Assembly (NCBI RefSeq): GCF_007993655.1
Contig: NZ_CP029077.1
Location: 366,744-430,743 of the forward strand
Reading direction: 5' to 3'
DNA length: 64,000 nt
From: Candidatus Deianiraea vastatrix
GTDB lineage: Bacteria; Pseudomonadota; Alphaproteobacteria; Rickettsiales; Deianiraeaceae
The translations under genes and the position numbers were made by a program. The notes below the pieces were generated by a model. That model did no database searches. It saw nothing but the letters and a program-made list of their open reading frames with translations, and was not told the origin of the DNA. This document shows, piece after piece, positions 1-64,000 of the stretch. The number at the start of each line of letters is the position of its first letter. The first letter of the stretch is position 1.

Positions 1-1
1 T

Positions 2-586
2 CTCAATATTAATCAGAAAATTACACAAAATTCATGGCTTGACTCAATTGAAAAGCAAATTGCCGATATTTCAATTAAAATATGCAAAAATCGCCTTGAT
101 TTCCTTGAAAACATCAATAAAAATGCAAAAATTAACGATTTAAAGCTATCTTTTGACATTTTATGTGACGCATCTTCAATAGTGATGGAGGATTTTGATA
201 TTGCAAGCACAAAAATCGCCTCAAAACTTCTTGAATTTCGCGAGAAAGACAAGCATTCCGAGCGAACAAATTTTGGCTGTCATAGGTATGATTTTGCGAT
301 TCGGTACTTAAAAAATGGGCTAAATATCGATATGTGTTCAAGTGGCGAGAAAAAATATCTCATCACATCATTTTTAATATGCGTTGCGCAAAGCATCATA
401 GACAAAACATCGCACTGTCCTATTGTGTTAATCGATGAATTTACCTCATTTATTGATGCAGATTTCCGTCTTTTTTTGATTGCAAAACTTCGACAACTGA
501 AATGTCAAATTTGGCTTACAGGCACAGAAATCCCCGATATTAACGAGGAAATTTCTGTATATAAAGTATCTTCTTTGATTGTGTAG
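2..586 (+). CDS. recF: RecF, DNA replication/repair ATPase, C-terminal part (5' end outside window)
   Basis: The reading frame is open from base 2, so the gene enters from the left edge and only about 194 C-terminal residues are visible. RecF is an SMC-like ATPase that helps load RecA at gapped DNA. The end carries the expected family features: a signature-like S-S-G-E-K segment near 340-357, a Walker B stretch ending in IDEF near 430-440, and the terminal W-L-T-G-T-E near 513-528, which matches the conserved T-G-T-E end of RecF. The ATG at 182 is internal and not the start. The gene is followed at once by a hairpin terminator, so it probably ends a transcript. Other ABC/SMC ATPases are possible but the T-G-T-E ending makes RecF the best call. 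Confidence 0.82.
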   Translation, partial: LNINQKITQNSWLDSIEKQIADISIKICKNRLDFLENINKNAKINDLKLSFDILCDASSIVMEDFDIASTKIASKLLEFREKDKHSERTNFGCHRYDFAIRYLKNGLNIDMCSSGEKKYLITSFLICVAQSIIDKTSHCPIVLIDEFTSFIDADFRLFLIAKLRQLKCQIWLTGTEIPDINEEISVYKVSSLIV

Positions 587-591
587 CAAGT

Positions 592-636
592 AAATATTAT
601 ACTTTCCATGAAATTGTATAATATTTGGCATTTTTT
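592..636 (+). terminator. Rho-independent terminator after recF
   Basis: A perfect 11-bp inverted repeat (592-602 with 616-626) starts 6 nt after the recF stop. The 13-nt loop can form a further TTTC/GAAA pairing. A run of six T follows at 631-636. The stem is AT-rich but long. Confidence 0.6.
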
Positions 637-709
637 CTCGTTTTAAAATAAGTTTTAAATTATTTGACAATTAATTTTTTATAATAAGAAATTTCCAAAA
701 ATACATATT

Positions 710-1912
710 ATGAAATATAAATCAGATCTTTTAAATGAACTTTGCGATCGTGGTATTGTAAAAGAATTTATAAATCTCGCAAAACTTGATGAAAGGCTTG
801 CAGGTGGAGATAAAATATGTTTATACGCTGGTTTTGACTTGACTTCTGACTCGCTTCATGCTGGTAATTTAGTGGTTTTAAAAACATTGCAAATTTTTCA
901 AAAACATGGTCATAAAATTATCGTGATTTTTGGCGGTGCGACAACGAAAATTGGTGATCCATCCGGAAAAGATGAGACAAGGCTTATGAAAACGGTTGAC
1001 GAAATACAAAAAAACAAGGAAGGCATTATAAAATCGGTTTCAAAATTTCTAAAAATTGACCAAAATGTAATTTTTCTCGACAATGACACATGGATGTCTC
1101 GTATGTCTTATATTGACTTTTTACGTGATGTTGGCTCGCATTTTAGCGTAAATAAGATGCTTTCCATGGAGTCTGTAAAATTAAGATTGGAGAGAGAATC
1201 TCATATGAGCTTTATCGAATTTAATTACATGCTTCTTCAGGCTTATGATTTTTATTATCTGTGGGATAATTTTGACTGTTGTATGCAAATTGGCGGCTCT
1301 GAGCAGTGGGGAAATATTGTAAATGGTATTGATTTAATCGGTAAAAAATCGGCAAAAAAAGGTGATATTTTTGGGATGACGATTAATTTAATTACTAGAA
1401 GTGATGGAAAAAAAATGGGCAAAAGCGAGCAGGGTTCTGTTTGGTTAAATAGCGATAAAATGTCGTCATTTGATTATTTTCAATATTTTCGCAATATTTC
1501 TGATCAAGATGTTGTGAAATTCCTTTTATTATTTACGAAATTTTCAAAAAACGAAGTAGATGAAATAGTGAAAAAAGATATAAATGAGCAGAAAAAGATC
1601 TTGGCATTTGAAGCAACTAGTGATTGCCATGGTGAAAGTGAGGCGAAAGCTGCTCTTGAAAGGGCTATTTTGGAATTTGAAAACAAAACTGCAACTCAAG
1701 AACTTATATATAAGTTAAATGGTGAGAAATCAATTGTAGATGTGCTTTTTGAATTAAATTTATTTCCATCGAAAGGTGAGTGCAGGAAGATGATTCAAGC
1801 AAATGGAGTTGTTATAAATGATGAAAAAATTGCAATAGAATATAAAGTATTGGTCGGTGATTTTGTATTAAAAATAGGTAAGAAAAAAATATTTTTACTT
1901 AAAATTACTTGA
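710..1912 (+). CDS. tyrS: Tyrosine--tRNA ligase
   Basis: Class I aminoacyl-tRNA synthetase that charges tRNA-Tyr in the cytoplasm. At 400 residues it has normal bacterial length. The HIGH-type motif is HAGN at residues 50-53, preceded by the Y-A-G-F-D-L-T segment that binds tyrosine and ATP. The KMSKS loop is K-M-G-K-S at 235-239. The last ~65 residues form an S4-like RNA-binding domain (S-K-G-E-C-R-K-M-I near 360). The ATG at 710 is in line with the family N-terminus; no Shine-Dalgarno motif is visible. A TTGACA at 664-669 could be its -35 box, although the spacing to TAAGAA (685-690) is only 15 nt. The gene stands alone between the recF terminator and gltA. Confidence 0.95.
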   Translation: MKYKSDLLNELCDRGIVKEFINLAKLDERLAGGDKICLYAGFDLTSDSLHAGNLVVLKTLQIFQKHGHKIIVIFGGATTKIGDPSGKDETRLMKTVDEIQKNKEGIIKSVSKFLKIDQNVIFLDNDTWMSRMSYIDFLRDVGSHFSVNKMLSMESVKLRLERESHMSFIEFNYMLLQAYDFYYLWDNFDCCMQIGGSEQWGNIVNGIDLIGKKSAKKGDIFGMTINLITRSDGKKMGKSEQGSVWLNSDKMSSFDYFQYFRNISDQDVVKFLLLFTKFSKNEVDEIVKKDINEQKKILAFEATSDCHGESEAKAALERAILEFENKTATQELIYKLNGEKSIVDVLFELNLFPSKGECRKMIQANGVVINDEKIAIEYKVLVGDFVLKIGKKKIFLLKIT

Positions 1913-1938
1913 CAAAAATAAAATGTCTTTTATATATT
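1909..1938 (+). promoter_or_regulatory. Promoter for gltA
   Basis: TTGACA at 1909-1914 overlaps the tyrS stop codon. The -10 box is TATATA (1931-1936, 16-nt spacer) or TATATT (1933-1938, 18-nt spacer). It lies just upstream of a clear AAGGAG ribosome-binding site at 1941-1946. Confidence 0.6.
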
Positions 1939-1959
1939 CAAAGGAGTTATTTTTAAAAA

Positions 1960-3198
1960 ATGAAAAATATTATTAATATAGACGGTATTGATTGCCAAAA
2001 AAATGATGCTACAATTGGGGAAAGCGTGCTTGATTTGTCGCCTGTTTTGAAAAAAAACAATGCGTTTTTTTTAGACGAAGGCTTTATGTTTACAGCGTCT
2101 TGCAAGTCAAAAATAACATATCTGGACGGCGAAAAAGGCACTTTAATACACCGTGGATATAAAATTGAAGATATTATAGAAAAAAAATCATTTTTAGAAG
2201 TTACCTACTTGATTTTAAACGGAGATTTTCCATCAAATGATGAATTTGCAAAGTTTAAATCCGATCTTTTATCTGTTAAACTTGAGACGAAATTGTTAGT
2301 CAACATCGCAGATTCTCTACCAAATGGAAACCATCCAATGGCAACAATTATGACGCTTATGTCGGTTTTATCCGGGGTTCGTGCGCCAATTCGCAAAACT
2401 GAAGACAATTATAAAAAATGTCTCGATGTAATCAGGCATATGCTTTTTATTGTGTCAATTGCTAATTGTAAATTTGCGGGTAAAAAATATGAAGAAAATA
2501 ACCTTGAGGCAGATTTTACTTCAGCTTTCGCCATGATGAATTTAGATGACAAACTCAGCACAAATACTGATGTTTTGACATGTCTTGACAAGGTTTTATC
2601 ACTGCATATTGACCACGAACAAAACGCTTCAACCTCAACCGTTCGCATGATTGGCTCTACAAAATGCGATTTATACGGCAGTGTGACTGGTGGAATTGCG
2701 GCACTGTGGGGGCCTTTGCACGGCGGCGCAAATGAAGCTGTGCTTAAAATGCTAAATGAAATCGGCGATGAGAGTAGAATAGACGGCTTTGTAGCTGATG
2801 TTAAAAATAAAGTCGATGGCGCAAAGTTAATGGGTTTTGGGCATAGAGTCTACAAAAATTACGACCCAAGAGCCGCGGCTGTGAAAAAATATTGCGATAA
2901 ATTATTTGAAAGCTTAAATATTGCCGATAATAAAATGCTAAATATTGCAAAAAAACTAGAACAAACAGCACTTTCTGATGAATATTTTATATCAAGAAAA
3001 TTATTCCCAAATGTAGATTTTTACTCAGGTATTATATATAATGCAATTGGCGTAAAAACCGAGATGTTTACTGGTATGTTTGCACTTGGTAGAGTCGTTG
3101 GCTGGTGTGCGCAGTGGCTTGAAGCATCAAAAGATGAGGGAAAAATTTGGCGTCCAAGACAACTATATATAGGCGAAAATGGAAAAAATATTGCTTGA
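1960..3198 (+). CDS. gltA: Citrate synthase
   Basis: Condenses acetyl-CoA and oxaloacetate to citrate, the entry step of the TCA cycle. The protein has 412 residues, normal for the type II bacterial enzyme. The catalytic triad is visible: H254 in HGGANE, H295 in G-H-R-V-Y and D353 in N-V-D-F-Y-S-G. The start is supported by AAGGAG at 1941-1946, 13 nt before ATG and one of the few good Shine-Dalgarno motifs in the window. Its own promoter overlaps the end of tyrS. The rpoH promoter overlaps its stop codon, so gltA and rpoH are packed but separately transcribed. Confidence 0.97.
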   Translation: MKNIINIDGIDCQKNDATIGESVLDLSPVLKKNNAFFLDEGFMFTASCKSKITYLDGEKGTLIHRGYKIEDIIEKKSFLEVTYLILNGDFPSNDEFAKFKSDLLSVKLETKLLVNIADSLPNGNHPMATIMTLMSVLSGVRAPIRKTEDNYKKCLDVIRHMLFIVSIANCKFAGKKYEENNLEADFTSAFAMMNLDDKLSTNTDVLTCLDKVLSLHIDHEQNASTSTVRMIGSTKCDLYGSVTGGIAALWGPLHGGANEAVLKMLNEIGDESRIDGFVADVKNKVDGAKLMGFGHRVYKNYDPRAAAVKKYCDKLFESLNIADNKMLNIAKKLEQTALSDEYFISRKLFPNVDFYSGIIYNAIGVKTEMFTGMFALGRVVGWCAQWLEASKDEGKIWRPRQLYIGENGKNIA

Positions 3199-3219
3199 TT
3201 TTAAAAAAAATGATATTAT
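3191..3219 (+). promoter_or_regulatory. Promoter for rpoH
   Basis: TTGCTT at 3191-3196 and TATTAT at 3214-3219 with a 17-nt spacer. The -35 box overlaps the gltA stop codon. The start codon follows 25 nt after the -10 box. Confidence 0.5.
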
Positions 3220-3244
3220 GTTTGTTTATATTTTTAATTAATTT

Positions 3245-4036
3245 ATGACTACTTTGATTAAAGATTTAAGTGATGAAAATCAGGATATAACTAATGTTGT
3301 CAGTACCGATTTGAGAAGTGTTGATGATGCGCAGCTTGCTTTATCGAGCTATATAGCATATGTCAACTCTATTCCAATTTTAGATATACAGGAAGAATCA
3401 AGGCTTGCTATGGATTATTTTGAAAATAAAAATAAAATCGCTGCAAATATAATAATAAAAGCACATTTGCGTCTTGTTGTTAAGATTGCTTATCAATTTT
3501 CTGGCTACAAAATGTCAATAATGGAGCTTATTTCCGAAGGGAATTATGGGCTTATTAAGGCTATGGAAAAGTTTGATCCAAGACGCGGTTTTCGTTTTGC
3601 GACCTATGCAATTTGGTGGATTAGGGCAAAAATTCAGGAATATATAATGAACTCATTTTCGATGGTTAAAAATGGTGGAATTGCGGCTTATAAACGCATG
3701 TTTTTTAATCAAGGTGAGGTAAAAAAAAGTGATCAAATTTTACAATTAAACGGTCAGATTTTAAATGACGTGCCCCTTGATGATATTTCCAGTGACTATA
3801 TTGCATCAAAAGATGACATTGTGCTTGATTGTGACAAGGAAATTAAGATTGACAAGATTAAAAAAATTATTAATGAAAAATTGAATTCCAGAGAAAAAGA
3901 AATAGTTTATTATAGGATTATTTCAGATAATCTACTTACCCTTGATGAAATAAGTAAAAAGTTTTCAATATCAAAGGAAAGGGTGAGGCAAATTTATGAA
4001 AATGCAATAGTAAAAATTCAGTCTGCTATTATTTAA
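3245..4036 (+). CDS. rpoH: RNA polymerase sigma factor RpoH (sigma-32 family)
   Basis: Alternative sigma factor that directs RNA polymerase to heat-shock promoters. The 263-residue protein is a little short for the family (about 285-300). Region 2 is well preserved (E-G-N-Y-G-L-I-K-A-M-E-K-F-D near residues 98-111, then F-A-T-Y-A-I-W-W-I-R). The RpoH box appears as K-R-M-F-F-N near residues 154-160, which separates it from RpoD. Region 4 ends with I-S-K-E-R-V-R-Q-I-Y, the helix-turn-helix that reads the -35 element. The shortening falls mainly between regions 2 and 4. It lies directly upstream of the rplK cluster, an unusual place. Targets could include ftsH, hslU and grpE in this window, but I saw no clear sigma-32 promoter. 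Confidence 0.9.
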   Translation: MTTLIKDLSDENQDITNVVSTDLRSVDDAQLALSSYIAYVNSIPILDIQEESRLAMDYFENKNKIAANIIIKAHLRLVVKIAYQFSGYKMSIMELISEGNYGLIKAMEKFDPRRGFRFATYAIWWIRAKIQEYIMNSFSMVKNGGIAAYKRMFFNQGEVKKSDQILQLNGQILNDVPLDDISSDYIASKDDIVLDCDKEIKIDKIKKIINEKLNSREKEIVYYRIISDNLLTLDEISKKFSISKERVRQIYENAIVKIQSAII

Positions 4037-4045
4037 AATTAAAAT

Positions 4046-4120
4046 ATGATAAAAAAAATAAAAAAAAAACTTGCAAATAAAAAAAAACATGTTTCTGTAG
4101 TAAAGAGTTTGACTCATTAA
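4046..4120 (+). CDS. Possible 24-residue lysine-rich peptide upstream of rplK
   Basis: A short frame begins with ATG at 4046 and stops at 4118-4120, between rpoH and rplK. The product would be very lysine-rich (M-I-K-K-I-K-K-K-L-A-N-K-K-K). It may be chance coding in an A-rich leader, or a leader peptide. There is no family I recognise. Confidence 0.15.
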   Translation: MIKKIKKKLANKKKHVSVVKSLTH

Positions 4121-4132
4121 ATATTTATATAT

Positions 4133-4561
4133 ATGTCCAAAGATAAGATTTCGATTGTAAAACTCCAGCTTCTACCTGGTAAAGCTACTCCTGCCCCGCC
4201 AGTTGGTTCAGTTCTTGGTCAAAGAGGCGTTAATATAATGGACTTTTGTAAGAAATTTAATGACATTACAAAAGATATGGGTAATTTGCGTGTTACCGTT
4301 ATAATATCTATTAATCCGAAAGACAAATCCTTCACTTTAAAGGTTAATCTTCCTTCTGCATCGGATCTTATTAAGGAAGAGTGTGGAATTACAAGTGGTT
4401 CAAAAGAACCCGGAAAAAATATAGTTTACGAAATGAGCTTAGACCAAGTTAGAAAGGTTGCTCAAGTTAAAATGCAGGACATGTCTGTTATGACAGTTGA
4501 TGCCGCAATGAATGTTATTGCTGGTACTGCTAGGTCAATGGGTATAAAGGTTATTAATTGA
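4133..4561 (+). CDS. rplK: 50S ribosomal protein L11
   Basis: Binds 23S rRNA at the GTPase-associated centre. The 142-residue protein has the typical L11 N-terminus (L-Q-L-L-P-G-K-A-T-P-A-P-P-V-G), and the C-terminal RNA-binding domain ends in the usual G-T-A-R-S-M-G-I. It heads the rplK-rplA-rplJ-rplL-rpoB-rpoC run. The usual upstream partners secE and nusG are not present; rpoH lies there instead. No Shine-Dalgarno sequence is seen before ATG. A possible -35 (TTGCAA, 4071-4076) lies in the leader. Confidence 0.97.
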   Translation: MSKDKISIVKLQLLPGKATPAPPVGSVLGQRGVNIMDFCKKFNDITKDMGNLRVTVIISINPKDKSFTLKVNLPSASDLIKEECGITSGSKEPGKNIVYEMSLDQVRKVAQVKMQDMSVMTVDAAMNVIAGTARSMGIKVIN

Positions 4562-4568
4562 TTTTTTT

Positions 4569-5303
4569 ATGGCTTCAAAAAGATTACATGAAATTAAAAG
4601 TAAATTTCAGATTGCTGAGACTAAACCAATAGAAGAAGCTCTATCTTTACTACTCAATTACTCTAAAGACACAGTTACTTTTAAAAATGGAAAAACTTCA
4701 GCTTTTAAAGCTAAGTTTAATGAAACTATTTCCCTTGAGTTTGAATTAGGAATCGATGGGAAAAGATCTGATCAAATGATAAAGTCGTTTGTAAGACTGC
4801 CAAATGGTCATGGTAAGTCTCCAAATGTTATAGTTATATCCGATTCTGATTTGACATCACTTGATCCAAATATTTTTCTTTGCGGCGGTAGAGATTTGCT
4901 TGAGCAAATATCTTCAAATAAAATTGATTTAAGAAAGTACTCAATATGTTTTACTACCGAGTCAATGATGAAAGATATAGCATCAACTGGTTCATCAAGA
5001 GTTCTTGGTATTGCTGGGATAATGCCTAATATTAAAAACGGTACAATTTTTAAGACATCTGAGATTTTGAAATCTGAAGTGCAGGATACTGTTTTAAAAA
5101 ATGTTATGATTAACAGTAATAAATTTGGATATGTAAAATGTGATATTGGCAAGATTGACTTTGAATCTAGTAAATTGCTTGAAAACACAAAAGAGGTTTT
5201 TGATAGATTGAATCAATTAAAGCCTCAGTCTGTTACAGGTGTGTTTGTTAGACGCGTTTGTTTGTCTAGTACAATGGGTTTTGTTTGTAAGGTTATTTTG
5301 TAA
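4569..5303 (+). CDS. rplA: 50S ribosomal protein L1
   Basis: L1 stalk protein of the large subunit, which assists release of deacylated tRNA. In many bacteria it also represses its own operon. The protein has 244 residues, near the usual 230. The segments L-P-N-G-H-G-K (residues 77-83) and the repeat of I-M-P-N near 158-161 fit L1. The start follows rplK by 7 nt and is preceded only by a T run, with no Shine-Dalgarno. The sequence is rather divergent, as in other fast-evolving endosymbionts. Confidence 0.93.
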   Translation: MASKRLHEIKSKFQIAETKPIEEALSLLLNYSKDTVTFKNGKTSAFKAKFNETISLEFELGIDGKRSDQMIKSFVRLPNGHGKSPNVIVISDSDLTSLDPNIFLCGGRDLLEQISSNKIDLRKYSICFTTESMMKDIASTGSSRVLGIAGIMPNIKNGTIFKTSEILKSEVQDTVLKNVMINSNKFGYVKCDIGKIDFESSKLLENTKEVFDRLNQLKPQSVTGVFVRRVCLSSTMGFVCKVIL

Positions 5304-5304
5304 T

Positions 5305-5790
5305 ATGGATAAAGATGCGAAAAACAATATTATAAACTCTGTTATAAAATCTTGTCAAGAAAATGACTATCTTTTTGTTTTTAATTTTAAAGGATTAAAA
5401 TCAAATGATTTTTTCTCTTTAAGAAAATCATTATTTGATGAGACAGGTGATAAAGTTGTTGTTGTGAAAAATAAGATAAATTCCATAGCCATTAGAAAAT
5501 CAGATGATATCAACTCAAAAGATGATTTTATAAATAGACTAAAGGGTCAGATCGCCATTGTTGCAACCAAGGATCCTATAGCTGTATCTTCTATATTGAA
5601 TAAATTTGTCACCTTTGAGAAGATATCTTTTGAGTTTTTTTCTGACAAATCTACAATTTCCGAAAAAGAAGATTTGCATAAAATGGCTAAGTTTATAAAT
5701 GAAAATGGTTTAAAATCTTATCTTGTTGGAATTCTAAAAAGTTCTTACAATGGTATTGCTGGTGTTTTAAATCAGAAAAGTAGTATTTAA
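5305..5790 (+). CDS. rplJ: 50S ribosomal protein L10
   Basis: Anchors the L7/L12 stalk to the ribosome. I place the start at ATG 5305, one base after the rplA stop. A longer frame from 5239 would overlap rplA and add 22 hydrophobic residues not found in L10. The 161-residue product shows the L10 pattern (F-N-F-K-G-L, then L-R-K-S-L-F-D and V-V-V-K-N-K). The C-terminal helix is present but weakly conserved. No L10-leader RNA structure is possible here because there is no intergenic space. Confidence 0.9.
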   Translation: MDKDAKNNIINSVIKSCQENDYLFVFNFKGLKSNDFFSLRKSLFDETGDKVVVVKNKINSIAIRKSDDINSKDDFINRLKGQIAIVATKDPIAVSSILNKFVTFEKISFEFFSDKSTISEKEDLHKMAKFINENGLKSYLVGILKSSYNGIAGVLNQKSSI

Positions 5791-5808
5791 TTTTTTTATT
5801 GTTGTGTT

Positions 5809-6174
5809 ATGTCAGAAGTTAATAAAATTGTTCAAACATTGTCCGATCTAAAAGTGTCAGATATGATAGCTTTAGTTAAAGAGCTTGAGTCTCAGTGGGG
5901 TGTTTCCGCTACTGTTGCATCAGCACCTGCTGCCTCATCCGCAGCTGCCCCTGCACAGGAAAAGTCATCTTTTGATGTTATCTTGGTTGATGGAAGTGCA
6001 AATAAAATTGCTGCCATAAAAGTTGTCAGAGAAATAACAAATCTTGGACTTGCTGAAGCCAAAGCTCTTGTTGAAGGTGCTCCAAAGGCTGTAAAAGAAG
6101 GTTTGAAGAAAGAAGAAGCTGAGGAAGTTAAGAACAAGTTAGAGGCTGCAGGAGTTAAGGCTGAAATAAAGTAA
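5809..6174 (+). CDS. rplL: 50S ribosomal protein L7/L12
   Basis: The mobile stalk protein that recruits translation GTPases. At 121 residues it has standard length. The N-terminal dimerisation domain, an Ala/Pro-rich hinge (residues 38-50) and the C-terminal domain (K-I-A-A-I-K-V-V-R and L-G-L-A-E-A-K-A-L-V-E) are all in order. Base use here is clearly less AT-biased than in its neighbours, as expected for the most highly expressed gene of the set. A 105-nt gap without a gene separates it from rpoB; I see only a weak CTCT/AGAG hairpin there. Confidence 0.98.
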   Translation: MSEVNKIVQTLSDLKVSDMIALVKELESQWGVSATVASAPAASSAAAPAQEKSSFDVILVDGSANKIAAIKVVREITNLGLAEAKALVEGAPKAVKEGLKKEEAEEVKNKLEAAGVKAEIK

Positions 6175-6279
6175 AACATATGCTCTTTTTTGAGAGTTGA
6201 ATATATGTAATAGCTCTTAGTATTGCTTTGTTTGCTTATTTCTTTTGTATTTTAATTTTTCGGGTATTATTTTAGTAAG

Positions 6280-9200
6280 ATGTCAACAATTTTAGATAGC
6301 GGTTTTAGGAATTACTTAGCACTATATCCTTCCGAGACGTTTGACTTTATGAACAGGGTTTTTTCTGTTCAAGAGGTTGCTTATAGGGAATTTTTGTTAA
6401 AGAAATCTCATGACTCTATAGATTCAATACTGTCAACCTTTTTCCCTATTAAATGTCTGTTTGGTAACTTTGTTATAAGCTATATTTCTTCAGAGGTAAA
6501 AGATCCTGTCTATTCAGAATCAGAATGCATCAGAATGGGTCTTACCTACTCTTCTGATATTTTTGTAAAATTGAAAATGGAAATGTTTTCCGATGCTGGA
6601 AATGGAGACAAAACTAAGTTTTTATCTGGAATAATAGAGCAAGAGGTTTTATTGTTTTCCGTTCCATGTATTACAAGTGATGGTAGATTTATATTAAATG
6701 GGGTTGAAAGAGTTGTTGTTTCTCAAATACACAGATCTCCTGGTCTTTTCTTTACTTCTGATAAATTTGGTTCGACATCGGTTTATTCAGCTAGTATAGT
6801 ACCTTATACAGGAACTTGGATTGATTTTGCAATGCATAATTCTGATTTTATAGAGGTTCTAATTGACAAAAGGAAGAAAATGCCTTTGTTTAATTTTTTG
6901 TTTTCTCTTGGTATAGATAGGCATAAGATTATTTCATCGTTTTATAATAAGATCGATTGTAAGTTGTTGAATGATAAACTTGATATTGTTTCCTTGGATA
7001 TTGATTTGAAAAATATATCGTTAGATAGATTGAAATTTAATTTATATTCAAAAGATGGCGATGATGTTATTGTTGAATCTGGATCAATTGTTACAGGCAA
7101 GAGGCTGGAAATTATAAAACAACATGGCATTAATTGCAAGCTTGATGACATTGCAAATTTTTCTTATGCATACGGTGATTTTGGTAATTTTAAGTCTGGT
7201 CAAAGACTAAAAATAGAAGATCTGAAAAAGATAATGAAAGATGATAAGAAGTCTATTTCTTTAATTGACTTTATATCGAAGGATTTTTTTGATATAATTT
7301 TGCGCGAAATTAACGATGTAACAGATTCAGATAACGCAGTTCATGCGTCATCACTCTTAAAGATGCTAAGGAAAACTGAGAATTTTGATAGTAAGGATGT
7401 GGTAAATGTTGCAAGATCCTTCTTTTTTGATAAAAGTAAATGCAATATTTCGAGAGTTGGTAGATATAAAATAAATACTATACTTGGCAAAGATGCGGAT
7501 TCTGAGTCTTTACTAGAAGAAGACATTATTGATATTATTAAAAGACTTATTTTAATAAAGGAAAAATCTCTTGATATGGAGGATATAGATCATCTTGGTA
7601 ACAGAAGAATAAGGGTTCCGTCTGAGCTTGTTTCAAATATAATAAGAAACAACATGCCGAAATTGGTAAAATCTGCGATTGACAAGATGTCAACCTTGAA
7701 TTCTGGTGTTTCTGTGTCACCCTTGGATTTGTTTACTCCAAATCAAATGTCTAAGGTTATTAAAGATTTCTTTTTAACATCTCAGTTGTCGCAGTTAATG
7801 GAACAGACAAATCCACTGTCTGAACTTGGTCACAAAAGAAGAATATCTGCTCTTGGTGCAGGTGGTGTTGAGAGGGATAGGGTTGGTCTTGAAGTAAGAG
7901 ACGTTCACTTTACTCACTATGGAAGAATATGTATAGTTGAAACTCCTGATAGCCAAAATATTGGTTTAATTAACAATCTTTCTTCTTTTGCAAAGATTAA
8001 TGATTATGGCTTTCTTGAGACGCCTTATAGAGTTGTAAAAAATAGAATTATAACAGATGAAATAGTTTATCTTGATGCAACAAAAGAAATGAAATATTCT
8101 ATATCGAGTTATAATGTGAAATACATGAATGATAATTTTATTTCTGATGATATTGTAAGTGTTAGAAGGGGTGGTGATTTTATAACTGCATCTGCTGAAT
8201 CTGTTGATTTAATAGACATAGCTCCAAATCAGGCGCTTTCATCAATTGCAAGTTTAATACCATTCCTTGAAAATAACGATGCATACAGAGTTTTAATGGG
8301 TTCTAACATGCAAAGACAGGCTGTACCACTTGTGAAAACAGAAGCGCCCTTAATTGGAACAGGTCTTGAGGGTTTTATTGGAAGAAAATCATCTGGAACA
8401 ATAAAATCTACATGCAATGGTATCGTTAGATATGTAGATTCTGATATGATAATTGTTTCATCTGGTGATAAATCAAAGAGTTTGTACACATTTAATTTAA
8501 AGAGATTTGAAAGAACAAATCAGTCTACTTGTATAAATTTTAAACCTTGCATTAAAGTTGGTGACATTGTATCTGCTGGTCAAGTTATAGCAGATGGGTA
8601 TTCGTCAGACTTTGAAGAAATCGCAATAGGAAGAAATGCAAGGGTTGCATTTATGTCTTGGAATGGTTATGGTTATGAAGATTCTGTAATTGTTTCCGAT
8701 AGATTTGTTGCTGATGATAATTTTACATCAATTCATATAGAGGAATTTGAAACATCTGTTATAGATACAAGGCTTGGCTCTGAAGAGGTTACAAAAGATA
8801 TTCCAGGTCTAAGTGAGAATGCTGTTGTTAATCTTGATGAATCTGGTATTGTAAAACTTGGTACATTTGTAAAACCAGGTGATATATTAGTTGGGAAGTT
8901 AACTCCAAAAGCAGAAACTCCTATTACTCCAGAAGAAAAACTTTTAAGGGCTATTTTTGATGAAAAGATTGCAGATGTTAAAGATGTTTCATTAGTTGTT
9001 CCTCCTGGATATTTTGGCGTTGTTGTGGATGTCGATATTTTGTCTAGAAGGGGTATAAATAAGTTAAGCAGGCAGATCGAAATTGAGTCAGAAAAAATGT
9101 ATAATTTGCAAAGAGACTTTGATGAGAAGATTTCTGTCTTGAAAAATGAAATTTGCTTATCTTTGAAGGATATTATTGCTAAGTTAAAAATTGCTAAATC

Positions 9201-10305
9201 TTCCAAATTGTCAAATATACCAATTTCTCGTGAATTAAGTGATTCATTTATTAAATCTCTTTCGTTTTCCGATATTGCAAAAATTAAAGTGGATGACAAC
9301 GATGTTTCTGATGTTTTTTATAATTTAATTAAACATTATTCTGATATAGTTAAGAGTATAGAAAATGAACATAAGGTTTTGGCAACAAAAATAAGAGAGG
9401 AGAAAGATTTTACTGGTGGAACTCTTTATGTTGTTAAAGTTAGAATTGCAATGAAAAATCTGTTACAGCCTGGGGATAAAATAGCTGGTAGACATGGTAA
9501 CAAGGGTATTATATCTAAAGTTGTGCCAGTTGCTGATATGCCTTTTACCGAGGATGGTGAGCCGGTTGATATGATAATCAATCCTCTTGGTATCGTTGCT
9601 CGTATGAACTTTGGACAAATTCTTGAGCTTGGTCTGGGTCTTGCCTCGATAACATTTGGTAAGAAGATTAAGGATGTTTTAAAGTCTTATAAAAATGTCT
9701 CAGAAGTGAAGGAAATTTTATTAAAATCTATTACCGACAATAACATTTTAGATGAAATTAAAACTGTAAAAGACAATAATAAGATTTTAGATATAGCCAA
9801 AAAGTACACCTCTGGTATACCATTTGCCGTTCCTGTGTTTTCTGGATTAAATTATGAAGATGTTGGCAAGATGTTGTCTCTGGCTGGCTGTGATGAGTCT
9901 GGGCAAGTTGATTTGTACGATGGTATAAGTGGTCAGAAATTTGATCGTAAAGTATCGGTTGGTTCAATGTATATATTAAAACTGCATCACCTTGTTGACA
10001 GGAAAATACACGCAAGATCTGTTGGTCCATATAGTTTAATTACTCAGCAACCTTTGGGTGGTAAGGCTAATTTTGGTGGACAAAGACTTGGCGAAATGGA
10101 GTGTTGGGCTCTGGAAGCTTATGGTGCTGCTTATACATTGAATGAAATGTTGACCGTTAAGTCTGATGATATAGATGGAAGAAGGAAGATATATAGTAGC
10201 ATAGTTAAAGGTTCAAATGATTTCCAGCATGGCATGCCTGAGTCGTTTAATGTTTTGATAAAAGAACTATCGTCTCTTGGTTTAAGTGTTTCTTTAAAAG
10301 ATTAA
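6280..10305 (+). CDS. rpoB: DNA-directed RNA polymerase subunit beta
   Basis: Catalytic core subunit of RNA polymerase. The 1341-residue length equals the usual bacterial value. Recognisable blocks include the rifampicin region (L-S-Q-L-M-E-Q-T-N-P-L-S-E, then H-K-R-R-I-S-A-L-G), W-N-G-Y-G-Y-E-D-S, the R-H-G-N-K-G-I-I-S active-centre segment, and the C-terminal G-G-K-A-N-F-G-G-Q-R-L-G-E-M-E. The residues visible in the rifampicin cluster match a sensitive type, but this is a reading, not a test. The next gene, rpoC, follows by 12 nt in the same transcript. Confidence 0.98.
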   Translation: MSTILDSGFRNYLALYPSETFDFMNRVFSVQEVAYREFLLKKSHDSIDSILSTFFPIKCLFGNFVISYISSEVKDPVYSESECIRMGLTYSSDIFVKLKMEMFSDAGNGDKTKFLSGIIEQEVLLFSVPCITSDGRFILNGVERVVVSQIHRSPGLFFTSDKFGSTSVYSASIVPYTGTWIDFAMHNSDFIEVLIDKRKKMPLFNFLFSLGIDRHKIISSFYNKIDCKLLNDKLDIVSLDIDLKNISLDRLKFNLYSKDGDDVIVESGSIVTGKRLEIIKQHGINCKLDDIANFSYAYGDFGNFKSGQRLKIEDLKKIMKDDKKSISLIDFISKDFFDIILREINDVTDSDNAVHASSLLKMLRKTENFDSKDVVNVARSFFFDKSKCNISRVGRYKINTILGKDADSESLLEEDIIDIIKRLILIKEKSLDMEDIDHLGNRRIRVPSELVSNIIRNNMPKLVKSAIDKMSTLNSGVSVSPLDLFTPNQMSKVIKDFFLTSQLSQLMEQTNPLSELGHKRRISALGAGGVERDRVGLEVRDVHFTHYGRICIVETPDSQNIGLINNLSSFAKINDYGFLETPYRVVKNRIITDEIVYLDATKEMKYSISSYNVKYMNDNFISDDIVSVRRGGDFITASAESVDLIDIAPNQALSSIASLIPFLENNDAYRVLMGSNMQRQAVPLVKTEAPLIGTGLEGFIGRKSSGTIKSTCNGIVRYVDSDMIIVSSGDKSKSLYTFNLKRFERTNQSTCINFKPCIKVGDIVSAGQVIADGYSSDFEEIAIGRNARVAFMSWNGYGYEDSVIVSDRFVADDNFTSIHIEEFETSVIDTRLGSEEVTKDIPGLSENAVVNLDESGIVKLGTFVKPGDILVGKLTPKAETPITPEEKLLRAIFDEKIADVKDVSLVVPPGYFGVVVDVDILSRRGINKLSRQIEIESEKMYNLQRDFDEKISVLKNEICLSLKDIIAKLKIAKSSKLSNIPISRELSDSFIKSLSFSDIAKIKVDDNDVSDVFYNLIKHYSDIVKSIENEHKVLATKIREEKDFTGGTLYVVKVRIAMKNLLQPGDKIAGRHGNKGIISKVVPVADMPFTEDGEPVDMIINPLGIVARMNFGQILELGLGLASITFGKKIKDVLKSYKNVSEVKEILLKSITDNNILDEIKTVKDNNKILDIAKKYTSGIPFAVPVFSGLNYEDVGKMLSLAGCDESGQVDLYDGISGQKFDRKVSVGSMYILKLHHLVDRKIHARSVGPYSLITQQPLGGKANFGGQRLGEMECWALEAYGAAYTLNEMLTVKSDDIDGRRKIYSSIVKGSNDFQHGMPESFNVLIKELSSLGLSVSLKD

Positions 10306-10317
10306 TATTGTTTAATT

Positions 10318-13300
10318 ATGGCGGGTATGAGTAATATAAATGGAAGTTCTTCTGGGGTTTCAAGTTTTGCATTTTCAGCTATTCAGCTTGGTATTGCTAG
10401 TCCAGATGAAATTTTGCGTAATTCATATGGTGAGGTTAAGACGCATGAGACAATTAATTATAGAACATTAAAGCCTGAGAGAGATGGTTTATTTTGTGCG
10501 AAAATTTTTGGCCCAATAAGGGATTATGAATGTTTGTGCGGAAAATACAAAAGAATTAAATACAAGGGAATAGTTTGTGATAAATGTGATGTAATGGTGA
10601 CCTTGTCAAAAGTGAGACGCGAAAGGATGGGGCACATAGATCTTGTTACACCAGTTATTCATAAATGGTTTTTCAAATCTCAGCCTTCAAAAATTGCCAT
10701 GGCCCTTGGGATACAAATGAAAGATGTTGAGAGGGTTGCTTATTATCATTCATATATTGTTATTAACCCAGGAAATTCAACATTATCAAGATTTCAGATT
10801 TTATCTGATCAAGAATATGATGATGCTATATCTGAATTTGGAACAACTGCCGTACAGATTGGAATAGGTGGCGATGGAATTAGAATGGCTCTGCAAAGTG
10901 TCAATATTGATGATGAAATAGAGGATTTAAAAAAACAAATAGCAACAACTAAATCTGCACTAAAGATTAAAAATGCTGAGAAGAGATTGTTGTTTTTTTC
11001 CAATTTTAAATCATCTGGCAACCAACTTGAATGGATGGTTTTAACGAGAATAGGTGTTCTTCCTCCAGAATTAAGACCCCTTGTTATGCTTTCTGGTGGG
11101 AAATTTGCATCTTCCGATCTTAACGAACTTTACAGACGGGTTATAAATAGGAATAATAGATTAAAAAGACTTATCACTATAGGTGCACCTGAGATTATAA
11201 TTATAAATGAAAAAAGAATGCTTCAGATTGCAGTAGACTCATTGTTTGATGCCGATACAAAAAGAAGTCCAAATCAAAGACCTTTAAAGTCTATAACTGC
11301 GAGTTTAAAGGGTAAGAATGGTAGATTTAGACAAAATTTACTTGGTAAAAGGGTTGACTATTCCGGTAGATCTGTTATATCAGTTGGTCCTGAATTAAAA
11401 CTTCATCAATGCGGTCTTCCAAGAGCTATGGCAATTGAATTATTTAAGCCATTTATATTTTCAAAATTAATATCATATGGAAGGGTGTCATCTATAAAAT
11501 CTGCTGGAAAATTTGTTGATTCTGGCTCGCCTGAGGTTGTGGAAATTCTTGAGTCAATTATTAAAGATAAGGTTGTATTATTAAACAGAGCTCCAACATT
11601 GCATAGACTTGGTATACAGGCATTTGAGCCGAAATTAATTGAAGCAAAGGCTATACAATTACATCCTTTATGCTGTAAGGCATTCAATGCCGACTTTGAT
11701 GGTGACCAGATGGCTGTCCATGTTCCACTTTCAATAGAGGCTCAAATGGAGGCGAGATTGCTGATGTTGTCGTCTAATAACGCCTTGAGTCCATCAGATG
11801 GTTCACCAATTATATCGCCAACTAAAGATGTTGTACTTGGTCTGTTTTATGCAACTTCTATATTCAAAGATGAAGTTGGAAGCGGTGTAGTTTTAGATGA
11901 TTTGGACACTATAGAATTATTTATTGATCTTGGAAAGATAAATTATCAATCGGCAATTAAATTCAGGTTTATCTCTGAAGGTGGCAAGGTTAATATAGTT
12001 GACACATGTCCTGGACGACTTCTTGTTTATAAAAGAACTCCGCTGAAAAATGGAGATGGATTTGAAATATTTAATAATGTTTTTAATGCAAAGCATTTAT
12101 CAAAGACTGTATCTTGGATTCTCGATCAATGTGGTCAAAAAGCAATGATTGAGTTTTGTGATGATATAATGAGATTTGGGTTTTCAGTTTGTACAAAATC
12201 TGGTATATCATTTGGTAAAAATGATGTTAAAATACCAAGCTCAAAACAAGAGTTTATAAAACAAAGTTTGGAAGTTGTTAAAAATGCAGAGACGCAATTT
12301 TCATCTGGCTATATTACAAATAAAGAAAAATATAATAAAGTTACAGATGAATGGTCAAGATGTGTTGATCTTGTAACAAAAGAAATGATGAAATATGTTG
12401 TACAGGATGCGGATACTAGTAAAGTTAATTCCGTATATTTAATGGTTAATTCTGGAGCAAGAGGTTCGGAGGCTCAGTTAAAGCAAATGGCTGGAATGAG
12501 GGGTCTTATGGTTAAACCTTCTGGTGAGGTTATTGAAACTCCGATTATATCAAATTTCAAGGAAGGCTTAAATATGATGGAGTATTTCAATTCTACACAT
12601 GGTTCAAGAAAGGGTGTCGCAGATACGGCACTTAGAACTGCAGACGCAGGTTATTTAACAAGAAGACTAGTTGATGTTTCCCAAGATTGCGTTATTCGCG
12701 AACATGATTGTGGTTCTAGTGATGGAATAACTTTTAAACCATTGATGCTTGATGGAAAGGTTGTTGAAAAATTATCAGAAATGGTATTTGGTAGAGTTAT
12801 TGCTCATGATATATTGGATTTTGAAGATAAGATTATTTTAAAGAAAAATGAAGTTATTACTCTTGCCAATTCTGATGTAGTTGATTCCCTGTCCTCCATT
12901 GTTGTTAGATCTCCAGTTACTTGTAAATCCGAAAATGGAATGTGTGCGATGTGCTACGGTATAGATGTGTCAAGGAGAAGAATGGTTTCAGAAGGAGAGC
13001 CTGTTGGTATTATAGCTGCACAAGCGATTGGTGAACCAGGTACACAGTTGACACTTAGAACATTCCAAATGGGTGGTATATCTTCAAGATCTGCTACAAA
13101 GACAATATCTTCAGAAGCAAAAGGAATTATAAAAATGATTAATTTTAAGACCGTTCAAGGGAAAGATGGAGTATTTACGGTAAAAGATAACGGTAAAATT
13201 GCTATATTGTCGCGTAATGGTAGTAGAGTTTTTGCCGAATATGTAATTCCAAGGGGTGCAACGATATTTGTAAATGATGATGATAGTATTGATGTTGGCA

Positions 13301-14361
13301 CAAAGATAGCAACCTGGGATTCTTATGTAACCCAAGTTTTCTCTGAATTTTCTGGTTATATAAAATATGAAGATATGGTTGAGTCTGTTTCATTTAGAGA
13401 GAGAATGGATGAAAACACAGGTGTATCAAATAAAATAATCCTTGACTCTTCCAGAACTGGAAAGTATCTGCTACCTAGAATAGAGATAGTTGATGCTAAA
13501 GGGAATTGCGTTAAAGATGAAAATGGAAATGATGTATTCTTTATACTTCCATTTGGAGCAGTTGTTCCTGTTTTAAATGGGCAAAAAATTGAAGCTGGTG
13601 AATGTATTGCCAGAGTTCAAACAGATGTTAATGCAATACAAGATATTACCGGTGGACTTCCGATAGTTGAGGGTATTTTTGAGGCTAGGGTGCCAAGTAA
13701 ACCTTCAGTTATATCACCTTTTGATGCAATTGCGACAATAGACACTTCGCCTAGGTTAAAAATTAGAATTGAGTTAAATCCAATTAATTCAGATTCAGAG
13801 CCAGTTTCATTTTTTATCAAAAAAGGTAAATATGTTAAAATTGATAATGGTCAGATTGTTTTGAAGGGTGATACTCTGGTTGATGGTGACACAAATATAC
13901 ATGATGTATTGAAAACAAATGGAATTGAAAGTGTAACTCATGCGATTTTGGGTAAAGTTCAATCTGTTTACAAATTGCAGGGTGTTAAAATTGATAACAA
14001 ACATATTGAGATTATTGTAAGATCTATGCTTAGTAGATGTATTATAAAAAATCCTGGTGACTCAACGTTGTCTTCTGGTGAAAGTGTTTCAATTTTTACA
14101 CTTAATGCTATGAATAGAGCTTTAAAAGGTGAGAATAGAGCTTTAATTGAATATGAACAGGTGTTAACTGGTATTACAAAAGTATCTGTTAATACAGAAT
14201 CTTTTATTGCTGCTGCGGCATTCCAAGAAGTTGTAAAGGTTCTTTCAAATGCGGCTGCGTTTAGCAAGATTGATACCTTAAAGGGTTGTAAAGAAAATAT
14301 AGCAGTTGGTAGATTGATACCACTTGGAACAGGTTTAGTTGCTTCAAAGTTTTTATCGTAG
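10318..14361 (+). CDS. rpoC: DNA-directed RNA polymerase subunit beta'
   Basis: The 1347-residue subunit carrying the catalytic magnesium site, seen as N-A-D-F-D-G-D-Q from residue 457 with aspartates 459, 461 and 463. The N-terminal zinc site is C-L-C-G...C-D-K-C and the second zinc site is [11 protein letters not shown]. The protein is somewhat shorter than the ~1400 usual in free-living relatives. The start follows rpoB by 12 nt with a T-rich leader. The next gene begins 5 nt after the stop, so the adenylate-kinase-like gene is probably co-transcribed. The str operon that commonly follows rpoBC is absent here. Confidence 0.98.
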
Positions 14362-14366
14362 TTTAT

Positions 14367-14987
14367 ATGACTAAATATTTTACTTTATTTTTATTGTTTG
14401 TTTCTCTTGTATCCTGTAATTACATTAATAAAAAAGATGTCGCTAATAAAAAAGAAGCATATATTTTAATTGGTGCACCAGCTTCTGGTAAGGGTTATAT
14501 TGCAAAAAAAATTACAGAAAAAAAGAAAAATACCTTGCATGTTTCAACTGGTGATTTGCTTAGAAAATCAGCTAATGGTAATAATAAATCTCTTATCACT
14601 TCAGGAAAACTTGTATCATCAGCTGAAATAAAGAAGATGATCTCTGACTATATAAGGGAAAATAGTTCTTATGATTTTTATATTTTTGATGGTATACCGA
14701 GAATGGTTGATCAAGTTGAAATTTTGGATAAAGTAATGATTGAAAACAATATAGAGTTAAAAAAAGTTATTGTGATAGATTGCGATAGAAAGATTCTGAC
14801 AAAGAGAATGAATGATAGGTCTAAAAAAGAAGGTAGATCTGATGATAAAATTGAGATTTTTGAAAAAAGAATTTCTTCTTACGAGAAGAATGCACCAAGT
14901 ATAGTAAAGATTTATCAAGATAGAAGTTTTGATAAAGTTGCTAGACTTTCTTGTGAAAATAATAATAATGTTGATTTTGTATTATGA
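14367..14987 (+). CDS. Adenylate-kinase-like protein with predicted lipoprotein signal
   Basis: The core is that of a short (lid-less) adenylate/UMP-CMP kinase: P-loop G-A-P-A-S-G-K-G at residues 36-43, S-T-G-D-L-L-R at 60-66, D-G-I-P-R...Q at 108-116 and R-x5-R-S-D-D with R151, R157, D159 and D160. Such kinases convert ATP plus NMP to ADP plus NDP. The core is preceded by a basic-hydrophobic leader ending in L-V-S-C, with Cys17 fitting a lipobox. This would anchor the protein outside the cytoplasm, which is unexpected for this enzyme. The gene sits 5 nt after rpoC. The usual adk position (after secY, before rpsM) is empty in this genome, so this may be the relocated adk. If the true start lay downstream, the signal would be an artefact, but no other ATG precedes the P-loop. 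Confidence 0.8.
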   Translation: MTKYFTLFLLFVSLVSCNYINKKDVANKKEAYILIGAPASGKGYIAKKITEKKKNTLHVSTGDLLRKSANGNNKSLITSGKLVSSAEIKKMISDYIRENSSYDFYIFDGIPRMVDQVEILDKVMIENNIELKKVIVIDCDRKILTKRMNDRSKKEGRSDDKIEIFEKRISSYEKNAPSIVKIYQDRSFDKVARLSCENNNNVDFVL

Positions 14988-15076
14988 TGACCGCCCTTCG
15001 TGATTTTTATGAAGTTATAAAAGCATGCTATGATATCATGTTTGATATATGTAGTGGAAATGCGTTAAAAAAATAA
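14984..15076 (+). CDS. Possible 30-residue peptide coupled to the kinase gene
   Basis: An ATG at 14984 overlaps the stop codon of the kinase gene (ATGA arrangement) and opens a 30-codon frame beginning M-M-T-A-L-R-D-F-Y. The overlap is typical of coupled translation, but the frame is too short to judge and matches no family I know. Confidence 0.2.
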   Translation: MMTALRDFYEVIKACYDIMFDICSGNALKK

Positions 15077-15088
15077 TCTTCATGATTT

Positions 15089-15574
15089 TTAATAAAGTAT
15101 TTTAATTGCCATGATTGATGTTATTGATGAAAAAATTCCAGCAATAACATCGTCTAACATAATCCCTATTCCACCTTTGGTATTCTTGTCTATATAGGAT
15201 ATTGGAAATGGTTTTATAATATCGAAAAATCTAAACATAAAGAAGTTCAGCAATAGTGATGAAAATTGTTGTTTTTCGCAGAAATTTCCGCAAATAAAGA
15301 AGAATATAGTAATAGATATATAATATCCGCAAACCTCGTCAATTACAACTTCTTTTGGATCTGAATTTTTCACTTTTTTTGAGTAAATATCGGCACTTTT
15401 AACGCCAATGACAAGGGTTATAATAGAAATTACAAAGCATATAAAAGCAAAATTTTTGTCAAAAAATAACAGTGGAATTGATGTAATTAGAGCTGCAAAA
15501 GTGCCCATAGTTCCAGGCATTTTAGGTGATTTTCCAGAATAAAAAAATGTTGCGATTAGATCATTAATTTGCAT
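15089..15574 (-). CDS. pgpA: Phosphatidylglycerophosphatase A
   Basis: Inner-membrane phosphatase that makes phosphatidylglycerol from its phosphate. The 161-residue protein has the PgpA signature blocks: S-G-K-S-P-K-M-P-G-T-M-G-T near residues 14-26, K-E-V-V-I-D-E-V-C-G near 74-83, F-R-F-F-D-I-I-K-P-F-P-I and the acidic G-I-M-L-D-D-V-I-A-G near the end. About four membrane spans are seen. It is convergent with the rpoC transcript and divergent from rseP. Together with plsY at 39 kb it shows that phospholipid synthesis is retained. Confidence 0.92.
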   Translation of the reverse strand: MQINDLIATFFYSGKSPKMPGTMGTFAALITSIPLLFFDKNFAFICFVISIITLVIGVKSADIYSKKVKNSDPKEVVIDEVCGYYISITIFFFICGNFCEKQQFSSLLLNFFMFRFFDIIKPFPISYIDKNTKGGIGIMLDDVIAGIFSSITSIMAIKILY

Positions 15575-15644
15575 TTTACAAAAAATTTACTTTACAATAA
15601 TTTATTTATTCTTTATTGTCAATAAGAAAAGATTTATATAAAAT

Positions 15645-16766
15645 ATGCAGGTTTTAACGACAATTTTTACATCTTGGTATTCTATACTACTTGGCGCATT
15701 TTGGCTTGGAGTGATGATTACAATTATAGCTTTTGTGCACGAATTTGGTCATTTTGTTGTTGCAAAATGGTGTGGCGTAAAGGTTGAAGCCTTTGCAATA
15801 GGCATGGGTAGGGAGATTTTTGGTTTTAACGATAAGCATGGAACAAGATGGAAGTTTTGCATGTTTCCAATTGGCGGATATGTGCAAATGCTTGGGCAAA
15901 GCGATAGCCCGAAAAAAGACGATTTTAAATACGAAAATGACGATGAAAAATCGCATTCTTTTGAGTTTAAATCGCCTTGGCAAAAAATCGCTATATCAAT
16001 TGCCGGCCCACTTGCAAACGTAATTCTTGCTTTTGTGATCACGGTTTTCATTCTTGGATTTTGGGGAAAAGACAAGATAAAACCTGTTGTTTCGCACATT
16101 GCAAGTGACAGTCCTGCAGCAAGTGCATTTAAAATTGGGGATGAAGTTTTGTCTGTAAATGGCGTAAAAATTGACGATTTCATGCAGGTAACTAAAATTA
16201 TTACCTTTAGTGGCTGTAATCCTCTTGAGTTTGAAATTTTAAGAAAAGGCAAGATTTTATCGCAAAAAATAACACCAGTTCGCATGGAAACGACTGATTT
16301 TCTAGGGCGCGTACAAAAAAGATGTATGATTGGCGTTGCTGGCGGTGAAACTGTGCATGAAAATTTTGCTCCTATACCTGCAATAAAGCAAGGTTTTATC
16401 GACACAATTTCAATGACAGGTGATACAGCGCGCGGCGTTTATCAGCTTTTAACGGGACAAAGAACAATAAAAGAGCTAAGCGGACCGCTTAAAATCGGCA
16501 AAATTTCACACGAAGCATCCAAAGTTGGCATTCAAAAATTTATGATGCTAATTGCAATAATCTCAATTGGGGTGGGGGTTATGAATATAGTTCCGATTCC
16601 AGTTTTAGACGGCGGGCACATTTTAATGAACTTAATTCAAGTCATTATTCGTCGCGAAATTCCAAAAAAAGTGCAGTTTTTAATCTATAATCTTGGTTTT
16701 GGGGTTGTAATTTTGCTTATGCTTGCTGGATTTATTAACGATTTTAGGTATTTGATAAAGTTATGA
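15645..16766 (+). CDS. rseP: RseP-type site-2 membrane metalloprotease
   Basis: Intramembrane zinc protease of the RseP/S2P class, which cuts anti-sigma factors or signal-peptide remnants in the inner membrane. H-E-F-G-H (H32, E33, H36) lies in the first membrane segment. A PDZ domain follows (about residues 140-215), and the C-terminal N-I-V-P-I-P-V-L-D-G-G-H supplies the third metal ligand. The 373-residue length fits alphaproteobacterial members that have one PDZ domain. Its stop overlaps the ATG of the next gene by 4 nt (ATGA), so the two are translated together. The common neighbours bamA and dxr are not here. Confidence 0.93.
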   Translation: MQVLTTIFTSWYSILLGAFWLGVMITIIAFVHEFGHFVVAKWCGVKVEAFAIGMGREIFGFNDKHGTRWKFCMFPIGGYVQMLGQSDSPKKDDFKYENDDEKSHSFEFKSPWQKIAISIAGPLANVILAFVITVFILGFWGKDKIKPVVSHIASDSPAASAFKIGDEVLSVNGVKIDDFMQVTKIITFSGCNPLEFEILRKGKILSQKITPVRMETTDFLGRVQKRCMIGVAGGETVHENFAPIPAIKQGFIDTISMTGDTARGVYQLLTGQRTIKELSGPLKIGKISHEASKVGIQKFMMLIAIISIGVGVMNIVPIPVLDGGHILMNLIQVIIRREIPKKVQFLIYNLGFGVVILLMLAGFINDFRYLIKL

Positions 16767-17635
16767 GCACAATTTTTCTAAACGGCTCTTATATTACTAG
16801 AGAAAATGCGAAAATCAGCGTTGATGACAGGGGTTTTCACTTTGGAGACGGAATGTATGACATAATGCTTATTCATAATGGAAAAATCATCGATTTTGAT
16901 AAGCACTATGAGCGTATTTCAAATACTGCATCGCGGATTTTCATGAACCTTGACTTGCAAAAAGACGAAATTTTTGCGATTGCGCATAAATTAATGGCCG
17001 ACAATAAAGTGGAAAAAGGTAGATTAATAATAGTAATTTCAAGAGGCGAGGGCGATAGATGGGTAAGTGATTTTTCAAAAATGCCTCAAAATTTCATGAT
17101 TGAAGTGCAAGATGCGGATTGCGGCGTTGGAACTGAGAATTTAAAATTAATTTCGGCAAAATTACATGAGGATATTCGCTGGAAATATCGCGATATAAAG
17201 ATAACATCCCTTTTGCCATCGGTGATCTTGAGGGCAAAATTTGAAAAAGACGGATATGGCGAGGTTTTATATCATGAGGATGGAAAAATCTGCGAAACAT
17301 CTCGTGGAAATATTTTTATAATCAAAAATAATGTGATAAAAACTCCGCCACTTTCACACAAACTTCTGCCTGGGATAACGAGATTTCGCATTTTACAGTT
17401 ACTTAACTGCGGTGAATATGTAAAATTTTTAAATAGCGAGGATGCAAAAATTATTTCTGGTTTTAAAGCTTTGGAAACAGATTTTTCAATAGACGAAATA
17501 CTCGATGCAGACGAGGTTTTTTCAAGCTCTTCAACTATTAGAATTGCAGGAATTTCAAAAATTGATGACAAGGAATTTGCAAGGCACGATATTACAAAAG
17601 TCCTGCTTAGAATGTATGATAATTTTATTTCTTAA
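16763..17635 (+). CDS. D-amino-acid transaminase-like class IV aminotransferase
   Basis: PLP enzyme of the fold-type IV group that includes D-alanine transaminase and IlvE. The start is fixed by a 4-nt overlap with rseP. Residue K146, in R-D-I-K-I-T-S-L-L-P, matches the PLP lysine of D-amino-acid transaminases (D-I-K-S-L-N-L-L). The N-terminal D-D-R-G-F-H-F-G-D-G and the C-terminal phosphate-binding S-S-S-T-I-R-I-A-G-I also fit. D-amino-acid production for peptidoglycan is the likely role. A branched-chain transaminase is the alternative. The gene converges on gatC with a 4-nt overlap. Confidence 0.82.
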   Translation: MSTIFLNGSYITRENAKISVDDRGFHFGDGMYDIMLIHNGKIIDFDKHYERISNTASRIFMNLDLQKDEIFAIAHKLMADNKVEKGRLIIVISRGEGDRWVSDFSKMPQNFMIEVQDADCGVGTENLKLISAKLHEDIRWKYRDIKITSLLPSVILRAKFEKDGYGEVLYHEDGKICETSRGNIFIIKNNVIKTPPLSHKLLPGITRFRILQLLNCGEYVKFLNSEDAKIISGFKALETDFSIDEILDADEVFSSSSTIRIAGISKIDDKEFARHDITKVLLRMYDNFIS

Positions 17636-17910
17636 TCAATTACTTTAACAACTTTAAAGTATAAATCATCGTTTACCTCTATCGTTTTCCTTGGGTCAAT
17701 TGTATAATCTATTTTCTCTTGTTTTATTTGATATTTTTCATCGGATATTAAATTTACAAGTGGTAATATATTGTCTGTATCTATTTTTTGTATTTCCGAT
17801 ATCCAGTTTATTATTGAATTTAGATTGCTTTGAATTTTTTCAACCGCTTCTTTTGTAAATTCAAGTTTTGCGGATTTTGCAAGTTTTGTAATTTCATCAT
17901 TTTCAATCAT
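17632..17910 (-). CDS. gatC: Asp/Glu-tRNA amidotransferase subunit C
   Basis: Small subunit of GatCAB, which converts Glu-tRNA-Gln or Asp-tRNA-Asn to the amide forms. The 92-residue protein shows the GatC pattern: I-x-K-L-A-K-S-A-K-L-E-F near the N-terminus, then I-I-N-W-I-S-E-I-Q-K-I-D-T and a late D-D-L-Y-F-K-V. GatA and GatB are not in the window. Its presence implies that this cell lacks at least one of GlnRS or AsnRS, which is normal in Alphaproteobacteria. Confidence 0.85.
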   Translation of the reverse strand: MIENDEITKLAKSAKLEFTKEAVEKIQSNLNSIINWISEIQKIDTDNILPLVNLISDEKYQIKQEKIDYTIDPRKTIEVNDDLYFKVVKVID

Positions 17911-17976
17911 ATCTTAAAAAGATTTTACAAATGTTAAATCATTATATTTAATTGTCAATATTTAAAGAAAATTATC

Positions 17977-18768
17977 TTAGCTTTCAATATTTTTATCAAG
18001 CCTTTGTAGCATTCTATTCCAATAAATTTCACTGGAAAATTTATTAATTTCATAAAAATGAGCTGATGAAGAAAAGAAAATCATTCGTGCCTTTCCTATT
18101 ATTTTATCTTCACTTACAAATCCCATGCTTTGAAATCTGCTATCTGCAGAGTTATTTCTGTTATCGCCCATCATAAAATAGTGATTTTCTGGAACCTTAA
18201 CTTTTGCAAAATTATCATCCATAAAATTACCGTCTTTTGAAAATTTATATATATAATAAGAGTAATTATCGATATTTTTTTCTTTATACATATAAACTGG
18301 TACGCTATTGTAACCATTTTCGTAAGCATATTTTGCTAAAGTAAATGGAATGCCATCTGCTTGAATATTTAAAACATCTTTTTTTATATATTCTGTTTTA
18401 TTTGCTTTTCCATTTACATAAACTATTCCATTTTTAACCTCAATTTCATCGCCAGGCAATCCAATTACTCTTTTAATAAAATATTCATTTCCTTGCTCCG
18501 GTAGTTTAAATACGACAATATCGCCTCTTTCTGGTGCTTTGAAGTCTAGTATTTTGCCAGAAAATGGTATCATATTTAATGGAAAAGAGTATTTTGAATA
18601 ACCGTATATAAATTTTTCTACTAAAAGCTTGTCACCAAGTATTAAATTTGGCATCATTGAACCAGATGGTATAGCAAATGGCTGAAAAAAAAATGTTCTA
18701 AAAACTGTAGCAAAAAGCAAAGCAAAACCTAGCGTTTTAAATGTTTCTTTGGCGTTGACTTTTTTCAT
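17977..18768 (-). CDS. lepB: Signal peptidase I
   Basis: Membrane serine protease that removes signal peptides from Sec and Tat substrates. The N-terminal span (residues ~11-30) is followed by I-P-S-G-S-M-M-P with catalytic S37. Catalytic K99 is in Y-F-I-K-R-V-I-G-L-P-G-D-E, and the late box G-D-N-R-N-N-S-A-D-S-R is complete. At 263 residues it is normal for Alphaproteobacteria. A promoter lies just upstream. The gene is on the same strand as rsmD and ftsH but has its own start signal. Confidence 0.95.
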   Translation of the reverse strand: MKKVNAKETFKTLGFALLFATVFRTFFFQPFAIPSGSMMPNLILGDKLLVEKFIYGYSKYSFPLNMIPFSGKILDFKAPERGDIVVFKLPEQGNEYFIKRVIGLPGDEIEVKNGIVYVNGKANKTEYIKKDVLNIQADGIPFTLAKYAYENGYNSVPVYMYKEKNIDNYSYYIYKFSKDGNFMDDNFAKVKVPENHYFMMGDNRNNSADSRFQSMGFVSEDKIIGKARMIFFSSSAHFYEINKFSSEIYWNRMLQRLDKNIES

Positions 18769-18790
18769 TAAAGTGCAAAATTTTTAAATT

Positions 18791-18817
18791 GTAATACTGA
18801 ATAATTTTTAAAGTCAA
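18791..18817 (-). promoter_or_regulatory. Promoter for lepB
   Basis: Reading the minus strand, TTGACT (18817-18812) is followed after 15 nt by TATTAC (18796-18791), 23 nt before the lepB start. Confidence 0.45.
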
Positions 18818-18845
18818 ACGAAATTTGTATATTATGTCAATTGAT

Positions 18846-19433
18846 TTATTTGATTTTGCAACACAAAATATAAGTGTCGGAAACAGATTTTTTTGATAAC
18901 AACACATTGCATTCATTTTCTATTAAAAACTGCGTTGGATCTTGAAAAGCCTCTATTAATATTAAAGTTTTTTCGCTGACTGCATCAGATTTTTTTGCAA
19001 TATTTAGGAAGTTTGAAACTATTCGTTCTTGCTCTTGATATGGTGGATCTATGAATATTAAATCAAGACTATCATTTAATTTTCGTATGTTTGTAATACT
19101 TGGCATGGTTTCAGTTTTGTCTTTGATGTTATATTCTGTAGCTATATTTTTTATAATTTTTATTATTTTTTCATTTGAGTCTATAAAATAACATTTTTTT
19201 GCTCCATTTGATATAAATTCAAATCCCATTGCGCCAGTTCCGCAGCACAAATCAGCAACGGTAGAGTTTTCAAGAGTAAATTGAGAGCTTATGATATTGC
19301 CATTTTTTATTAAATTCATAATCAATTGCTTTGTGTAATTTGATGTTGGTCTAACGCGATTATGGTTAAGGAATTTTGGTGTAAATGGCAGGTTTCTGTT
19401 TTTTAAAAACCCAGATGTAATTTTAATTGACAT
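18846..19433 (-). CDS. rsmD: 16S rRNA (guanine966-N2)-methyltransferase RsmD
   Basis: SAM-dependent methyltransferase acting on 16S rRNA in the assembled 30S particle. I place the start at 19433 (M-S-I-K-I-T-S-G-F) because RsmD proteins begin with a short M-x-I-x-x-G strand. The longer frame from 19460 would run into the ftsH stop. Visible motifs are R-V-R-P-T-S near residue 27, the SAM-binding D-L-C-C-G-T-G-A-M-G-F-E and the catalytic I-F-I-D-P-P-Y. It follows ftsH by 10 nt and is likely co-transcribed with it. Confidence 0.9.
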   Translation of the reverse strand: MSIKITSGFLKNRNLPFTPKFLNHNRVRPTSNYTKQLIMNLIKNGNIISSQFTLENSTVADLCCGTGAMGFEFISNGAKKCYFIDSNEKIIKIIKNIATEYNIKDKTETMPSITNIRKLNDSLDLIFIDPPYQEQERIVSNFLNIAKKSDAVSEKTLILIEAFQDPTQFLIENECNVLLSKKSVSDTYILCCKIK

Positions 19434-19443
19434 ATTTTTTGTA

Positions 19444-21462
19444 CTACAAATTACTTGCAAATCCCCTTTTTAATCCAAGATTTGCATCAGCCGAGATTTC
19501 ATCTTCTTTTGGTAAATTCTCGCGGATCTTTTTGCCAGATAGTATGTCTTTTATTTCGTCTCCAGTTAGAGTTTCGTATTCAAGAAGTGCCTTTGCAAGG
19601 GCGTGTAAGTCATCTATTCTGCGAGATAAGATTTCCTTTGCAGTTTCAAATCCGCCTTGAACAAGTTTTTTCACTTCGTCGTCAATTATTTGAGCGCTAT
19701 GTTCTGAGCAGTGATAACGAGATTTTGAGCCGCCAATATAGATGTCTCGAGATTCACCAGCGTGATTTACATTTCCAATACTTTCTGTTAAGCCCCATTC
19801 TGTCACCATTGCGCGCGCAAGATTTGTCGCCATTTTTATATCAGATGACGCACCACTTGTGACTTTATTGTATCCGAAAATCATCTCTTCGGCAACACGT
19901 CCTGCCATGGCAACCGCAAGATCGGCGTGCATTTTCTCGCGCGTGAGTGAGAATCTATCGTCTTCAGGAAGGCGCATTACCATTCCAAGAGCGCGGCCGC
20001 GTGGGATTATTGTTGCTTTATGAATTGGATCAGATGCTGGCATGTCAAGACCAACTAGTGCGTGTGCACCTTCGTGATAAGCGGTTAATTTCTTTTCTTC
20101 ATCCTTCATTTTTAGCGATTTTCTTTCACTTCCCATCATTATTTTGTCTTTTGCATCTTCAAAATCTTGATTTTGCACTATGCTTTGACCTCTTTTTGCC
20201 GCCAAAAGTGCAGCCTCATTTACAACATTTGCAAGCTCAGCACCGGAAAAACCTGGAGTTCCACGCGCGATATTTCTAATATTTATATCGGGCGCAAGTT
20301 TAACATTTTTGGTATGCACTTTTAAAATTTCCTCTCTACCATTGACATCCGGCATACTCACTACTATTTGACGATCAAATCTTCCAGGGCGTAAAAGTGC
20401 AGGATCTAAAACATCCGGGCGGTTAGTTGCTGCAAGAACTATTATGCCTGAATTTTCTTCAAAACCATCCATTTCAACAAGCATTTGATTTAAAGTTTGC
20501 TCACGTTCGTCATTTCCGCCGCCATTTCCAATTCCACGGTGACGACCAACTGCATCGATTTCATCGATAAATATTATACATGGATTGTGTTTTTTTGCTT
20601 GACCAAATAAGTCACGAACGCGGCTTGCGCCCACGCCAACGAACATTTCAACAAAATCTGAGCCGGATATAAAGAAAAATGGCACACCAGCTTCGCCAGC
20701 AATTGCTTTTGCAAGCAGGGTTTTACCAGTTCCGGGTTGGCCGACAAGAAGGCAACCTTTTGGAATTTTTGCACCGATTTTTCTGTATTTAAACGGTGCC
20801 TTTAGGAAATCTACCATTTCTTCAAGATCGGCCTTGGCTTCGTCTATTCCAGCGACATCTTTAAATCTTGTTTTTATGTCTTTTGGCATTATAGCTTTTG
20901 CCTTGCTTTTACCGAATGAAAATGGATTTCCGCCCATCATTCCGCCACCGCCAGATCCACCTTTGGAACCGCCATTCATTTGTCTATTCATGCTTATCCA
21001 AAAGCCAAGAATTAACAAGAGTGGAAGCCAAGAAAGAAGCATTCCAAGTATGTTAAAAATCCTTCCGGCAAGCCCGCCATCGTCACGTTTTTGAATTTCA
21101 ATTTTTGAGTCTGCTTTTTTTAAATCGTCAATAATTCTTGTGCTATAATATGGATTTATATATGATATATAGTCAGGCTTTGGAGATTTTTTCACATCAA
21201 CAACTTCTTTAGTTGTTTTTTCAACAACAGATTTAATTACATTTTCCTTTTGATTTGGCTGTTTTGGAAGTTTGTATGCCTCCTTTATGAAGATGTAGAC
21301 TTTTTCATCCGCCATTAAAACAGATTCAACTTTTTTTTCTTCTGTTAGTTTTAAAAATTCAGACATTTGAATTTCAGTTGCGACATTTTTATCAGAAATT
21401 ACTGTATCTAAAATTGAGAATCCTAGAAAAAAGATTGCAATCCACAAGAAAAAATTTTTCAT
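19444..21462 (-). CDS. ftsH: ATP-dependent zinc metalloprotease FtsH
   Basis: Membrane-bound AAA+ protease that degrades unassembled membrane proteins and regulators. The 672-residue protein has two N-terminal spans (about 3-20 and 133-157), a Gly/Met-rich linker, Walker A G-Q-P-G-T-G-K-T at 241-248, Walker [12 protein letters not shown], and the second region of homology [16 protein letters not shown]. The zinc site reads H-E-G-A-H (463-467); most family members have H-E-A-G-H. The ligands and the glutamate are kept, so activity is expected. A promoter lies upstream, and rsmD follows on the same strand. Confidence 0.97.
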
Positions 21463-21492
21463 AAATACTTTAAAAAAGTTATATTTTAGAAA

Positions 21493-21520
21493 TTTCTAAC
21501 ACGATAAATTTTTAAGTCAA
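21493..21520 (-). promoter_or_regulatory. Promoter for ftsH
   Basis: On the minus strand TTGACT (21520-21515) is followed after 16 nt by TAGAAA (21498-21493), 30 nt before the ftsH start. It is of the ordinary vegetative type, not a clear sigma-32 box. Confidence 0.5.
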
Positions 21521-21534
21521 GAATAAAATTATAA

Positions 21535-21762
21535 TTATTTATTTCTTTTTTTTACAATGCCGTATAAACTTACGCAAAGCCACATAATTTCGCTTGCTAT
21601 AGCGCCTCGGTTAAAAAATCCAATTGCGCTAATTAAGAACATTATTGATGTAATTAACGTGAGACATGCGTATATTCTTGTGTTACCAGTTTTATGGACA
21701 TATAGATTTGCAAATAAGCAGATAATTGATGCTATAAGTGATAGATATTCGTATATATTCAT
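21535..21762 (-). CDS. Small integral membrane protein, unknown function
   Basis: A 75-residue protein with about three hydrophobic spans, beginning M-N-I-Y-E-Y-L-S and ending in a basic V-K-K-R-N-K. I chose the ATG at 21762. A longer frame begins with a TTG at 21813 that is itself part of a TTGACA -35-like hexamer. The pattern (a small residue-rich first span, a G-N-T turn, then a late W-L-C-V-S-L-Y-G-I) loosely recalls the small CBU_0592-type membrane proteins, but I would not rely on that. It sits between ftsH and the tRNA genes. Confidence 0.45.
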   Translation of the reverse strand: MNIYEYLSLIASIICLFANLYVHKTGNTRIYACLTLITSIMFLISAIGFFNRGAIASEIMWLCVSLYGIVKKRNK

Positions 21763-21844
21763 ATATAAGACGTATGCGAATGTGTACTTGGTTCTATTGT
21801 GATTATTTGTCAAGAAATATTTTTAATATGAAAGCAAAAACTTC

Positions 21845-21873
21845 TTGATTTTTATTTATATCATGTATATACC
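21845..21873 (+). promoter_or_regulatory. Promoter for tRNA-Leu
   Basis: TTGATT at 21845-21850, then TATACC at 21868-21873 (17-nt spacer) or TATATA at 21866-21871. The upstream stretch GCAAAAACTTCTTGAT recurs exactly before nuoD. Confidence 0.55.
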
Positions 21874-21887
21874 ATTTTTGCAAATGT

Positions 21888-21974
21888 GCCTGCGTGATGG
21901 AATCGGTAGACATAACGGACTTAAAATCCGTTGGCTGTAAGGCCGTGGCGGTTCAAGTCCGCCCGCAGGTACCA
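21888..21974 (+). tRNA. tRNA-Leu, anticodon TAA
   Basis: An 87-nt gene with encoded CCA. The acceptor stem starts G-C-C-T-G-C-G and pairs with C-G-C-A-G-G-T, the first pair being G-U. The anticodon stem ACGGA/TCCGT holds the loop CTTAAAA, giving anticodon TAA, which reads UUA and UUG. A long variable arm (GCT...GGC) and the T-loop GTTCAAGTCC confirm a class II leucine tRNA. UUA is a very common leucine codon in this AT-rich DNA. Confidence 0.97.
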
Positions 21975-22085
21975 ATTTATTTTATTACTGCCCCTATTTC
22001 TTATAAAACTATTAATACAGTTTATAATAATAACAATATATTAATGTTATTTTAATGGTATAAAGTTTAAAGTTATATGAATAAA

Positions 22086-22162
22086 TGGGGCGAACGACGG
22101 GGCTTGAACCCGCGACATTTGGTACCACAAACCAACGCTCTACCAGCTGAGCTACATCCGCC
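22086..22162 (-). tRNA. tRNA-His, anticodon GTG, with encoded G-1
   Basis: On the minus strand the acceptor arm is G-C-G-G-A-T-G pairing with C-G-T-T-C-G-C, preceded by an encoded G at position -1 and followed by C73 and CCA. The anticodon loop TTGTGGT sits between TTGGT and ACCAA. G-1 opposite C73 is the classical identity element for HisRS. Caulobacter/Rhizobiales-type Alphaproteobacteria have lost it, so this points to a deeper branch such as Rickettsiales. The matching hisS is at 37.7-38.9 kb. Confidence 0.97.
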
Positions 22163-22174
22163 ACTTATATTAAG

Positions 22175-22202
22175 TATCTATTTTAATTTTTTTATTTGTC
22201 AA
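22175..22202 (-). promoter_or_regulatory. Promoter for tRNA-His
   Basis: On the minus strand TTGACA (22202-22197), a 16-nt spacer, then TAGATA (22180-22175). Transcription would begin just before the mature 5' end at 22162. Confidence 0.6.
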
Positions 22203-22212
22203 GTGAAAATTC

Positions 22213-22240
22213 TTGACTTTATGAAAAATGATATTATTGT
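22213..22240 (+). promoter_or_regulatory. Promoter for kdsA
   Basis: TTGACT at 22213-22218 and TATTGT at 22235-22240 with a 16-nt spacer. It is divergent from the tRNA-His promoter, the two -35 boxes lying 10 nt apart. Confidence 0.5.
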
Positions 22241-22262
22241 AGATTTACTTTGTTGATTAGAT

Positions 22263-23090
22263 ATGCAAAAAGTTATTAAAGTAAAAGATATATGTATATC
22301 AAATGAAAATCCAATGGTTTTAATTGCCGGGCCATGTCAAATTGAGTCTCTTGAGCATAGCCTAATGATTGCAACTAAAATATCGGAAATATGCAAAAAA
22401 ATAGGAATGCCTTTTATTTTTAAATCATCTTTTGACAAGGCAAATCGAAGCTCAAGTAGTAGTAAAAGAGGCGTTGGAATTGAAGCTGCGAAAGAGATTT
22501 TTTCACAAATAAAAAAATCTGTTAATTGTCCAATTTTAACTGATGTGCACAATGAAAATCATTGTAACGAGATCGCTGATTTTGTGGATGTTTTGCAAAT
22601 TCCGGCATTTTTATGTAGACAGACTGATTTACTTAAAGCTGCGGCTCAAACTGGAAAGGTTGTCAATGTAAAAAAAGGTCAATTTCTTGCTCCGTGGGAT
22701 GTAAAAAATATAATTGGAAAGATGGAAAGTTTTGAAAATGATAAAATAATGCTTACAGAGCGTGGTACTAGTTTTGGGTACAATACTTTAATATCAGATA
22801 TGCGTGGGCTTGATATTATGAGAGATTTTGGATATCCTGTAATTTTTGATGCTACTCACTCTGTTCAGCAGCCAGGAGGGCAGGGAAGTGTTAGTGGCGG
22901 TGAGAGAAAATTTGTTACTTTGCTTTCTCGTGCAGCTCTTTCTGCAACGAAAATAGCTGGCATTTTTGCAGAAGTTCATGAAAATCCATCTTGTGCACCA
23001 AGTGATGGACCTTGTATGCTTGAAATTGATAAACTTGAGTTAATTTTGAGACAGTTGAAATCATTTGATGATTTATCTAAGTCGTTATAG
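22263..23090 (+). CDS. kdsA: 3-deoxy-8-phosphooctulonate (KDO-8-P) synthase
   Basis: Condenses phosphoenolpyruvate with arabinose 5-phosphate, the first committed step toward Kdo, the sugar that links lipid A to the LPS core. The 275-residue length is standard. The motifs I-A-G-P-C-Q-I-E-S (residues 21-29), F-K-S-S-F-D-K-A-N-R-S, L-T-E-R-G-T-S-F-G-Y-N, F-D-A-T-H-S-V-Q-Q-P-G and E-V-H-E-N-P match the family. The cysteine in G-P-C and the E-V-H-E-N-P metal-site region suggest it could be of either metal type. It implies an LPS outer membrane, unlike Anaplasma or Ehrlichia. Confidence 0.96.
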   Translation: MQKVIKVKDICISNENPMVLIAGPCQIESLEHSLMIATKISEICKKIGMPFIFKSSFDKANRSSSSSKRGVGIEAAKEIFSQIKKSVNCPILTDVHNENHCNEIADFVDVLQIPAFLCRQTDLLKAAAQTGKVVNVKKGQFLAPWDVKNIIGKMESFENDKIMLTERGTSFGYNTLISDMRGLDIMRDFGYPVIFDATHSVQQPGGQGSVSGGERKFVTLLSRAALSATKIAGIFAEVHENPSCAPSDGPCMLEIDKLELILRQLKSFDDLSKSL

Positions 23091-23209
23091 ATTATTGATA
23101 TAGAGTAACGAAAATTATGTCATTTTTATAATAATATATTTCTATTGAAATGCTTGGGAATCTAATTGGTAGCCAAAGAAATAACTTGTCTTACTGAAGT
23201 TAAGATGGT

Positions 23210-24706
23210 CTAGTTGACCAAATTAATTGCTTTTTCAGTTGCGCGAATTGAAGCCATTATTTGATCACTTGAAACGCCAGATGTTCGAATTGAATTTTCC
23301 CAGTGGATTACGGTTTCAACTAAGGCGTTTGTTTGCCCGCCTTTTGGGATGCTGACCTCGAAATCTTGTAATTGCGGGATTTTGAAACCAGCTTTTTGCG
23401 ATATTAAATGCAGTGCGTTCATGAAAGCGTCATATCCTCCGTTTCCGCTTGAATTTGCGCAAAATTCTTGATTAATATAGCGAATTTTAATGTTTGCAAC
23501 CGGTAAAAGTGTTGTTGACGATGTTATAATACACTCCAAAACTTCAAAATTTTTGACAATATCTGTGCCAAGAATATCTGCTATTAAAAATGGTAAGTCG
23601 TCTTGTGTTATTGACTTTTTTTCATCACCCATTGAAATAATATGCGATAAAACCTGTGATTTTTGTTCATCTGTTAGAGTTATGCCAAGCTGACTTAGGT
23701 TTATTTCAAGACTTCCCTTGCCAGACATTTTTCCAAGTGAATACTGAGTATTTCGTGCAAATCTTTTCGAATTTAGCTTTGAAATGTATAAATCGCCCTT
23801 GTTATCGCCATCTGCGTGTATTCCAGCGGTTTGGGTAAATACATCTTTTCCAACAATTGGTGCGTTGTGTGCTAGTTTTTTCCCAGAAAACCTCTCAACA
23901 ATTGAGCTTATTGGGTATATATCGTGCTCAGATACACCTATGTCAATTCCAAGATGATCTTTTAAACATACGATAAATTCTGATAAATTTACATTACCAG
24001 CTCTTTCGCCAAGCCCATTTATTGTTCCATGGATGCGTGAAATTCCAGCTTTTGTGGCGTAAATTGCATTAGCCGTTCCAAAACCGTAATCGTTATGACA
24101 ATGAAAATCCAGATTGGAATTTGGAAATTTGTCTTTCATTTTTGAGACCATGTCGTAAGTTTGCCATGGGCTTAAAATGCCGAGCGTGTCGCATAAAATT
24201 AATGTTTTTACGCTATTTTTAACCAAGAATTCTGATATTTCCATGACATACCCTTCATCTTGAATCATTCCATTTGACCAATCTTCAAGATAAACGCTTG
24301 CAGAAATTCCGTTTTTACTTGCACAATTTAGCGTTTTTTCTATATCCGCAATGTGTTCTTTTATGGTTTTTTTAAGTTGAATTTCGCAATGACGACGAGA
24401 GCCTTTTGTAAGTAGGTTTATATTACGACACTCGGTTTGCATTAGCCAATTTATAGATTTATCATTATCGCAAAAAGATAATACTGAGATATTGTCGATA
24501 AAACCTGCATTTTTTGCCCATGATGATATTTTTGATATACTTTGTTTTTCTTTTTCACTAACCCTGCAACTTCCTATTTCAACCATGTCAAATTTCATTA
24601 CAGAAAGAAGGTTTTGTGCAATAATTAGCTTTTCATCTGGCGAAAAAGAGACATGATTGGTTTGTTCGCCGTCTCGTAGGGTTGTGTCAAATATTTTTAC
24701 TGGCAT
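23210..24706 (-). CDS. 2-isopropylmalate/citramalate synthase family enzyme
   Basis: DRE-TIM acyl-CoA carboxylating lyase that joins acetyl-CoA to a 2-oxo acid. At 498 residues it has the TIM barrel (F-D-T-T-L-R-D-G-E-Q at 6-15; metal site H-C-H-N-D; I-N-G-L-G-E-R-A-G-N) and a full C-terminal regulatory domain of the LeuA type. The segment T-Q-T-A-G-I-H-A-D-G-D-N-K resembles, from memory, the LeuA form of Bacteroidota more than alphaproteobacterial LeuA. The sequence alone does not settle whether the substrate is 2-oxoisovalerate or pyruvate. No other leucine or isoleucine gene is in the window, so its pathway is unclear. A 6-bp hairpin (23182-23202) follows the stop codon. Confidence 0.8.
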   Translation of the reverse strand: MPVKIFDTTLRDGEQTNHVSFSPDEKLIIAQNLLSVMKFDMVEIGSCRVSEKEKQSISKISSWAKNAGFIDNISVLSFCDNDKSINWLMQTECRNINLLTKGSRRHCEIQLKKTIKEHIADIEKTLNCASKNGISASVYLEDWSNGMIQDEGYVMEISEFLVKNSVKTLILCDTLGILSPWQTYDMVSKMKDKFPNSNLDFHCHNDYGFGTANAIYATKAGISRIHGTINGLGERAGNVNLSEFIVCLKDHLGIDIGVSEHDIYPISSIVERFSGKKLAHNAPIVGKDVFTQTAGIHADGDNKGDLYISKLNSKRFARNTQYSLGKMSGKGSLEINLSQLGITLTDEQKSQVLSHIISMGDEKKSITQDDLPFLIADILGTDIVKNFEVLECIITSSTTLLPVANIKIRYINQEFCANSSGNGGYDAFMNALHLISQKAGFKIPQLQDFEVSIPKGGQTNALVETVIHWENSIRTSGVSSDQIMASIRATEKAINLVN

Positions 24707-24772
24707 TATTCTTATTACACGAAAAAGTAGGTGACAATTTTGATAGTATTTTCTTTTGAAAAACTAAAAATA

Positions 24773-24979
24773 TTAATTTTCCTTTACTTTCTCAGTTTTA
24801 ACTTTTTCAGGAATTATTCTAATACCATTATACATTCCATTTTTTCCAAGGTGGTGATTTCTTACATGATCTCCAGTTACTGGGTCTATTTTTACATCGC
24901 ATAAATTAGCCTTTAAAGCCATATGTGCTCTTCTCATTCCACGTCTTGAAGGTGATGTTTTCTTTTTAGGTACAGCCAT
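24773..24979 (-). CDS. rpmF: 50S ribosomal protein L32
   Basis: Small large-subunit protein. The 68-residue sequence starts M-A-V-P-K-K-K-T-S-P-S-R-R-G-M-R-R, the standard L32 N-terminus. It continues with D-P-V-T-G-D-H-V-R-N-H-H-L-G-K-N-G-M-Y, lacking the zinc cysteines, as in other Alphaproteobacteria. The usual downstream plsX-fabH pair is not present. It has its own promoter, divergent from the RidA gene. Confidence 0.96.
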   Translation of the reverse strand: MAVPKKKTSPSRRGMRRAHMALKANLCDVKIDPVTGDHVRNHHLGKNGMYNGIRIIPEKVKTEKVKEN

Positions 24980-25001
24980 AAATTTATATCAACTTATTTA
25001 A

Positions 25002-25030
25002 CTTCTACAAGTACAAATTTTATAAGTCAA
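25002..25030 (-). promoter_or_regulatory. Promoter for rpmF
   Basis: On the minus strand TTGACT (25030-25025), a 17-nt spacer, then TAGAAG (25007-25002), 22 nt before the rpmF start. Confidence 0.55.
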
Positions 25031-25040
25031 CAAAAAAATG

Positions 25041-25068
25041 TTGATTTTTAAAAAAAAGTCTATATAAG
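25041..25068 (+). promoter_or_regulatory. Promoter for the RidA-family gene
   Basis: TTGATT at 25041-25046, a 16-nt spacer, then TATAAG at 25063-25068, 21 nt before ATG. It forms a divergent pair with the rpmF promoter. Confidence 0.55.
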
Positions 25069-25089
25069 CATGTTATGTCATTTTAAAAT

Positions 25090-25548
25090 ATGTCTTTAAT
25101 AGTTGAAAATTTAGAGAAATTAGGGTTAAAATTACCAGATGCTGTCTTGCCTGTGGCAAATTATGTGCCTTGTAATTTATCAAATGGAGTTCTTTATGTT
25201 TCTGGTCAGTTGCCAAAAACTGAAAACGGTTTTATCACGGGACAACTAGGTAAAAATGTTTCTATTGAAGATGGAAAAAAAGCTGCAGAAATTTGTGTAC
25301 TTCACGCTTTATCGCAAGTGAAAAAAAATATTTCGGATCTTGCTAAGATAAAAAAATGTATAAAAATTACAGTTCTTGTAAATTCAGCTTCGGATTTTGA
25401 TCAACACTCCATTGTTGCAAATGGTGCATCTGATTTACTTGTTTCTTTGCTTGGTGAAAACGGTAAGCATGCAAGATCGGCTTTTGGTGTCTCGTCTTTG
25501 CCTTTTGGCTGTGCTGTTGAGGTTGAATTTATGTTTGAAATTGGTTAA
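25090..25548 (+). CDS. RidA/YjgF-family protein
   Basis: Member of the RidA superfamily, whose best-known activity is hydrolysis of reactive enamine/imine intermediates released by PLP enzymes. The 152-residue protein belongs to the longer subgroup (L-K-L-P-D-A-V-L-P-V-A-N-Y near residues 13-25; Y-V-S-G-Q-L-P near 42-48) and not to the ~128-residue RidA proper. It lacks the strict R-x-C/P-x-E ending of true RidA; the tail reads L-P-F-G-C-A-V-E-V-E-F. Function within the superfamily is therefore open. It is followed by a small membrane protein 2 nt downstream. Confidence 0.8.
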   Translation: MSLIVENLEKLGLKLPDAVLPVANYVPCNLSNGVLYVSGQLPKTENGFITGQLGKNVSIEDGKKAAEICVLHALSQVKKNISDLAKIKKCIKITVLVNSASDFDQHSIVANGASDLLVSLLGENGKHARSAFGVSSLPFGCAVEVEFMFEIG

Positions 25549-25550
25549 TA

Positions 25551-25892
25551 ATGATGATTTCTAAAGGAAAAATAATTAAGATACTTTGTGATAATCACTT
25601 TTATCTTAATGTTTCTATGCTTGCAATTGTTTTTGTCGCAATGTATATAATATCTGGTAGTATTTTTAATGCAATTTTTATGCTTGCATTTCACATGTTA
25701 TTTGCAGGATTTTTTGCTCATTTTTTGTATCAGAAAAACAATCTTTCGTATATTCAATTTGAGCGTTATAGAGATGATATTGATGTTGTTAAAGGAAAAA
25801 GAAATTTAATATCTGTTATCAGTGTTTTTATTTTTAGCCTCTTTATTCTGATTTTTTGTAGAAATATTAATATTTGTGATTATATTTTTTGA
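25551..25892 (+). CDS. Small membrane protein, unknown function
   Basis: A 113-residue protein with two or three hydrophobic spans (about 17-37, 38-60 and 84-103) separated by a charged loop. It starts 2 nt after the RidA-family gene, so the pair is probably one operon. It ends inside folC on the opposite strand with a 26-bp tail-to-tail overlap. The middle part, F-H-M-L-F-A-G-F-F-A-H-F, and the loop recall small Mpo1/YGL010w-like membrane proteins, but the resemblance is too weak for a name. Confidence 0.5.
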   Translation: MMISKGKIIKILCDNHFYLNVSMLAIVFVAMYIISGSIFNAIFMLAFHMLFAGFFAHFLYQKNNLSYIQFERYRDDIDVVKGKRNLISVISVFIFSLFILIFCRNINICDYIF

Positions 25893-27210
25893 AAATTAAC
25901 TTATAAAAATCCGATAAGAAAAACATAGATCCAAAAAGGTAAAATGATGTATTTTCAAATCTTGTTTTGCCTAGAATTTCAAATATTTCGGCTAAATTTT
26001 TGCACTTGACGACATTGCACGATGAAAGATTTTCTGCGATTTTATAAAGATTTTCGCGGCGATTTGTCGATGCAATTTCGCATATATAAAGCGTTTTAAA
26101 TCCTATGTTTTTTACAACTTCGTATATTTCATCGCATGATTTGTCGGACAAAAGTGAAAAAATACCGATTTTATCTAGGTTTTTATCACGCTTTATGTAG
26201 CCTGCAAGCTTTAAAATTGAGTCAATATTGTGGCTTCCGTCTACGATAAAATCACATGTTTTTGAGAAATTTGGGATTAATTTCTTAATCTCGCCGTGTT
26301 TAATTTTGCATATTCTGCCCATTATAAAAGCGCTTTTTATGCCGATTTTAATTGATGTTTTTGAAATTTTATCAAGGATTTCGGAAAGCTTGAGGCAGCA
26401 TGCAATAGCAAGTGATGCGTTGTTTATTTGATGAAGCCCTGATATTCCTGATGAAATGCCGTAAATTTTGGTATTTAGTGCCGCGAAAGTGAAGTTAAAA
26501 TTCAACTCACCTCTTCCGTTTGCAAAAAAATCATTTCTATCAAAAAGTATTTCAATTTTGCCATTATTTAGCTCATTTGCGACATCAATTATTGCGTTTT
26601 TCACACCAGTTTCTTGCTTTGCGCATATTGCAAAATCGCAATTTTTTATAATTCCAGCTTTTTCGGCAGCAATTTTTTCTTTTGTATCGCCTAAAATGCC
26701 CATGTGGTCTAGGGAAATTGATGTTATTATAGCGCATAATTTTTTCGAAATTACATTCGTTGCGTCCAGCCTTCCGCCAAGTCCGGTTTCAAGAATTACC
26801 GCATCGTGATTGCTTTTTGCAAAGAAAATGAAGGCAATAATTGTAGTTATTTCAAAAAAACTAAGCTCAAGATGAGAGATTTTTTCCCTGCAAAACTCGG
26901 AAATCTCAAAAAGTTCATCATCTGTAATTTGGCGGCCGTTAAAGACTATCCTTTCGTTGAAATTTACTATATGGGGTGAGGTATATTTGCAAATTTTGTA
27001 TCCAGATTTTTGCAAAATTGACTCGATAAAAGTGCACACGGAACCCTTGCCATTTGTTCCCGCAACATGTATGACATTTTTTAAGCTTTTATCTGGATTT
27101 CCGACGATTTTAAGTGCCTCTTCCATCTTGCAAAGTGAAAAATCACCAGCTTTTTTATGCACAAAATTTCCCTCAATATCTTTTATCCAGTCAAGCATTA
27201 TATATTGCAT
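25867..27210 (-). CDS. folC: Bifunctional folylpolyglutamate / dihydrofolate synthase
   Basis: Mur-ligase-family ATPase that adds glutamate to folates (and to dihydropteroate in bifunctional forms). P-loop V-A-G-T-N-G-K-G-S-V is near residues 49-58. The family blocks S-P-H-I-V-N-F-N-E-R, E-T-G-L-G-G-R-L-D-A-T-N and L-D-H-M-G-I-L-G-D-T-x-x-x-I-A-x-E-K-A-G are present. The length of 447 residues is normal. ATG 27198 (M-L-D-W-I-K-D) is an equally likely start. accD, the usual partner of folC, is not adjacent. Confidence 0.92.
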   Translation of the reverse strand: MQYIMLDWIKDIEGNFVHKKAGDFSLCKMEEALKIVGNPDKSLKNVIHVAGTNGKGSVCTFIESILQKSGYKICKYTSPHIVNFNERIVFNGRQITDDELFEISEFCREKISHLELSFFEITTIIAFIFFAKSNHDAVILETGLGGRLDATNVISKKLCAIITSISLDHMGILGDTKEKIAAEKAGIIKNCDFAICAKQETGVKNAIIDVANELNNGKIEILFDRNDFFANGRGELNFNFTFAALNTKIYGISSGISGLHQINNASLAIACCLKLSEILDKISKTSIKIGIKSAFIMGRICKIKHGEIKKLIPNFSKTCDFIVDGSHNIDSILKLAGYIKRDKNLDKIGIFSLLSDKSCDEIYEVVKNIGFKTLYICEIASTNRRENLYKIAENLSSCNVVKCKNLAEIFEILGKTRFENTSFYLFGSMFFLSDFYKLIFKKYNHKY

Positions 27211-27327
27211 ATGTAGTTATTGTTTTTTGCCTCTTGTTAAAATAATAATCAAGATTTTATTTTTGCTGTGTTTAAAAAGTTGTATAATCTTATAGTAAAA
27301 GTTTTTATTACAATGAGCAAAAACTTC

Positions 27328-27355
27328 TTGATATTTGTATTTTTTGTTTTATATT
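27328..27355 (+). promoter_or_regulatory. Promoter for nuoD
   Basis: TTGATA at 27328-27333, a 16-nt spacer, TATATT at 27350-27355. The predicted transcript start near 27363 lies after the ATG at 27335 and before the one at 27380, which supports the shorter nuoD. Confidence 0.6.
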
Positions 27356-27379
27356 GCCTTACTTTGGTCACATAATTGT

Positions 27380-28579
27380 ATGCAAAATTTGCAAAATAAT
27401 CAAGACGAAATACATAAAGAACCAGAAGTGGTGCTTAATTTTGGACCTCAGCACCCAGCAGCACACGGTGTTTTGCGTTTGGTTTTGAACATGGATGGCG
27501 AAACTATTAAAAGAGCCGACCCGCATATTGGCTTTTTGCATCGTGGAACTGAGAAATTAATGGAACAAAAAACATACCTGCAAGCCCTGCCTTATGTCGA
27601 TAGACTTGACTATGTATCGCCAATGTGTCAAGAGCAGGCATATTCCCTGACGGTTGAAAAGCTACTTGGAATAGAAATTCCAAAGCGCGCTAAATACATT
27701 CGTGTACTTTTTGCTGAAATTAGTAGGCTTTTAAATCACACCCTTTGCGTTGCATGTCATGGGCTTGATGTTGGTGCTATGACGCCACTTTTATGGCTTT
27801 TTGATGAGCGTGAAAAAATGATGGAATTTTACGAAAGAGCCTCAGGCTCAAGAATGCACGCCGCATATATCCGCCCAGGTGGGGTTGCCATGGATTTACC
27901 AAAAGGTCTACTTGATGACATAAAAAAATTCGCAGATGGCTTTGAGCAAAAAATTCGTGACACCGAAATTATGTTTGATAATCGCATTTTTAAAGATAGA
28001 CTTGTTGGAATTGGCGTTATTTCAAAAGAAGATGCTCTTGCTTTTGGTTGCTCTGGTGCAGTTTTGCGCGCATCCGGAGTTCCTTGGGATGTAAGAAAGG
28101 CAAGCCCATACGACGATTATGAAGATTTTGAGTTTGATGTTCCATTTAGAAATGGCGGCGATTGCTATGATAGATACATGATTAGAATTGAAGAAATGCG
28201 TCAGTCAATTCGCATAATTAAACAGGTAATTGATAAAATGCCAAATGGAGATTTCGCAAATCGCAATGCAAAAATTACCCCACCAAAGCGTGATGAAATG
28301 AAGACATCTATGGAGGCAATGATACATCACTTTAAACTGTTTTCCGAAGGTTATCACGTTCCGGCTGGGCAGGCTTATGTTCCAACTGAGGCTCCAAAAG
28401 GTGAATTTGGCGTAAATATTATATCAGATGGGTCAAATCGCCCATATCGTTGCTTTTTGCGCGCGCCGGGATTTGCTCATTTGCAGATTTTAGATAAAAT
28501 CTCTCGTGGTCATTTTCTTGCTGATATTCCATCGATAATAGCCTCTCTTGATATAGTTTTTGGCGAGGTTGATAGGTAA
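27380..28579 (+). CDS. nuoD: NADH-quinone oxidoreductase subunit D (49 kDa)
   Basis: Peripheral-arm subunit of respiratory complex I that forms part of the quinone site. The start at 27380 (M-Q-N-L-Q-N) is chosen because the promoter lies between it and the longer frame start at 27335. The extra 15 residues of the longer frame are hydrophobic and not found in NuoD. Conserved blocks include [29 protein letters not shown] and the C-terminal D-I-V-F-G-E-V-D-R. Unlike in most Alphaproteobacteria, it is not flanked by nuoC or nuoE, so the nuo operon is split. Confidence 0.96.
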
Positions 28580-28682
28580 ATAATGTAACTATTATCTGGT
28601 ATTTGCAATTTTTAATCTTTGCAAAATTAACTTGATAACGGTGCATAAAAAAATGGTTTTTAAAGAGGTTTTGATATGTAAT

Positions 28683-29111
28683 ATGCAAATAATTACAGCA
28701 AATAATAAGCATTGCAAGCAAATTAAAGAGCTACTAAAGCAACTTGAATACAGTATGTCAGATGATCAAATTCTTGAGAGATTAAATATATATAATGACG
28801 ATTTTCATAGATGTTTTTTGGCAGTTATTAACGACGAAATCGCTGGACTTGTGGCTTTATCCATAAGGGAGCTATTTATAATACAGACAAGAAAAGCTTT
28901 TATTGAAGGTTTAGTGGTGGATGAAAAATTTAGGGGGCAAAAAATTGGTGAAAAATTACTAAAATATTCCGAAAATTACGCAAAAAATCAAGGATGCTCT
29001 ATTGTTGAATTAACATCTGGTAAAAGACGTGAAAAAAACGGCGCACTGCGATTTTATGAGCGACTTGGCTTTTCCGACGGGCAAAAAAATTATTTGAGGA
29101 AGAATGTTTAG
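28683..29111 (+). CDS. GNAT-family N-acetyltransferase
   Basis: A 142-residue acetyl-CoA-dependent acetyltransferase. The start at ATG 28683 (M-Q-I-I-T-A-N-N) gives a normal GNAT N-terminus; the longer frame from 28632 adds 17 unlikely residues. The acetyl-CoA loop is V-D-E-K-F-R-G-Q-K-I-G-E-K-L-L, followed by R-F-Y-E-R-L-G-F near the end. The substrate is unknown. A second GNAT gene follows 6 nt downstream, so the two form a pair. Confidence 0.85.
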   Translation: MQIITANNKHCKQIKELLKQLEYSMSDDQILERLNIYNDDFHRCFLAVINDEIAGLVALSIRELFIIQTRKAFIEGLVVDEKFRGQKIGEKLLKYSENYAKNQGCSIVELTSGKRREKNGALRFYERLGFSDGQKNYLRKNV

Positions 29112-29117
29112 AAATAT

Positions 29118-29810
29118 ATGATAAAGAAATTTGAAAATGATTTACTAAAATTACCAAATGCAACCTTGCTTGGATCGGATGATGTCGAGTATATAAAGCT
29201 TTCAAACGGCTTGCTTGCAAAATGTCATATATCGCCATATATGTTTTTGGCAGGAAATATAAATGATAACGAAATTAATCACCATTTTGACGATAAAAAG
29301 GAAATTAAACTTTTTTGCCATGAAATTAATTTTGAAACTTTTTTCAAACTCGGTTGGAAATTAAGCCCAAGGGTCGAGCTAAGTTATAAGGGGGGCGAAA
29401 TTAATCACATTGCAAGCGATGAAATTAATATTGCTTTGCTAGATGAAAATAATTTTCAAAACTGCACTTGGTATGATTTTATGCTCACAATTTATAAAGA
29501 TAAATCAAGCTTTCTTAAAAGAAATTTTGGTTTTATAGCATTAATTGGAGGTGAAATTGCAGGTGAGTGCTATACATGTGCAACTTCAAATGAAAAGGCC
29601 GAAATTGCAATTATTACATCTGAAAAATTTAGAAATAAAGGTATTGCATCAATTTTAACAAAATGCCTAATTAATGAATGTTTAAAGCGGAATCTTATTC
29701 CAATATGGACATGCGCCACGGAAAATATTCCATCTTTCAAAACCGCGCTGCGAAATAACTTTTGCATCGATAAATACTATCTCCACCCACACAATAAGGT
29801 AAAAATTTGA
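29118..29810 (+). CDS. GNAT-family acetyltransferase with N-terminal extension
   Basis: A 230-residue protein. The N-terminal ~130 residues are not recognised. The C-terminal ~100 residues are GNAT-like: I-A-L-I-G-G-E-I-A-G-E-C, then I-T-S-E-K-F-R-N-K-G-I-A-S-I-L-T as the acetyl-CoA loop, and a late W-T-C-A-T-E-N-I-P-S. This layout resembles the FR47/ZmaR-like acetyltransferases. It lies 6 nt behind another GNAT gene. The target is not evident. Confidence 0.75.
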   Translation: MIKKFENDLLKLPNATLLGSDDVEYIKLSNGLLAKCHISPYMFLAGNINDNEINHHFDDKKEIKLFCHEINFETFFKLGWKLSPRVELSYKGGEINHIASDEINIALLDENNFQNCTWYDFMLTIYKDKSSFLKRNFGFIALIGGEIAGECYTCATSNEKAEIAIITSEKFRNKGIASILTKCLINECLKRNLIPIWTCATENIPSFKTALRNNFCIDKYYLHPHNKVKI

Positions 29811-29882
29811 AATATTTATGCAATTTATGATATTTTTAGATCTTTGCAATGTATAAATATTATAATATACAAAACTCCTTTA

Positions 29883-30854
29883 TTAATCAATAAAATTTTC
29901 GTTTTTAGTAAATGAAAATGCGCGCAATTTAGCGCTTCGGCTGCGAATATTTTGCGAAATTTCATCTTTTGACGGCGCAATCACGCCATTATGTAATTTT
30001 TTTACGAAAAATGGTAAATTTGTGCATATTTTTTGTTCTTTTTGCACAAAATTTGAGTAATTTTTATCAAAATCGTCTTTTTCAAGATTTTGTTTATCGT
30101 GACTTTTAATAAAGTCTTTGATAATTAAGTCTTCAAGCGAATGAAAGGAAATACACGAAACATGCAGGCCCTCATGAGCCGCGAAATACACAGCATTTAT
30201 CGCATTTTCTATCTCTAAAAGCTCGTCATTTATGTAAATTCTTATCGCCTGAAACGTCCTTGTTGCGGGGTGAATCGTGTCATTATACCTTCGAGCCGCC
30301 GCTTTTACGATATTTGCAAGCTGCACGGTTGTCTTTATTTCCTCATTTTGTCTTGCTTTTACAATGGCTTTTGCGATAATTCTTGACTTCCTTTCGTCGC
30401 CGTATTTATATATAATATTGGCTAAACTTTCCTCGTCAATTGAATTGATAAATTCATGCGCAGAGATCTTGCAAAGCCCCATCTCCATTGAAAGATTGCC
30501 ATCTTTTTGAAACGAAAAACCACGATCAGGACTATCAATTTGCATGGATGATACCCCAAAGTCAAAGGCAATTCCGTCAATTTTTATAGGCTGTAAATTT
30601 TGTATAATTGTCTTTAAATTCCCAAATTTTTCGTTAATAAATTTCAAGTTTGCCTTTGGAAAATCAGCTTTTAATTTTTCAAAATTTGGATATACACTCA
30701 TGTCTCTGTCAATGCAAAAAAGCGTTATTTCATCGCATCTTTCAAGCATTTCTCGGCTATGCCCACCGCCACCAAATGTACAGTCAAAATATACCCCATT
30801 TTTCTTAATTTCAAGAAAATCTATTGTCTCTTTTTTTAAAACTGTTATGTGCAC
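29883..30854 (-). CDS. rsmH: 16S rRNA (cytosine1402-N4)-methyltransferase RsmH
   Basis: Methylates C1402 in the decoding centre. The 323-residue protein has the SAM site F-D-C-T-F-G-G-G-G-H-S near 23-33, the block F-D-F-G-V-S-S-M-Q-I-D near 99-109, G-D-E-R-x-S-R-x-I-A-x-A-I and the tail I-R-S-R-S-A-K-L-R. It is normally the second gene of the dcw cell-division cluster, but here no mraZ, ftsL or ftsI adjoins, so the dcw cluster has been broken up. It is divergent from hslU. Confidence 0.94.
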   Translation of the reverse strand: MHITVLKKETIDFLEIKKNGVYFDCTFGGGGHSREMLERCDEITLFCIDRDMSVYPNFEKLKADFPKANLKFINEKFGNLKTIIQNLQPIKIDGIAFDFGVSSMQIDSPDRGFSFQKDGNLSMEMGLCKISAHEFINSIDEESLANIIYKYGDERKSRIIAKAIVKARQNEEIKTTVQLANIVKAAARRYNDTIHPATRTFQAIRIYINDELLEIENAINAVYFAAHEGLHVSCISFHSLEDLIIKDFIKSHDKQNLEKDDFDKNYSNFVQKEQKICTNLPFFVKKLHNGVIAPSKDEISQNIRSRSAKLRAFSFTKNENFID

Positions 30855-30933
30855 TGATTTAATTTATGTATTTTTATAATAACTATTGCATTTTAAAAAT
30901 CAAGAGTCTACAAATTAAAAAATATATTTTTAT

Positions 30934-32265
30934 ATGGAACTGAGCCCAAAGCAGATTTTTGATGAATTAAATCAATATATTGTTGGTCAAGATGTTGCAA
31001 AAAAAACAATTGCAATAGCACTGAGAAATAGACACAGAAGGCTTAGTATTAAAGATGAAGCCTTGCAAGACGATATAATACCAAAAAATGTTTTAATGAT
31101 AGGTCCAACTGGTGTTGGAAAAACAGAAATCGTGCGTCGTGCTTCACAAATTTGCAATTTTCCCTTCATAAAAGTTGAGGCAACACGCTTTACAGAAGTT
31201 GGCTATGTTGGTAAAGATGTTGAAAGCATTATTCGCGATCTGCTTGAGCAAAATATAATAAAATACAGAACAGAAGAAAAGAAAAAATACACAAAACAAG
31301 CAAAAAAAGAAGCACAAAATATTGTTTTTGATAAACTCCTTGCAACAGAAATATCTCATTCAGAAACTGACTCAAAAGAAATGCGTAAAAAATTTGATAA
31401 TGGCGAATTTAATAAAATTAAAATTAAAATCGATGTTAAAGAAGAGACACTTGATCAATCCTCAAGCTTTGAAATGCCTGGAATGCCTGGTGGAATTCAA
31501 ATGGGTATTATATCAATTGGTGAAATTTTGGGAGTTAGTAAAGATAAATACAAAAAAGTTGAAAAAACCGTTGAGGAAGCTATAAAAATACTTACAGAAG
31601 AAAAGCTCGATGAAATGATTGATAGCAAAGATTTTGCAAAAATGGCTGTCAAAGATGTGCAAAATAATGGTGTTGTTTTTATAGACGAAATCGACAAATT
31701 AATCAGTTCTGATGCAGCTTCTTCGCGTGGCGAGGTTTCTCGTGAAGGCGTGCAACGTGACTTGCTTCCAATTGTTGAAGGCACAACAGTTAGCACAAAA
31801 CACGGCTATGTTGACACTCGTCATATTTTGTTTATCGGATGTGGTGCTTTTTACTCAAATAAACCGTCCGACCTACTTCCGGAGCTGCAAGGAAGGTTTC
31901 CAGTGCGTGCAAAGCTGAAAAATTTAAACGCCGAAGATTTCTTTAAAATCCTTTCGTCTACTAAAAATAACCTTCTTTCTCAATATCGCGAGTTGCTGTT
32001 AATAGATGGCGTTGATGTTCAGTTTGAAGAAAGCGGAATTCGCGAAATTGCAAATATAGCCGATACTTTAAATGTGGAAAACGAAAATCTTGGCGCGCGC
32101 CGTCTTTACACGGTTGTTGAAAAAATGCTTGAGGAGCTTTCGTTTGAATATCCAAAAGATAAATCAAAAACTGTGAAAAAAGTTAAAATCGACGCAGAAT
32201 ATGTTAAAAAAGCCTTGACGGAAATTACAAAAGATAAAATTGAATATAAGAAATTTATTTTGTAA
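30934..32265 (+). CDS. hslU: HslU, ATPase of the HslVU protease
   Basis: AAA+ unfoldase that feeds substrates into the HslV peptidase. At 443 residues it has normal length. Walker A G-P-T-G-V-G-K-T is at 57-64, followed by R-x-A-x-x-x-x-x-P-F-I-K-V-E-A-T-R-F-T-E-V-G. Walker B reads V-V-F-I-D-E-I-D-K, and sensor 2 lies in N-L-G-A-R-R-L. The C-terminal tail that docks into HslV (K-K-F-I-L) is retained. hslV, usually directly upstream, is not in the window; the upstream neighbour is divergent rsmH. Confidence 0.97.
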   Translation: MELSPKQIFDELNQYIVGQDVAKKTIAIALRNRHRRLSIKDEALQDDIIPKNVLMIGPTGVGKTEIVRRASQICNFPFIKVEATRFTEVGYVGKDVESIIRDLLEQNIIKYRTEEKKKYTKQAKKEAQNIVFDKLLATEISHSETDSKEMRKKFDNGEFNKIKIKIDVKEETLDQSSSFEMPGMPGGIQMGIISIGEILGVSKDKYKKVEKTVEEAIKILTEEKLDEMIDSKDFAKMAVKDVQNNGVVFIDEIDKLISSDAASSRGEVSREGVQRDLLPIVEGTTVSTKHGYVDTRHILFIGCGAFYSNKPSDLLPELQGRFPVRAKLKNLNAEDFFKILSSTKNNLLSQYRELLLIDGVDVQFEESGIREIANIADTLNVENENLGARRLYTVVEKMLEELSFEYPKDKSKTVKKVKIDAEYVKKALTEITKDKIEYKKFIL

Positions 32266-32270
32266 TTTTT

Positions 32271-33017
32271 ATGATACCAAAGTATTTTCATTTCTTTGAT
32301 ACCTCAAGAAATCGTAAAATTCCTGTTATTGTTTATTTCTCAAATAATCAAAGTAATAAAGTGGTAATTTACAATCCTGGATACGGCGGCGGACCGGAAA
32401 ACATGAAAAAGGCTGAAGCTGGAGAGCGAAAGTGGCCAATGGAACAGGCAGAATATTTAGCAAAATTCTTCGTTGCAAAAGGCTATAATTTTATATCAAT
32501 TCAACACGATTTACCAGGCGATACAGGTGGGCTTGAAACCCTTGACCCAAATGCAGTTCAAGCTATCGTTAGAAAGCCTTTGTGGATTCGCGCAGAGCAG
32601 AATTTATTATTTGTAATAGATGAATTAAAGAAAAAATTTCCAGCTTTGAACTTTGATAAATTTATCATAGGTGGACATTCAAATGGTGGAGATATTGCTA
32701 AATTTTTTGCAAATAATCACGAAGAAATGATTGATTTTGTAATTTCACTTGATGGCAGAAGATGTCCGATTAAATCGAATGCCAATCTAAAAATTTTAAT
32801 GTTTGAAGCAAGCGATACCTCAACTGACGATGGAGTAATTCCAAAAGAAGGAACGCAAGAAAATCCACTACGTCAAAATCTTGAATGGATAGTAATAAAA
32901 CCAAAAACAGCCGTTCATGAAAGTTATTGTGATAATCATGTTGACGCAAAAGATGACAACATAGAAGTTCAAAAGCAAGTTTGCAAAACTATTGAGTGGA
33001 TTGTGGATAATTTTTAG
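32271..33017 (+). CDS. Alpha/beta-hydrolase-fold protein
   Basis: A 248-residue serine hydrolase candidate. The nucleophile elbow is G-G-H-S-N-G-G near residues 138-144. An oxyanion-side N-P-G-Y-G-G-G lies near 35-41, and a histidine near H-V-D at about 222-224 could complete the triad. No signal peptide is seen. It resembles chlorophyllase/PAF-acetylhydrolase-type predicted hydrolases, but the substrate cannot be told. It starts 5 nt after hslU and 3 nt before a CPT-like kinase, forming the first gene of a tight three-gene cassette. Confidence 0.75.
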   Translation: MIPKYFHFFDTSRNRKIPVIVYFSNNQSNKVVIYNPGYGGGPENMKKAEAGERKWPMEQAEYLAKFFVAKGYNFISIQHDLPGDTGGLETLDPNAVQAIVRKPLWIRAEQNLLFVIDELKKKFPALNFDKFIIGGHSNGGDIAKFFANNHEEMIDFVISLDGRRCPIKSNANLKILMFEASDTSTDDGVIPKEGTQENPLRQNLEWIVIKPKTAVHESYCDNHVDAKDDNIEVQKQVCKTIEWIVDNF

Positions 33018-33020
33018 ACT

Positions 33021-33599
33021 ATGATCATCCTGCTAAACGGAACATCTTCAGTTGGTAAATCAAGTATAGCAAATGAAATTCATGCGATTACAAAAGAACC
33101 TTTCTTAATATTTTGTATGGATGCTTTCTTTGCAATGTTGCATCCAAGATATGATGGACTTGGAAAAGACCATATTGAAAAGCGAAAAGGTGATGGAAAA
33201 CTTGGCTTTTATACCTCAGATACACAAACTGGATATCGTATTGAAAGTGGCGAACTTGGTTTTAAAGTTGATTTGGCATTACCAGAAGCGATTGCAGTTA
33301 CTGCAAAAACGGGGTTAAATCTTATAGTGCCAGTTGTGATAAGCAATTATAAATGCCTGAGTAACTATAAAAAAGCTTTACAAGAATTGAAGTATGTCTT
33401 AATTTATGTTGACTGCAAACGAGACGAAATTCAAAGACGAGAAACCGCAAGAGGTGACAGACTACAAGGCACAAGCCTTGATTTACTTGATAGATTTGAG
33501 ACAAAAAATGAATATGATTTTAAGGTTGATAGTACGAGCACTTCATCAAGAGAGTTGGCAATTGCGATTTTAAATAACTTTAATATTGAGATGTTATGA
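33021..33599 (+). CDS. Chloramphenicol-phosphotransferase-like kinase
   Basis: A 192-residue P-loop kinase with L-N-G-T-S-S-V-G-K-S-S-I at residues 5-16. It then has F-x-x-D-A-F-F-A-M-L, resembling the D-x-F segment of the CPT family, and R-E-T-A-R-G-D-R-L-Q-G near residues 139-149 as the probable lid. Chloramphenicol 3-O-phosphotransferase from Streptomyces is the model enzyme, but most relatives have unknown small-molecule targets, so resistance is only a possibility. It overlaps the following GNAT gene by 4 nt (ATGA). Confidence 0.75.
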   Translation: MIILLNGTSSVGKSSIANEIHAITKEPFLIFCMDAFFAMLHPRYDGLGKDHIEKRKGDGKLGFYTSDTQTGYRIESGELGFKVDLALPEAIAVTAKTGLNLIVPVVISNYKCLSNYKKALQELKYVLIYVDCKRDEIQRRETARGDRLQGTSLDLLDRFETKNEYDFKVDSTSTSSRELAIAILNNFNIEML

Positions 33600-34096
33600 T
33601 AATAATACGTAAATTGATCAAAGAAGATTTTATACAAATCCACCAAAGCTTTAATGATATTGGCTGGAGTAAACCAATATCGCTTTTTGAGCAATATTTT
33701 AATGAGCAGGAAAAGGGTCAAAGAGTTTGCTTTATTGCATTAAGTGGCGATATTTTTGCTGGATATGCGACGCTTTTGAATAAATCAAAGTATGAAAATT
33801 TTGCAAATAATAATATACCGGAAATATCAGATCTTAATGTTTTGCGAAAATTTCAAAATCAAGGAATTGGCACTTTGTTGATTAAGGAGTGTGAAAAAAT
33901 TGCAAAAATCACTAGTAATAAAGTTGGACTTGGTGTCGGGCTAACTTCAGATTATGCAAATGCGTTTAGACTTTATTTAAAGCTTGGATATTTACTAGAT
34001 GGAAATGGACTTGCAAGTAATGGCAAAATACTTAAATACAATGAAACTGCGGTAGTAAATGATGAATTGAATTTATACTTGATTAAAATATTGTGA
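33596..34096 (+). CDS. GNAT-family N-acetyltransferase
   Basis: A 166-residue acetyltransferase. The acetyl-CoA loop is L-R-K-F-Q-N-Q-G-I-G-T-L-L-I, followed by a late G-L-G-V-G-L-T-S-D-Y-A-N-A-F-R-L-Y and K-L-G-Y. The substrate is unknown. It overlaps the kinase gene by 4 nt, so the hydrolase, kinase and acetyltransferase are probably translated from one message. bioF begins 38 nt later. Confidence 0.85.
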   Translation: MIIIRKLIKEDFIQIHQSFNDIGWSKPISLFEQYFNEQEKGQRVCFIALSGDIFAGYATLLNKSKYENFANNNIPEISDLNVLRKFQNQGIGTLLIKECEKIAKITSNKVGLGVGLTSDYANAFRLYLKLGYLLDGNGLASNGKILKYNETAVVNDELNLYLIKIL

Positions 34097-34134
34097 ATTA
34101 ATTTGGATATTGTAATATATTTTTTATTGAAAAA

Positions 34135-35244
34135 ATGAATTTTGAAGATCGAGTTGGTGTAAAAATTGCAGATAAAATCGCAAGAAATCAACTTAGAATC
34201 CTTGAAAAAAAATCCGATTTTGACATAGATTTTTCAAGTAATGACTATCTTTGCCTTGCAAAAAATGAAAAAGTCATTAATAGTGCTTGTGATTTTGCAA
34301 AAAAATATGGCACAGGAGGCGGATCTTCGCGCGTTTTATCAAGTATTGATGCATATTTTGAGCTGGAAGAGTTGATTGCAAAATGCAAAAATAAAGAAAA
34401 AGCCCTGCTTTTTTCAAGTGGCTTTATGGCAAATCACGCGTGTTTATCGGCAATTTTGTCACTTTATAGCGAAAATGAAATCGATATTTTTTCAGATAAA
34501 CTAAATCACGCCTCAATTCACAGTGGAATTGGAAATCGTCATCAAATTCGATACAATAATATTGACTTAAATCACCTTGAATTACGCCTAAAACAAAGCA
34601 CAAAAAAGCATAAAATCGTAATCACAGAGGGGGTTTTTAGTATGGATGGAACAATTTTGGATATTGATAATCTAATTGCATTAAAGCGTAAATACGGCTT
34701 TATGATTTATATAGATGAGGCACATTCTATCGGTGTTTTTGGCGAAAATGGCTATGGTTTATCTACAAAATATGCAGGTGAAATCGAATTTTCCATGGGA
34801 ACTTTAAGTAAGGCAATTGGATCTCAAGGCGGCTATATCGCTGTTAATTCGAAAATCTCAGATTATTTATTAAATTTCTGCCAAGGTTTTGTATATTCAA
34901 CCGCGATAAATCCACCTGCTATTGGCTCTGCGATTTGCGCTATAAAACTGCTTCCATCCTTGGAAAATGAGCGTTTAAAATTGTTTGAAAACAGAAATTA
35001 TCTTAGCGGTTTTTTTGAAAAAGATGTAATAACCCAGTCCAAAAGTCAAATTTTCCCCATATTAATGCCATCTGAAATTGATGCAATAAATTGTCAAAAA
35101 AGCCTTATGGAAGCTGGGATTTTTGCGCCAAGTATAAGGCCGCCAACTGTGCAAACTTCAAGAATTAGAGTATCGCTTAATGTAAGTCACAGTAAAGAGG
35201 ATATCGATAAATTAGTGAAAATTTTAAGATTATATGCGGCATGA
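34135..35244 (+). CDS. bioF: 8-amino-7-oxononanoate synthase
   Basis: PLP enzyme that joins pimeloyl-ACP and alanine in biotin synthesis. At 369 residues it is slightly short. Features are F-S-S-N-D-Y-L-C-L near residues 36-44, G-T-G-G-G-S-S-R near 60-67, Y-I-D-E-A-H-S-I-G-V-F-G, and the PLP lysine K226 in G-T-L-S-K-A-I-G-S-Q-G-G. Glycine C-acetyltransferase (kbl) is the near alternative, but the next two genes are bioC and bioD. bioC overlaps its end by 11 nt. Confidence 0.92.
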   Translation: MNFEDRVGVKIADKIARNQLRILEKKSDFDIDFSSNDYLCLAKNEKVINSACDFAKKYGTGGGSSRVLSSIDAYFELEELIAKCKNKEKALLFSSGFMANHACLSAILSLYSENEIDIFSDKLNHASIHSGIGNRHQIRYNNIDLNHLELRLKQSTKKHKIVITEGVFSMDGTILDIDNLIALKRKYGFMIYIDEAHSIGVFGENGYGLSTKYAGEIEFSMGTLSKAIGSQGGYIAVNSKISDYLLNFCQGFVYSTAINPPAIGSAICAIKLLPSLENERLKLFENRNYLSGFFEKDVITQSKSQIFPILMPSEIDAINCQKSLMEAGIFAPSIRPPTVQTSRIRVSLNVSHSKEDIDKLVKILRLYAA

Positions 35245-35959
35245 TGTGACGAAAAACATTGCAAATAAATTTGATAAATACGCAATTTCCTACGATGAAA
35301 ATGCATATCTGCAATCTCAAATTGCCGATTATTTCTCGCTTTTTATACAAAAAAACTGCATAAATATTGATAAAATCTGCGAAATTGGCTGTGGAACCGG
35401 TAATTTAACACAGAAAATCTCAAAAATATTCACAAATTCGTCAATTACCGCCCTTGATATATCAAAAAACTCAATAGAAATAGCGAAAAAAAAAGTGGAA
35501 AACAGCAATGTTAAATTTAAAATAGAAAGTGCTATAAACTGCAAATATACCGATTACGACGGGATAATATCATCCATGAGCCTGCACTGGCTTGGTGAAA
35601 ATTTGTTAGAATTTTTAAAAACTCTAGAGGTAAATTACGCTTATTTTGCAATTCCTGTAGAAAATTCACTGATGCAAGTGAAAAATCGCATTTTAGAGCT
35701 TGGCGCGCTTGATACCATCACAAAATTTCCAAAAAATGCCGATATTATAGAGGTTTTAGGGCAAAAATTTAATATTAAATCTGAAATATTTCGGGTAAAA
35801 ACACAAATGCAAATGAATAAGGCAATAAAAAATCTAGCAAAATTCGGCACTTTAAGTAATAATAGAAATTCTATTGCAAATATTAAAAAAATACTTGAAG
35901 ATAATAAAATCATAGATATTGATTACGAAGTTTTAATGTTATTTTGTGAAAGAAAATAG
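35234..35959 (+). CDS. bioC: Malonyl-ACP O-methyltransferase BioC
   Basis: SAM methyltransferase that starts the pimelate moiety by capping malonyl-ACP. The 241-residue protein begins with the F-D-K-Y-A-x-x-Y-D-E-N-A segment typical of BioC and has the SAM motif C-E-I-G-C-G-T-G-N-L near residues 49-58. The acidic D-I-S-K-N-S follows, and S-S-M-S-L-H-W-L near 114-121 is characteristic. It overlaps bioF by 11 nt and bioD by 14 nt, so the three are translationally linked. Confidence 0.88.
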   Translation: MRHDVTKNIANKFDKYAISYDENAYLQSQIADYFSLFIQKNCINIDKICEIGCGTGNLTQKISKIFTNSSITALDISKNSIEIAKKKVENSNVKFKIESAINCKYTDYDGIISSMSLHWLGENLLEFLKTLEVNYAYFAIPVENSLMQVKNRILELGALDTITKFPKNADIIEVLGQKFNIKSEIFRVKTQMQMNKAIKNLAKFGTLSNNRNSIANIKKILEDNKIIDIDYEVLMLFCERK

Positions 35960-36533
35960 GTTTTTTATTACAGGAACTGGCACAAATGTTGGAAAAACGC
36001 TAGTTTCCATGCTGCTTTGTAAAAAATTTGGCTTTAAATATTGCAAACCAATTCAATCAGGGTCGGCTTTTGGCACAGATTTTGATTATATATCCTCGAT
36101 GGGTATTGAGATTTTCCAGCCAAGTTACAATTTACTTGCGCCGCTTTCGCCAAATATAGCAGCAAAATATGAAAAAATTGATATCGACGCTCAAAAAATC
36201 AAAATTCCTGACTGTGAAAATTTAATTGTTGAAGGCGCAGGTGGCATATTTGTTCCGATAAATAATGAGTTTTTAATGACATACATTCCAAAAAAATTTA
36301 ATCTTGAAACAATAATCGTGGCCAAAGGTGGTCTTGGTGTCATAAATTCCACATTGCTTACAATTGCTGCATTAAAAGCGGAAAAACTTCCAATTCGTGG
36401 TGTAATTTTCAATTGCGCAAGCGATGACGAAATTGCTTCAATAATGCAGTTTTGCGATGTAAAAAATTTGGGTAGAATTGATCACATTTCGTGCTTAAAT
36501 ACTGACAATATTGCTCATGATATCAATCTCTAA
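35946..36533 (+). CDS. bioD: Dethiobiotin synthetase
   Basis: ATP-dependent closure of the ureido ring to make dethiobiotin. The P-loop G-T-G-T-N-V-G-K-T is at residues 10-18, with K-P-I-Q-S-G near 35-40 and V-E-G-A-G-G near 95-100. The reading frame uses a GTG start at 35946 inside bioC. At 195 residues it is somewhat shorter than usual (about 220). bioA and bioB, needed to finish the pathway, are not in the window. It converges on the glycosyltransferase gene with a 6-nt gap. Confidence 0.9.
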   Translation: MKENRFFITGTGTNVGKTLVSMLLCKKFGFKYCKPIQSGSAFGTDFDYISSMGIEIFQPSYNLLAPLSPNIAAKYEKIDIDAQKIKIPDCENLIVEGAGGIFVPINNEFLMTYIPKKFNLETIIVAKGGLGVINSTLLTIAALKAEKLPIRGVIFNCASDDEIASIMQFCDVKNLGRIDHISCLNTDNIAHDINL

Positions 36534-36539
36534 TTTGTC

Positions 36540-37679
36540 CTATAAAGCTTGAGTATTTTTAACACCAAGAACTTTTTTAAAAATTTCATATTCCTCCTTG
36601 CATGTATTGATAACATTAAAATTTGATGTAAAATATTTACTAACAGAGTCTTTATATTCCGTGTCTTTATTTATCCCTGAATTTATTATATTAATAATTT
36701 TGCGAGACATTGAAAGTGCGTCGCGCGGCTCTACTAAAAATCCATTTACGCCATTTACTATTATATCACGAGGATTTCCAATATTTGTACTAAGTATCGT
36801 GCATCCCATTGCACCTGCCTCAATAATCACTTTACCAAAAGATTCTGGTTTAATTGATGGAAGTATTACCAAATCTGAAAGGAAATACATTGCTGCCATG
36901 TCTTTTACTGATCCAACAAAACTAATTTTATCTTCCATATTAAGTTTTGTAATAATATTTTCAAGTTTGTTTTTATATTTTCTTTTTTTATTCCAATCTC
37001 CAACAAATACACATAAATAATCGGCGTGTTTTATCATGCTAAGTGCCTGAATTACGTACAAATGACCCTTACATTCTGTGATTCTAGCTGGCACTGTAAT
37101 GATAAATTTGTTATCTGGAATTCGAATTTCCGACACTAAAATTGATAACCTCTGATGGGAGACTTTCGATCTTGAAAACACATCAACCTCTATGCCTCGT
37201 TTCACTATATTTATTTTCTTTCCCATTGTGTTATATTCTTGTATAATGTGATTTTTCAAGAAATCAGAAACAGTTATAATTGTATCACTTTTTAGCATTA
37301 TCGAATTGTAATATTTTTTTATAATATTTGACTTTGAATACATAGCGTGAACAGTTGTCACAAGCTTAAATTTAGAGCGCTTTCTTGCAAGATAACAGCT
37401 CCAAGCTGGCGCACGCGAGTGAACATGAACTATGTCAATTTTATTTTCTTCGCAAAATTTTCGAATATATTTGGCATTTGAGATTATCTTAAATGGATTT
37501 TTTGTTGCAACATTTGCCTTTATGTGCTTGCATTTTTTGTTAAATAGCATCTGCATCCATCCGCCGCTTGACATAACAAAAACCTCGTCACCTTGAGAAA
37601 TTAGGTAATTTGAAATTTCCGCAACACACCTTTCAACGCCGCCTGAATTTAAACTTGGAACAATCTGCAAAACTCTCAT
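36540..37679 (-). CDS. Family 4 (GT-B) glycosyltransferase
   Basis: A 379-residue sugar transferase. The N-terminal P-S-L-N-S-G-G-V-E-R motif and the C-terminal P-E-S-F-G-K-V-I-I-E-A-G-A-M-G, an E-x7-E nucleotide-sugar site, mark the GT4 group. The middle H-V-H-S-R-A-P-A-W also fits LPS or capsule glycosyltransferases. It may act in LPS core assembly, given kdsA, but donor and acceptor cannot be read. Its start overlaps the hisS stop by 4 nt. Confidence 0.85.
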   Translation of the reverse strand: MRVLQIVPSLNSGGVERCVAEISNYLISQGDEVFVMSSGGWMQMLFNKKCKHIKANVATKNPFKIISNAKYIRKFCEENKIDIVHVHSRAPAWSCYLARKRSKFKLVTTVHAMYSKSNIIKKYYNSIMLKSDTIITVSDFLKNHIIQEYNTMGKKINIVKRGIEVDVFSRSKVSHQRLSILVSEIRIPDNKFIITVPARITECKGHLYVIQALSMIKHADYLCVFVGDWNKKRKYKNKLENIITKLNMEDKISFVGSVKDMAAMYFLSDLVILPSIKPESFGKVIIEAGAMGCTILSTNIGNPRDIIVNGVNGFLVEPRDALSMSRKIINIINSGINKDTEYKDSVSKYFTSNFNVINTCKEEYEIFKKVLGVKNTQAL

Positions 37680-38908
37680 AATGTAAATTTAATAATAGAC
37701 TTGTCCGATAAATTCTTAATGTCAAAAGTGCCAGATTCTACTTCATCTTCGCCAATTACGCAAATAAAATCAAACCCACTTTCGCTTGCTTTTTTCATGT
37801 TTTTTGACACAGCAAAGTCGTCGCAAATTATTTCTATATGAAAATCTTGAAATCTGCTATCCAGTTTTACTTTTTCACGAATTTGAAAACTTTGCGTAAA
37901 TTCATTACTGGAAACTGGAATTATAGCCATTTTTTGCGTTTTTTGAGCTTCAAGATTGCAAAGATGTATAAGTCTTTCAACTCCGGCTGCAAATCCAACT
38001 GCGCAAAGATCCATTTTATTGTCAGAAATTTGGCTTACCATTTTGTCATATCTTCCTCCACCACAAACAGCATTTTGCGATTTTGACTCAAGATCCTCGG
38101 ATATAAACTCAAATACCAAATCCGTGTAGTAATCAAGGCCACGAACAAGAGATGGGTTTAGCTCAAATGGAACATTCAGACTTGTTAAAATCTCAATAAA
38201 TTTCTCTATTTTCACCTTTGTTTGCGTGTCATAAAAATCAGATATTGGCTTTACATCAAGGGATATTTTTTTGTCATTTTCGTCCTTGGAATCGAGAATT
38301 CTGAGTGATTTATTGACTTCTAAACGCTTTTGACTATCTTGCGATAAATCGTTTTTATACCTGCCAAAATACTCATTTAAATAATTTGTATATGCGTTTT
38401 TTGAGTCAAGCCCGCCAATGAAATTCATATTTAAAACGGCATTTTTTATCCCAAGAGATGATATAATGTCTCTTGCTATCAAGATTATGTCTATATCATA
38501 TTGCAATAACGGCTTACCGAAAATCTCAAAATTTATTTGATTAAGCTCTCTATATCTGCCTTTTTGCGGTCTTTCATAGCGAAAAACCTGCCCAAAAGAA
38601 AATAACTTTAATGGCAGTTTTCCATTTTTTAAATCCCCATTTTCACAAACTGCCCGAACAACGCCGGCGGTAAACTCAGGGCGAAGTGCTATCATTTCTC
38701 CGCTTTTGTCCTCAAATTTGTAAATTTCTTTCGATGCAATGTCGCTGTCGCCTAAATTTCTTTCAAATAACGAAGAATATTCAATAGTTGGCGTAATTAA
38801 CCTTTGAAAACCAAATTGCTTTGATACTTTTGATGCAATTTCTGTAATTTGCGTAAATTTTTCTGAATTGCTGCCAAAAAAATCATTTACACCACGAATA
38901 GATTTCAT
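37676..38908 (-). CDS. hisS: Histidine--tRNA ligase
   Basis: Class II synthetase that charges tRNA-His. Motif 2 lies in F-R-Y-E-R-P-Q-K-G-R-Y-R-E-L-N-Q. Histidine-specific segments are R-P-E-F-T-A-G-V-V-R and G-L-D-Y-Y-T-D. The C-terminal anticodon-binding domain is present. The 410-residue length is normal. The enzyme should recognise the G-1/C73 tRNA-His encoded at 22.1 kb. It is flanked on the same strand by plsY upstream (3-nt gap) and the glycosyltransferase downstream (4-nt overlap). Confidence 0.95.
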   Translation of the reverse strand: MKSIRGVNDFFGSNSEKFTQITEIASKVSKQFGFQRLITPTIEYSSLFERNLGDSDIASKEIYKFEDKSGEMIALRPEFTAGVVRAVCENGDLKNGKLPLKLFSFGQVFRYERPQKGRYRELNQINFEIFGKPLLQYDIDIILIARDIISSLGIKNAVLNMNFIGGLDSKNAYTNYLNEYFGRYKNDLSQDSQKRLEVNKSLRILDSKDENDKKISLDVKPISDFYDTQTKVKIEKFIEILTSLNVPFELNPSLVRGLDYYTDLVFEFISEDLESKSQNAVCGGGRYDKMVSQISDNKMDLCAVGFAAGVERLIHLCNLEAQKTQKMAIIPVSSNEFTQSFQIREKVKLDSRFQDFHIEIICDDFAVSKNMKKASESGFDFICVIGEDEVESGTFDIKNLSDKSIIKFTL

Positions 38909-38911
38909 AAA

Positions 38912-39505
38912 CTAAAACTTACTTTCTTTTCCACTACAAAGTTTAATAATGTTGTCTTTATGCCGAGCAATGACAATAATTGAAGACAAAGCCGAAAACA
39001 TGATAAGGTTATAATCTGCTGATAGATAGGACAGAAAAATGCCGACTGTAATTGCGATTATTGCAGATAGTGATGAGATTCTAAAAAGCACAAAAACACT
39101 AAGCCATGAAAGCATAACGCCTATTGCCACAATACAATTAAATCCAAAATATGTCATAAATGTTGTTGCAACGCCTTTTCCTCCACGAAATTTTAACCAA
39201 ATTGGAAAAATATGCCCAATTACAGCCGCAATGCCTATTAAATACAAATTTGAAGCACCGCCAAGCTCAATTTGTTCATGCGAAATTAAAAATTCTTTTG
39301 CAAGTAGCACCGGAATTAAACCCTTTATTCCGTCTAAAAGAAAGACTAAAAATGCATATTTCTTTCCAAGCGCCCTTGCAACATTCGTAGCCCCTATATT
39401 TCCAGAGCCAACTTGCCTTAAATTCACACCCTTTAACCGTCCAATTAGTAGCCCAAATGGAATAGATCCAAACAAATATGCCAAAATAATAAATAATATA
39501 GCCAT
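38912..39505 (-). CDS. plsY: Acyl-phosphate glycerol-3-phosphate acyltransferase PlsY
   Basis: Inner-membrane enzyme that places the first acyl chain on glycerol 3-phosphate. Its 197 residues have the typical five or so spans. The motifs G-S-I-P-F-G near 12-17, G-S-G-N-I-G-A-T-N-V near 33-42 and F-R-G-G-K-G-V-A-T near 105-113 are diagnostic. PlsX, its partner, is not in the window. It lies 3 nt from the antiporter-like gene and 3 nt from hisS, so the four minus-strand genes 36.5-41 kb look like one operon. Confidence 0.95.
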   Translation of the reverse strand: MAILFIILAYLFGSIPFGLLIGRLKGVNLRQVGSGNIGATNVARALGKKYAFLVFLLDGIKGLIPVLLAKEFLISHEQIELGGASNLYLIGIAAVIGHIFPIWLKFRGGKGVATTFMTYFGFNCIVAIGVMLSWLSVFVLFRISSLSAIIAITVGIFLSYLSADYNLIMFSALSSIIVIARHKDNIIKLCSGKESKF

Positions 39506-39508
39506 AAT

Positions 39509-41080
39509 TTAACTAAAAATCTTAATCATTAACGCAAATCCAAGAATTATAAATATCATTATAACGCTGCTTTGCCTTTTTACCGATATGTTTTCACTAT
39601 TTAAATCTCTAATAACCAACTTAAATAAAGATACATCATCTTCCATGAGGTGTTTAATATTTTTAACCAACGATGATATATACATTATCGTCATGTCATA
39701 AATTGCAATTATGGAATTAATAAATCTTGATATAAATTTTGCTATTTTATCTTTTCTCTCCTTTAGTGTTATCTTTGGAAATAATAAATAACACAATATT
39801 AATATAATGAAAAATGATATTGTATTAATTACAAAAGCATAGTATGATAAACTTAAATCCTTTATACCAGATGCAATTAACAATATTAACGATGTATATA
39901 TAGTTATTTTTTCATTTAAAACATGCCTTTGATCTGTATTTTTAATCATGTTTTTAAAGCTGTTAATACTTTTTAGTAAAAGTATGCTAAAAAAGACTTG
40001 ACCAAATATTGTTAAAATTCCAAAATATTTCATTATCACGGTTATGTGATATTTTGCACATTGATGGGATATAATTGGCGCTCCAGATAAAATGCTAAGT
40101 AAAATTATTTCATTGTTCCTGTCAGATGTATATCTTGGTGTACCAAATCCAATCATTACTCTGTTTACAGATAAAGCAAATGATGCAAAAAACATAGGCA
40201 TTATATACCAGACTATATCCTGTAAATTATATTCATTTGGTACAACCCCTAAAATTGCAACAAGTAGTCCAATTAATAAAGTCGATATATGAAATGAACT
40301 TTTTACCCTAACACTGTCACTTATTGCGTTATAAAATCCATAACACATGATAAAAAACCCTAATAACGGAACGGTTACTCCATAGTTTAAAATTTTCTGA
40401 TTTAGGTTCGAGCAATTAATAAAAGCAACAATAACAGATAGCATAAAAAATGCGTCTATTGAGTTTAGAGTCGATACATTCATCGTTTCCTCTTCATCAA
40501 GAGACAAATATCGAAGTGAAAATGGCATCATTCCACTGTAAATTAATAATCCAAGTAAAATTAAAGATGACGAATATGACATCCCATACGATATGCAGAA
40601 ATATGATAACATTGCGCATATTAAAGACCTATTTACATTTTTCTGATTCTTGATTTTATTGATAAAAATTGATACATGTGAAATAAAATATAGTGTTACA
40701 CACATCTCTATGCCAAAATTTGAAGATGTAAAATTTACAGAATACAGTGCACAGAGTTGTAAAATTGCAAATTTGAATGTTCTTGCGCTTTGCATCTCAC
40801 GAAACATTACATAACACCCCATTATAATTGCTAAAATTGATAGCGGCATGGTTGAATTACTTGTTAGTAAAAATCCAGTTTGTAAAGCAAATGGGGTTTG
40901 TATGTCTATAAAATATTTTTCATTTGAAATTATCAATAAATGTGCAATAGAGTATACGCAGCTGATGCCAATTAAACAAAAACGAGAAATTTTTGCAATA
41001 CTTTTGGATGTTATGAATAAATCAATAAACCAAGCTGTAAAATATAAAAATATGTAAGCAATAATCGGTATTCTAAGCAA
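39509..41080 (-). CDS. Polytopic membrane protein, degenerate antiporter-like (MrpD/NuoN fold)
   Basis: A 523-residue protein with about 13 hydrophobic spans. Its middle part, L-L-G-L-L-I-Y-S-G-M-M-P-F-S-L near residues 170-184, lines up by eye with I-I-G-L-L-I-K-T-G-L-Y-P-F-H-T of the MnhD-like protein at 48.5 kb. The conserved proton-pumping lysine is replaced by tyrosine and the F-H-T-W end is lost. A glutamate in N-F-G-I-E-M may correspond to the TM5 glutamate. I infer a paralogue of the MrpD/NuoM/NuoN group that has probably lost pumping. It heads the plsY-hisS-glycosyltransferase run. Confidence 0.5.
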   Translation of the reverse strand: MLRIPIIAYIFLYFTAWFIDLFITSKSIAKISRFCLIGISCVYSIAHLLIISNEKYFIDIQTPFALQTGFLLTSNSTMPLSILAIIMGCYVMFREMQSARTFKFAILQLCALYSVNFTSSNFGIEMCVTLYFISHVSIFINKIKNQKNVNRSLICAMLSYFCISYGMSYSSSLILLGLLIYSGMMPFSLRYLSLDEEETMNVSTLNSIDAFFMLSVIVAFINCSNLNQKILNYGVTVPLLGFFIMCYGFYNAISDSVRVKSSFHISTLLIGLLVAILGVVPNEYNLQDIVWYIMPMFFASFALSVNRVMIGFGTPRYTSDRNNEIILLSILSGAPIISHQCAKYHITVIMKYFGILTIFGQVFFSILLLKSINSFKNMIKNTDQRHVLNEKITIYTSLILLIASGIKDLSLSYYAFVINTISFFIILILCYLLFPKITLKERKDKIAKFISRFINSIIAIYDMTIMYISSLVKNIKHLMEDDVSLFKLVIRDLNSENISVKRQSSVIMIFIILGFALMIKIFS

Positions 41081-41169
41081 AGCGAAAAATATATTTTAAC
41101 TTTTTATATTTCATAAAAAATTAAATACAAGAATTTATTGCATATAATTTTTTTTTCTTTATATTAAAG

Positions 41170-42075
41170 ATGTCTTGTGTCTATTTTATGGATAACATTG
41201 GTAATTTTATTGAATTTCTCAAGAATTTTCGTAATTTTTCACATCATACAATATCGGCTTACACTATAGATCTTGTGCAATTCGAAACCTATCTTTTATC
41301 AATTTCCAAAAACATGAATACCGTAACTAAAGATGAAATTCGTGATTTTTTTGCTAAAATGTATGACGATGGAGTTGTTGCAAAAACAATAGCTAGGAAA
41401 ATTTCATGCCTAAAATCTTTTGCAAGATACTTGATAAATCACAACCATTATGAGGCTTTTGAGCTCAAAAATATTATAAATATTCGCCTGCCAAAACTTG
41501 GATCTCGCCTTCCAAAAGCCGAAAATAACGAAATAATAGAAAAAATAATTAGCTATATAAATCAAGATTTCTCAATTTATAAACAAGAGTGGCAAAAAAG
41601 GCGAGATATAGCTTTAGTTACACTTCTTTATACAACTGGTATGCGAATTTCAGAGGCTCTTTCAATTACCAAAGCTAAATATCTTGAAAATAAAGGATAT
41701 ATCGCAATAACCGGAAAGGGAGGAAAGGAAAGAATTGTGCCAATTATCGACATTGCATCAAGTAAAATTAATAATTATTTGCAAATTTGCCCATTTGATA
41801 GAGATTTTTTATTCATAAGCAATACTGGGCTTGAATTTTCTGCCAGAATTTTCCAAAAAAACCTTGAAAATATACGCAAAAATCTCAATTTATCAGACTC
41901 TTTAACGCCGCACTGTCTTCGTCATTCGTGTGCAACGGCGATACTTGAAAATGGAGGGCAAATTAGAAAAATTCAAGAGCTACTTGGGCATAAAAGCCCC
42001 TCTACTACTCAGATTTATACAAAAGTAAGTAAAGAAAAAATCGCAATGAATTATAGTAAAATTATGAATTCATGA
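41170..42075 (+). CDS. xerC: Xer tyrosine recombinase, probably XerC
   Basis: Site-specific recombinase that resolves chromosome dimers at dif. The C-terminal domain keeps all catalytic residues: R in T-T-G-M-R-I-S-E-A, K in G-K-G-G-K-E-R, H-C-L-R-H-S, the second H in L-L-G-H-K-S and the tyrosine in T-T-Q-I-Y-T-K. The N-terminal core-binding domain has S-H-H-T-I-S-A-Y-T-I-D-L. The 301-residue length is standard. The S-T-T-Q-I-Y ending fits XerC slightly better than XerD. A later ATG at 41188 is an alternative start. No attachment sites or phage genes adjoin, so it is a housekeeping copy. Confidence 0.88.
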   Translation: MSCVYFMDNIGNFIEFLKNFRNFSHHTISAYTIDLVQFETYLLSISKNMNTVTKDEIRDFFAKMYDDGVVAKTIARKISCLKSFARYLINHNHYEAFELKNIINIRLPKLGSRLPKAENNEIIEKIISYINQDFSIYKQEWQKRRDIALVTLLYTTGMRISEALSITKAKYLENKGYIAITGKGGKERIVPIIDIASSKINNYLQICPFDRDFLFISNTGLEFSARIFQKNLENIRKNLNLSDSLTPHCLRHSCATAILENGGQIRKIQELLGHKSPSTTQIYTKVSKEKIAMNYSKIMNS

Positions 42076-42148
42076 TTGTTGAAATTCTGATATAAAAGTG
42101 TTGAATTTTATAAATATTTACTTTCTAATGTTATGATTTCTTGGAAAA

Positions 42149-44305
42149 ATGCAGATTTATTACTATCAAATTGCAATTGCGGCGCCTTTTGACAAGTTGC
42201 TCACATACAAAATATCGGAAAAAATGCCGATTGGCTCTATAGTTTTGTGTAAAATAATGTCGCGAACCGAATACGGCGTTATAATGTCTGAAATTTTGCC
42301 CCAAAATATCGACTTTGACCTTGCAAAAATCAAGGAAATACACGAAAAAACACCACTTGTAATTGATGAAAAAATGCTTTCCTTTATACACCAACTTGCA
42401 AGCTATAATATGCAAAAAATTGGCGAAGTTATCGATGCTTTTATGACAAATTATGAGATTTTGCATAAAGGTTTTGCAATTTCAAGTAAGATTAAAAAAG
42501 ACAAAATCCCTGCTATAAAAACTATAGAATTGTCAGATAAACAAAGGGAAATTTCAGATAATATCATCGCCGATTGTGATAAATTTTCAACCCATGTAAT
42601 AGATGGCGTAACTGGAAGCGGAAAAACCATGATTTACCTTTCTGTAATTGAGAAAATCTTGAAAAATAATAGTGTCGATAATCTTGCAAATGGAGAAAAA
42701 AACAACTCTGATAACGCAAACTCCGATGCTGATTTATCGCAATACAGCACACGCAAATGCGATAGCGCGGCGTGCGAAAAAATAAGTCAAGATGGGCACC
42801 ATCCATGTTCAAATAAAGCCAATAATAAGCAAAATTCGCAAATCCTCATAATGCTGCCGGAAATTTCACTCACCCCACAAACAAGCAGTTTTTTTGAAGA
42901 AAAGCTCGGTATAAAGCCGCTTTTATGGCATTCAAATATAACAAAAGCGAAAAAGCGAGATATTCTTCGTGAAATAATGAGCGGCGATGCACGGGTAATA
43001 GTTGGCACAAGATCTGCGATTTTACTGCCATTTGTCAATTTAAAAATGATTATAATCGACGAAGAACACGATAGTTCCTATAAACAAAGCGAAAAAATGA
43101 TATATTCCGCGCGTGATATGGCCATAATGCGCGCAAAAATCCTTGATATTCCTGCGATTTTGCTTTCTGCAACCTTGTGTCTTGAAACTCACTTTAATGC
43201 AAAAAGCGGAAAATATAGACTGCACAGTATAAATGAGCGATATACAAAGGTTAAAATGCCCGAAATCATCGTTGTTGACATGACGAAAAAAGAGGAAAAA
43301 CCAAGATCCGGCGAGTGCATTTCCGCCCGTGTCTTGCAAATTGCAAAAGACGTGATTGAAAGCGGGAAACAGGTGCTTTTTTTCCTAAATCGCAGAGGTT
43401 TTTCAACCTCCGTCATGTGTGGTGCATGTAATGAATTTCTGGGATGCGAAAACTGTTCTGTCAACATGGCTTTTCATGAATCAAAAAACCTTGCAATATG
43501 CCATTATTGCGGCTATACAAGTCAAATTCCAAACGACTGTAAAGCGTGTAAAGATGTTGATAAATGGGTTAAAATCGGCTTTGGCGTTGAGCGTGTTGCC
43601 CTTGAGCTGAAAAAGCATTTTCCAAGCGCAAAACAGCAAATTTTCTCAAGCGATGAGGTCGATAAAGCAAGTATAGACGGCATTTTAGACGATATAAATA
43701 GTGGAAAAACACAAATAATAATCGGAACGCAAATGATCTCAAAAGGATATAATTTTCCACACCTAAAATGCGTTGTAATCGTCGATACAGACACGGGTTT
43801 TTTAGACGGAGACTTCAGGCTTTATGAAAAAACTTATCAGATGATAACTCAAGTTGCTGGGCGCGCTGGGCGATTTGACGAGCGTGGGCTTGTTTTAATT
43901 CAAAGCTATCAGCAAAATAACCCCGCAATAATGGCAATAGCCTCGATGAATAAAGCCAAATTCTACGATGACGAACTGCGTCGCCGTGATAGTAAATACA
44001 ATCCACTTCCGCCACTTTATAGGCAAATTGCCATCATAATATCGTCAAATAATGAGGATCTAGCAAGTAATATTGCAAAAAACATGATGAAGCACTTATA
44101 TGACAATATATCCCATATCGCAAGGATTTTTGGCCCAGCGCCAAGCTTGATAAAGCGCATTAATCGGCAATTTCGCTTTAGAATTTTAATCTCATTTGCA
44201 AAAAAGCAAGGATTTATGCAGGAAATTTACGATACAATTTCAAAATTTCAAGCCAAGTGCGACGTAATGATTAAGGTTGATGTTGATCCGTTAAATTTCT
44301 TGTAA
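42149..44305 (+). CDS. priA: Primosomal protein N' (PriA helicase) with an extra insert
   Basis: 3'-to-5' helicase that restarts stalled replication forks. Walker A G-S-G-K-T is at residues 156-160, D-E-E-H in motif II, and the zinc ribbon has paired cysteines (C-G-A-C, C-x2-C, C-H-Y-C-G, C-K-A-C). The late block G-T-Q-M-I-S-K-G-Y-N-F and R-A-G-R also fits. Between the helix after Walker A and the strand I-L-I-M-L-P-E-I-S there is an Asn/Ser/Asp-rich insert of about 57 residues (roughly 173-230), where other PriA proteins have fewer than ten. It holds three cysteines and a His pair. The frame is intact. Confidence 0.93.
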   Translation: MQIYYYQIAIAAPFDKLLTYKISEKMPIGSIVLCKIMSRTEYGVIMSEILPQNIDFDLAKIKEIHEKTPLVIDEKMLSFIHQLASYNMQKIGEVIDAFMTNYEILHKGFAISSKIKKDKIPAIKTIELSDKQREISDNIIADCDKFSTHVIDGVTGSGKTMIYLSVIEKILKNNSVDNLANGEKNNSDNANSDADLSQYSTRKCDSAACEKISQDGHHPCSNKANNKQNSQILIMLPEISLTPQTSSFFEEKLGIKPLLWHSNITKAKKRDILREIMSGDARVIVGTRSAILLPFVNLKMIIIDEEHDSSYKQSEKMIYSARDMAIMRAKILDIPAILLSATLCLETHFNAKSGKYRLHSINERYTKVKMPEIIVVDMTKKEEKPRSGECISARVLQIAKDVIESGKQVLFFLNRRGFSTSVMCGACNEFLGCENCSVNMAFHESKNLAICHYCGYTSQIPNDCKACKDVDKWVKIGFGVERVALELKKHFPSAKQQIFSSDEVDKASIDGILDDINSGKTQIIIGTQMISKGYNFPHLKCVVIVDTDTGFLDGDFRLYEKTYQMITQVAGRAGRFDERGLVLIQSYQQNNPAIMAIASMNKAKFYDDELRRRDSKYNPLPPLYRQIAIIISSNNEDLASNIAKNMMKHLYDNISHIARIFGPAPSLIKRINRQFRFRILISFAKKQGFMQEIYDTISKFQAKCDVMIKVDVDPLNFL

Positions 44306-44312
44306 TCTCCGA

Positions 44313-45065
44313 TTATATCGTGCATTTAGACGTAAGTAATTGTGATATATTGTTGATATATGTTTCATATTTATCAATATTCATTCCGTCAGCATCAATT
44401 ATTACAACTTTTGAGTCTTTGTGGATTTTTTGCCTTAACTCATCAGGAAATTTGCCGTCTGAAACTATAATATACGGTTTATTTTGAATACTTTCCAATA
44501 CTTTTGGTAAAATTGAGCCATTATGAAAAATATACCCATCAATACTGACAATTTTTGAAAGACGAGTGCCAAAATTATGAGATGTTAGCACGTGGCAGCT
44601 TAAATTTTCTTTATTTTTAATATTTTTTACACCATTTATAATCTTTCTTGCTTGATTAATCTCATTTTTTTCCAAAAAAATCGATATTTCGCTAAGTATT
44701 TGTTCATAAATTTGACACGCAACATCACTGGAGAGCCAAAAATGCTTATCTTTACTGCAAAATTCGTCTTTTAAAATGCTGCAATCGGCAAGATTAATGA
44801 CCTTGTTTTTAAGTTTTAGTTGTTTTAATGATTCAAAGTGAGATATTGAAAAAGTCAAATCTGCGCTGCTAATTTTGCGAATTTCATTTGGCTTTAGGTA
44901 AATTCCATCGTGTGCATTTTTGCTGTAGACCTTGATATATTCAAATTTATTTGGCGACATCTGGGATATTGCCGATATAATAAACGGATGATCCGCTGCA
45001 ATTTTTGGCTTTGCAAATGATGTATTTATAAACAAAATTACAAAAATACAGGCAAATTTTAGCAT
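44313..45065 (-). CDS. Periplasmic metal-binding protein, ZnuA-like
   Basis: Solute-binding protein of the cluster A-I metal ABC transporters, likely for zinc or manganese. I use M at 45065, which starts a good signal peptide (basic start, then F-A-C-I-F-V-I-L-F, cleavage near S-F-A). Candidate metal ligands are H in A-D-H-P-F, H in N-A-H-D-G, H in T-S-H-N-F-G and D in D-A-D-G. D-K-H-F-W-L-S near residues 108-114 mirrors the D-P-H-I-W-L-S of ZnuA. At about 250 residues it is shorter than usual and quite diverged. No permease or ATPase gene adjoins. It converges on priA with a 7-nt gap. Confidence 0.65.
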   Translation of the reverse strand: MLKFACIFVILFINTSFAKPKIAADHPFIISAISQMSPNKFEYIKVYSKNAHDGIYLKPNEIRKISSADLTFSISHFESLKQLKLKNKVINLADCSILKDEFCSKDKHFWLSSDVACQIYEQILSEISIFLEKNEINQARKIINGVKNIKNKENLSCHVLTSHNFGTRLSKIVSIDGYIFHNGSILPKVLESIQNKPYIIVSDGKFPDELRQKIHKDSKVVIIDADGMNIDKYETYINNISQLLTSKCTI

Positions 45066-45106
45066 AAAATACAAGCTTCCTAAACCTCATTAAAAAAGAT
45101 AAAGAA

Positions 45107-45145
45107 TAAAATGCAAGGCTGTTTTTGAAAATAATTTGCATTTTA
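45107..45145. promoter_or_regulatory. Inverted repeat between divergent znuA-like and xth genes
   Basis: TAAAATGCAA (45107-45116) and TTGCATTTTA (45136-45145) form a perfect 10-bp inverted repeat with 19 nt between the arms. The position, in the 114-nt divergent region, suits an operator or a hairpin in the xth leader. TGCAA/TTGCA arms recall Fur-type boxes, but the wide spacing does not fit a single such box. Confidence 0.4.
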
Positions 45146-45179
45146 AAATCTAAGAATTAGGCTCAAAAAAAACTTGATT

Positions 45180-46001
45180 ATGAAAATAGCAACTTGGAAT
45201 GTAAATTCTATTCGTGCCCGCCTTGAATTGGTTGGAAATTGGCTTAAAGAAAATAATATCGATGTTCTTTTGATGCAGGAAATAAAATGCCTTGATGAGC
45301 AATTTCCAATAGAATTTTTCGAAGAAATGGGTTATAATGTTGAAATTTTTGGGCAAAAAGCTTTAAATGGCGTTGCAATACTTACAAAATATAGGCCTTT
45401 TGATGTTAAAAAAGACCTTCCGTTATACGATTTTACCGATATTTATATGGAATCTCGCTATATAGAGGCGAAAATTGAGGTAAATTCGAAGATTTTCCGC
45501 ATAGCAAGTATATATTTTCCAAATGGAAGCCCTCTTGCAAATTATGAAGGAGAGCCACTAAAGTCGCCTCGTTTTTCCCATAAACTTGATTTTTTTGACA
45601 GATTTAATCGCTATATAACAGAGGAAAAAGAAAAAAACCCCGATGAAATATTCATTTTAGGTGGTGATTACAACATTATGCACAACGAAATTGATGTTCA
45701 TAATCCAAAACTTTGGTATGGCGAAATTGCATTTACCGATGTTGAAAGAGCAAAAATGGATGCACTTGAGGCATCAAAGCTTGTCGATATATTTCGTCAT
45801 TTGCACAAAGACGCAAAGGAATTTAGCTGGTGGAATTATCGTTTTGGCGGCTTTGAAAAAAACCATGGTCTAAGAATTGACTATATCTACACACACAGCG
45901 ATGGACTAAAGCTTGTTAAAAGCTGCGAAATTGATAAATCAACCCGCGCCCTTGAAAAGCCATCAGACCATGCGCCGTGTGTTATTGATATTGCATTATA
46001 A
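45180..46001 (+). CDS. xth: Exodeoxyribonuclease III
   Basis: AP endonuclease and 3'-exonuclease of base-excision repair. I place the start at ATG 45180 (M-K-I-A-T-W-N-V-N-S-I-R), the canonical Xth N-terminus; a TTG 6 nt earlier is not needed. Features are L-M-Q-E-I-K near residue 33, G-G-D-Y-N-I-M-H near 159-166, and the catalytic S-D-H-A-P-C near the end. The 273-residue length is normal. A TTGATT touches the start codon and cannot be its -35 box. Confidence 0.95.
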   Translation: MKIATWNVNSIRARLELVGNWLKENNIDVLLMQEIKCLDEQFPIEFFEEMGYNVEIFGQKALNGVAILTKYRPFDVKKDLPLYDFTDIYMESRYIEAKIEVNSKIFRIASIYFPNGSPLANYEGEPLKSPRFSHKLDFFDRFNRYITEEKEKNPDEIFILGGDYNIMHNEIDVHNPKLWYGEIAFTDVERAKMDALEASKLVDIFRHLHKDAKEFSWWNYRFGGFEKNHGLRIDYIYTHSDGLKLVKSCEIDKSTRALEKPSDHAPCVIDIAL

Positions 46002-46024
46002 ACAAACGCATTAATTGCATGTAA

Positions 46025-46095
46025 GATAATTAATTATCAATATTTTTTAACAAATCAATACAAACCGTGTAACAGTATTACTCTACATTAATACT
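46025..46095. terminator. Hairpins between convergent xth and protease genes
   Basis: The 133-nt gap between the two gene ends holds a 14-bp palindrome (46025-46038) followed by a T run (46043-46048). It also holds a 7-bp stem AGTATTA/TAATACT (46074-46080 with 46089-46095) with an 8-nt loop. Either could end transcription. Both are AT-rich and weak. Confidence 0.35.
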
Positions 46096-46134
46096 TGCGT
46101 ATAAATACACAATTTATATGGTAATCCGATTTTG

Positions 46135-47970
46135 TTATCCAGCTATAATTACACCGCCACCCAAGTCGCGAATCTTTGGCCTTTCCCCAGACATCACTTG
46201 TGTTTCTACATATTCAAATTTCTTCTTTTTGTGATTTTTATAACATTTGTAACCACAATAAGTTGATAACATTAATGCAACTGCAGCACCGCCTGCCGCT
46301 GAACCAGCAATTATTGCTGTTGTATTATCCGTTTTATCATTGCTTGCACTCGCAGATGGATCCCATGTTTTTCTATACTCTGTTGCATCGGATAAAGTGT
46401 TGCTAAACTGTGTATTACTTGGTAGACCTACAATGGCGCCATTTTCATGTAATACCCTTAATGCTGTAATAACTTTTTTTATTTCAGCACCTGGCGTAAG
46501 TTCTGAGAAATGATTTTCTATAGGAAGATGAAGGCGTTGTATTTTTTCCTGATCAACTAGTGGCATTGTGTAGTTTATTGTTGAATCTCTTAGAAAGTTA
46601 TACGCCTTTAAGCATTCACTTTTTTTATTATCGTCTGTTATGTTATTAATTTGTGGAAGAACAACATTATCAAGATGGTACATTGTAACATCTTGTATAG
46701 CTGTAATATTTTTGTATGCATAACTCATTGTGCTAATATATCCAATTGATGCTTCGTCTGTGGTGTTATCTTTTTTACCAAGGGAAACAATAGATTTTGT
46801 TGAATCCGTGTTGTTCCCATTTTGAAACGAATGAGGAAGTCCACACAAATGATTATACTCATGTAATAAAAGGTCTATAGTAAAATAATTTTTTACATTG
46901 TTTATATTTGTTGTTGAGTCTTCTGTATACGTAATATTCTCTTGTGATCTGTCTGTAAATATAACCTTGTTGTAGAATATCCTGTTTGTATTTGGGTCAT
47001 ATATTCCACCTGCAAGATTTAGGCCAATACATTCATCTGCTTCTTTTTTGTCTTTTAAAACAACAACATTGGTTATGTGACTAACCTCTTTTGTATTACC
47101 TGTAATTTCCCTAATCTCATTTTGATTACGTTCTAGTGTATCTATGATGTATTGATCTTCCTTATTTTCTACATTTATTGTTGAGCAATTGGTCTGATTT
47201 TTGTCCACTTCTTGGAATTGAAATTTATTGACTCCGCAACCTGAAGTAATATTGCTAGCTTTTTGCATTTGTGGAATATCAAGTGAATCACTTTTTTTGC
47301 CTGTTACAAATTCTTCATATGAAATGCCACCATTTTGAAAGTAATCATGACGCATATCTGAAAAAGTGTCATCTGGTTTTGATATTTGACTTGGGTCGCA
47401 TATTTTTGTTGGATCTCTAACTTCCCCAATAGTTCTATTGTAGCTTGTATTACTTATATCTGTTGCCTCCATTAATCTTTGATAAACCGTTTCATTTCGC
47501 TTCATTGTAAAATTTAATCCATCATCGCAATTTAGCATTACATGTGTGTCATTCATTGTAAAATTACCATTTGTTATATTTCCTGAAATCTCTTGTAAAT
47601 TTCTTTTATAGTTATTGGATATTCTAAGTATTGCTTGTTTTTCACCATCTGTAATTTGTGCATTAGCCCCAAGAGTTTGTAAATTACAAATTATAAAAGC
47701 AGCAAATACAACCTGCCAAAGAGATGTTATATTTATACTTGGGTTAATTTTTAATTCTTGATCAAAGGCATTTTTTATAACTGTATATATTTCTTGTGTA
47801 AGACCAAATGATGTATAATTATTTTCAAGATTTCCATTTATAAAACCTTCTGCAATTTCTTTTGCATGCTCTTTTGACCATTTCCTCTCTTTCCATTCTT
47901 GCGATTTTCCTATTTTTTGATTTTGTTGCTGATTAAAAAATTGATTTGATAGCTTGAAATTGCGTTTCAT
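46135..47970 (-). CDS. Membrane-anchored metzincin-type metalloprotease candidate
   Basis: A 611-residue protein. The zinc motif H-E-Y-N-H-L-C-G-L-P-H (370-380) fits HExxHxxGxxH, and S-T-M-S-Y (413-417) supplies a Met-turn about 35 residues later, together defining the metzincin clan. The N-terminal ~83 residues are charged and glutamine-rich. A hydrophobic segment follows (about 85-100), ending in A-N-A-Q, a possible signal-peptidase site. The ectodomain has seven or so cysteines. A Gly/Ala-rich span (551-573) and a basic tail (K-N-H-K-K-K-K) close the protein. By eye I count 19 N-x-S/T triplets. I do not recognise the family beyond the clan; M10- or M43-like origin is possible. Convergent with xth, divergent from rnpB. 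Confidence 0.7.
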   Translation of the reverse strand: MKRNFKLSNQFFNQQQNQKIGKSQEWKERKWSKEHAKEIAEGFINGNLENNYTSFGLTQEIYTVIKNAFDQELKINPSINITSLWQVVFAAFIICNLQTLGANAQITDGEKQAILRISNNYKRNLQEISGNITNGNFTMNDTHVMLNCDDGLNFTMKRNETVYQRLMEATDISNTSYNRTIGEVRDPTKICDPSQISKPDDTFSDMRHDYFQNGGISYEEFVTGKKSDSLDIPQMQKASNITSGCGVNKFQFQEVDKNQTNCSTINVENKEDQYIIDTLERNQNEIREITGNTKEVSHITNVVVLKDKKEADECIGLNLAGGIYDPNTNRIFYNKVIFTDRSQENITYTEDSTTNINNVKNYFTIDLLLHEYNHLCGLPHSFQNGNNTDSTKSIVSLGKKDNTTDEASIGYISTMSYAYKNITAIQDVTMYHLDNVVLPQINNITDDNKKSECLKAYNFLRDSTINYTMPLVDQEKIQRLHLPIENHFSELTPGAEIKKVITALRVLHENGAIVGLPSNTQFSNTLSDATEYRKTWDPSASASNDKTDNTTAIIAGSAAGGAAVALMLSTYCGYKCYKNHKKKKFEYVETQVMSGERPKIRDLGGGVIIAG

Positions 47971-48057
47971 AAAAAAAATAATTTTGATATTATATCATAA
48001 TATTTTGTTTATGTCAAGAAAAAAAAGTTGAAAATTATTTTTACTATTATAGTATTA

Positions 48058-48412
48058 TCAGCACACTCGTCTTGCCGCTGGTGGAAACACTAGAGGAAAG
48101 TCCGAACCTCAAAAAGACAAAACGCTGGGGAAAGCCCAGGGAGATGTGAGAGCATTTTACGGAAAGTGCAACAGAAAGTGTACCGCTTGCGAAAGTAAGT
48201 AAGGGTGAAAAGGTGGTGTAAGAGACTACCGCAAATTCAGCAATGAATTTGGCATTGAAAACCCCGTTTGAGGCAAGCCCAAGTAGGACTGCAAACGCCC
48301 GTCTTTTGGCAGCAGTTGGGTTGGGTGCTATGACACGTAAGTAATTATGTGTCCAGATAAATGGCAAGACCTGCTTTGCAGGACAGAATTTGGCTTATAG
48401 GGTGTGCTTTAT
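48058..48412 (+). ncRNA. rnpB: RNase P RNA
   Basis: Catalytic RNA that trims the 5' ends of tRNA precursors. The universal block GAGGAAAGTCCG is at 48093-48104, ACAGAAA at 48171-48177 and the 3' TTGGCTTATAG at 48390-48400. The ends pair as helix P1 (AGCACAC at 48060-48066 with GTGTGCT at 48402-48408). The length of about 355 nt suits a type A RNA. A TATTAT at 48045-48050 is a plausible -10 box, but the -35 is not clear. The 526-nt stretch between the protease and the next gene holds only this RNA and two promoter regions. Exact ends are estimated from the P1 pairing. Confidence 0.93.
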
Positions 48413-48496
48413 AGTTCTTGTATATATTTTATATTTATAAAAAAATTCTTGATTTTTGTTTTTTGTGTTTAAAGATGTGTTAGATTTTATTCTAAG

Positions 48497-49999
48497 ATGT
48501 TTTTTCTAAAAATATTAGAAAATGTAATTCCATATTTTATATGTATACCAATTTTGTTTGGTGTGCTGATTTTTATGTTTGAAAAAAATCAAAAAATATG
48601 CATGACCTTAAATGCTTTAACGCCGATTTTTGGAATAGTGTTTTCATTTATTGCAATGAATCATTTTAGAAAATACGATATTACTGATATTTTCTATAAT
48701 ATTGGTAATTATAATAATATTATAGGTATAAGGTTAAAACTCGATGTTTTTTCAGCTTTAGGGTTGTTTTTTGTTAATTTACTACATACTATAAATACAA
48801 TTTTGCAAAATTTTCGAATTGCCAGGGATGTAGACTCTATTAAAATAGGTCTGATAAATATAATGATTGGCGGTTTATCGGGGATGATTTTATCAGATGA
48901 CTTCTTTAATTTATATGTTTTTATTGAAATTGTCTCAATTGTTTCTTATATTTTATCTATTAGCAAATGGAATAAAAGAAGCTATCATGTTGCACTTGAA
49001 TATTTAATTATTGGCTCAGTTGCAAGTTGTTTAATTTTATTTGGAATTGGTTTTGTTTATGCAAATTTTGGGACATTAAATATGTCTAAAACTGCCGATC
49101 TTATAATGGATGCTTCAAGCTATGGAGATCTTGTAGTGTACTCTGTTATATTTATTATTATTGGTTTGCTAATCAAAACCGGTTTATATCCATTTCACAC
49201 ATGGTATATTCGTTTATTTAAAAATATAACCCCAAGTGTAATGTGTTTATTTAGTTATGCAAGCTCGCAGGTGGTAATTTTGGTTATAGTAAAGCTTATA
49301 TATTCTATTTTTAGCGTACAGCTTATTACATCTTCTCTGCAATATTTAATAAGTATAATGTCTGCACTTGCTATTATATCTATATTGTATGGTAGTTATA
49401 AAGCAATAGTTGTAAAGAGCATGGTTGAAGTTTTAGTATGGTCATCCATTTCTCAGGTTGGGTATTTAATAATAGGATTAATATCTGATAATGAGGTTGT
49501 TGTATCTGGTTGTTTAATGCAAATTTTTGCAAACGCAATTTCAAAAGTTTTAATATTTAGGATATATCAAAAAATGATAAGTGCTGTTAATTCATCTAAT
49601 TTAATTGATGTTAATTTTATTGGAAGGTTTGATTTTTCTGGAATAAGAATGCCGCTTGTAATCATATTGATAAATTTAGCAGGACTTCCGATGGCAATTG
49701 GCTTTATGGCAAAGATTTACATGATAGTTGGCTTTGTGTCGGAGGGTAGAATTGGTAGTTTCATGGCAATCATAGTGTCATCAATTCTTAGTGTTATATA
49801 TACATTTAGAATAATAGAAGGCGTTATTATAGGTAATAAGCCGGGTGTAAAAAGCGAAATACAGTTTTATAAAATTCCAACATCATCTGGTGAAAGATTT
49901 ACATATACTTTAATTTCTATTATTTTAATTTTTATACCTTTTGTAAAGCCTGTTAATAATTACTTTAAAATGACGACTAATTATATATTGAAAGTTTAA
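48497..49999 (+). CDS. MnhD/MrpD-like proton-conducting antiporter subunit
   Basis: A 500-residue membrane protein with about 14 spans, of the family that includes MrpD, NuoM and NuoN. The key TM5 glutamate is present in N-L-Y-V-F-I-E-I-V-S, and the TM7 lysine in L-L-I-K-T-G-L-Y-P-F-H-T-W, so ion pumping is plausible. It stands apart from any mrp or nuo operon; the next gene, 7 nt on, is an amidotransferase. A TTGATT at 48449-48454 and TAAAGA at 48470-48475 may form its promoter. Function within Na+/H+ antiport or as a spare complex I subunit cannot be settled here. Confidence 0.8.
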   Translation: MFFLKILENVIPYFICIPILFGVLIFMFEKNQKICMTLNALTPIFGIVFSFIAMNHFRKYDITDIFYNIGNYNNIIGIRLKLDVFSALGLFFVNLLHTINTILQNFRIARDVDSIKIGLINIMIGGLSGMILSDDFFNLYVFIEIVSIVSYILSISKWNKRSYHVALEYLIIGSVASCLILFGIGFVYANFGTLNMSKTADLIMDASSYGDLVVYSVIFIIIGLLIKTGLYPFHTWYIRLFKNITPSVMCLFSYASSQVVILVIVKLIYSIFSVQLITSSLQYLISIMSALAIISILYGSYKAIVVKSMVEVLVWSSISQVGYLIIGLISDNEVVVSGCLMQIFANAISKVLIFRIYQKMISAVNSSNLIDVNFIGRFDFSGIRMPLVIILINLAGLPMAIGFMAKIYMIVGFVSEGRIGSFMAIIVSSILSVIYTFRIIEGVIIGNKPGVKSEIQFYKIPTSSGERFTYTLISIILIFIPFVKPVNNYFKMTTNYILKV

Positions 50000-50006
50000 T
50001 TTTTTT

Positions 50007-50729
50007 ATGTCTGGAAAAATTATCGGAATTACGACAAATATTGGCATTGAGAGCGATGATAAATTTTTTAAACTAAACAGCGCTTGGGTTGAAAATTTCT
50101 TAGATATTTTTAAAAAATATGATATTTCTGTAGTTTTTTTGCCACAAATTGATCAATTTTATGAAAAATATATAGATTTTTTAGATGGTTTAATAATTAG
50201 CGGAAATAACAAGCATGTGAATCCTAAATTTTATGGCCAAAGTAGAAATGAGAATATAAAAGAATCAGATATTTGCACATGTAGAACAGATTTTGAAATG
50301 AAAATGGCGAAAAAATTTATCGAAATTGATAAGCCTTTATTTGGAATTTGCGGCGGTTTGCAGGTGATTAATACGGTTTGCGGTGGAACGCTAGTACAAC
50401 ATATCCCAACGCAAAAAAAGTCGAAAATTAACCATGCACAATGTGAAAGAAAGAGATCATGGGTTCACGAAGTTGATGTTGTAGCTGGCACAAAGCTTGC
50501 ACAAATTGTTTCAAATTCAAAGATTTTAACCAACACCTCTCATACTCAAGCAATTGAAAAAGTGGGGCATGGGATGGTTGTAAATGCAATCTCGGAAGAC
50601 GGAATTGTTGAAGGCGCCGAGGTTTTGGGTAAGAAATTTTGTCTTGGAACTCAGTGGCATCCTGAATTTAATGTGACAAAAGCAGATTATGAAATTTTTG
50701 AAGCTTTTGCCAGGGCGGTTAGATTTTAA
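50007..50729 (+). CDS. Class I glutamine amidotransferase, PuuD-like
   Basis: A 240-residue hydrolase of the peptidase C26 group that includes gamma-glutamyl-GABA hydrolase. The catalytic cysteine lies in F-G-I-C-G-G-L-Q near residue 114. The His-Glu pair is in Q-W-H-P-E-F near 217-222, and H-V-N-P-K-F-Y-G near 69-76 resembles the PuuD D-V-x-P-x-x-Y segment. No putrescine pathway genes are nearby, so the substrate is uncertain. It overlaps the convergent MFS gene by 11 nt. Confidence 0.82.
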   Translation: MSGKIIGITTNIGIESDDKFFKLNSAWVENFLDIFKKYDISVVFLPQIDQFYEKYIDFLDGLIISGNNKHVNPKFYGQSRNENIKESDICTCRTDFEMKMAKKFIEIDKPLFGICGGLQVINTVCGGTLVQHIPTQKKSKINHAQCERKRSWVHEVDVVAGTKLAQIVSNSKILTNTSHTQAIEKVGHGMVVNAISEDGIVEGAEVLGKKFCLGTQWHPEFNVTKADYEIFEAFARAVRF

Positions 50730-51903
50730 CACTTCTTCTTTGTAAAATTGAAGCAAAAATTACCGCAATAGCGTATATAGAAAATATAATATTTAGCGCA
50801 ATTTTTCCATCCATGTATTTTAGCAAAATGGCGATAAGCCCTGACATTAAAACGGAAAAAAGTAGAGAAACCGTCCATAAAATGGAATTAAATGTTCCTA
50901 TCACCTCTTCTTTTACAAGTCTATTTCCCTTTAAATCAAGAGATATTTCAAAGGCGCAAAACGAAAGCGATATAGCAAATAAACAGTATATTATATATAT
51001 ATAGTTTCCCTGAACGGCAAATATTGTTATGCAAATTAGTGATATTATTGGTATAATATGTGAAAATAAAGGTGCTTTTTTGTTGAAGAAATGGGGTTTT
51101 AAAATAAGTGGAATGAGGCATCCAAGGCTTAAAAATAGGTGATATTTTGCTTTATAAAGTCCGATATTTATTGCACTTACATCGTAAATTTTGCCAACTA
51201 AAACCAGAATTTCTTTGTATAAATACATAATTGATGTGTATATACTAAATAGCAAGATTGTATATTTTAGTCTTCCAAAAATTAAACATTTAATTGCAAA
51301 TAAGCTGTTTTTTGATTGCGATTTTTTATTTTGTGTAAAATTTGTAAAAATTAATATACACAAAGCTTGAAAAAATGTAAAAAATACTAAGTAATATTGT
51401 ATATATTTTATACTGTGAAATGATATTAAAATTGTCGATATTATTGATGATAAAAATTTTATAAAGTCTGAAATACCATAAAAGAATGACAAAATTCTAG
51501 GAAAAATCGATGTATTTTTAATATTATTTTTTACACTTTGGAATAAAAATGCTTCATTTTTGCCGTAGAAAAAATTTTGTGATATTGGGTAAAGTATTGC
51601 AAAAAAATATATAAAGACTTCATGCTTTGTTGATAAAAATAGTGTAATACTTGATAAAAATGATATAAATATACCAAGTTTGAAGAAAAGTTTGTGTGAA
51701 AATTTATCATATATGATGCCTGATAAAAGCATTGATATAAGAGCGAATAAAAGCGAAAAAAAATTTATATTTCCAAGCTTTTGTATTGAAAAATTTGAAA
51801 TTAACATTATATAGTTTAATATAATATACTGATCAAGCGAAATTCGTGTGATTGATATTGTAAAAAATTTTAAAATGTTATTATTTTGAAAAATTATTTT
51901 CAT
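50719..51903 (-). CDS. Major facilitator superfamily transporter
   Basis: A 394-residue protein with about 12 hydrophobic spans and a central basic loop (N-F-T-Q-N-K-K-S-Q-S-K-N). A degenerate MFS loop motif, G-I-I-Y-D-K-F-S-H-K, lies near residues 61-70. No specificity can be read. It is divergent from the rplC cluster; the rpsJ gene that normally starts that cluster would be expected where this transporter ends. Confidence 0.65.
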   Translation of the reverse strand: MKIIFQNNNILKFFTISITRISLDQYIILNYIMLISNFSIQKLGNINFFSLLFALISMLLSGIIYDKFSHKLFFKLGIFISFLSSITLFLSTKHEVFIYFFAILYPISQNFFYGKNEAFLFQSVKNNIKNTSIFPRILSFFYGISDFIKFLSSIISTILISFHSIKYIQYYLVFFTFFQALCILIFTNFTQNKKSQSKNSLFAIKCLIFGRLKYTILLFSIYTSIMYLYKEILVLVGKIYDVSAINIGLYKAKYHLFLSLGCLIPLILKPHFFNKKAPLFSHIIPIISLICITIFAVQGNYIYIIYCLFAISLSFCAFEISLDLKGNRLVKEEVIGTFNSILWTVSLLFSVLMSGLIAILLKYMDGKIALNIIFSIYAIAVIFASILQRRSVKI

Positions 51904-52042
51904 AATTTGGATTAAAATCTATAGTAATTATGGGGCTGTTTTTTATAATTTGCAATTTTTTTATTTTTTTTAAAAAAAAAACTTGCAAATTATTTATTAT
52001 GCTTAATGCTGTTTGAAAATGTCTATTTATTATAGTATAAAT

Positions 52043-52762
52043 ATGGAATCTTCTTTTGGTTTAATTGGCAAAAAATGTGGCATGACATCTTTGTTTCTTG
52101 ATGATGGATCTGTCATTCCTTGTACTGCTGTGTATATTGATAGACACTATATTGTTAATGTAAAAACAGTTGCGAAAGATGGATATAATGCTGTTATACT
52201 TGGTACAAATGCCAAAAGGGCAAAATTAGTTAATAAGCCACAACGAAAAAATCTAGAAACCTTAAATCTTCCTGCATTGTCGAATTTGAAAGAATTTAGA
52301 TTGCCAAATAATCTTGATATGTCAACTTTTGTTTTGGGATCTGAAATTGAAATAGATTTTAAACATTTAAATGGATCTTTTGTTGATGTGAGATCTAGAT
52401 CCAAGGGTAAAGGTTTTGCTGGTGTTGTCAAGCGTTATGGATTTGGTGGGCAACATGCATCACATGGTGAATCTCTTTCTGAGAGATCGCATGGTTCTAC
52501 TGGACAAAGACAAGACCCAGGAAAGGTTTTTAAGAATAAAAAAATGGCTGGTCATATGGGTGATGAAAATGTTTGTATACAAAATCTAAGTGTTTTAAAG
52601 GTTTTACCAGATGAAAGAATGTTGTTAATTTCTGGTTCTATATCTGGTCACTCTGGTTCAGATGTTATTTTGACAAGTTCTATTAAGATGTCAATGTTTG
52701 GGAATCTTGCAAATGGAGAATTTATTTTTAATTGGTTTAAATTGTCTTCTTTTAAAGCTTAA
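52043..52762 (+). CDS. rplC: 50S ribosomal protein L3
   Basis: Early-assembling protein near the peptidyl-transferase centre. I choose ATG 52043 (M-E-S-S-F-G-L-I-G-K-K-C-G-M-T), which matches the L3 N-terminus; 52019 would add eight residues. Q-R-Q-D-P-G-K-V-F and H-G-S-T-G are conserved. It is the first gene of a 10-kb cluster. rpsJ, which normally precedes it, is missing. A TTGCAA at 51983-51988 in A-rich DNA resembles the leader of rplK. Confidence 0.96.
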   Translation: MESSFGLIGKKCGMTSLFLDDGSVIPCTAVYIDRHYIVNVKTVAKDGYNAVILGTNAKRAKLVNKPQRKNLETLNLPALSNLKEFRLPNNLDMSTFVLGSEIEIDFKHLNGSFVDVRSRSKGKGFAGVVKRYGFGGQHASHGESLSERSHGSTGQRQDPGKVFKNKKMAGHMGDENVCIQNLSVLKVLPDERMLLISGSISGHSGSDVILTSSIKMSMFGNLANGEFIFNWFKLSSFKA

Positions 52763-52765
52763 TAT

Positions 52766-53392
52766 ATGTTATCTAGTAATAAATTTAGTCATATTACAGT
52801 CGACTTTGCCTCGGTATCAGAGCCTTTGAAAGCTCCTTTTCTTAATGAATATCTATACGACATGAATCTTTTTTACAATTCCTCAAAGCCACTTGCTCAC
52901 ACCAAGGATATATCAGAGGTAAGTGCAACTGGTAAAAAACCATTTAAACAAAAGGGTACTGGTAGTGCCAGACAAGGCTCAAAAGTCTCTGCACAGCATA
53001 GAGGTGGTGGCATTGCTCATGGGCCTAGAGCTAAAAGATATACATCTTCTATGAACTCCAAGGCGGTAAAAAAAGCGAAGAGAATGGCAATTGGTTATCA
53101 TTGTTCTAATTCATCAATTTTTTCTATTCAATGCTCTGGCGAAATTGAAAAACCTAAAACAAAATATATTGTTGATTTAATTAAAAGTCTTAATTTGTCT
53201 CCAGATCTTGGAATGATTTTGTTTATCACTTCTGAACCAAAGACATCAAATTTCTACAAATCTGCAAGAAATATAAAGAATGTTGTGATTAAGTCTCCAT
53301 CATCCGCTTCTGTTCACGATCTTTTCAAGGCAAAAGCAGTTGTTCTATTTGGTGAATGTTTTAATGAATTTAGTGTTGTTTTGTCTAAATAA
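52766..53392 (+). CDS. rplD: 50S ribosomal protein L4
   Basis: Lines the exit tunnel. The loop region K-P-F-K-Q-K-G-T-G-S-A-R-Q-G-S (about 51-65) followed by G-G-G-I-A-H-G-P is diagnostic. The length of 208 residues is normal. It starts 3 nt after rplC, and its stop overlaps the rplW ATG (TAATG), so translation is coupled. Confidence 0.96.
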   Translation: MLSSNKFSHITVDFASVSEPLKAPFLNEYLYDMNLFYNSSKPLAHTKDISEVSATGKKPFKQKGTGSARQGSKVSAQHRGGGIAHGPRAKRYTSSMNSKAVKKAKRMAIGYHCSNSSIFSIQCSGEIEKPKTKYIVDLIKSLNLSPDLGMILFITSEPKTSNFYKSARNIKNVVIKSPSSASVHDLFKAKAVVLFGECFNEFSVVLSK

Positions 53393-53700
53393 TGAATGTC
53401 CAAGTTATAAAAAAGATAAGTTTGTACTCTGTTATAAAAAAAAGAGTTCTTACAGATAAAACCTATAGGATTAATAAGCAGGATCCTTTGGTTTACACTT
53501 TCGTTGTTGATTTAAAGTCGGATAAAGGTATAATTAAAAATGCAGTTGAGAGTATATTTGCTGTAAAAGTTGATACCGTGAATACAATGAGAAAGTTTTC
53601 TATATCTAGGTCTTTTAAAGGTCGTAGATCTAAGAAGGAGATAAAAATTGCTTATGTAAAGTTAAAATCTGGTTCAATTGGTGATGTTTATGAAGCTTAA
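53392..53700 (+). CDS. rplW: 50S ribosomal protein L23
   Basis: Sits at the tunnel exit and docks trigger factor and SRP. The 102-residue protein shows Y-T-F-V-V-D-L-K-S-D-K-G-I-I-K-N-A-V-E and F-x-V-K-V-D-T-V-N-T. It overlaps rplD by one base and rplB by 11 nt. The basic C-terminal half is retained. Confidence 0.93.
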   Translation: MNVQVIKKISLYSVIKKRVLTDKTYRINKQDPLVYTFVVDLKSDKGIIKNAVESIFAVKVDTVNTMRKFSISRSFKGRRSKKEIKIAYVKLKSGSIGDVYEA

Positions 53701-54547
53701 TAGAAAAAAAATAAATCCTACTACTCCGTCAAATAGGTTCTTTATTCCTGTTATAAAACATTATGAGGATAATGGTGTTGAGAGGGCTGCATGTTTAATT
53801 TCAAATAAAAAGAGATCATCTGGTAGAGACAATCATGGTAGAATAACATCCAGGAGAAGGGGTGGTGGAGCGAAGAGGGCTTATAGAAAGATATCATTTA
53901 AGTGGTCTAGGTCTGAGATAGGTACTTGGTTTGAAATTCTCAACATTCAATATGATCCAAATAGAAATGTGCCAATAGCCTTAATTAAGTCTACATCTGG
54001 GAAATCTCTTGGTGAATTAAAATATGTTATTAGCTGTGAAGGTATGCAACCTGGTGGAAAGATGTATTTTAATGACTCTTTTATTGAAAATTTACCTGGT
54101 AGTATAATTCCTATAGGTAACATGCCTTCTGGTCTTAGTGTTTATTGCGTTGAGTTAAAGCCTTATAAGGGTTTTCAAATGGCTAGATCTGCTGGAACAT
54201 TTGTCAAGATATCTGGTAAAGATGGTGATTATGTTATAGTAAAACTTCCTTCTGGTGAAATTAGAAAGATTCACAAAGATTGCTTGGCTGCAATTGGAGA
54301 GGTTGCTAATAAAGATATGGTTAATGTTTCAATAGGTAAGGCTGGTAGAAATAGATGGAAGGGGATCAGACCATCTGTTCGTGGTGTTGCCATGAATCCA
54401 GTGGATCACCCACATGGAGGTGGAGAGGGTAAGACATCTGGCGGCGGACACCCTAGAAGCCCTTGGGGTAAGAATTGTAAAGGTAAGAAAACTAGGGTTA
54501 ATAAAAGAACTAGTGCCTTTATTTTGTCTAGGAAAAAGAGAAAGTAG
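53690..54547 (+). CDS. rplB: 50S ribosomal protein L2
   Basis: Needed for subunit joining and peptidyl transfer. I start at ATG 53690 (M-K-L-N-R-K-K-I-N-P-T-T-P), inside the end of rplW; GTG 53678 and ATG 53684 would add up to four residues. G-R-D-N-H-G-R-I-T-S-R-R-R-G-G-G and M-N-P-V-D-H-P-H-G-G-G-E-G, with the functionally important histidine, are conserved. At 285 residues it is slightly long. Confidence 0.97.
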   Translation: MKLNRKKINPTTPSNRFFIPVIKHYEDNGVERAACLISNKKRSSGRDNHGRITSRRRGGGAKRAYRKISFKWSRSEIGTWFEILNIQYDPNRNVPIALIKSTSGKSLGELKYVISCEGMQPGGKMYFNDSFIENLPGSIIPIGNMPSGLSVYCVELKPYKGFQMARSAGTFVKISGKDGDYVIVKLPSGEIRKIHKDCLAAIGEVANKDMVNVSIGKAGRNRWKGIRPSVRGVAMNPVDHPHGGGEGKTSGGGHPRSPWGKNCKGKKTRVNKRTSAFILSRKKRK

Positions 54548-54566
54548 TTTTTGTTAATATTTTTAT

Positions 54567-54842
54567 ATGGCTAGATCAGTTAAAAAAGGACCTGTTGTTG
54601 ATGAGAAGATATTAAAGGTTGTAAAAAAGATTAAAAGTGGCTCTTTATCTTTAACTCACGCAATAAAGACTAATGCAAGAAGGGCTACAATCTTGCCTGA
54701 CTTCGTAGGATTAACTTTTATTGTTCACAATGGTAAAATTGGTATATCTGTTTTAATTACAGAGAGTATGATAGGTCATAAGTTGGGTGAGTTTTCAATT
54801 ACAAGAACTTTTAAGGGTCATAAGAAGAATAGCAAAGTTTGA
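54567..54842 (+). CDS. rpsS: 30S ribosomal protein S19
   Basis: Head protein of the small subunit. The 91-residue sequence begins M-A-R-S-V-K-K-G-P and ends [16 protein letters not shown], both standard. It is preceded by a T-rich leader without Shine-Dalgarno. rplV follows 7 nt downstream. Confidence 0.97.
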
Positions 54843-54849
54843 TTTTTAT

Positions 54850-55212
54850 ATGAAAAATAATAAGAATAATGTAAATTCAGCATCGGCAACCTTGTCTAGT
54901 ATAAGGGGCAGTGTCTTGAAAATAAATAGTATTTGTGACCTTATAAGGGGAAAATCTATTGATGAGGCTTTTTTGTTGCTTAGATTTTCAAAGAAAAGAT
55001 CATCAAATTCTATTTTGGAATGTCTTAAGTCTGCTGTTGCTAATGCTGAAAATAATTTAGGTATGGAAATATCTTCTCTATTTGTTTCTAAAGTTTTTGT
55101 TGGGAAGGCTCAAATTCTTAAGAGATTTATGGCAAGGGGTAGGGGTAGATCTTCTGGGTATAGGAAGTTTTACTCAAAGGTTAGTATTGTTGTTTCTAAT
55201 TTTAATAATTAA
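54850..55212 (+). CDS. rplV: 50S ribosomal protein L22
   Basis: Tunnel-wall protein. The start at ATG 54850 (M-K-N-N-K-N-N) avoids a 64-nt overlap with rpsS that the longer frame (54787) would need. The 120-residue protein has L-I-R-G-K-S-I-D-E-A near 35-44, S-A-V-A-N-A-E-N-N and the beta-hairpin M-A-R-G-R-G-R-S-S-G. Confidence 0.94.
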   Translation: MKNNKNNVNSASATLSSIRGSVLKINSICDLIRGKSIDEAFLLLRFSKKRSSNSILECLKSAVANAENNLGMEISSLFVSKVFVGKAQILKRFMARGRGRSSGYRKFYSKVSIVVSNFNN

Positions 55213-55213
55213 T

Positions 55214-55852
55214 ATGGGTCAGAAATCTAGTAGATTGCTTTTTACTGTAGGTTCAAAGAAGAATTGGCTTGCAAATTGGTTTGCGACTGGCAAAGAGTAT
55301 GTTGATTTTGCGGTGGAGGATTTAAAAATTAGAAAGTTTCTTTCTTCTTATGATTTTCAGTGCTACATTTCATCTGTCAAGATATCTAGAGCTGGAGAAA
55401 GGCTTGATATTGTTATTTTTTCTGCAAAAGCATCTTCTATTATCTCTGGAAAAAGTGATATTCTTGGAGGGATTAATTCTGCATTATTGAAGCTTTGTAG
55501 TCCAAATAGAAAGATTTCTCTTTCTGTAAAAGCTGTAAAAAAACCAGAGCTTGATGCAAATATAGCTGCAATATTAATAGCATCTTCTGTTTCAATGCTA
55601 AAATCTTATAAAAAGGCTGTAAAGCATGGAATGGATTCTGCTATGAAAGGCGGAGCATCTGGGATAAAGGTAACTATTTCTGGTAGATTGAATGGTGCCG
55701 AGATAGCAAGGACGGAAACTTTTAAACAGGGATCAATTCCTCTTCATACAATTCGTGCTGATATAGATTATTCCTATAAAGCAGTAAAGACGAAGTACGG
55801 TATGATAGGTATTAAAGTTTGGATAAATAGGTCAAATAATGTTATTATATAG
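55214..55852 (+). CDS. rpsC: 30S ribosomal protein S3
   Basis: Part of the mRNA entry channel and its helicase activity. I start at ATG 55214 (M-G-Q-K-S-S-R), one base after rplV; a longer frame from 55082 lies inside rplV. The KH-like middle region is followed by G-G-A-S-G-I-K-V-T-I-S-G-R-L-N-G-A-E-I-A-R-T-E, a reliable S3 signature. At 212 residues it lacks the acidic tail of longer homologues. Confidence 0.96.
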   Translation: MGQKSSRLLFTVGSKKNWLANWFATGKEYVDFAVEDLKIRKFLSSYDFQCYISSVKISRAGERLDIVIFSAKASSIISGKSDILGGINSALLKLCSPNRKISLSVKAVKKPELDANIAAILIASSVSMLKSYKKAVKHGMDSAMKGGASGIKVTISGRLNGAEIARTETFKQGSIPLHTIRADIDYSYKAVKTKYGMIGIKVWINRSNNVII

Positions 55853-55857
55853 ATTGT

Positions 55858-56271
55858 ATGCCAGCAAAGAAATTTAGAAAATGTCAAAAAATTATTAGCT
55901 CTGGTGTTTCGACATCAACATCTATATCTTTTGGTTCGTATGGTTTGGTTGCGCTTGACGGGTTTAGATTTTCAGAAAAGGCACTTGAGGCAACAAGAAA
56001 AGTTATAACTAGATATATTAAGCCTCATGGTGGAGTTCTTTATGTGAAGATGATGCATAAGATGCCTCGTACTGAAAAGCCTTTATCTGTTCGTATGGGA
56101 TCTGGTAAGGGTGCTGTTAGTGAATATGTTTACAATGTGAAGAAATTTATGGTTATGTTTGAGATTGATGGAATTCCAGATAATATTGCTCAAAAAGCTT
56201 TTTTGATGGCATTTTCAAAAATCCCTGCTAAATGCACTATTGTAAAAAAGAAGTTTATAAATAATAATTAG
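55858..56271 (+). CDS. rplP: 50S ribosomal protein L16
   Basis: Organises the tRNA-binding A-site region. 137 residues, beginning M-P-A-K-K-F-R-K with the usual G-S-Y-G-L-V-A-L-D, E-A-T-R-K-V-I-T-R and R-M-G-S-G-K-G-A-V. It follows rpsC by 5 nt. Confidence 0.97.
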   Translation: MPAKKFRKCQKIISSGVSTSTSISFGSYGLVALDGFRFSEKALEATRKVITRYIKPHGGVLYVKMMHKMPRTEKPLSVRMGSGKGAVSEYVYNVKKFMVMFEIDGIPDNIAQKAFLMAFSKIPAKCTIVKKKFINNN

Positions 56272-56281
56272 TTTTTCTTGT

Positions 56282-56473
56282 ATGAAGTCCGTAGTTAAAA
56301 AAAGCTCTCCAAAAGACAAAAGTAAAGATGACAGATTTATTTCAGATATATCGTTATCTTGTGCAGAGTTGTTTAAAATTGTTTTTAGTAGCAATGGCAA
56401 GGATTTTATTGCAAAAAAAAGGTTTTTGAAAAAAAATATTGCGATTTTGAAAAAAAGTTCTTGCAAAATATAA
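56282..56473 (+). CDS. rpmC: 50S ribosomal protein L29, diverged
   Basis: Placed by position between rplP and rpsQ. The 63-residue protein keeps the L29 pattern only loosely: an acidic-basic N-terminus, then A-E-L-F-K-I-V-F (for E-L-F-N-L-R-F) and R-F-L-K-K-N-I-A-I-L-K (for R-x-V-R-R-D-I-A-R-I-K). L29 docks factors near the tunnel exit. The divergence is marked, but the helix-turn-helix layout and the operon place support the call. Confidence 0.75.
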   Translation: MKSVVKKSSPKDKSKDDRFISDISLSCAELFKIVFSSNGKDFIAKKRFLKKNIAILKKSSCKI

Positions 56474-56513
56474 ATTTAGTTTTTTATTTATTATAAATAG
56501 GTTTTAGTTTTTT

Positions 56514-56765
56514 ATGGTATTGAATTTTGACAACAAAACTCCTCTTTTTCTTGGAAGTGTTTCTAAGGTAATAGACATTGCGACTGTAAAGGTTGCTTGT
56601 GTTAGACGTGTTGTGCATATGACTGGAAAGATAAGAAACATCCGTTTTGAGTTATTGTGTCACGCAAATGGCTCTTCTTTTGAAATTGGTGATGAGGTAA
56701 AAGTTTATTCAACTAGACCAATATCGAAGATGAAAAAATTTTGCGCTGTTAAGGTTCATTGTTAG
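56514..56765 (+). CDS. rpsQ: 30S ribosomal protein S17
   Basis: Primary 16S rRNA-binding protein with an OB fold. The 83-residue product shows G-S-V-S-K-V-I-D-I-A-T-V-K-V near 14-27 and G-D-E-V-K-V-Y-S-T-R-P-I-S-K near 59-72, matching the two S17 core blocks. A TTGCAA (56462-56467) in A-rich DNA lies in the end of rpmC. The leader before ATG is a run of T. Confidence 0.9.
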   Translation: MVLNFDNKTPLFLGSVSKVIDIATVKVACVRRVVHMTGKIRNIRFELLCHANGSSFEIGDEVKVYSTRPISKMKKFCAVKVHC

Positions 56766-56773
56766 TATTTTTT

Positions 56774-57139
56774 ATGGGTATTCAAAAAGAGACTGTCGTA
56801 AATGTTTGTGATAATTCTGGTGCAATCGTTGCACAGTGCATACATGTTTATTCTGGTAAAAGTAGTGTTGGAGTTGGTGTACTGGTTAAAGTTTCTGTTA
56901 AAAAGGTTTTGCCCAATGGCAAGTTGAAGAAAGGTGCCAAGTTTAATGCGATAGTTGTTAGAACAAGAAGTTTGGTTAGTAGAGATAGTGGATCTGTCTC
57001 GTTTTCTAGTAATGCTGTTGTTTTGTTAAATGAAAAACTTGAAATGACTGCAACTAGAGTTTTTGGTCCAGTTCCAAGTGAGTTGCGTAGAAATCCGAAT
57101 TGTTTAAAGATTGTATCTTTGTCGTATGAAGTTGTTTAA
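56774..57139 (+). CDS. rplN: 50S ribosomal protein L14
   Basis: Forms inter-subunit bridge B8. I start at ATG 56774 (M-G-I-Q-K-E-T-V-V-N-V-C-D-N-S-G), not at 56759 inside rpsQ. The 121-residue length is standard, and F-G-P-V-P-S-E-L-R matches the L14 ending F-G-P-V-x-R-E-L-R. The leader is a T run with no Shine-Dalgarno. Confidence 0.97.
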   Translation: MGIQKETVVNVCDNSGAIVAQCIHVYSGKSSVGVGVLVKVSVKKVLPNGKLKKGAKFNAIVVRTRSLVSRDSGSVSFSSNAVVLLNEKLEMTATRVFGPVPSELRRNPNCLKIVSLSYEVV

Positions 57140-57148
57140 TTTTGATTT

Positions 57149-57388
57149 ATGTCTGTAATAAAGAGTAACAAGCTTACAAAAAGAATAAAAAAAGGTGTAA
57201 ATGTTGTTGTTATATCTGGGAAATTCAAGGGTCGTAAGGCTCTCATTAAAACAGTTGATAGGAGATCATCAATTGTTTTGCTTGATGGAATTTTTTATTC
57301 TTCTAATATTGAGATATCTGCTGATGGCTCAAAGACCATGACTGAAAAGTGCTTACCTATATCTGTTTCGAATGTATTGCCGGTTTGA
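57149..57388 (+). CDS. rplX: 50S ribosomal protein L24, short form
   Basis: Assembly-initiator protein. The KOW motif lies in K-G-V-N-V-V-V-I-S-G-K-F-K-G-R-K-A near residues 15-31. At 79 residues it is about 25 shorter than usual, the loss being at the C-terminus. The frame is intact and rplE follows 7 nt downstream. Confidence 0.9.
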   Translation: MSVIKSNKLTKRIKKGVNVVVISGKFKGRKALIKTVDRRSSIVLLDGIFYSSNIEISADGSKTMTEKCLPISVSNVLPV

Positions 57389-57395
57389 TTTTATT

Positions 57396-57920
57396 ATGGA
57401 ATTTTCTACTTTGCAAAAATATAAAGATTTTCTTCGTGAAATATCGGAGTCTTCTGGTGTAAAAAATGTTCATTCATTACCAAAAATTGAGAAAATTGTC
57501 TTGTCTTTTAATCTGGGTAGCTCTGGGAATGATAAAAAATTCGTTGAATCTGTCTTTACTGACATGGTTTGTGTATCAGGTTCGATTCCTGTTATAAAGA
57601 ATGCGAAATTCTCTGATGCCAATTTTAAAATTAGAGATGGTCAGCCTGTTTCAATTTTAGCGACGCTTAGAGGGAAAAAATTATTTTACTTTCTTGATAT
57701 GCTTATATATGGCGCATTGCCTAGGATAAGAGACTTTAGGGGCTTAAGAGACTCTTTTGATTTTGGTGGTAATTTTACTTTTACTATATCTGGTCAGTCA
57801 TCCGTTATGTATGAATCTAATTTCTCACAAGACCTTAATATAAATATTGTTATAAGTAATAGTAACCCGACTATTTCAAAAAAATTGTTATCAAGTATCA
57901 GTGTACCTTTTGTTTCCTAG
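57396..57920 (+). CDS. rplE: 50S ribosomal protein L5
   Basis: Binds 5S rRNA and contacts S13. I use ATG 57396 (M-E-F-S-T-L-Q-K-Y), since the frame from 57372 overlaps rplX. Features are L-P-K-I-E-K-I-V-L near 29-37, K-I-R-D-G-Q-P-V near 77-84 and R-D-F-R-G-L near 117-122. 174 residues, near normal. Confidence 0.95.
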   Translation: MEFSTLQKYKDFLREISESSGVKNVHSLPKIEKIVLSFNLGSSGNDKKFVESVFTDMVCVSGSIPVIKNAKFSDANFKIRDGQPVSILATLRGKKLFYFLDMLIYGALPRIRDFRGLRDSFDFGGNFTFTISGQSSVMYESNFSQDLNINIVISNSNPTISKKLLSSISVPFVS

Positions 57921-57937
57921 TTTTTATAATTAATAAT

Positions 57938-58216
57938 ATGGCGAAAAAATCTAAAATTGCAAAAACAGTGTATTGGAATGCCAAGATTATCTCAGCTCAA
58001 AAGCAAAGACGTTTAAAATCTGACATGGTCAAATCTGGCGATATTAAATCTTCTATTTATCTTGCTAAAACAAAATCATACTCCGTTGTACGTCTGAAGA
58101 ATAGATGTCTTATTACTGGTAGACCAAGGGGCTTTATTGGATCTTTTGGTGTTAGTAGAAATGTTCTTCGCGATGCTTGTTCTAGTTGCTTTTTGCCTGG
58201 TGTTATAAAAAATTGA
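57938..58216 (+). CDS. rpsN: 30S ribosomal protein S14
   Basis: Head protein of the zinc-free, longer S14 type. The 92-residue sequence ends with R-C-L-I-T-G-R-P-R-G-F-I-G-S-F-G-V-S-R, the standard C-terminal block of S14. It follows rplE by 17 nt. Confidence 0.95.
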   Translation: MAKKSKIAKTVYWNAKIISAQKQRRLKSDMVKSGDIKSSIYLAKTKSYSVVRLKNRCLITGRPRGFIGSFGVSRNVLRDACSSCFLPGVIKN

Positions 58217-58231
58217 TTATATTTTATTTTT

Positions 58232-58627
58232 ATGTCTTGTTCAATGAGTATATCTGATTTTGTTGTTAGATTGAAAAATCACAAATCGGACGCATTTTCC
58301 GTTTGTAGCGTTAAGAATTCAAATATCGTAAAAGCTTCCTTGGATATTTTGATTAAGTCTGGATTTATATTGTGGTACAAACAATCTGATAATTCCCGCA
58401 TAATAGATGTTTGTATAAACATAGACTCGGATGGAAAAAATCCAATGATGTCAGCTTATGCTGTTACCAAGCCTTCAAAAAAAATATATAAATCAGTTGA
58501 CCAGATTCGTTTGATGATGAAAAAAATACCGTTTAGATTAGTTGTAGTTTCTACTTCCAAAGGTTTACTTTCTGGTTATGATGCTATAAAAATGAATATT
58601 GGTGGCGAGATTCTGTTTGTTGTGTAA
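58232..58627 (+). CDS. rpsH: 30S ribosomal protein S8
   Basis: Central-domain 16S rRNA binder. The 131-residue protein shows the late block V-V-S-T-S-K-G-L-L-S-G-Y-D-A, equivalent to the universal S-T-S-x-G-L-L-T. The N-terminus is diverged (M-S-C-S-M-S-I-S-D-F). It is preceded by a T-rich leader. Confidence 0.93.
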   Translation: MSCSMSISDFVVRLKNHKSDAFSVCSVKNSNIVKASLDILIKSGFILWYKQSDNSRIIDVCINIDSDGKNPMMSAYAVTKPSKKIYKSVDQIRLMMKKIPFRLVVVSTSKGLLSGYDAIKMNIGGEILFVV

Positions 58628-58629
58628 TT

Positions 58630-59172
58630 ATGTTGTCAAGAATATCTAAAAAGAAGATTCAAATACCATCTTCTATTAATGTTGTTTTTTCTGATGGAAA
58701 TTTGAATATTTCATCTGGATCTACTTCTGTCAAAGTTGCTATACCAACCGAGATTTCTATTTTAATTGATGATGGCTTATTGGCCGTGAAGTTAATTGAT
58801 GAAAATTTAAAGCTTGGAGCAATTCTTGGGACTTATGTTAGAATTGTATCGGCTGCAATAAAAGGTGTCCTAGATGGTCATAAAGTCTCTCTTAAATTTT
58901 CTGGGGTTGGCTTCAAGGTAGATGTAACTTCGGATAAGAAGTTTTTAGTTTTAAGCTTGGGATTTAGTCACATGATTTGTGTTGAAATTCCACAAGGTGT
59001 AACTATTAGTGTTTCTGGAGATTTGATTAATATATCTGGCGTTGATATTCATGCTGTTTCAAATTTTGCCGCTTTGCTTTGCAATGTAAAAAGATATGAT
59101 CCATACAAGGGCAAGGGTATTGTAAGAGATGGTGCATTCCGCATAGTGAAAGATGGAAAAAAAGGTAAATAA
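58630..59172 (+). CDS. rplF: 50S ribosomal protein L6
   Basis: Located near the factor-binding site. The 180-residue protein begins M-L-S-R-I-S-K-K-K-I-Q-I-P and has F-S-G-V-G-F-K-V-D-V near residues 90-99. The C-terminus has Y-D-P-Y-K-G-K-G-I, corresponding to the universal P-E-P-Y-K-G-K-G. It starts 2 nt after rpsH. Confidence 0.95.
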   Translation: MLSRISKKKIQIPSSINVVFSDGNLNISSGSTSVKVAIPTEISILIDDGLLAVKLIDENLKLGAILGTYVRIVSAAIKGVLDGHKVSLKFSGVGFKVDVTSDKKFLVLSLGFSHMICVEIPQGVTISVSGDLINISGVDIHAVSNFAALLCNVKRYDPYKGKGIVRDGAFRIVKDGKKGK

Positions 59173-59187
59173 ATTTTTTTGTTGTAT

Positions 59188-59541
59188 ATGAAAAATAAAA
59201 AAAGAACTGCTGCGATTTTGAAAATTAGATGCAAATCTGGGCTTGCCAAGGATTATGAGGTGTTTATTTTTAAGGGTAACAAGAATTTTTCTGCATATTT
59301 GTACGATATGGCGGCACAAAAAATTCTTACTTCATCGTCGACATCGGCAAAGGTATTTAGAGACTTGATTGACAAGAAATCTTCTGTAAATGTTGACGCG
59401 GTATACAGTTTTGGTAAATATTGCAGAGAATTATTTGATAAGAAGTTTAAAATTAACTCTAGTAATACTTATTTTAACAGATCTGGTTTTATATTTCATG
59501 GTAAAGTTAAGGCTTTTAATGATGGTTTTTTTGGTGTTTAG
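59188..59541 (+). CDS. rplR: 50S ribosomal protein L18
   Basis: Binds 5S rRNA with L5. I start at ATG 59188 (M-K-N-K-K-R-T-A), ignoring an upstream TTG at 59179. R-S-G-F-I-F-H-G-K-V-K-A-F near residues 98-110 corresponds to the L18 ending with D-R-x-G-Y-x-Y-H-G-R-V-K-A. The 117-residue length is normal, although the middle is diverged. Confidence 0.92.
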   Translation: MKNKKRTAAILKIRCKSGLAKDYEVFIFKGNKNFSAYLYDMAAQKILTSSSTSAKVFRDLIDKKSSVNVDAVYSFGKYCRELFDKKFKINSSNTYFNRSGFIFHGKVKAFNDGFFGV

Positions 59542-59558
59542 GTTTGAATTTTTTATAT

Positions 59559-60095
59559 ATGTCTTTTTCTAAAAGAATTGCTAGGAAAAATGTCAGAGAT
59601 TCTGAATTTGTTTACAGGGTAATAAATGTTTCTCGTGTTTCAAACACGAGATCTGGTGGCAGAAGAATGTCGATTTCTGTTCTTGTTGTTATAGGCAATC
59701 AAAATGGCGTTATCGGTATTGGATTGGGTAATGATGTTGAGATGAAGTTAGCTGAGTCCAAGGCTTTAAAAATAGCTCAAAATAATTTGTTTTCCATACC
59801 TCTTAAAAGACAAATGACATCATCTGGCGAAAGGGTCACCGTTTGTCATTTTGTAAATGGATCTTGGTGCAGTACAAATGTTGATATTTTTTCAGCCAAA
59901 GGGGCAACTTCGGTAATCGGAGGACCCGTTATACGTGCTATGTGTGAATGTATTGGAATAACTGACTTGGTTTCTAAGGTTCATGGTTCGTCAAACCCGC
60001 ACAATGTTTCGAAGGCATTTTTGTCGGCATTGATGAAGATAAAGACCAAGAGCTATTACTCAAAGTTGATGTTAAATTTGTCTTCTGATGTTTGA
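59559..60095 (+). CDS. rpsE: 30S ribosomal protein S5
   Basis: Involved in translational fidelity and mRNA entry. I start at ATG 59559 (M-S-F-S-K-R-I-A-R), not at the TTG 15 nt earlier. [12 protein letters not shown] near residues 25-36 (for R-V-x-K-V-x-K-G-G-R-R) and the dsRNA-like domain with G-I-G-L-G-N are conserved. 178 residues. The next gene is rplO, not rpmD. Confidence 0.95.
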
Positions 60096-60096
60096 T

Positions 60097-60570
60097 ATGA
60101 ATAAGAATAGTTTTAATTTTTTTGCACCATCTAAAACTTGTGAAAAAGGTTTTAGAAAGGGAAGGGGTGTGGGTTCTGGTTGCGGAAAAACTGCCGGTAA
60201 GGGTCATAAAGGTCAGAAAGCAAGATCTGGTAAGTATAATTTGAAAGTTCGTGGTTACGGTAGCCAAACTTCTGTTGCTAGATTTTTGCCAAAACGTGGT
60301 TTTAAGCCTGTAAAAACTGGTTGTGAGACAATCTCTATGAAATTTTCTGTTTTTCAATCTATTTTTAATATTGATCATATTGTTTCAGACGGAATTGTCT
60401 CTATTGAAAAGATGGCATCTCTTGGTATTGTTAAAAGAAATCAAGATTTGAAAATTATTGATGATAATAGATTCGAAATTAAAAAGACTCACAAAATATC
60501 ATTTTCTGGTATATTGTTTTCTAAGTCTTTAAAAGATAAATTACTTTCTGTTGGTTATTCTGTTATTTAA
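60097..60570 (+). CDS. rplO: 50S ribosomal protein L15
   Basis: Late-assembly large-subunit protein. The Gly-rich block [20 protein letters not shown] sits near residues 21-40. I place the start at ATG 60097, one base after the rpsE stop; ATG 60088 overlapping rpsE is possible. The downstream genes secY and adk, normally next, are missing; rpsM follows after 11 nt. Confidence 0.95.
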
Positions 60571-60581
60571 TTTTATATAAT

Positions 60582-60953
60582 ATGTCTTCTACTATAAAGA
60601 TTGTTGGTGTTGATGTTCCAGCGAATAAAGTTGCCTGGTGTTCACTTGCATATATATATGGCATTGGTTATACTTTAGCAAGAAATATTTGTGCAAAAAA
60701 CGATATAGATTGTAACAAAAGGATTAAAGATTTATCTGATCTTGAGATTGATAAAATTAGAAAATATATAGAAGCCAATTATATTGTTGAGGGTGAATTA
60801 AGACAAGAAATTTCCCGTAATATAAAACGCTTCTTGCTTATAAAATGTTACAAAGGTTTGCGTCACAAACTGGGACTTCCTGTGCGCGGTCAGAGAACCA
60901 AGACAAATGCAAGAACTAGAAAGGGAAGGGGTGGAAAAAAGAAGGTTAAATAA
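60582..60953 (+). CDS. rpsM: 30S ribosomal protein S13
   Basis: Top of the small-subunit head, contacts P-site tRNA. The 123-residue protein has Y-I-Y-G-I-G near residues 24-29 and the C-terminal block G-L-R-H-K-L-G-L-P-V-R-G-Q-R-T-K, both universal. The leader is T/A-rich without a Shine-Dalgarno. Confidence 0.97.
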   Translation: MSSTIKIVGVDVPANKVAWCSLAYIYGIGYTLARNICAKNDIDCNKRIKDLSDLEIDKIRKYIEANYIVEGELRQEISRNIKRFLLIKCYKGLRHKLGLPVRGQRTKTNARTRKGRGGKKKVK

Positions 60954-60970
60954 TGTAATTTTATTTTTTT

Positions 60971-61360
60971 ATGAATAATGCAAAAAAAGATGCTACTGAT
61001 TCATCTTCTCTGAAGTCTAATGTTGCTATAGCTTTAATAAGAGCAACATTTAATAATACCCATATATCTGTTCACACTTTGAGTGGTGCTGTGATTGCTT
61101 GGTCTAGCTCTGGTCAATGTGGTTTTAAAGGTTCAAAAAAAAGTACACCTTACGCTGGAGCAGTTGCTGCTGAAAATGTTTCAAAAAAAGCTATAGCTAA
61201 AGGCATTAAAACGGTTGGCATTATCTTGAAAGGTCCTGGTGCTGGTCGTGAAAGTGCGGTAAAAGCAATCCATGAATCTGGATTGAAAATAACTTTTCTT
61301 AAAGACGTCACATCTTTGCCGCATAATGGATGTAGGTCAAAGAAAAAGAGAAGAATTTAA
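60971..61360 (+). CDS. rpsK: 30S ribosomal protein S11
   Basis: Platform protein of the small subunit. The 129 residues include F-N-N-T-H-I-S-V near 29-36, S-S-G-Q-C-G-F-K-G-S-K-K-S-T-P-Y-A and G-P-G-A-G-R-E-S-A. The end carries the usual basic H-N-G-C-R. The start is preceded by a run of T. Confidence 0.97.
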   Translation: MNNAKKDATDSSSLKSNVAIALIRATFNNTHISVHTLSGAVIAWSSSGQCGFKGSKKSTPYAGAVAAENVSKKAIAKGIKTVGIILKGPGAGRESAVKAIHESGLKITFLKDVTSLPHNGCRSKKKRRI

Positions 61361-61396
61361 TATGTTTTGTTTTTAATTTAGAGATTTTATTTAGTT

Positions 61397-62431
61397 ATGT
61401 CTAGTACTTTGGATTTTTCCGTTTATTCATCTTTTGTTAGGCCGTTTAATATGGAAAGGGTAAATGTTTCGAAGAATACAGATGTTTTTACCCTTCATCC
61501 TATTGAGATAGGTTATGGTGTTACAATTGGCAATTCTTTAAGAAGAGTTTTACTTTCTTCGATAAGGGGTGTTTGTATTGATTGGATTTCTTTTGATGGT
61601 AATAGGCATGAATTTTCATCGATACACGGTATATCTGAGGATGTTGTTAATATAGCTTTGAATTTTAAAAACATTGTCTTAAAAGCTGATAATCTGTCAG
61701 AATCAAGGATGTTTACGATTAAAATATCGAAGTCTGGATCTTTTACTGCTGGAGATATAAAATGCCCCGATGGAGTAGAGGTTGTTAATAAAGAATGCTA
61801 TCTTTTTACAGTTTCATCTGAGACTGTTGATCTAAGTTTAACCATATGCATTAAACCTGGTTTTGGTATTGATATTGTTGCTGACGATGATTTTGTAGAT
61901 CATAAAATCGGTAGAATTTACCTCAATAAGATATATACACCAATTAAAAATGTATCCATGGAAATTTCTCAAGTTACCTATAATGGTAGAACTGACTATG
62001 AAAAGTTAATGTTGAAAGTTGAAACAAATGGATCAATTTCTCCCGTTGATGCTGTTGGTATAGCATCTTCTGTTATGAGGGAAATATTATTACCATTTAT
62101 TAATTTTGATCAATCTGTATCTGTTTTGAAGGATAATAAGGTACAGGGTAATACTGTCTCTCAAAAAGGTTCATCTTCTTTATCTGGTGGAACTAAATCT
62201 TTTACAGATTCAGGTTATCAAAATAACAAAAGCGATGCCACTCCTATTGAGTATGTTGAATTTAGTGTTAGAACAAGCAATTGTTTGAAAAAAATGTCCA
62301 TTAAGTTTCTTAGTGATCTTGCCGCCATGAGTCCAATGCAGTTATTATCAATGAAAAATTTTGGTAAGAAGTCTTTAAATGAAGTAATACAAAAGCTCAG
62401 TGAATATGGCTTTAAGTTGAAAGATGATTAA
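61397..62431 (+). CDS. rpoA: DNA-directed RNA polymerase subunit alpha
   Basis: Dimerising scaffold of RNA polymerase. The N-terminal domain has T-I-G-N-S-L-R-R-V-L-L-S-S near residues 45-57. The C-terminal domain, which contacts UP elements and activators, shows R-T-S-N-C-L-K-K and L-L-S-M-K-N-F-G-K-K-S-L-N-E. The Ser/Gly-rich linker (about 248-275) is long. 344 residues. rplQ, which follows rpoA in almost all bacteria, is absent here. Confidence 0.97.
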   Translation: MSSTLDFSVYSSFVRPFNMERVNVSKNTDVFTLHPIEIGYGVTIGNSLRRVLLSSIRGVCIDWISFDGNRHEFSSIHGISEDVVNIALNFKNIVLKADNLSESRMFTIKISKSGSFTAGDIKCPDGVEVVNKECYLFTVSSETVDLSLTICIKPGFGIDIVADDDFVDHKIGRIYLNKIYTPIKNVSMEISQVTYNGRTDYEKLMLKVETNGSISPVDAVGIASSVMREILLPFINFDQSVSVLKDNKVQGNTVSQKGSSSLSGGTKSFTDSGYQNNKSDATPIEYVEFSVRTSNCLKKMSIKFLSDLAAMSPMQLLSMKNFGKKSLNEVIQKLSEYGFKLKDD

Positions 62432-62448
62432 TTTTAATCTGATGTAAT

Positions 62449-62949
62449 ATGTTCTTTTTTGTTAAAAATAAATACCACTATTTCATTTCTTTGGCTTTGA
62501 TTTTTTTGATTTTAGTCACTTATTCTTTTTGTTCTGGAGGTATTTCACGTGTCAAGGGTGTTAGATACAGAAATTATTGGAAAAGTGGTAAGATTTCTAC
62601 TCAAAAGATGAATTCATGTGAATTAAACGCTGTAAACAAAGCTATAGAAAACGCAAAGCTGTTTTGTATAAGCTTGAAGGATGATAAGCTTGTATCGGAT
62701 CATTTTGGTCTTGTTACAGCCGAGTCTGCTAGAATGTTTAGCAAAAAAGGTTTAATTGATTATAAAGATCTTGCTATTGCGACAGATGATAAAAAGTCAT
62801 TTAATATTGTTGATAAGATGTTTAAAAATCGTAAGAAATATAGAGATTCATTAACAAAAAATGATTCTGATTGTTTAAAATCTGGTGTGCGAAAATTGAC
62901 TATTGAGCAGAAAATTGATGTGTGTGGTGGGTATTTTGTTATGATTTAG
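62449..62949 (+). CDS. Unknown protein with N-terminal membrane anchor
   Basis: A 166-residue protein with a hydrophobic segment at about residues 10-31, after a short basic start. This suggests export or anchoring with the rest outside. The C-F-C-type region S-F-C-S-G-G is not a proper lipobox. The exported part is basic and mixed helical, with three more cysteines (in S-C-E, L-F-C, D-C-L) and a final V-C-G-G-Y-F. It starts 17 nt after rpoA, exactly where rplQ would be expected, and shows no similarity to L17 that I can see. No family recognised. Confidence 0.55.
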   Translation: MFFFVKNKYHYFISLALIFLILVTYSFCSGGISRVKGVRYRNYWKSGKISTQKMNSCELNAVNKAIENAKLFCISLKDDKLVSDHFGLVTAESARMFSKKGLIDYKDLAIATDDKKSFNIVDKMFKNRKKYRDSLTKNDSDCLKSGVRKLTIEQKIDVCGGYFVMI

Positions 62950-63000
62950 TAATAATAAAATATTTATTTTTTTTGTTGTGAGAGTTATTTTTTTTATAAC

Positions 63001-63288
63001 ATGTCTGGTAATAATGGAAATCTTGACAGTGACAACTCTGTTGTAGTTAACATTGCTGATTGGTCTTTAAATAAGGTTGCCAATGGCACAAAAACTTCAT
63101 CTAGGTCTAGCTGTGTTAATATAGAAAATAAAGATTGCAATTCTGGGGGGCGAGGTAAATTAATTCAATTTAATAGTAAAAATAGCAAAACTACTGAATG
63201 CAATAAGTTAAATCTTTTTCATTCTAGTAAGAGTTTTAGTAGTATTTCATCTCTTAAAAAGGGTAGCAAGAAAAATGATTCAAAGTAA
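63001..63288 (+). CDS. Unknown low-complexity protein
   Basis: A 95-residue protein rich in Ser, Asn and Lys (for example S-S-K-S-F-S-S-I-S-S-L-K-K-G-S-K-K). It has three cysteines, no membrane span and no recognised domain. It follows the unknown gene behind rpoA by 51 nt and has a long T run in its leader. The composition suggests a disordered protein; whether it is truly expressed is uncertain. It converges on grpE. Confidence 0.4.
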   Translation: MSGNNGNLDSDNSVVVNIADWSLNKVANGTKTSSRSSCVNIENKDCNSGGRGKLIQFNSKNSKTTECNKLNLFHSSKSFSSISSLKKGSKKNDSK

Positions 63289-63344
63289 AAGAAGTATAAT
63301 ATTTTTTAAAGCTTTATAAATTTTTGGCTTGTGTAACCGTTGGT

Positions 63345-63887
63345 CTAGAATCCAACTATAACATTTGCTGGTTTGATGATTCTATCATGTATCATGTATC
63401 CACTTGATAAAACATTTATTATGACACCTTTTTGATTTTCATCTTCAACCTTGACTTGTGACACAGCCTCATGTTTCTCTGGGTCGAATTTTTCGCCAAT
63501 TGGGTTTATCCTTTTGACATTATTTTTTTCCAAGAATTTTGATACATCTATTAATATTATATTTATTGCGTTGTAAAAGTTTTTTAAATCTGGGTTATTT
63601 TCAAGATTTTCACTATTGATATTTGAGATTGAAAGATATAAATTGTCTAAAACTAGTGCTAAATCTTTTATAACAGATGTAAGTGCGAATTTAACTGAGT
63701 TATCTTTATCGGTCATGAGTCGCTTTCTTGTATTTTCTGTTTCTGCAATTGCACGCAGTAAAGAGTCTTTTAGATCTGCGTTTTCTTGTTTTAAAGCTTG
63801 CATTTCAGATTCAATATTTGAGTTTGTTTCATTCCTTTCCTCAGGTTTTCTATCTTTTAGTATCTTGTCAGTAAATTTTTCAGTCAT
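63345..63887 (-). CDS. grpE: GrpE, nucleotide exchange factor of DnaK
   Basis: Releases ADP from DnaK. The 180-residue protein has an acidic N-terminus and a long coiled coil (about 28-70) with R-A-I-A-E-T-E-N-T-R-K-R near 44-55. The C-terminal beta domain has G-E-K-F-D-P-E-K-H-E-A-V near 127-138 and G-Y-M-I-H-D-R-I-I-K-P-A near 162-173. dnaK and dnaJ are not in the window. A vegetative-type promoter lies upstream. Confidence 0.95.
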   Translation of the reverse strand: MTEKFTDKILKDRKPEERNETNSNIESEMQALKQENADLKDSLLRAIAETENTRKRLMTDKDNSVKFALTSVIKDLALVLDNLYLSISNINSENLENNPDLKNFYNAINIILIDVSKFLEKNNVKRINPIGEKFDPEKHEAVSQVKVEDENQKGVIINVLSSGYMIHDRIIKPANVIVGF

Positions 63888-63906
63888 ATAGTAAAATCTT
63901 TATATA

Positions 63907-63934
63907 TATATAATAACAAAATAATATAATTCAA
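63907..63934 (-). promoter_or_regulatory. Promoter for grpE
   Basis: On the minus strand TTGAAT (63934-63929), a 16-nt spacer, then TATATA (63912-63907). The CTTGAA start resembles a sigma-32 -35 element, but no C-rich -10 follows. Confidence 0.4.
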
Positions 63935-63950
63935 GTAAAAAAGTAAAAAA

Positions 63951-64000
63951 TTAACTTTTTACTTTGTCATCTTGTTGTGTAAGTTTTTTTATTTTGCGTG
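63951..64000 (-). CDS. Possible 3' end of a gene running in from the right edge
   Basis: Reading the minus strand from the edge, a frame gives R-K-I-K-K-L-T-Q-Q-D-D-K-V-K-S and a TAA at 63953-63951. It has the same orientation as grpE. The visible part is too short to name; it could also be chance. Confidence 0.25.
   Translation of the reverse strand, partial: RKIKKLTQQDDKVKS

What the first reader, a model, noticed from the sequence alone, without database searches (positions are those of the whole stretch)
46135..47970. Large membrane-anchored metzincin with a buried signal segment and many N-x-S/T sites
Seen: H-E-x-x-H-x-x-G-x-x-H at 370-380, a Met-turn S-T-M-S-Y at 413-417, an 83-residue charged N-terminus before the first hydrophobic segment (85-100, then A-N-A), and a C-terminal span with a basic tail. 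About 19 N-x-S/T triplets were counted by eye, roughly twice what I would expect from a crude composition estimate. Known: metzincins are secreted zinc proteases. Inference: a two-span ectoprotease, possibly displayed toward a host; the sequon density and type-I-like end invite the idea of a host-derived or host-targeted protein.
Basis: partly seen in the sequence, partly recalled or inferred. Interest (0 to 1): 0.72.

Follow-up and report, generated by a model that had tools for sequence, protein, structure and literature searches.

The report
Surface protease in a bacterial effector-like regulon
The gene encodes a divergent zinc protease with an unusually long export signal and a membrane anchor, and a near-identical promoter sits in front of it and of at least 13 other genes, mostly asparagine/glutamine-rich and without known relatives, which suggests a co-expressed set of host-interaction proteins in a small parasitic bacterium.

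Summary
The 611-aa ORF has HEYNHLCGLPH at 370-380, STMSY at 413-417, an 84-residue N-region before a signal-like segment ending ANA-Q, and a C-terminal span with a basic tail. N-x-T sequons are in real excess (17 vs 5.3 by shuffling), but only in this protein; N-x-S is not in excess. The genome has no STT3 or GT41 glycosyltransferase, so the host-derived/glycosylated idea is unsupported.

A second metzincin in the same genome shares the active site and N-terminal module (with an in-frame TAA at codon 19). Two HELxH proteins share the same N-terminal module (profile-profile E 3.5e-6). All four genes lie behind one promoter/leader, TTGACA-N17-TATAAT-NNN-(A)AAATT. It occurs 14 times at <=2 mismatches here, each before a distinct ORF; the reversed control gives 0, and 21 related genomes give only three 3-mismatch hits. 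The other genes encode MORN-repeat, membrane and N/Q-rich proteins.

Best reading: an exported, envelope-anchored metzincin in a lineage-specific, probably co-expressed set of host-interaction proteins. No fold was obtained (pLDDT 30-36). Catalysis, export and regulation are inferred.

The parts
46135..47970 (-). Metzincin-like protein, 611 aa, ATG start, TAA stop
   Evidence: Pfam Reprolysin_5 E 3.1e-4, below the curated cut-off; paralogue in the same genome
47976..48017 (-). Promoter/leader element TTGACA-N17-TATAAT-NNN-AAAATTATTT, 18 nt between the -10 hexamer and the ATG
47719..47970 (-). Residues 1-84: extended N-region, MK...K.SN..FNQQQN.KIGK motif, shared with three other proteins of the genome
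47659..47718 (-). Residues 85-104: hydrophobic segment and AxA-like c-region (LGANA before Q105); signal peptide or signal anchor
   Evidence: hydropathy; G.(N/K/G)A-(Q/E) ending in all four proteins
46831..46863 (-). Residues 370-380: zinc motif HEYNHLCGLPH
   Evidence: H, E, H, G, H, S, F, N conserved in the paralogue
46720..46734 (-). Residues 413-417: Met-turn STMSY
   Evidence: SIMSY in the paralogue
46258..46323 (-). Residues 550-571: C-terminal hydrophobic span
   Evidence: hydropathy; no other copy of this C-terminus in the genome
46138..46257 (-). Residues 572-611: basic C-terminal tail (KNHKKKK...)
   Evidence: unique in the genome

Best explanation
The gene encodes a divergent metzincin zinc protease, probably active. 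It is exported through the Sec pathway by an exceptionally long signal (about 104 residues, with an 84-residue cytoplasmic N-region that probably controls targeting or timing) and is held in the cell envelope by its C-terminal span, so that it cleaves proteins in the periplasm or at the bacterium-host contact. It belongs to a lineage-specific set of at least 14 genes driven by one near-identical, consensus-strength promoter with an extended -10 and a conserved A/T leader. The set includes a second metzincin, two HELxH proteins with the same N-terminal module, two MORN-repeat proteins, and N/Q-rich or membrane proteins. I read it as a co-expressed host-interaction set of a parasite, probably Candidatus Deianiraea, an ectoparasite of Paramecium. 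Shown: active-site motifs, shared N-terminal module, shared promoter element and its absence from 21 relatives, N/Q bias. Inferred: protease activity, export route, co-regulation, host target, organism name.
For: Zinc motif and Met-turn conserved in a 24%-identical paralogue. Pfam Reprolysin_5 weak match over 242-423, E 3.1e-4 and 1.1e-5 in a genome search. N-terminal module shared by metzincins and HELxH proteins, hhalign E 3.5e-6; a four-sequence profile re-finds these four genes, and its only other match (E 0.04) is inside a long open frame, not at an N-terminus. Promoter motif: 14 hits at <=3 mismatches, reversed control 0. Refined motif: 18 hits in this genome against three 3-mismatch hits in 21 relatives, controls 0. 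The same refined motif with an 18-nt spacer: 0 hits. The spacer was left free, which found 13 of the 14 accepted sites, yet T, R, T at spacer positions 13-15 are 14/14 and G at 16 is 11/14; conservation (mean 0.94 bits) is confined to the element, against 0.25-0.28 on either side. N+Q median 17.4% against 8.3% in 42 window ORFs, p 8e-7.
Against: The Pfam score is below the curated cut-off, and no PDB sequence match is significant (best E 0.33, matrix metalloproteinases). AlphaFold gave no usable fold. A perfect consensus promoter may simply be strong and constitutive. Two of the 14 genes, and one weaker member, carry in-frame stops, so part of the set may be decaying. A C-terminal span normally anchors a protein in the inner membrane, which does not fit simple display outside the outer membrane.
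Confidence: 0.6

Rival explanations
1. The shared element is just the strongest form of the housekeeping sigma-70 promoter. The 14 genes are highly and constitutively expressed and are not under a common regulator.
For: Full consensus -35, extended -10 and -10 hexamers in nearly every site. No operator was identified.
Against: Every site with <=2 mismatches precedes an ORF without a confident housekeeping match in Pfam. The A-rich/TRTG spacer and the downstream AAATT are conserved beyond what strength requires. The motif does not occur elsewhere in the 64-kb window, which holds ribosomal protein L2 and RNA polymerase alpha genes.
Confidence: 0.3
2. The protein is an uncleaved two-span inner-membrane protease (N-in, C-in, periplasmic catalytic domain) that acts on the bacterium's own envelope and has no host role.
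For: The hydrophobic segment lies about 80 residues from the start; the tail after the second span is basic.
Against: AxA-like cleavage residues follow the first segment in all four proteins with the module, and the other three end without a comparable C-terminal span (sequences). The gene is lineage-specific and shares its promoter with MORN and N/Q-rich proteins, unlike an envelope housekeeping protease.
Confidence: 0.25
3. The gene came from a eukaryote (for instance the host), which would explain the sequons and type-I-like end.
For: N-x-T excess of 17 against 5.3, unique to this protein; type-I-like C-terminus.
Against: The metzincin paralogue with the same N-module has no excess. Promoter, leader and N-module are shared with other genes of the genome. 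GC and GC3 are ordinary. No STT3 or GT41.
Confidence: 0.05

Closest known systems
Metzincin zinc proteases: M12B Reprolysin_5 (PF13688), M12A astacins, M10 serralysins/matrixins
   Same: HExxHxxGxxH followed by S-x-M-S-Y; weak profile match to Reprolysin_5, paralogue weakly to Astacin and Reprolysin_4, pair profile weakly to MMP-8/13.
   Different: All scores below curated or usual significance; 84-residue N-region before the signal segment; C-terminal span; no RTX or other secretion repeats seen; no homologue outside this genome at usable significance.
Long signal sequences with an extended N-domain (ESPR) of autotransporters and two-partner secretion proteins (PMC2805444)
   Same: A conserved N-terminal extension in front of an ordinary h- and c-region, shared by proteins with different passengers.
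   Different: About 84 residues instead of about 25; different sequence motif; no autotransporter barrel or two-partner layout in this protein.
Co-regulated effector sets of host-associated bacteria (general knowledge, not tested here)
   Same: Lineage-specific, scattered single genes behind one promoter motif, including repeat proteins and proteases.
   Different: The motif here is a complete extended -10 consensus promoter with no recognised operator, no regulator was identified, and the organism is probably extracellular.

Membership tests
Metzincin clan (MA(M)) | HExxHxxGxxH/D zinc motif | tested here: met
   370-380; 0 of 100,000 shuffles; conserved in paralogue
Metzincin clan (MA(M)) | Met-turn downstream of the motif | tested here: met
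   STMSY at 413-417, SIMSY in paralogue
Metzincin clan (MA(M)) | Metzincin fold | tested here: inconclusive
   AlphaFold models of pLDDT 29.7 and 35.6, not interpretable
Metzincin clan (MA(M)) | Zinc-dependent proteolysis | not testable with these tools
   needs purified protein
Pfam Reprolysin_5 (PF13688) | Score over the curated gathering cut-off | tested here: not met
   21.4 bits against 27; 24.9 in the genome search
M10B serralysins | RTX repeats and C-terminal type I secretion signal | tested here: not met
   No RTX family in the Pfam scan; the C-terminus is a span with a basic tail
Autotransporter/TPS proteins with ESPR | Extended N-region plus barrel or TPS domain | tested here: not met
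   Extension present, but no barrel or TPS domain in Pfam
N-glycosylated ectoprotein | A transferase in this genome that could glycosylate the sequons | tested here: not met
   PF02516 and PF13844 absent from the genome; host enzymes not testable

The most novel reading that the evidence does not exclude
A Rickettsiales-type ectoparasite of a ciliate uses a dedicated, lineage-specific regulon of at least 14 host-interaction proteins. Proteases of two unrelated kinds in it were fitted with a new roughly 100-residue export/targeting module, and one of them evolved dense N-x-T sites that matter at the host interface.
Probability: 0.25. Interest if true: 0.8.

Novelty: new variant of a known kind. 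Interest (0 to 1): 0.55.

Why it matters
It gives a sequence handle, one promoter motif, on the candidate host-interaction repertoire of a small parasite that otherwise has few recognisable effectors. It also points to a new long N-terminal export module shared by unrelated proteases. Both can be tested with transcript mapping and reporter fusions.

Tried and rejected
AlphaFold of the full protein and of the catalytic region with a two-row alignment: pLDDT 30 and 36, so no fold search was made. PDB sequence searches: nothing significant. Relatives of the protein in genome contigs, viral contigs, plasmids, phages, 53 relatives and 385 genomes of the class: none convincing; three weak generic hits, E 2e-4 to 8e-3. 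N-glycosylation by the bacterium, STT3 or GT41: rejected. Reading TAA as glutamine, as ciliates do, was considered for the paralogue and rejected as unneeded: another gene of the set has an in-frame TGA, and simple decay explains all cases. One promoter search used a wrong 18-nt spacer by my slip; its zero result serves as a control. Absence of a Shine-Dalgarno site is not special: 1 of 43 window ORFs has one. The original description of Deianiraea is not in the held library; no held paper links Deianiraea with metalloproteases.

Full report
What is there. The window is bases 366,744-430,743 of a single 1,205,153-base contig. The finding is ORF 46135-47970 on the minus strand, 611 aa. It lies among housekeeping genes: priA, a ZnuA-like gene and an endonuclease/exonuclease-family gene on one side, and on the other the RNase P RNA gene on the opposite strand at 48059-48413, followed by an NADH/Mrp antiporter subunit.

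Organism. The relatives in its family have 0.7-1.3 Mb genomes. The genome has a LeuA-type gene at 23210-24706, which would be unusual for host-bound Rickettsiales but fits the amino-acid-rich Candidatus Deianiraea vastatrix, an extracellular ectoparasite of Paramecium (described in PMC10847448 and PMC11253213). The name is an inference. PMC11253213 reports two-partner type V and type II secretion in Deianiraea.

Protease. HExxHxxGxxH plus S-x-M-S-Y, with a weak Reprolysin_5 match below its cut-off, marks a divergent metzincin. The strongest support is a paralogue at 318,892 to about 320,970 with HEFFHSLGFSH and SIMSY, 24% identical overall. In it the H, E, H, G, H, S, F and N of the active-site stretch and a TKS motif after it are kept. 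The paralogue has an in-frame TAA at codon 19, so it is either a recent pseudogene or starts further down. No fold could be obtained, and no relative was found outside this genome.

N-terminal module. The first 22 residues (MKRNFKLSNQFFNQQQNQKIGK) match the paralogue's MKNQTKFSNNSFNQQQNK*IGK. Two further proteins, of 363 aa (start near 482,940, minus) and 395 aa (start near 282,232, minus), have HELKH and HELIH motifs instead of the metzincin motif, but the same layout: MK/MQ, SN, N, a hydrophilic stretch of about 80 residues, a hydrophobic segment, then G-V-x-A-E/Q. Profile-profile comparison of the two pairs gives E 3.5e-6. The two were preselected by a weak profile hit (E 0.34) and by the promoter, so this E-value supports the link but is not wholly independent. 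A four-row profile re-finds only these four at strong scores; one further match, E 0.04, lies inside a long open frame and is not N-terminal. The module looks like a very long signal sequence, comparable in logic to the extended signal sequences of autotransporters (PMC2805444), but longer and of different sequence.

Promoter set. Upstream of these four genes lies TTGACA-N17-TATAAT-NNN-AAAATT with the ATG 18-30 nt after the -10. A genome scan with the spacer left free and up to three mismatches gave 14 hits, and 0 for the reversed pattern; 13 of them precede an ORF directly and one lies inside a dprA-like gene and is taken as chance. A refined motif gave 18 hits here, 14 with at most two mismatches and four with three. 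In 21 relatives it gave only three 3-mismatch hits, and all controls were 0. In the spacer, T, R, T at positions 13-15 are invariant and G at 16 is 11 of 14; 13 of the 14 sites were found without using these positions. The ORFs behind the 14 sites are the four proteins above, two MORN-repeat proteins, and eight others, mostly N/Q-rich or with membrane segments, without confident Pfam matches. Their N+Q content is twice the background (17.4% against 8.3%, p 8e-7). In-frame stops occur in the metzincin paralogue, in an N/Q-rich repeat gene (TGA at codon 150, the frame continuing to about 510 codons), and in a 3-mismatch member (two TAA). The 3-mismatch sites at 103264, 317125, 917685 and 1097249 are doubtful members.

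Sequons. The N-x-T excess is real and specific, while the other window ORFs are depleted (13 against 26.7). It is not shared by the paralogue, and no bacterial N-glycosylation enzyme was found. I have no explanation that I can support; a structural role of N-x-T turns and adaptation to a host environment both remain open.

Mechanism. Most likely the promoter yields strong, short-leader transcripts; the protein is exported by Sec through the long signal, cut after A104 or retained as an anchor, held by the C-terminal span, and hydrolyses proteins in the periplasm or at the host contact. Motifs, module and promoter element are shown; everything else is inferred.

Novelty. A metzincin as such is a known kind. 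The roughly 100-residue N-module shared by two kinds of protease, and the lineage-specific promoter family, are what is new here. The main weakness is that neither transcription nor protein function was observed.

Noticed in passing
L003:4893-6974 (G000:C1:318892-320973): Second metzincin with the same promoter and N-module carries an in-frame TAA at codon 19, while the following roughly 670 codons are open.
   Followed up: partly
L027:4991-5437 and the frame downstream (G000:C1 near 453,949, minus strand): Q-rich gene behind the promoter element stops at TGA (codon 150), but the frame continues for about 360 codons with YDENGK-type repeats.
   Followed up: partly
L058 from about 1814 (G000:C1 near 103,264, plus strand): Weak (3-mismatch) promoter site before a reading frame of about 285 codons with two internal TAA codons; probably a decayed member.
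   Followed up: partly
L025:1631-3772 and L029:4523-5698: Two MORN-repeat proteins (7 and 6 repeats) behind the promoter element; eukaryote-like repeat proteins, candidate effectors.
   Followed up: partly
L070:1-1950 (G000:C1 near 957,231): Very large N-rich open frame (about 1595 codons) without an obvious family; gave a weak N-module profile match that is not N-terminal.
   Followed up: no
window 44313-45074 (-): ZnuA-like periplasmic zinc-binding protein (below the Pfam cut-off) two genes from the metzincin; proximity may be chance.
   Followed up: no
window, 27 other ORFs of at least 250 aa: N-x-T triplets are depleted to about half of expectation in the other window proteins (13 against 26.7).
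   Followed up: no
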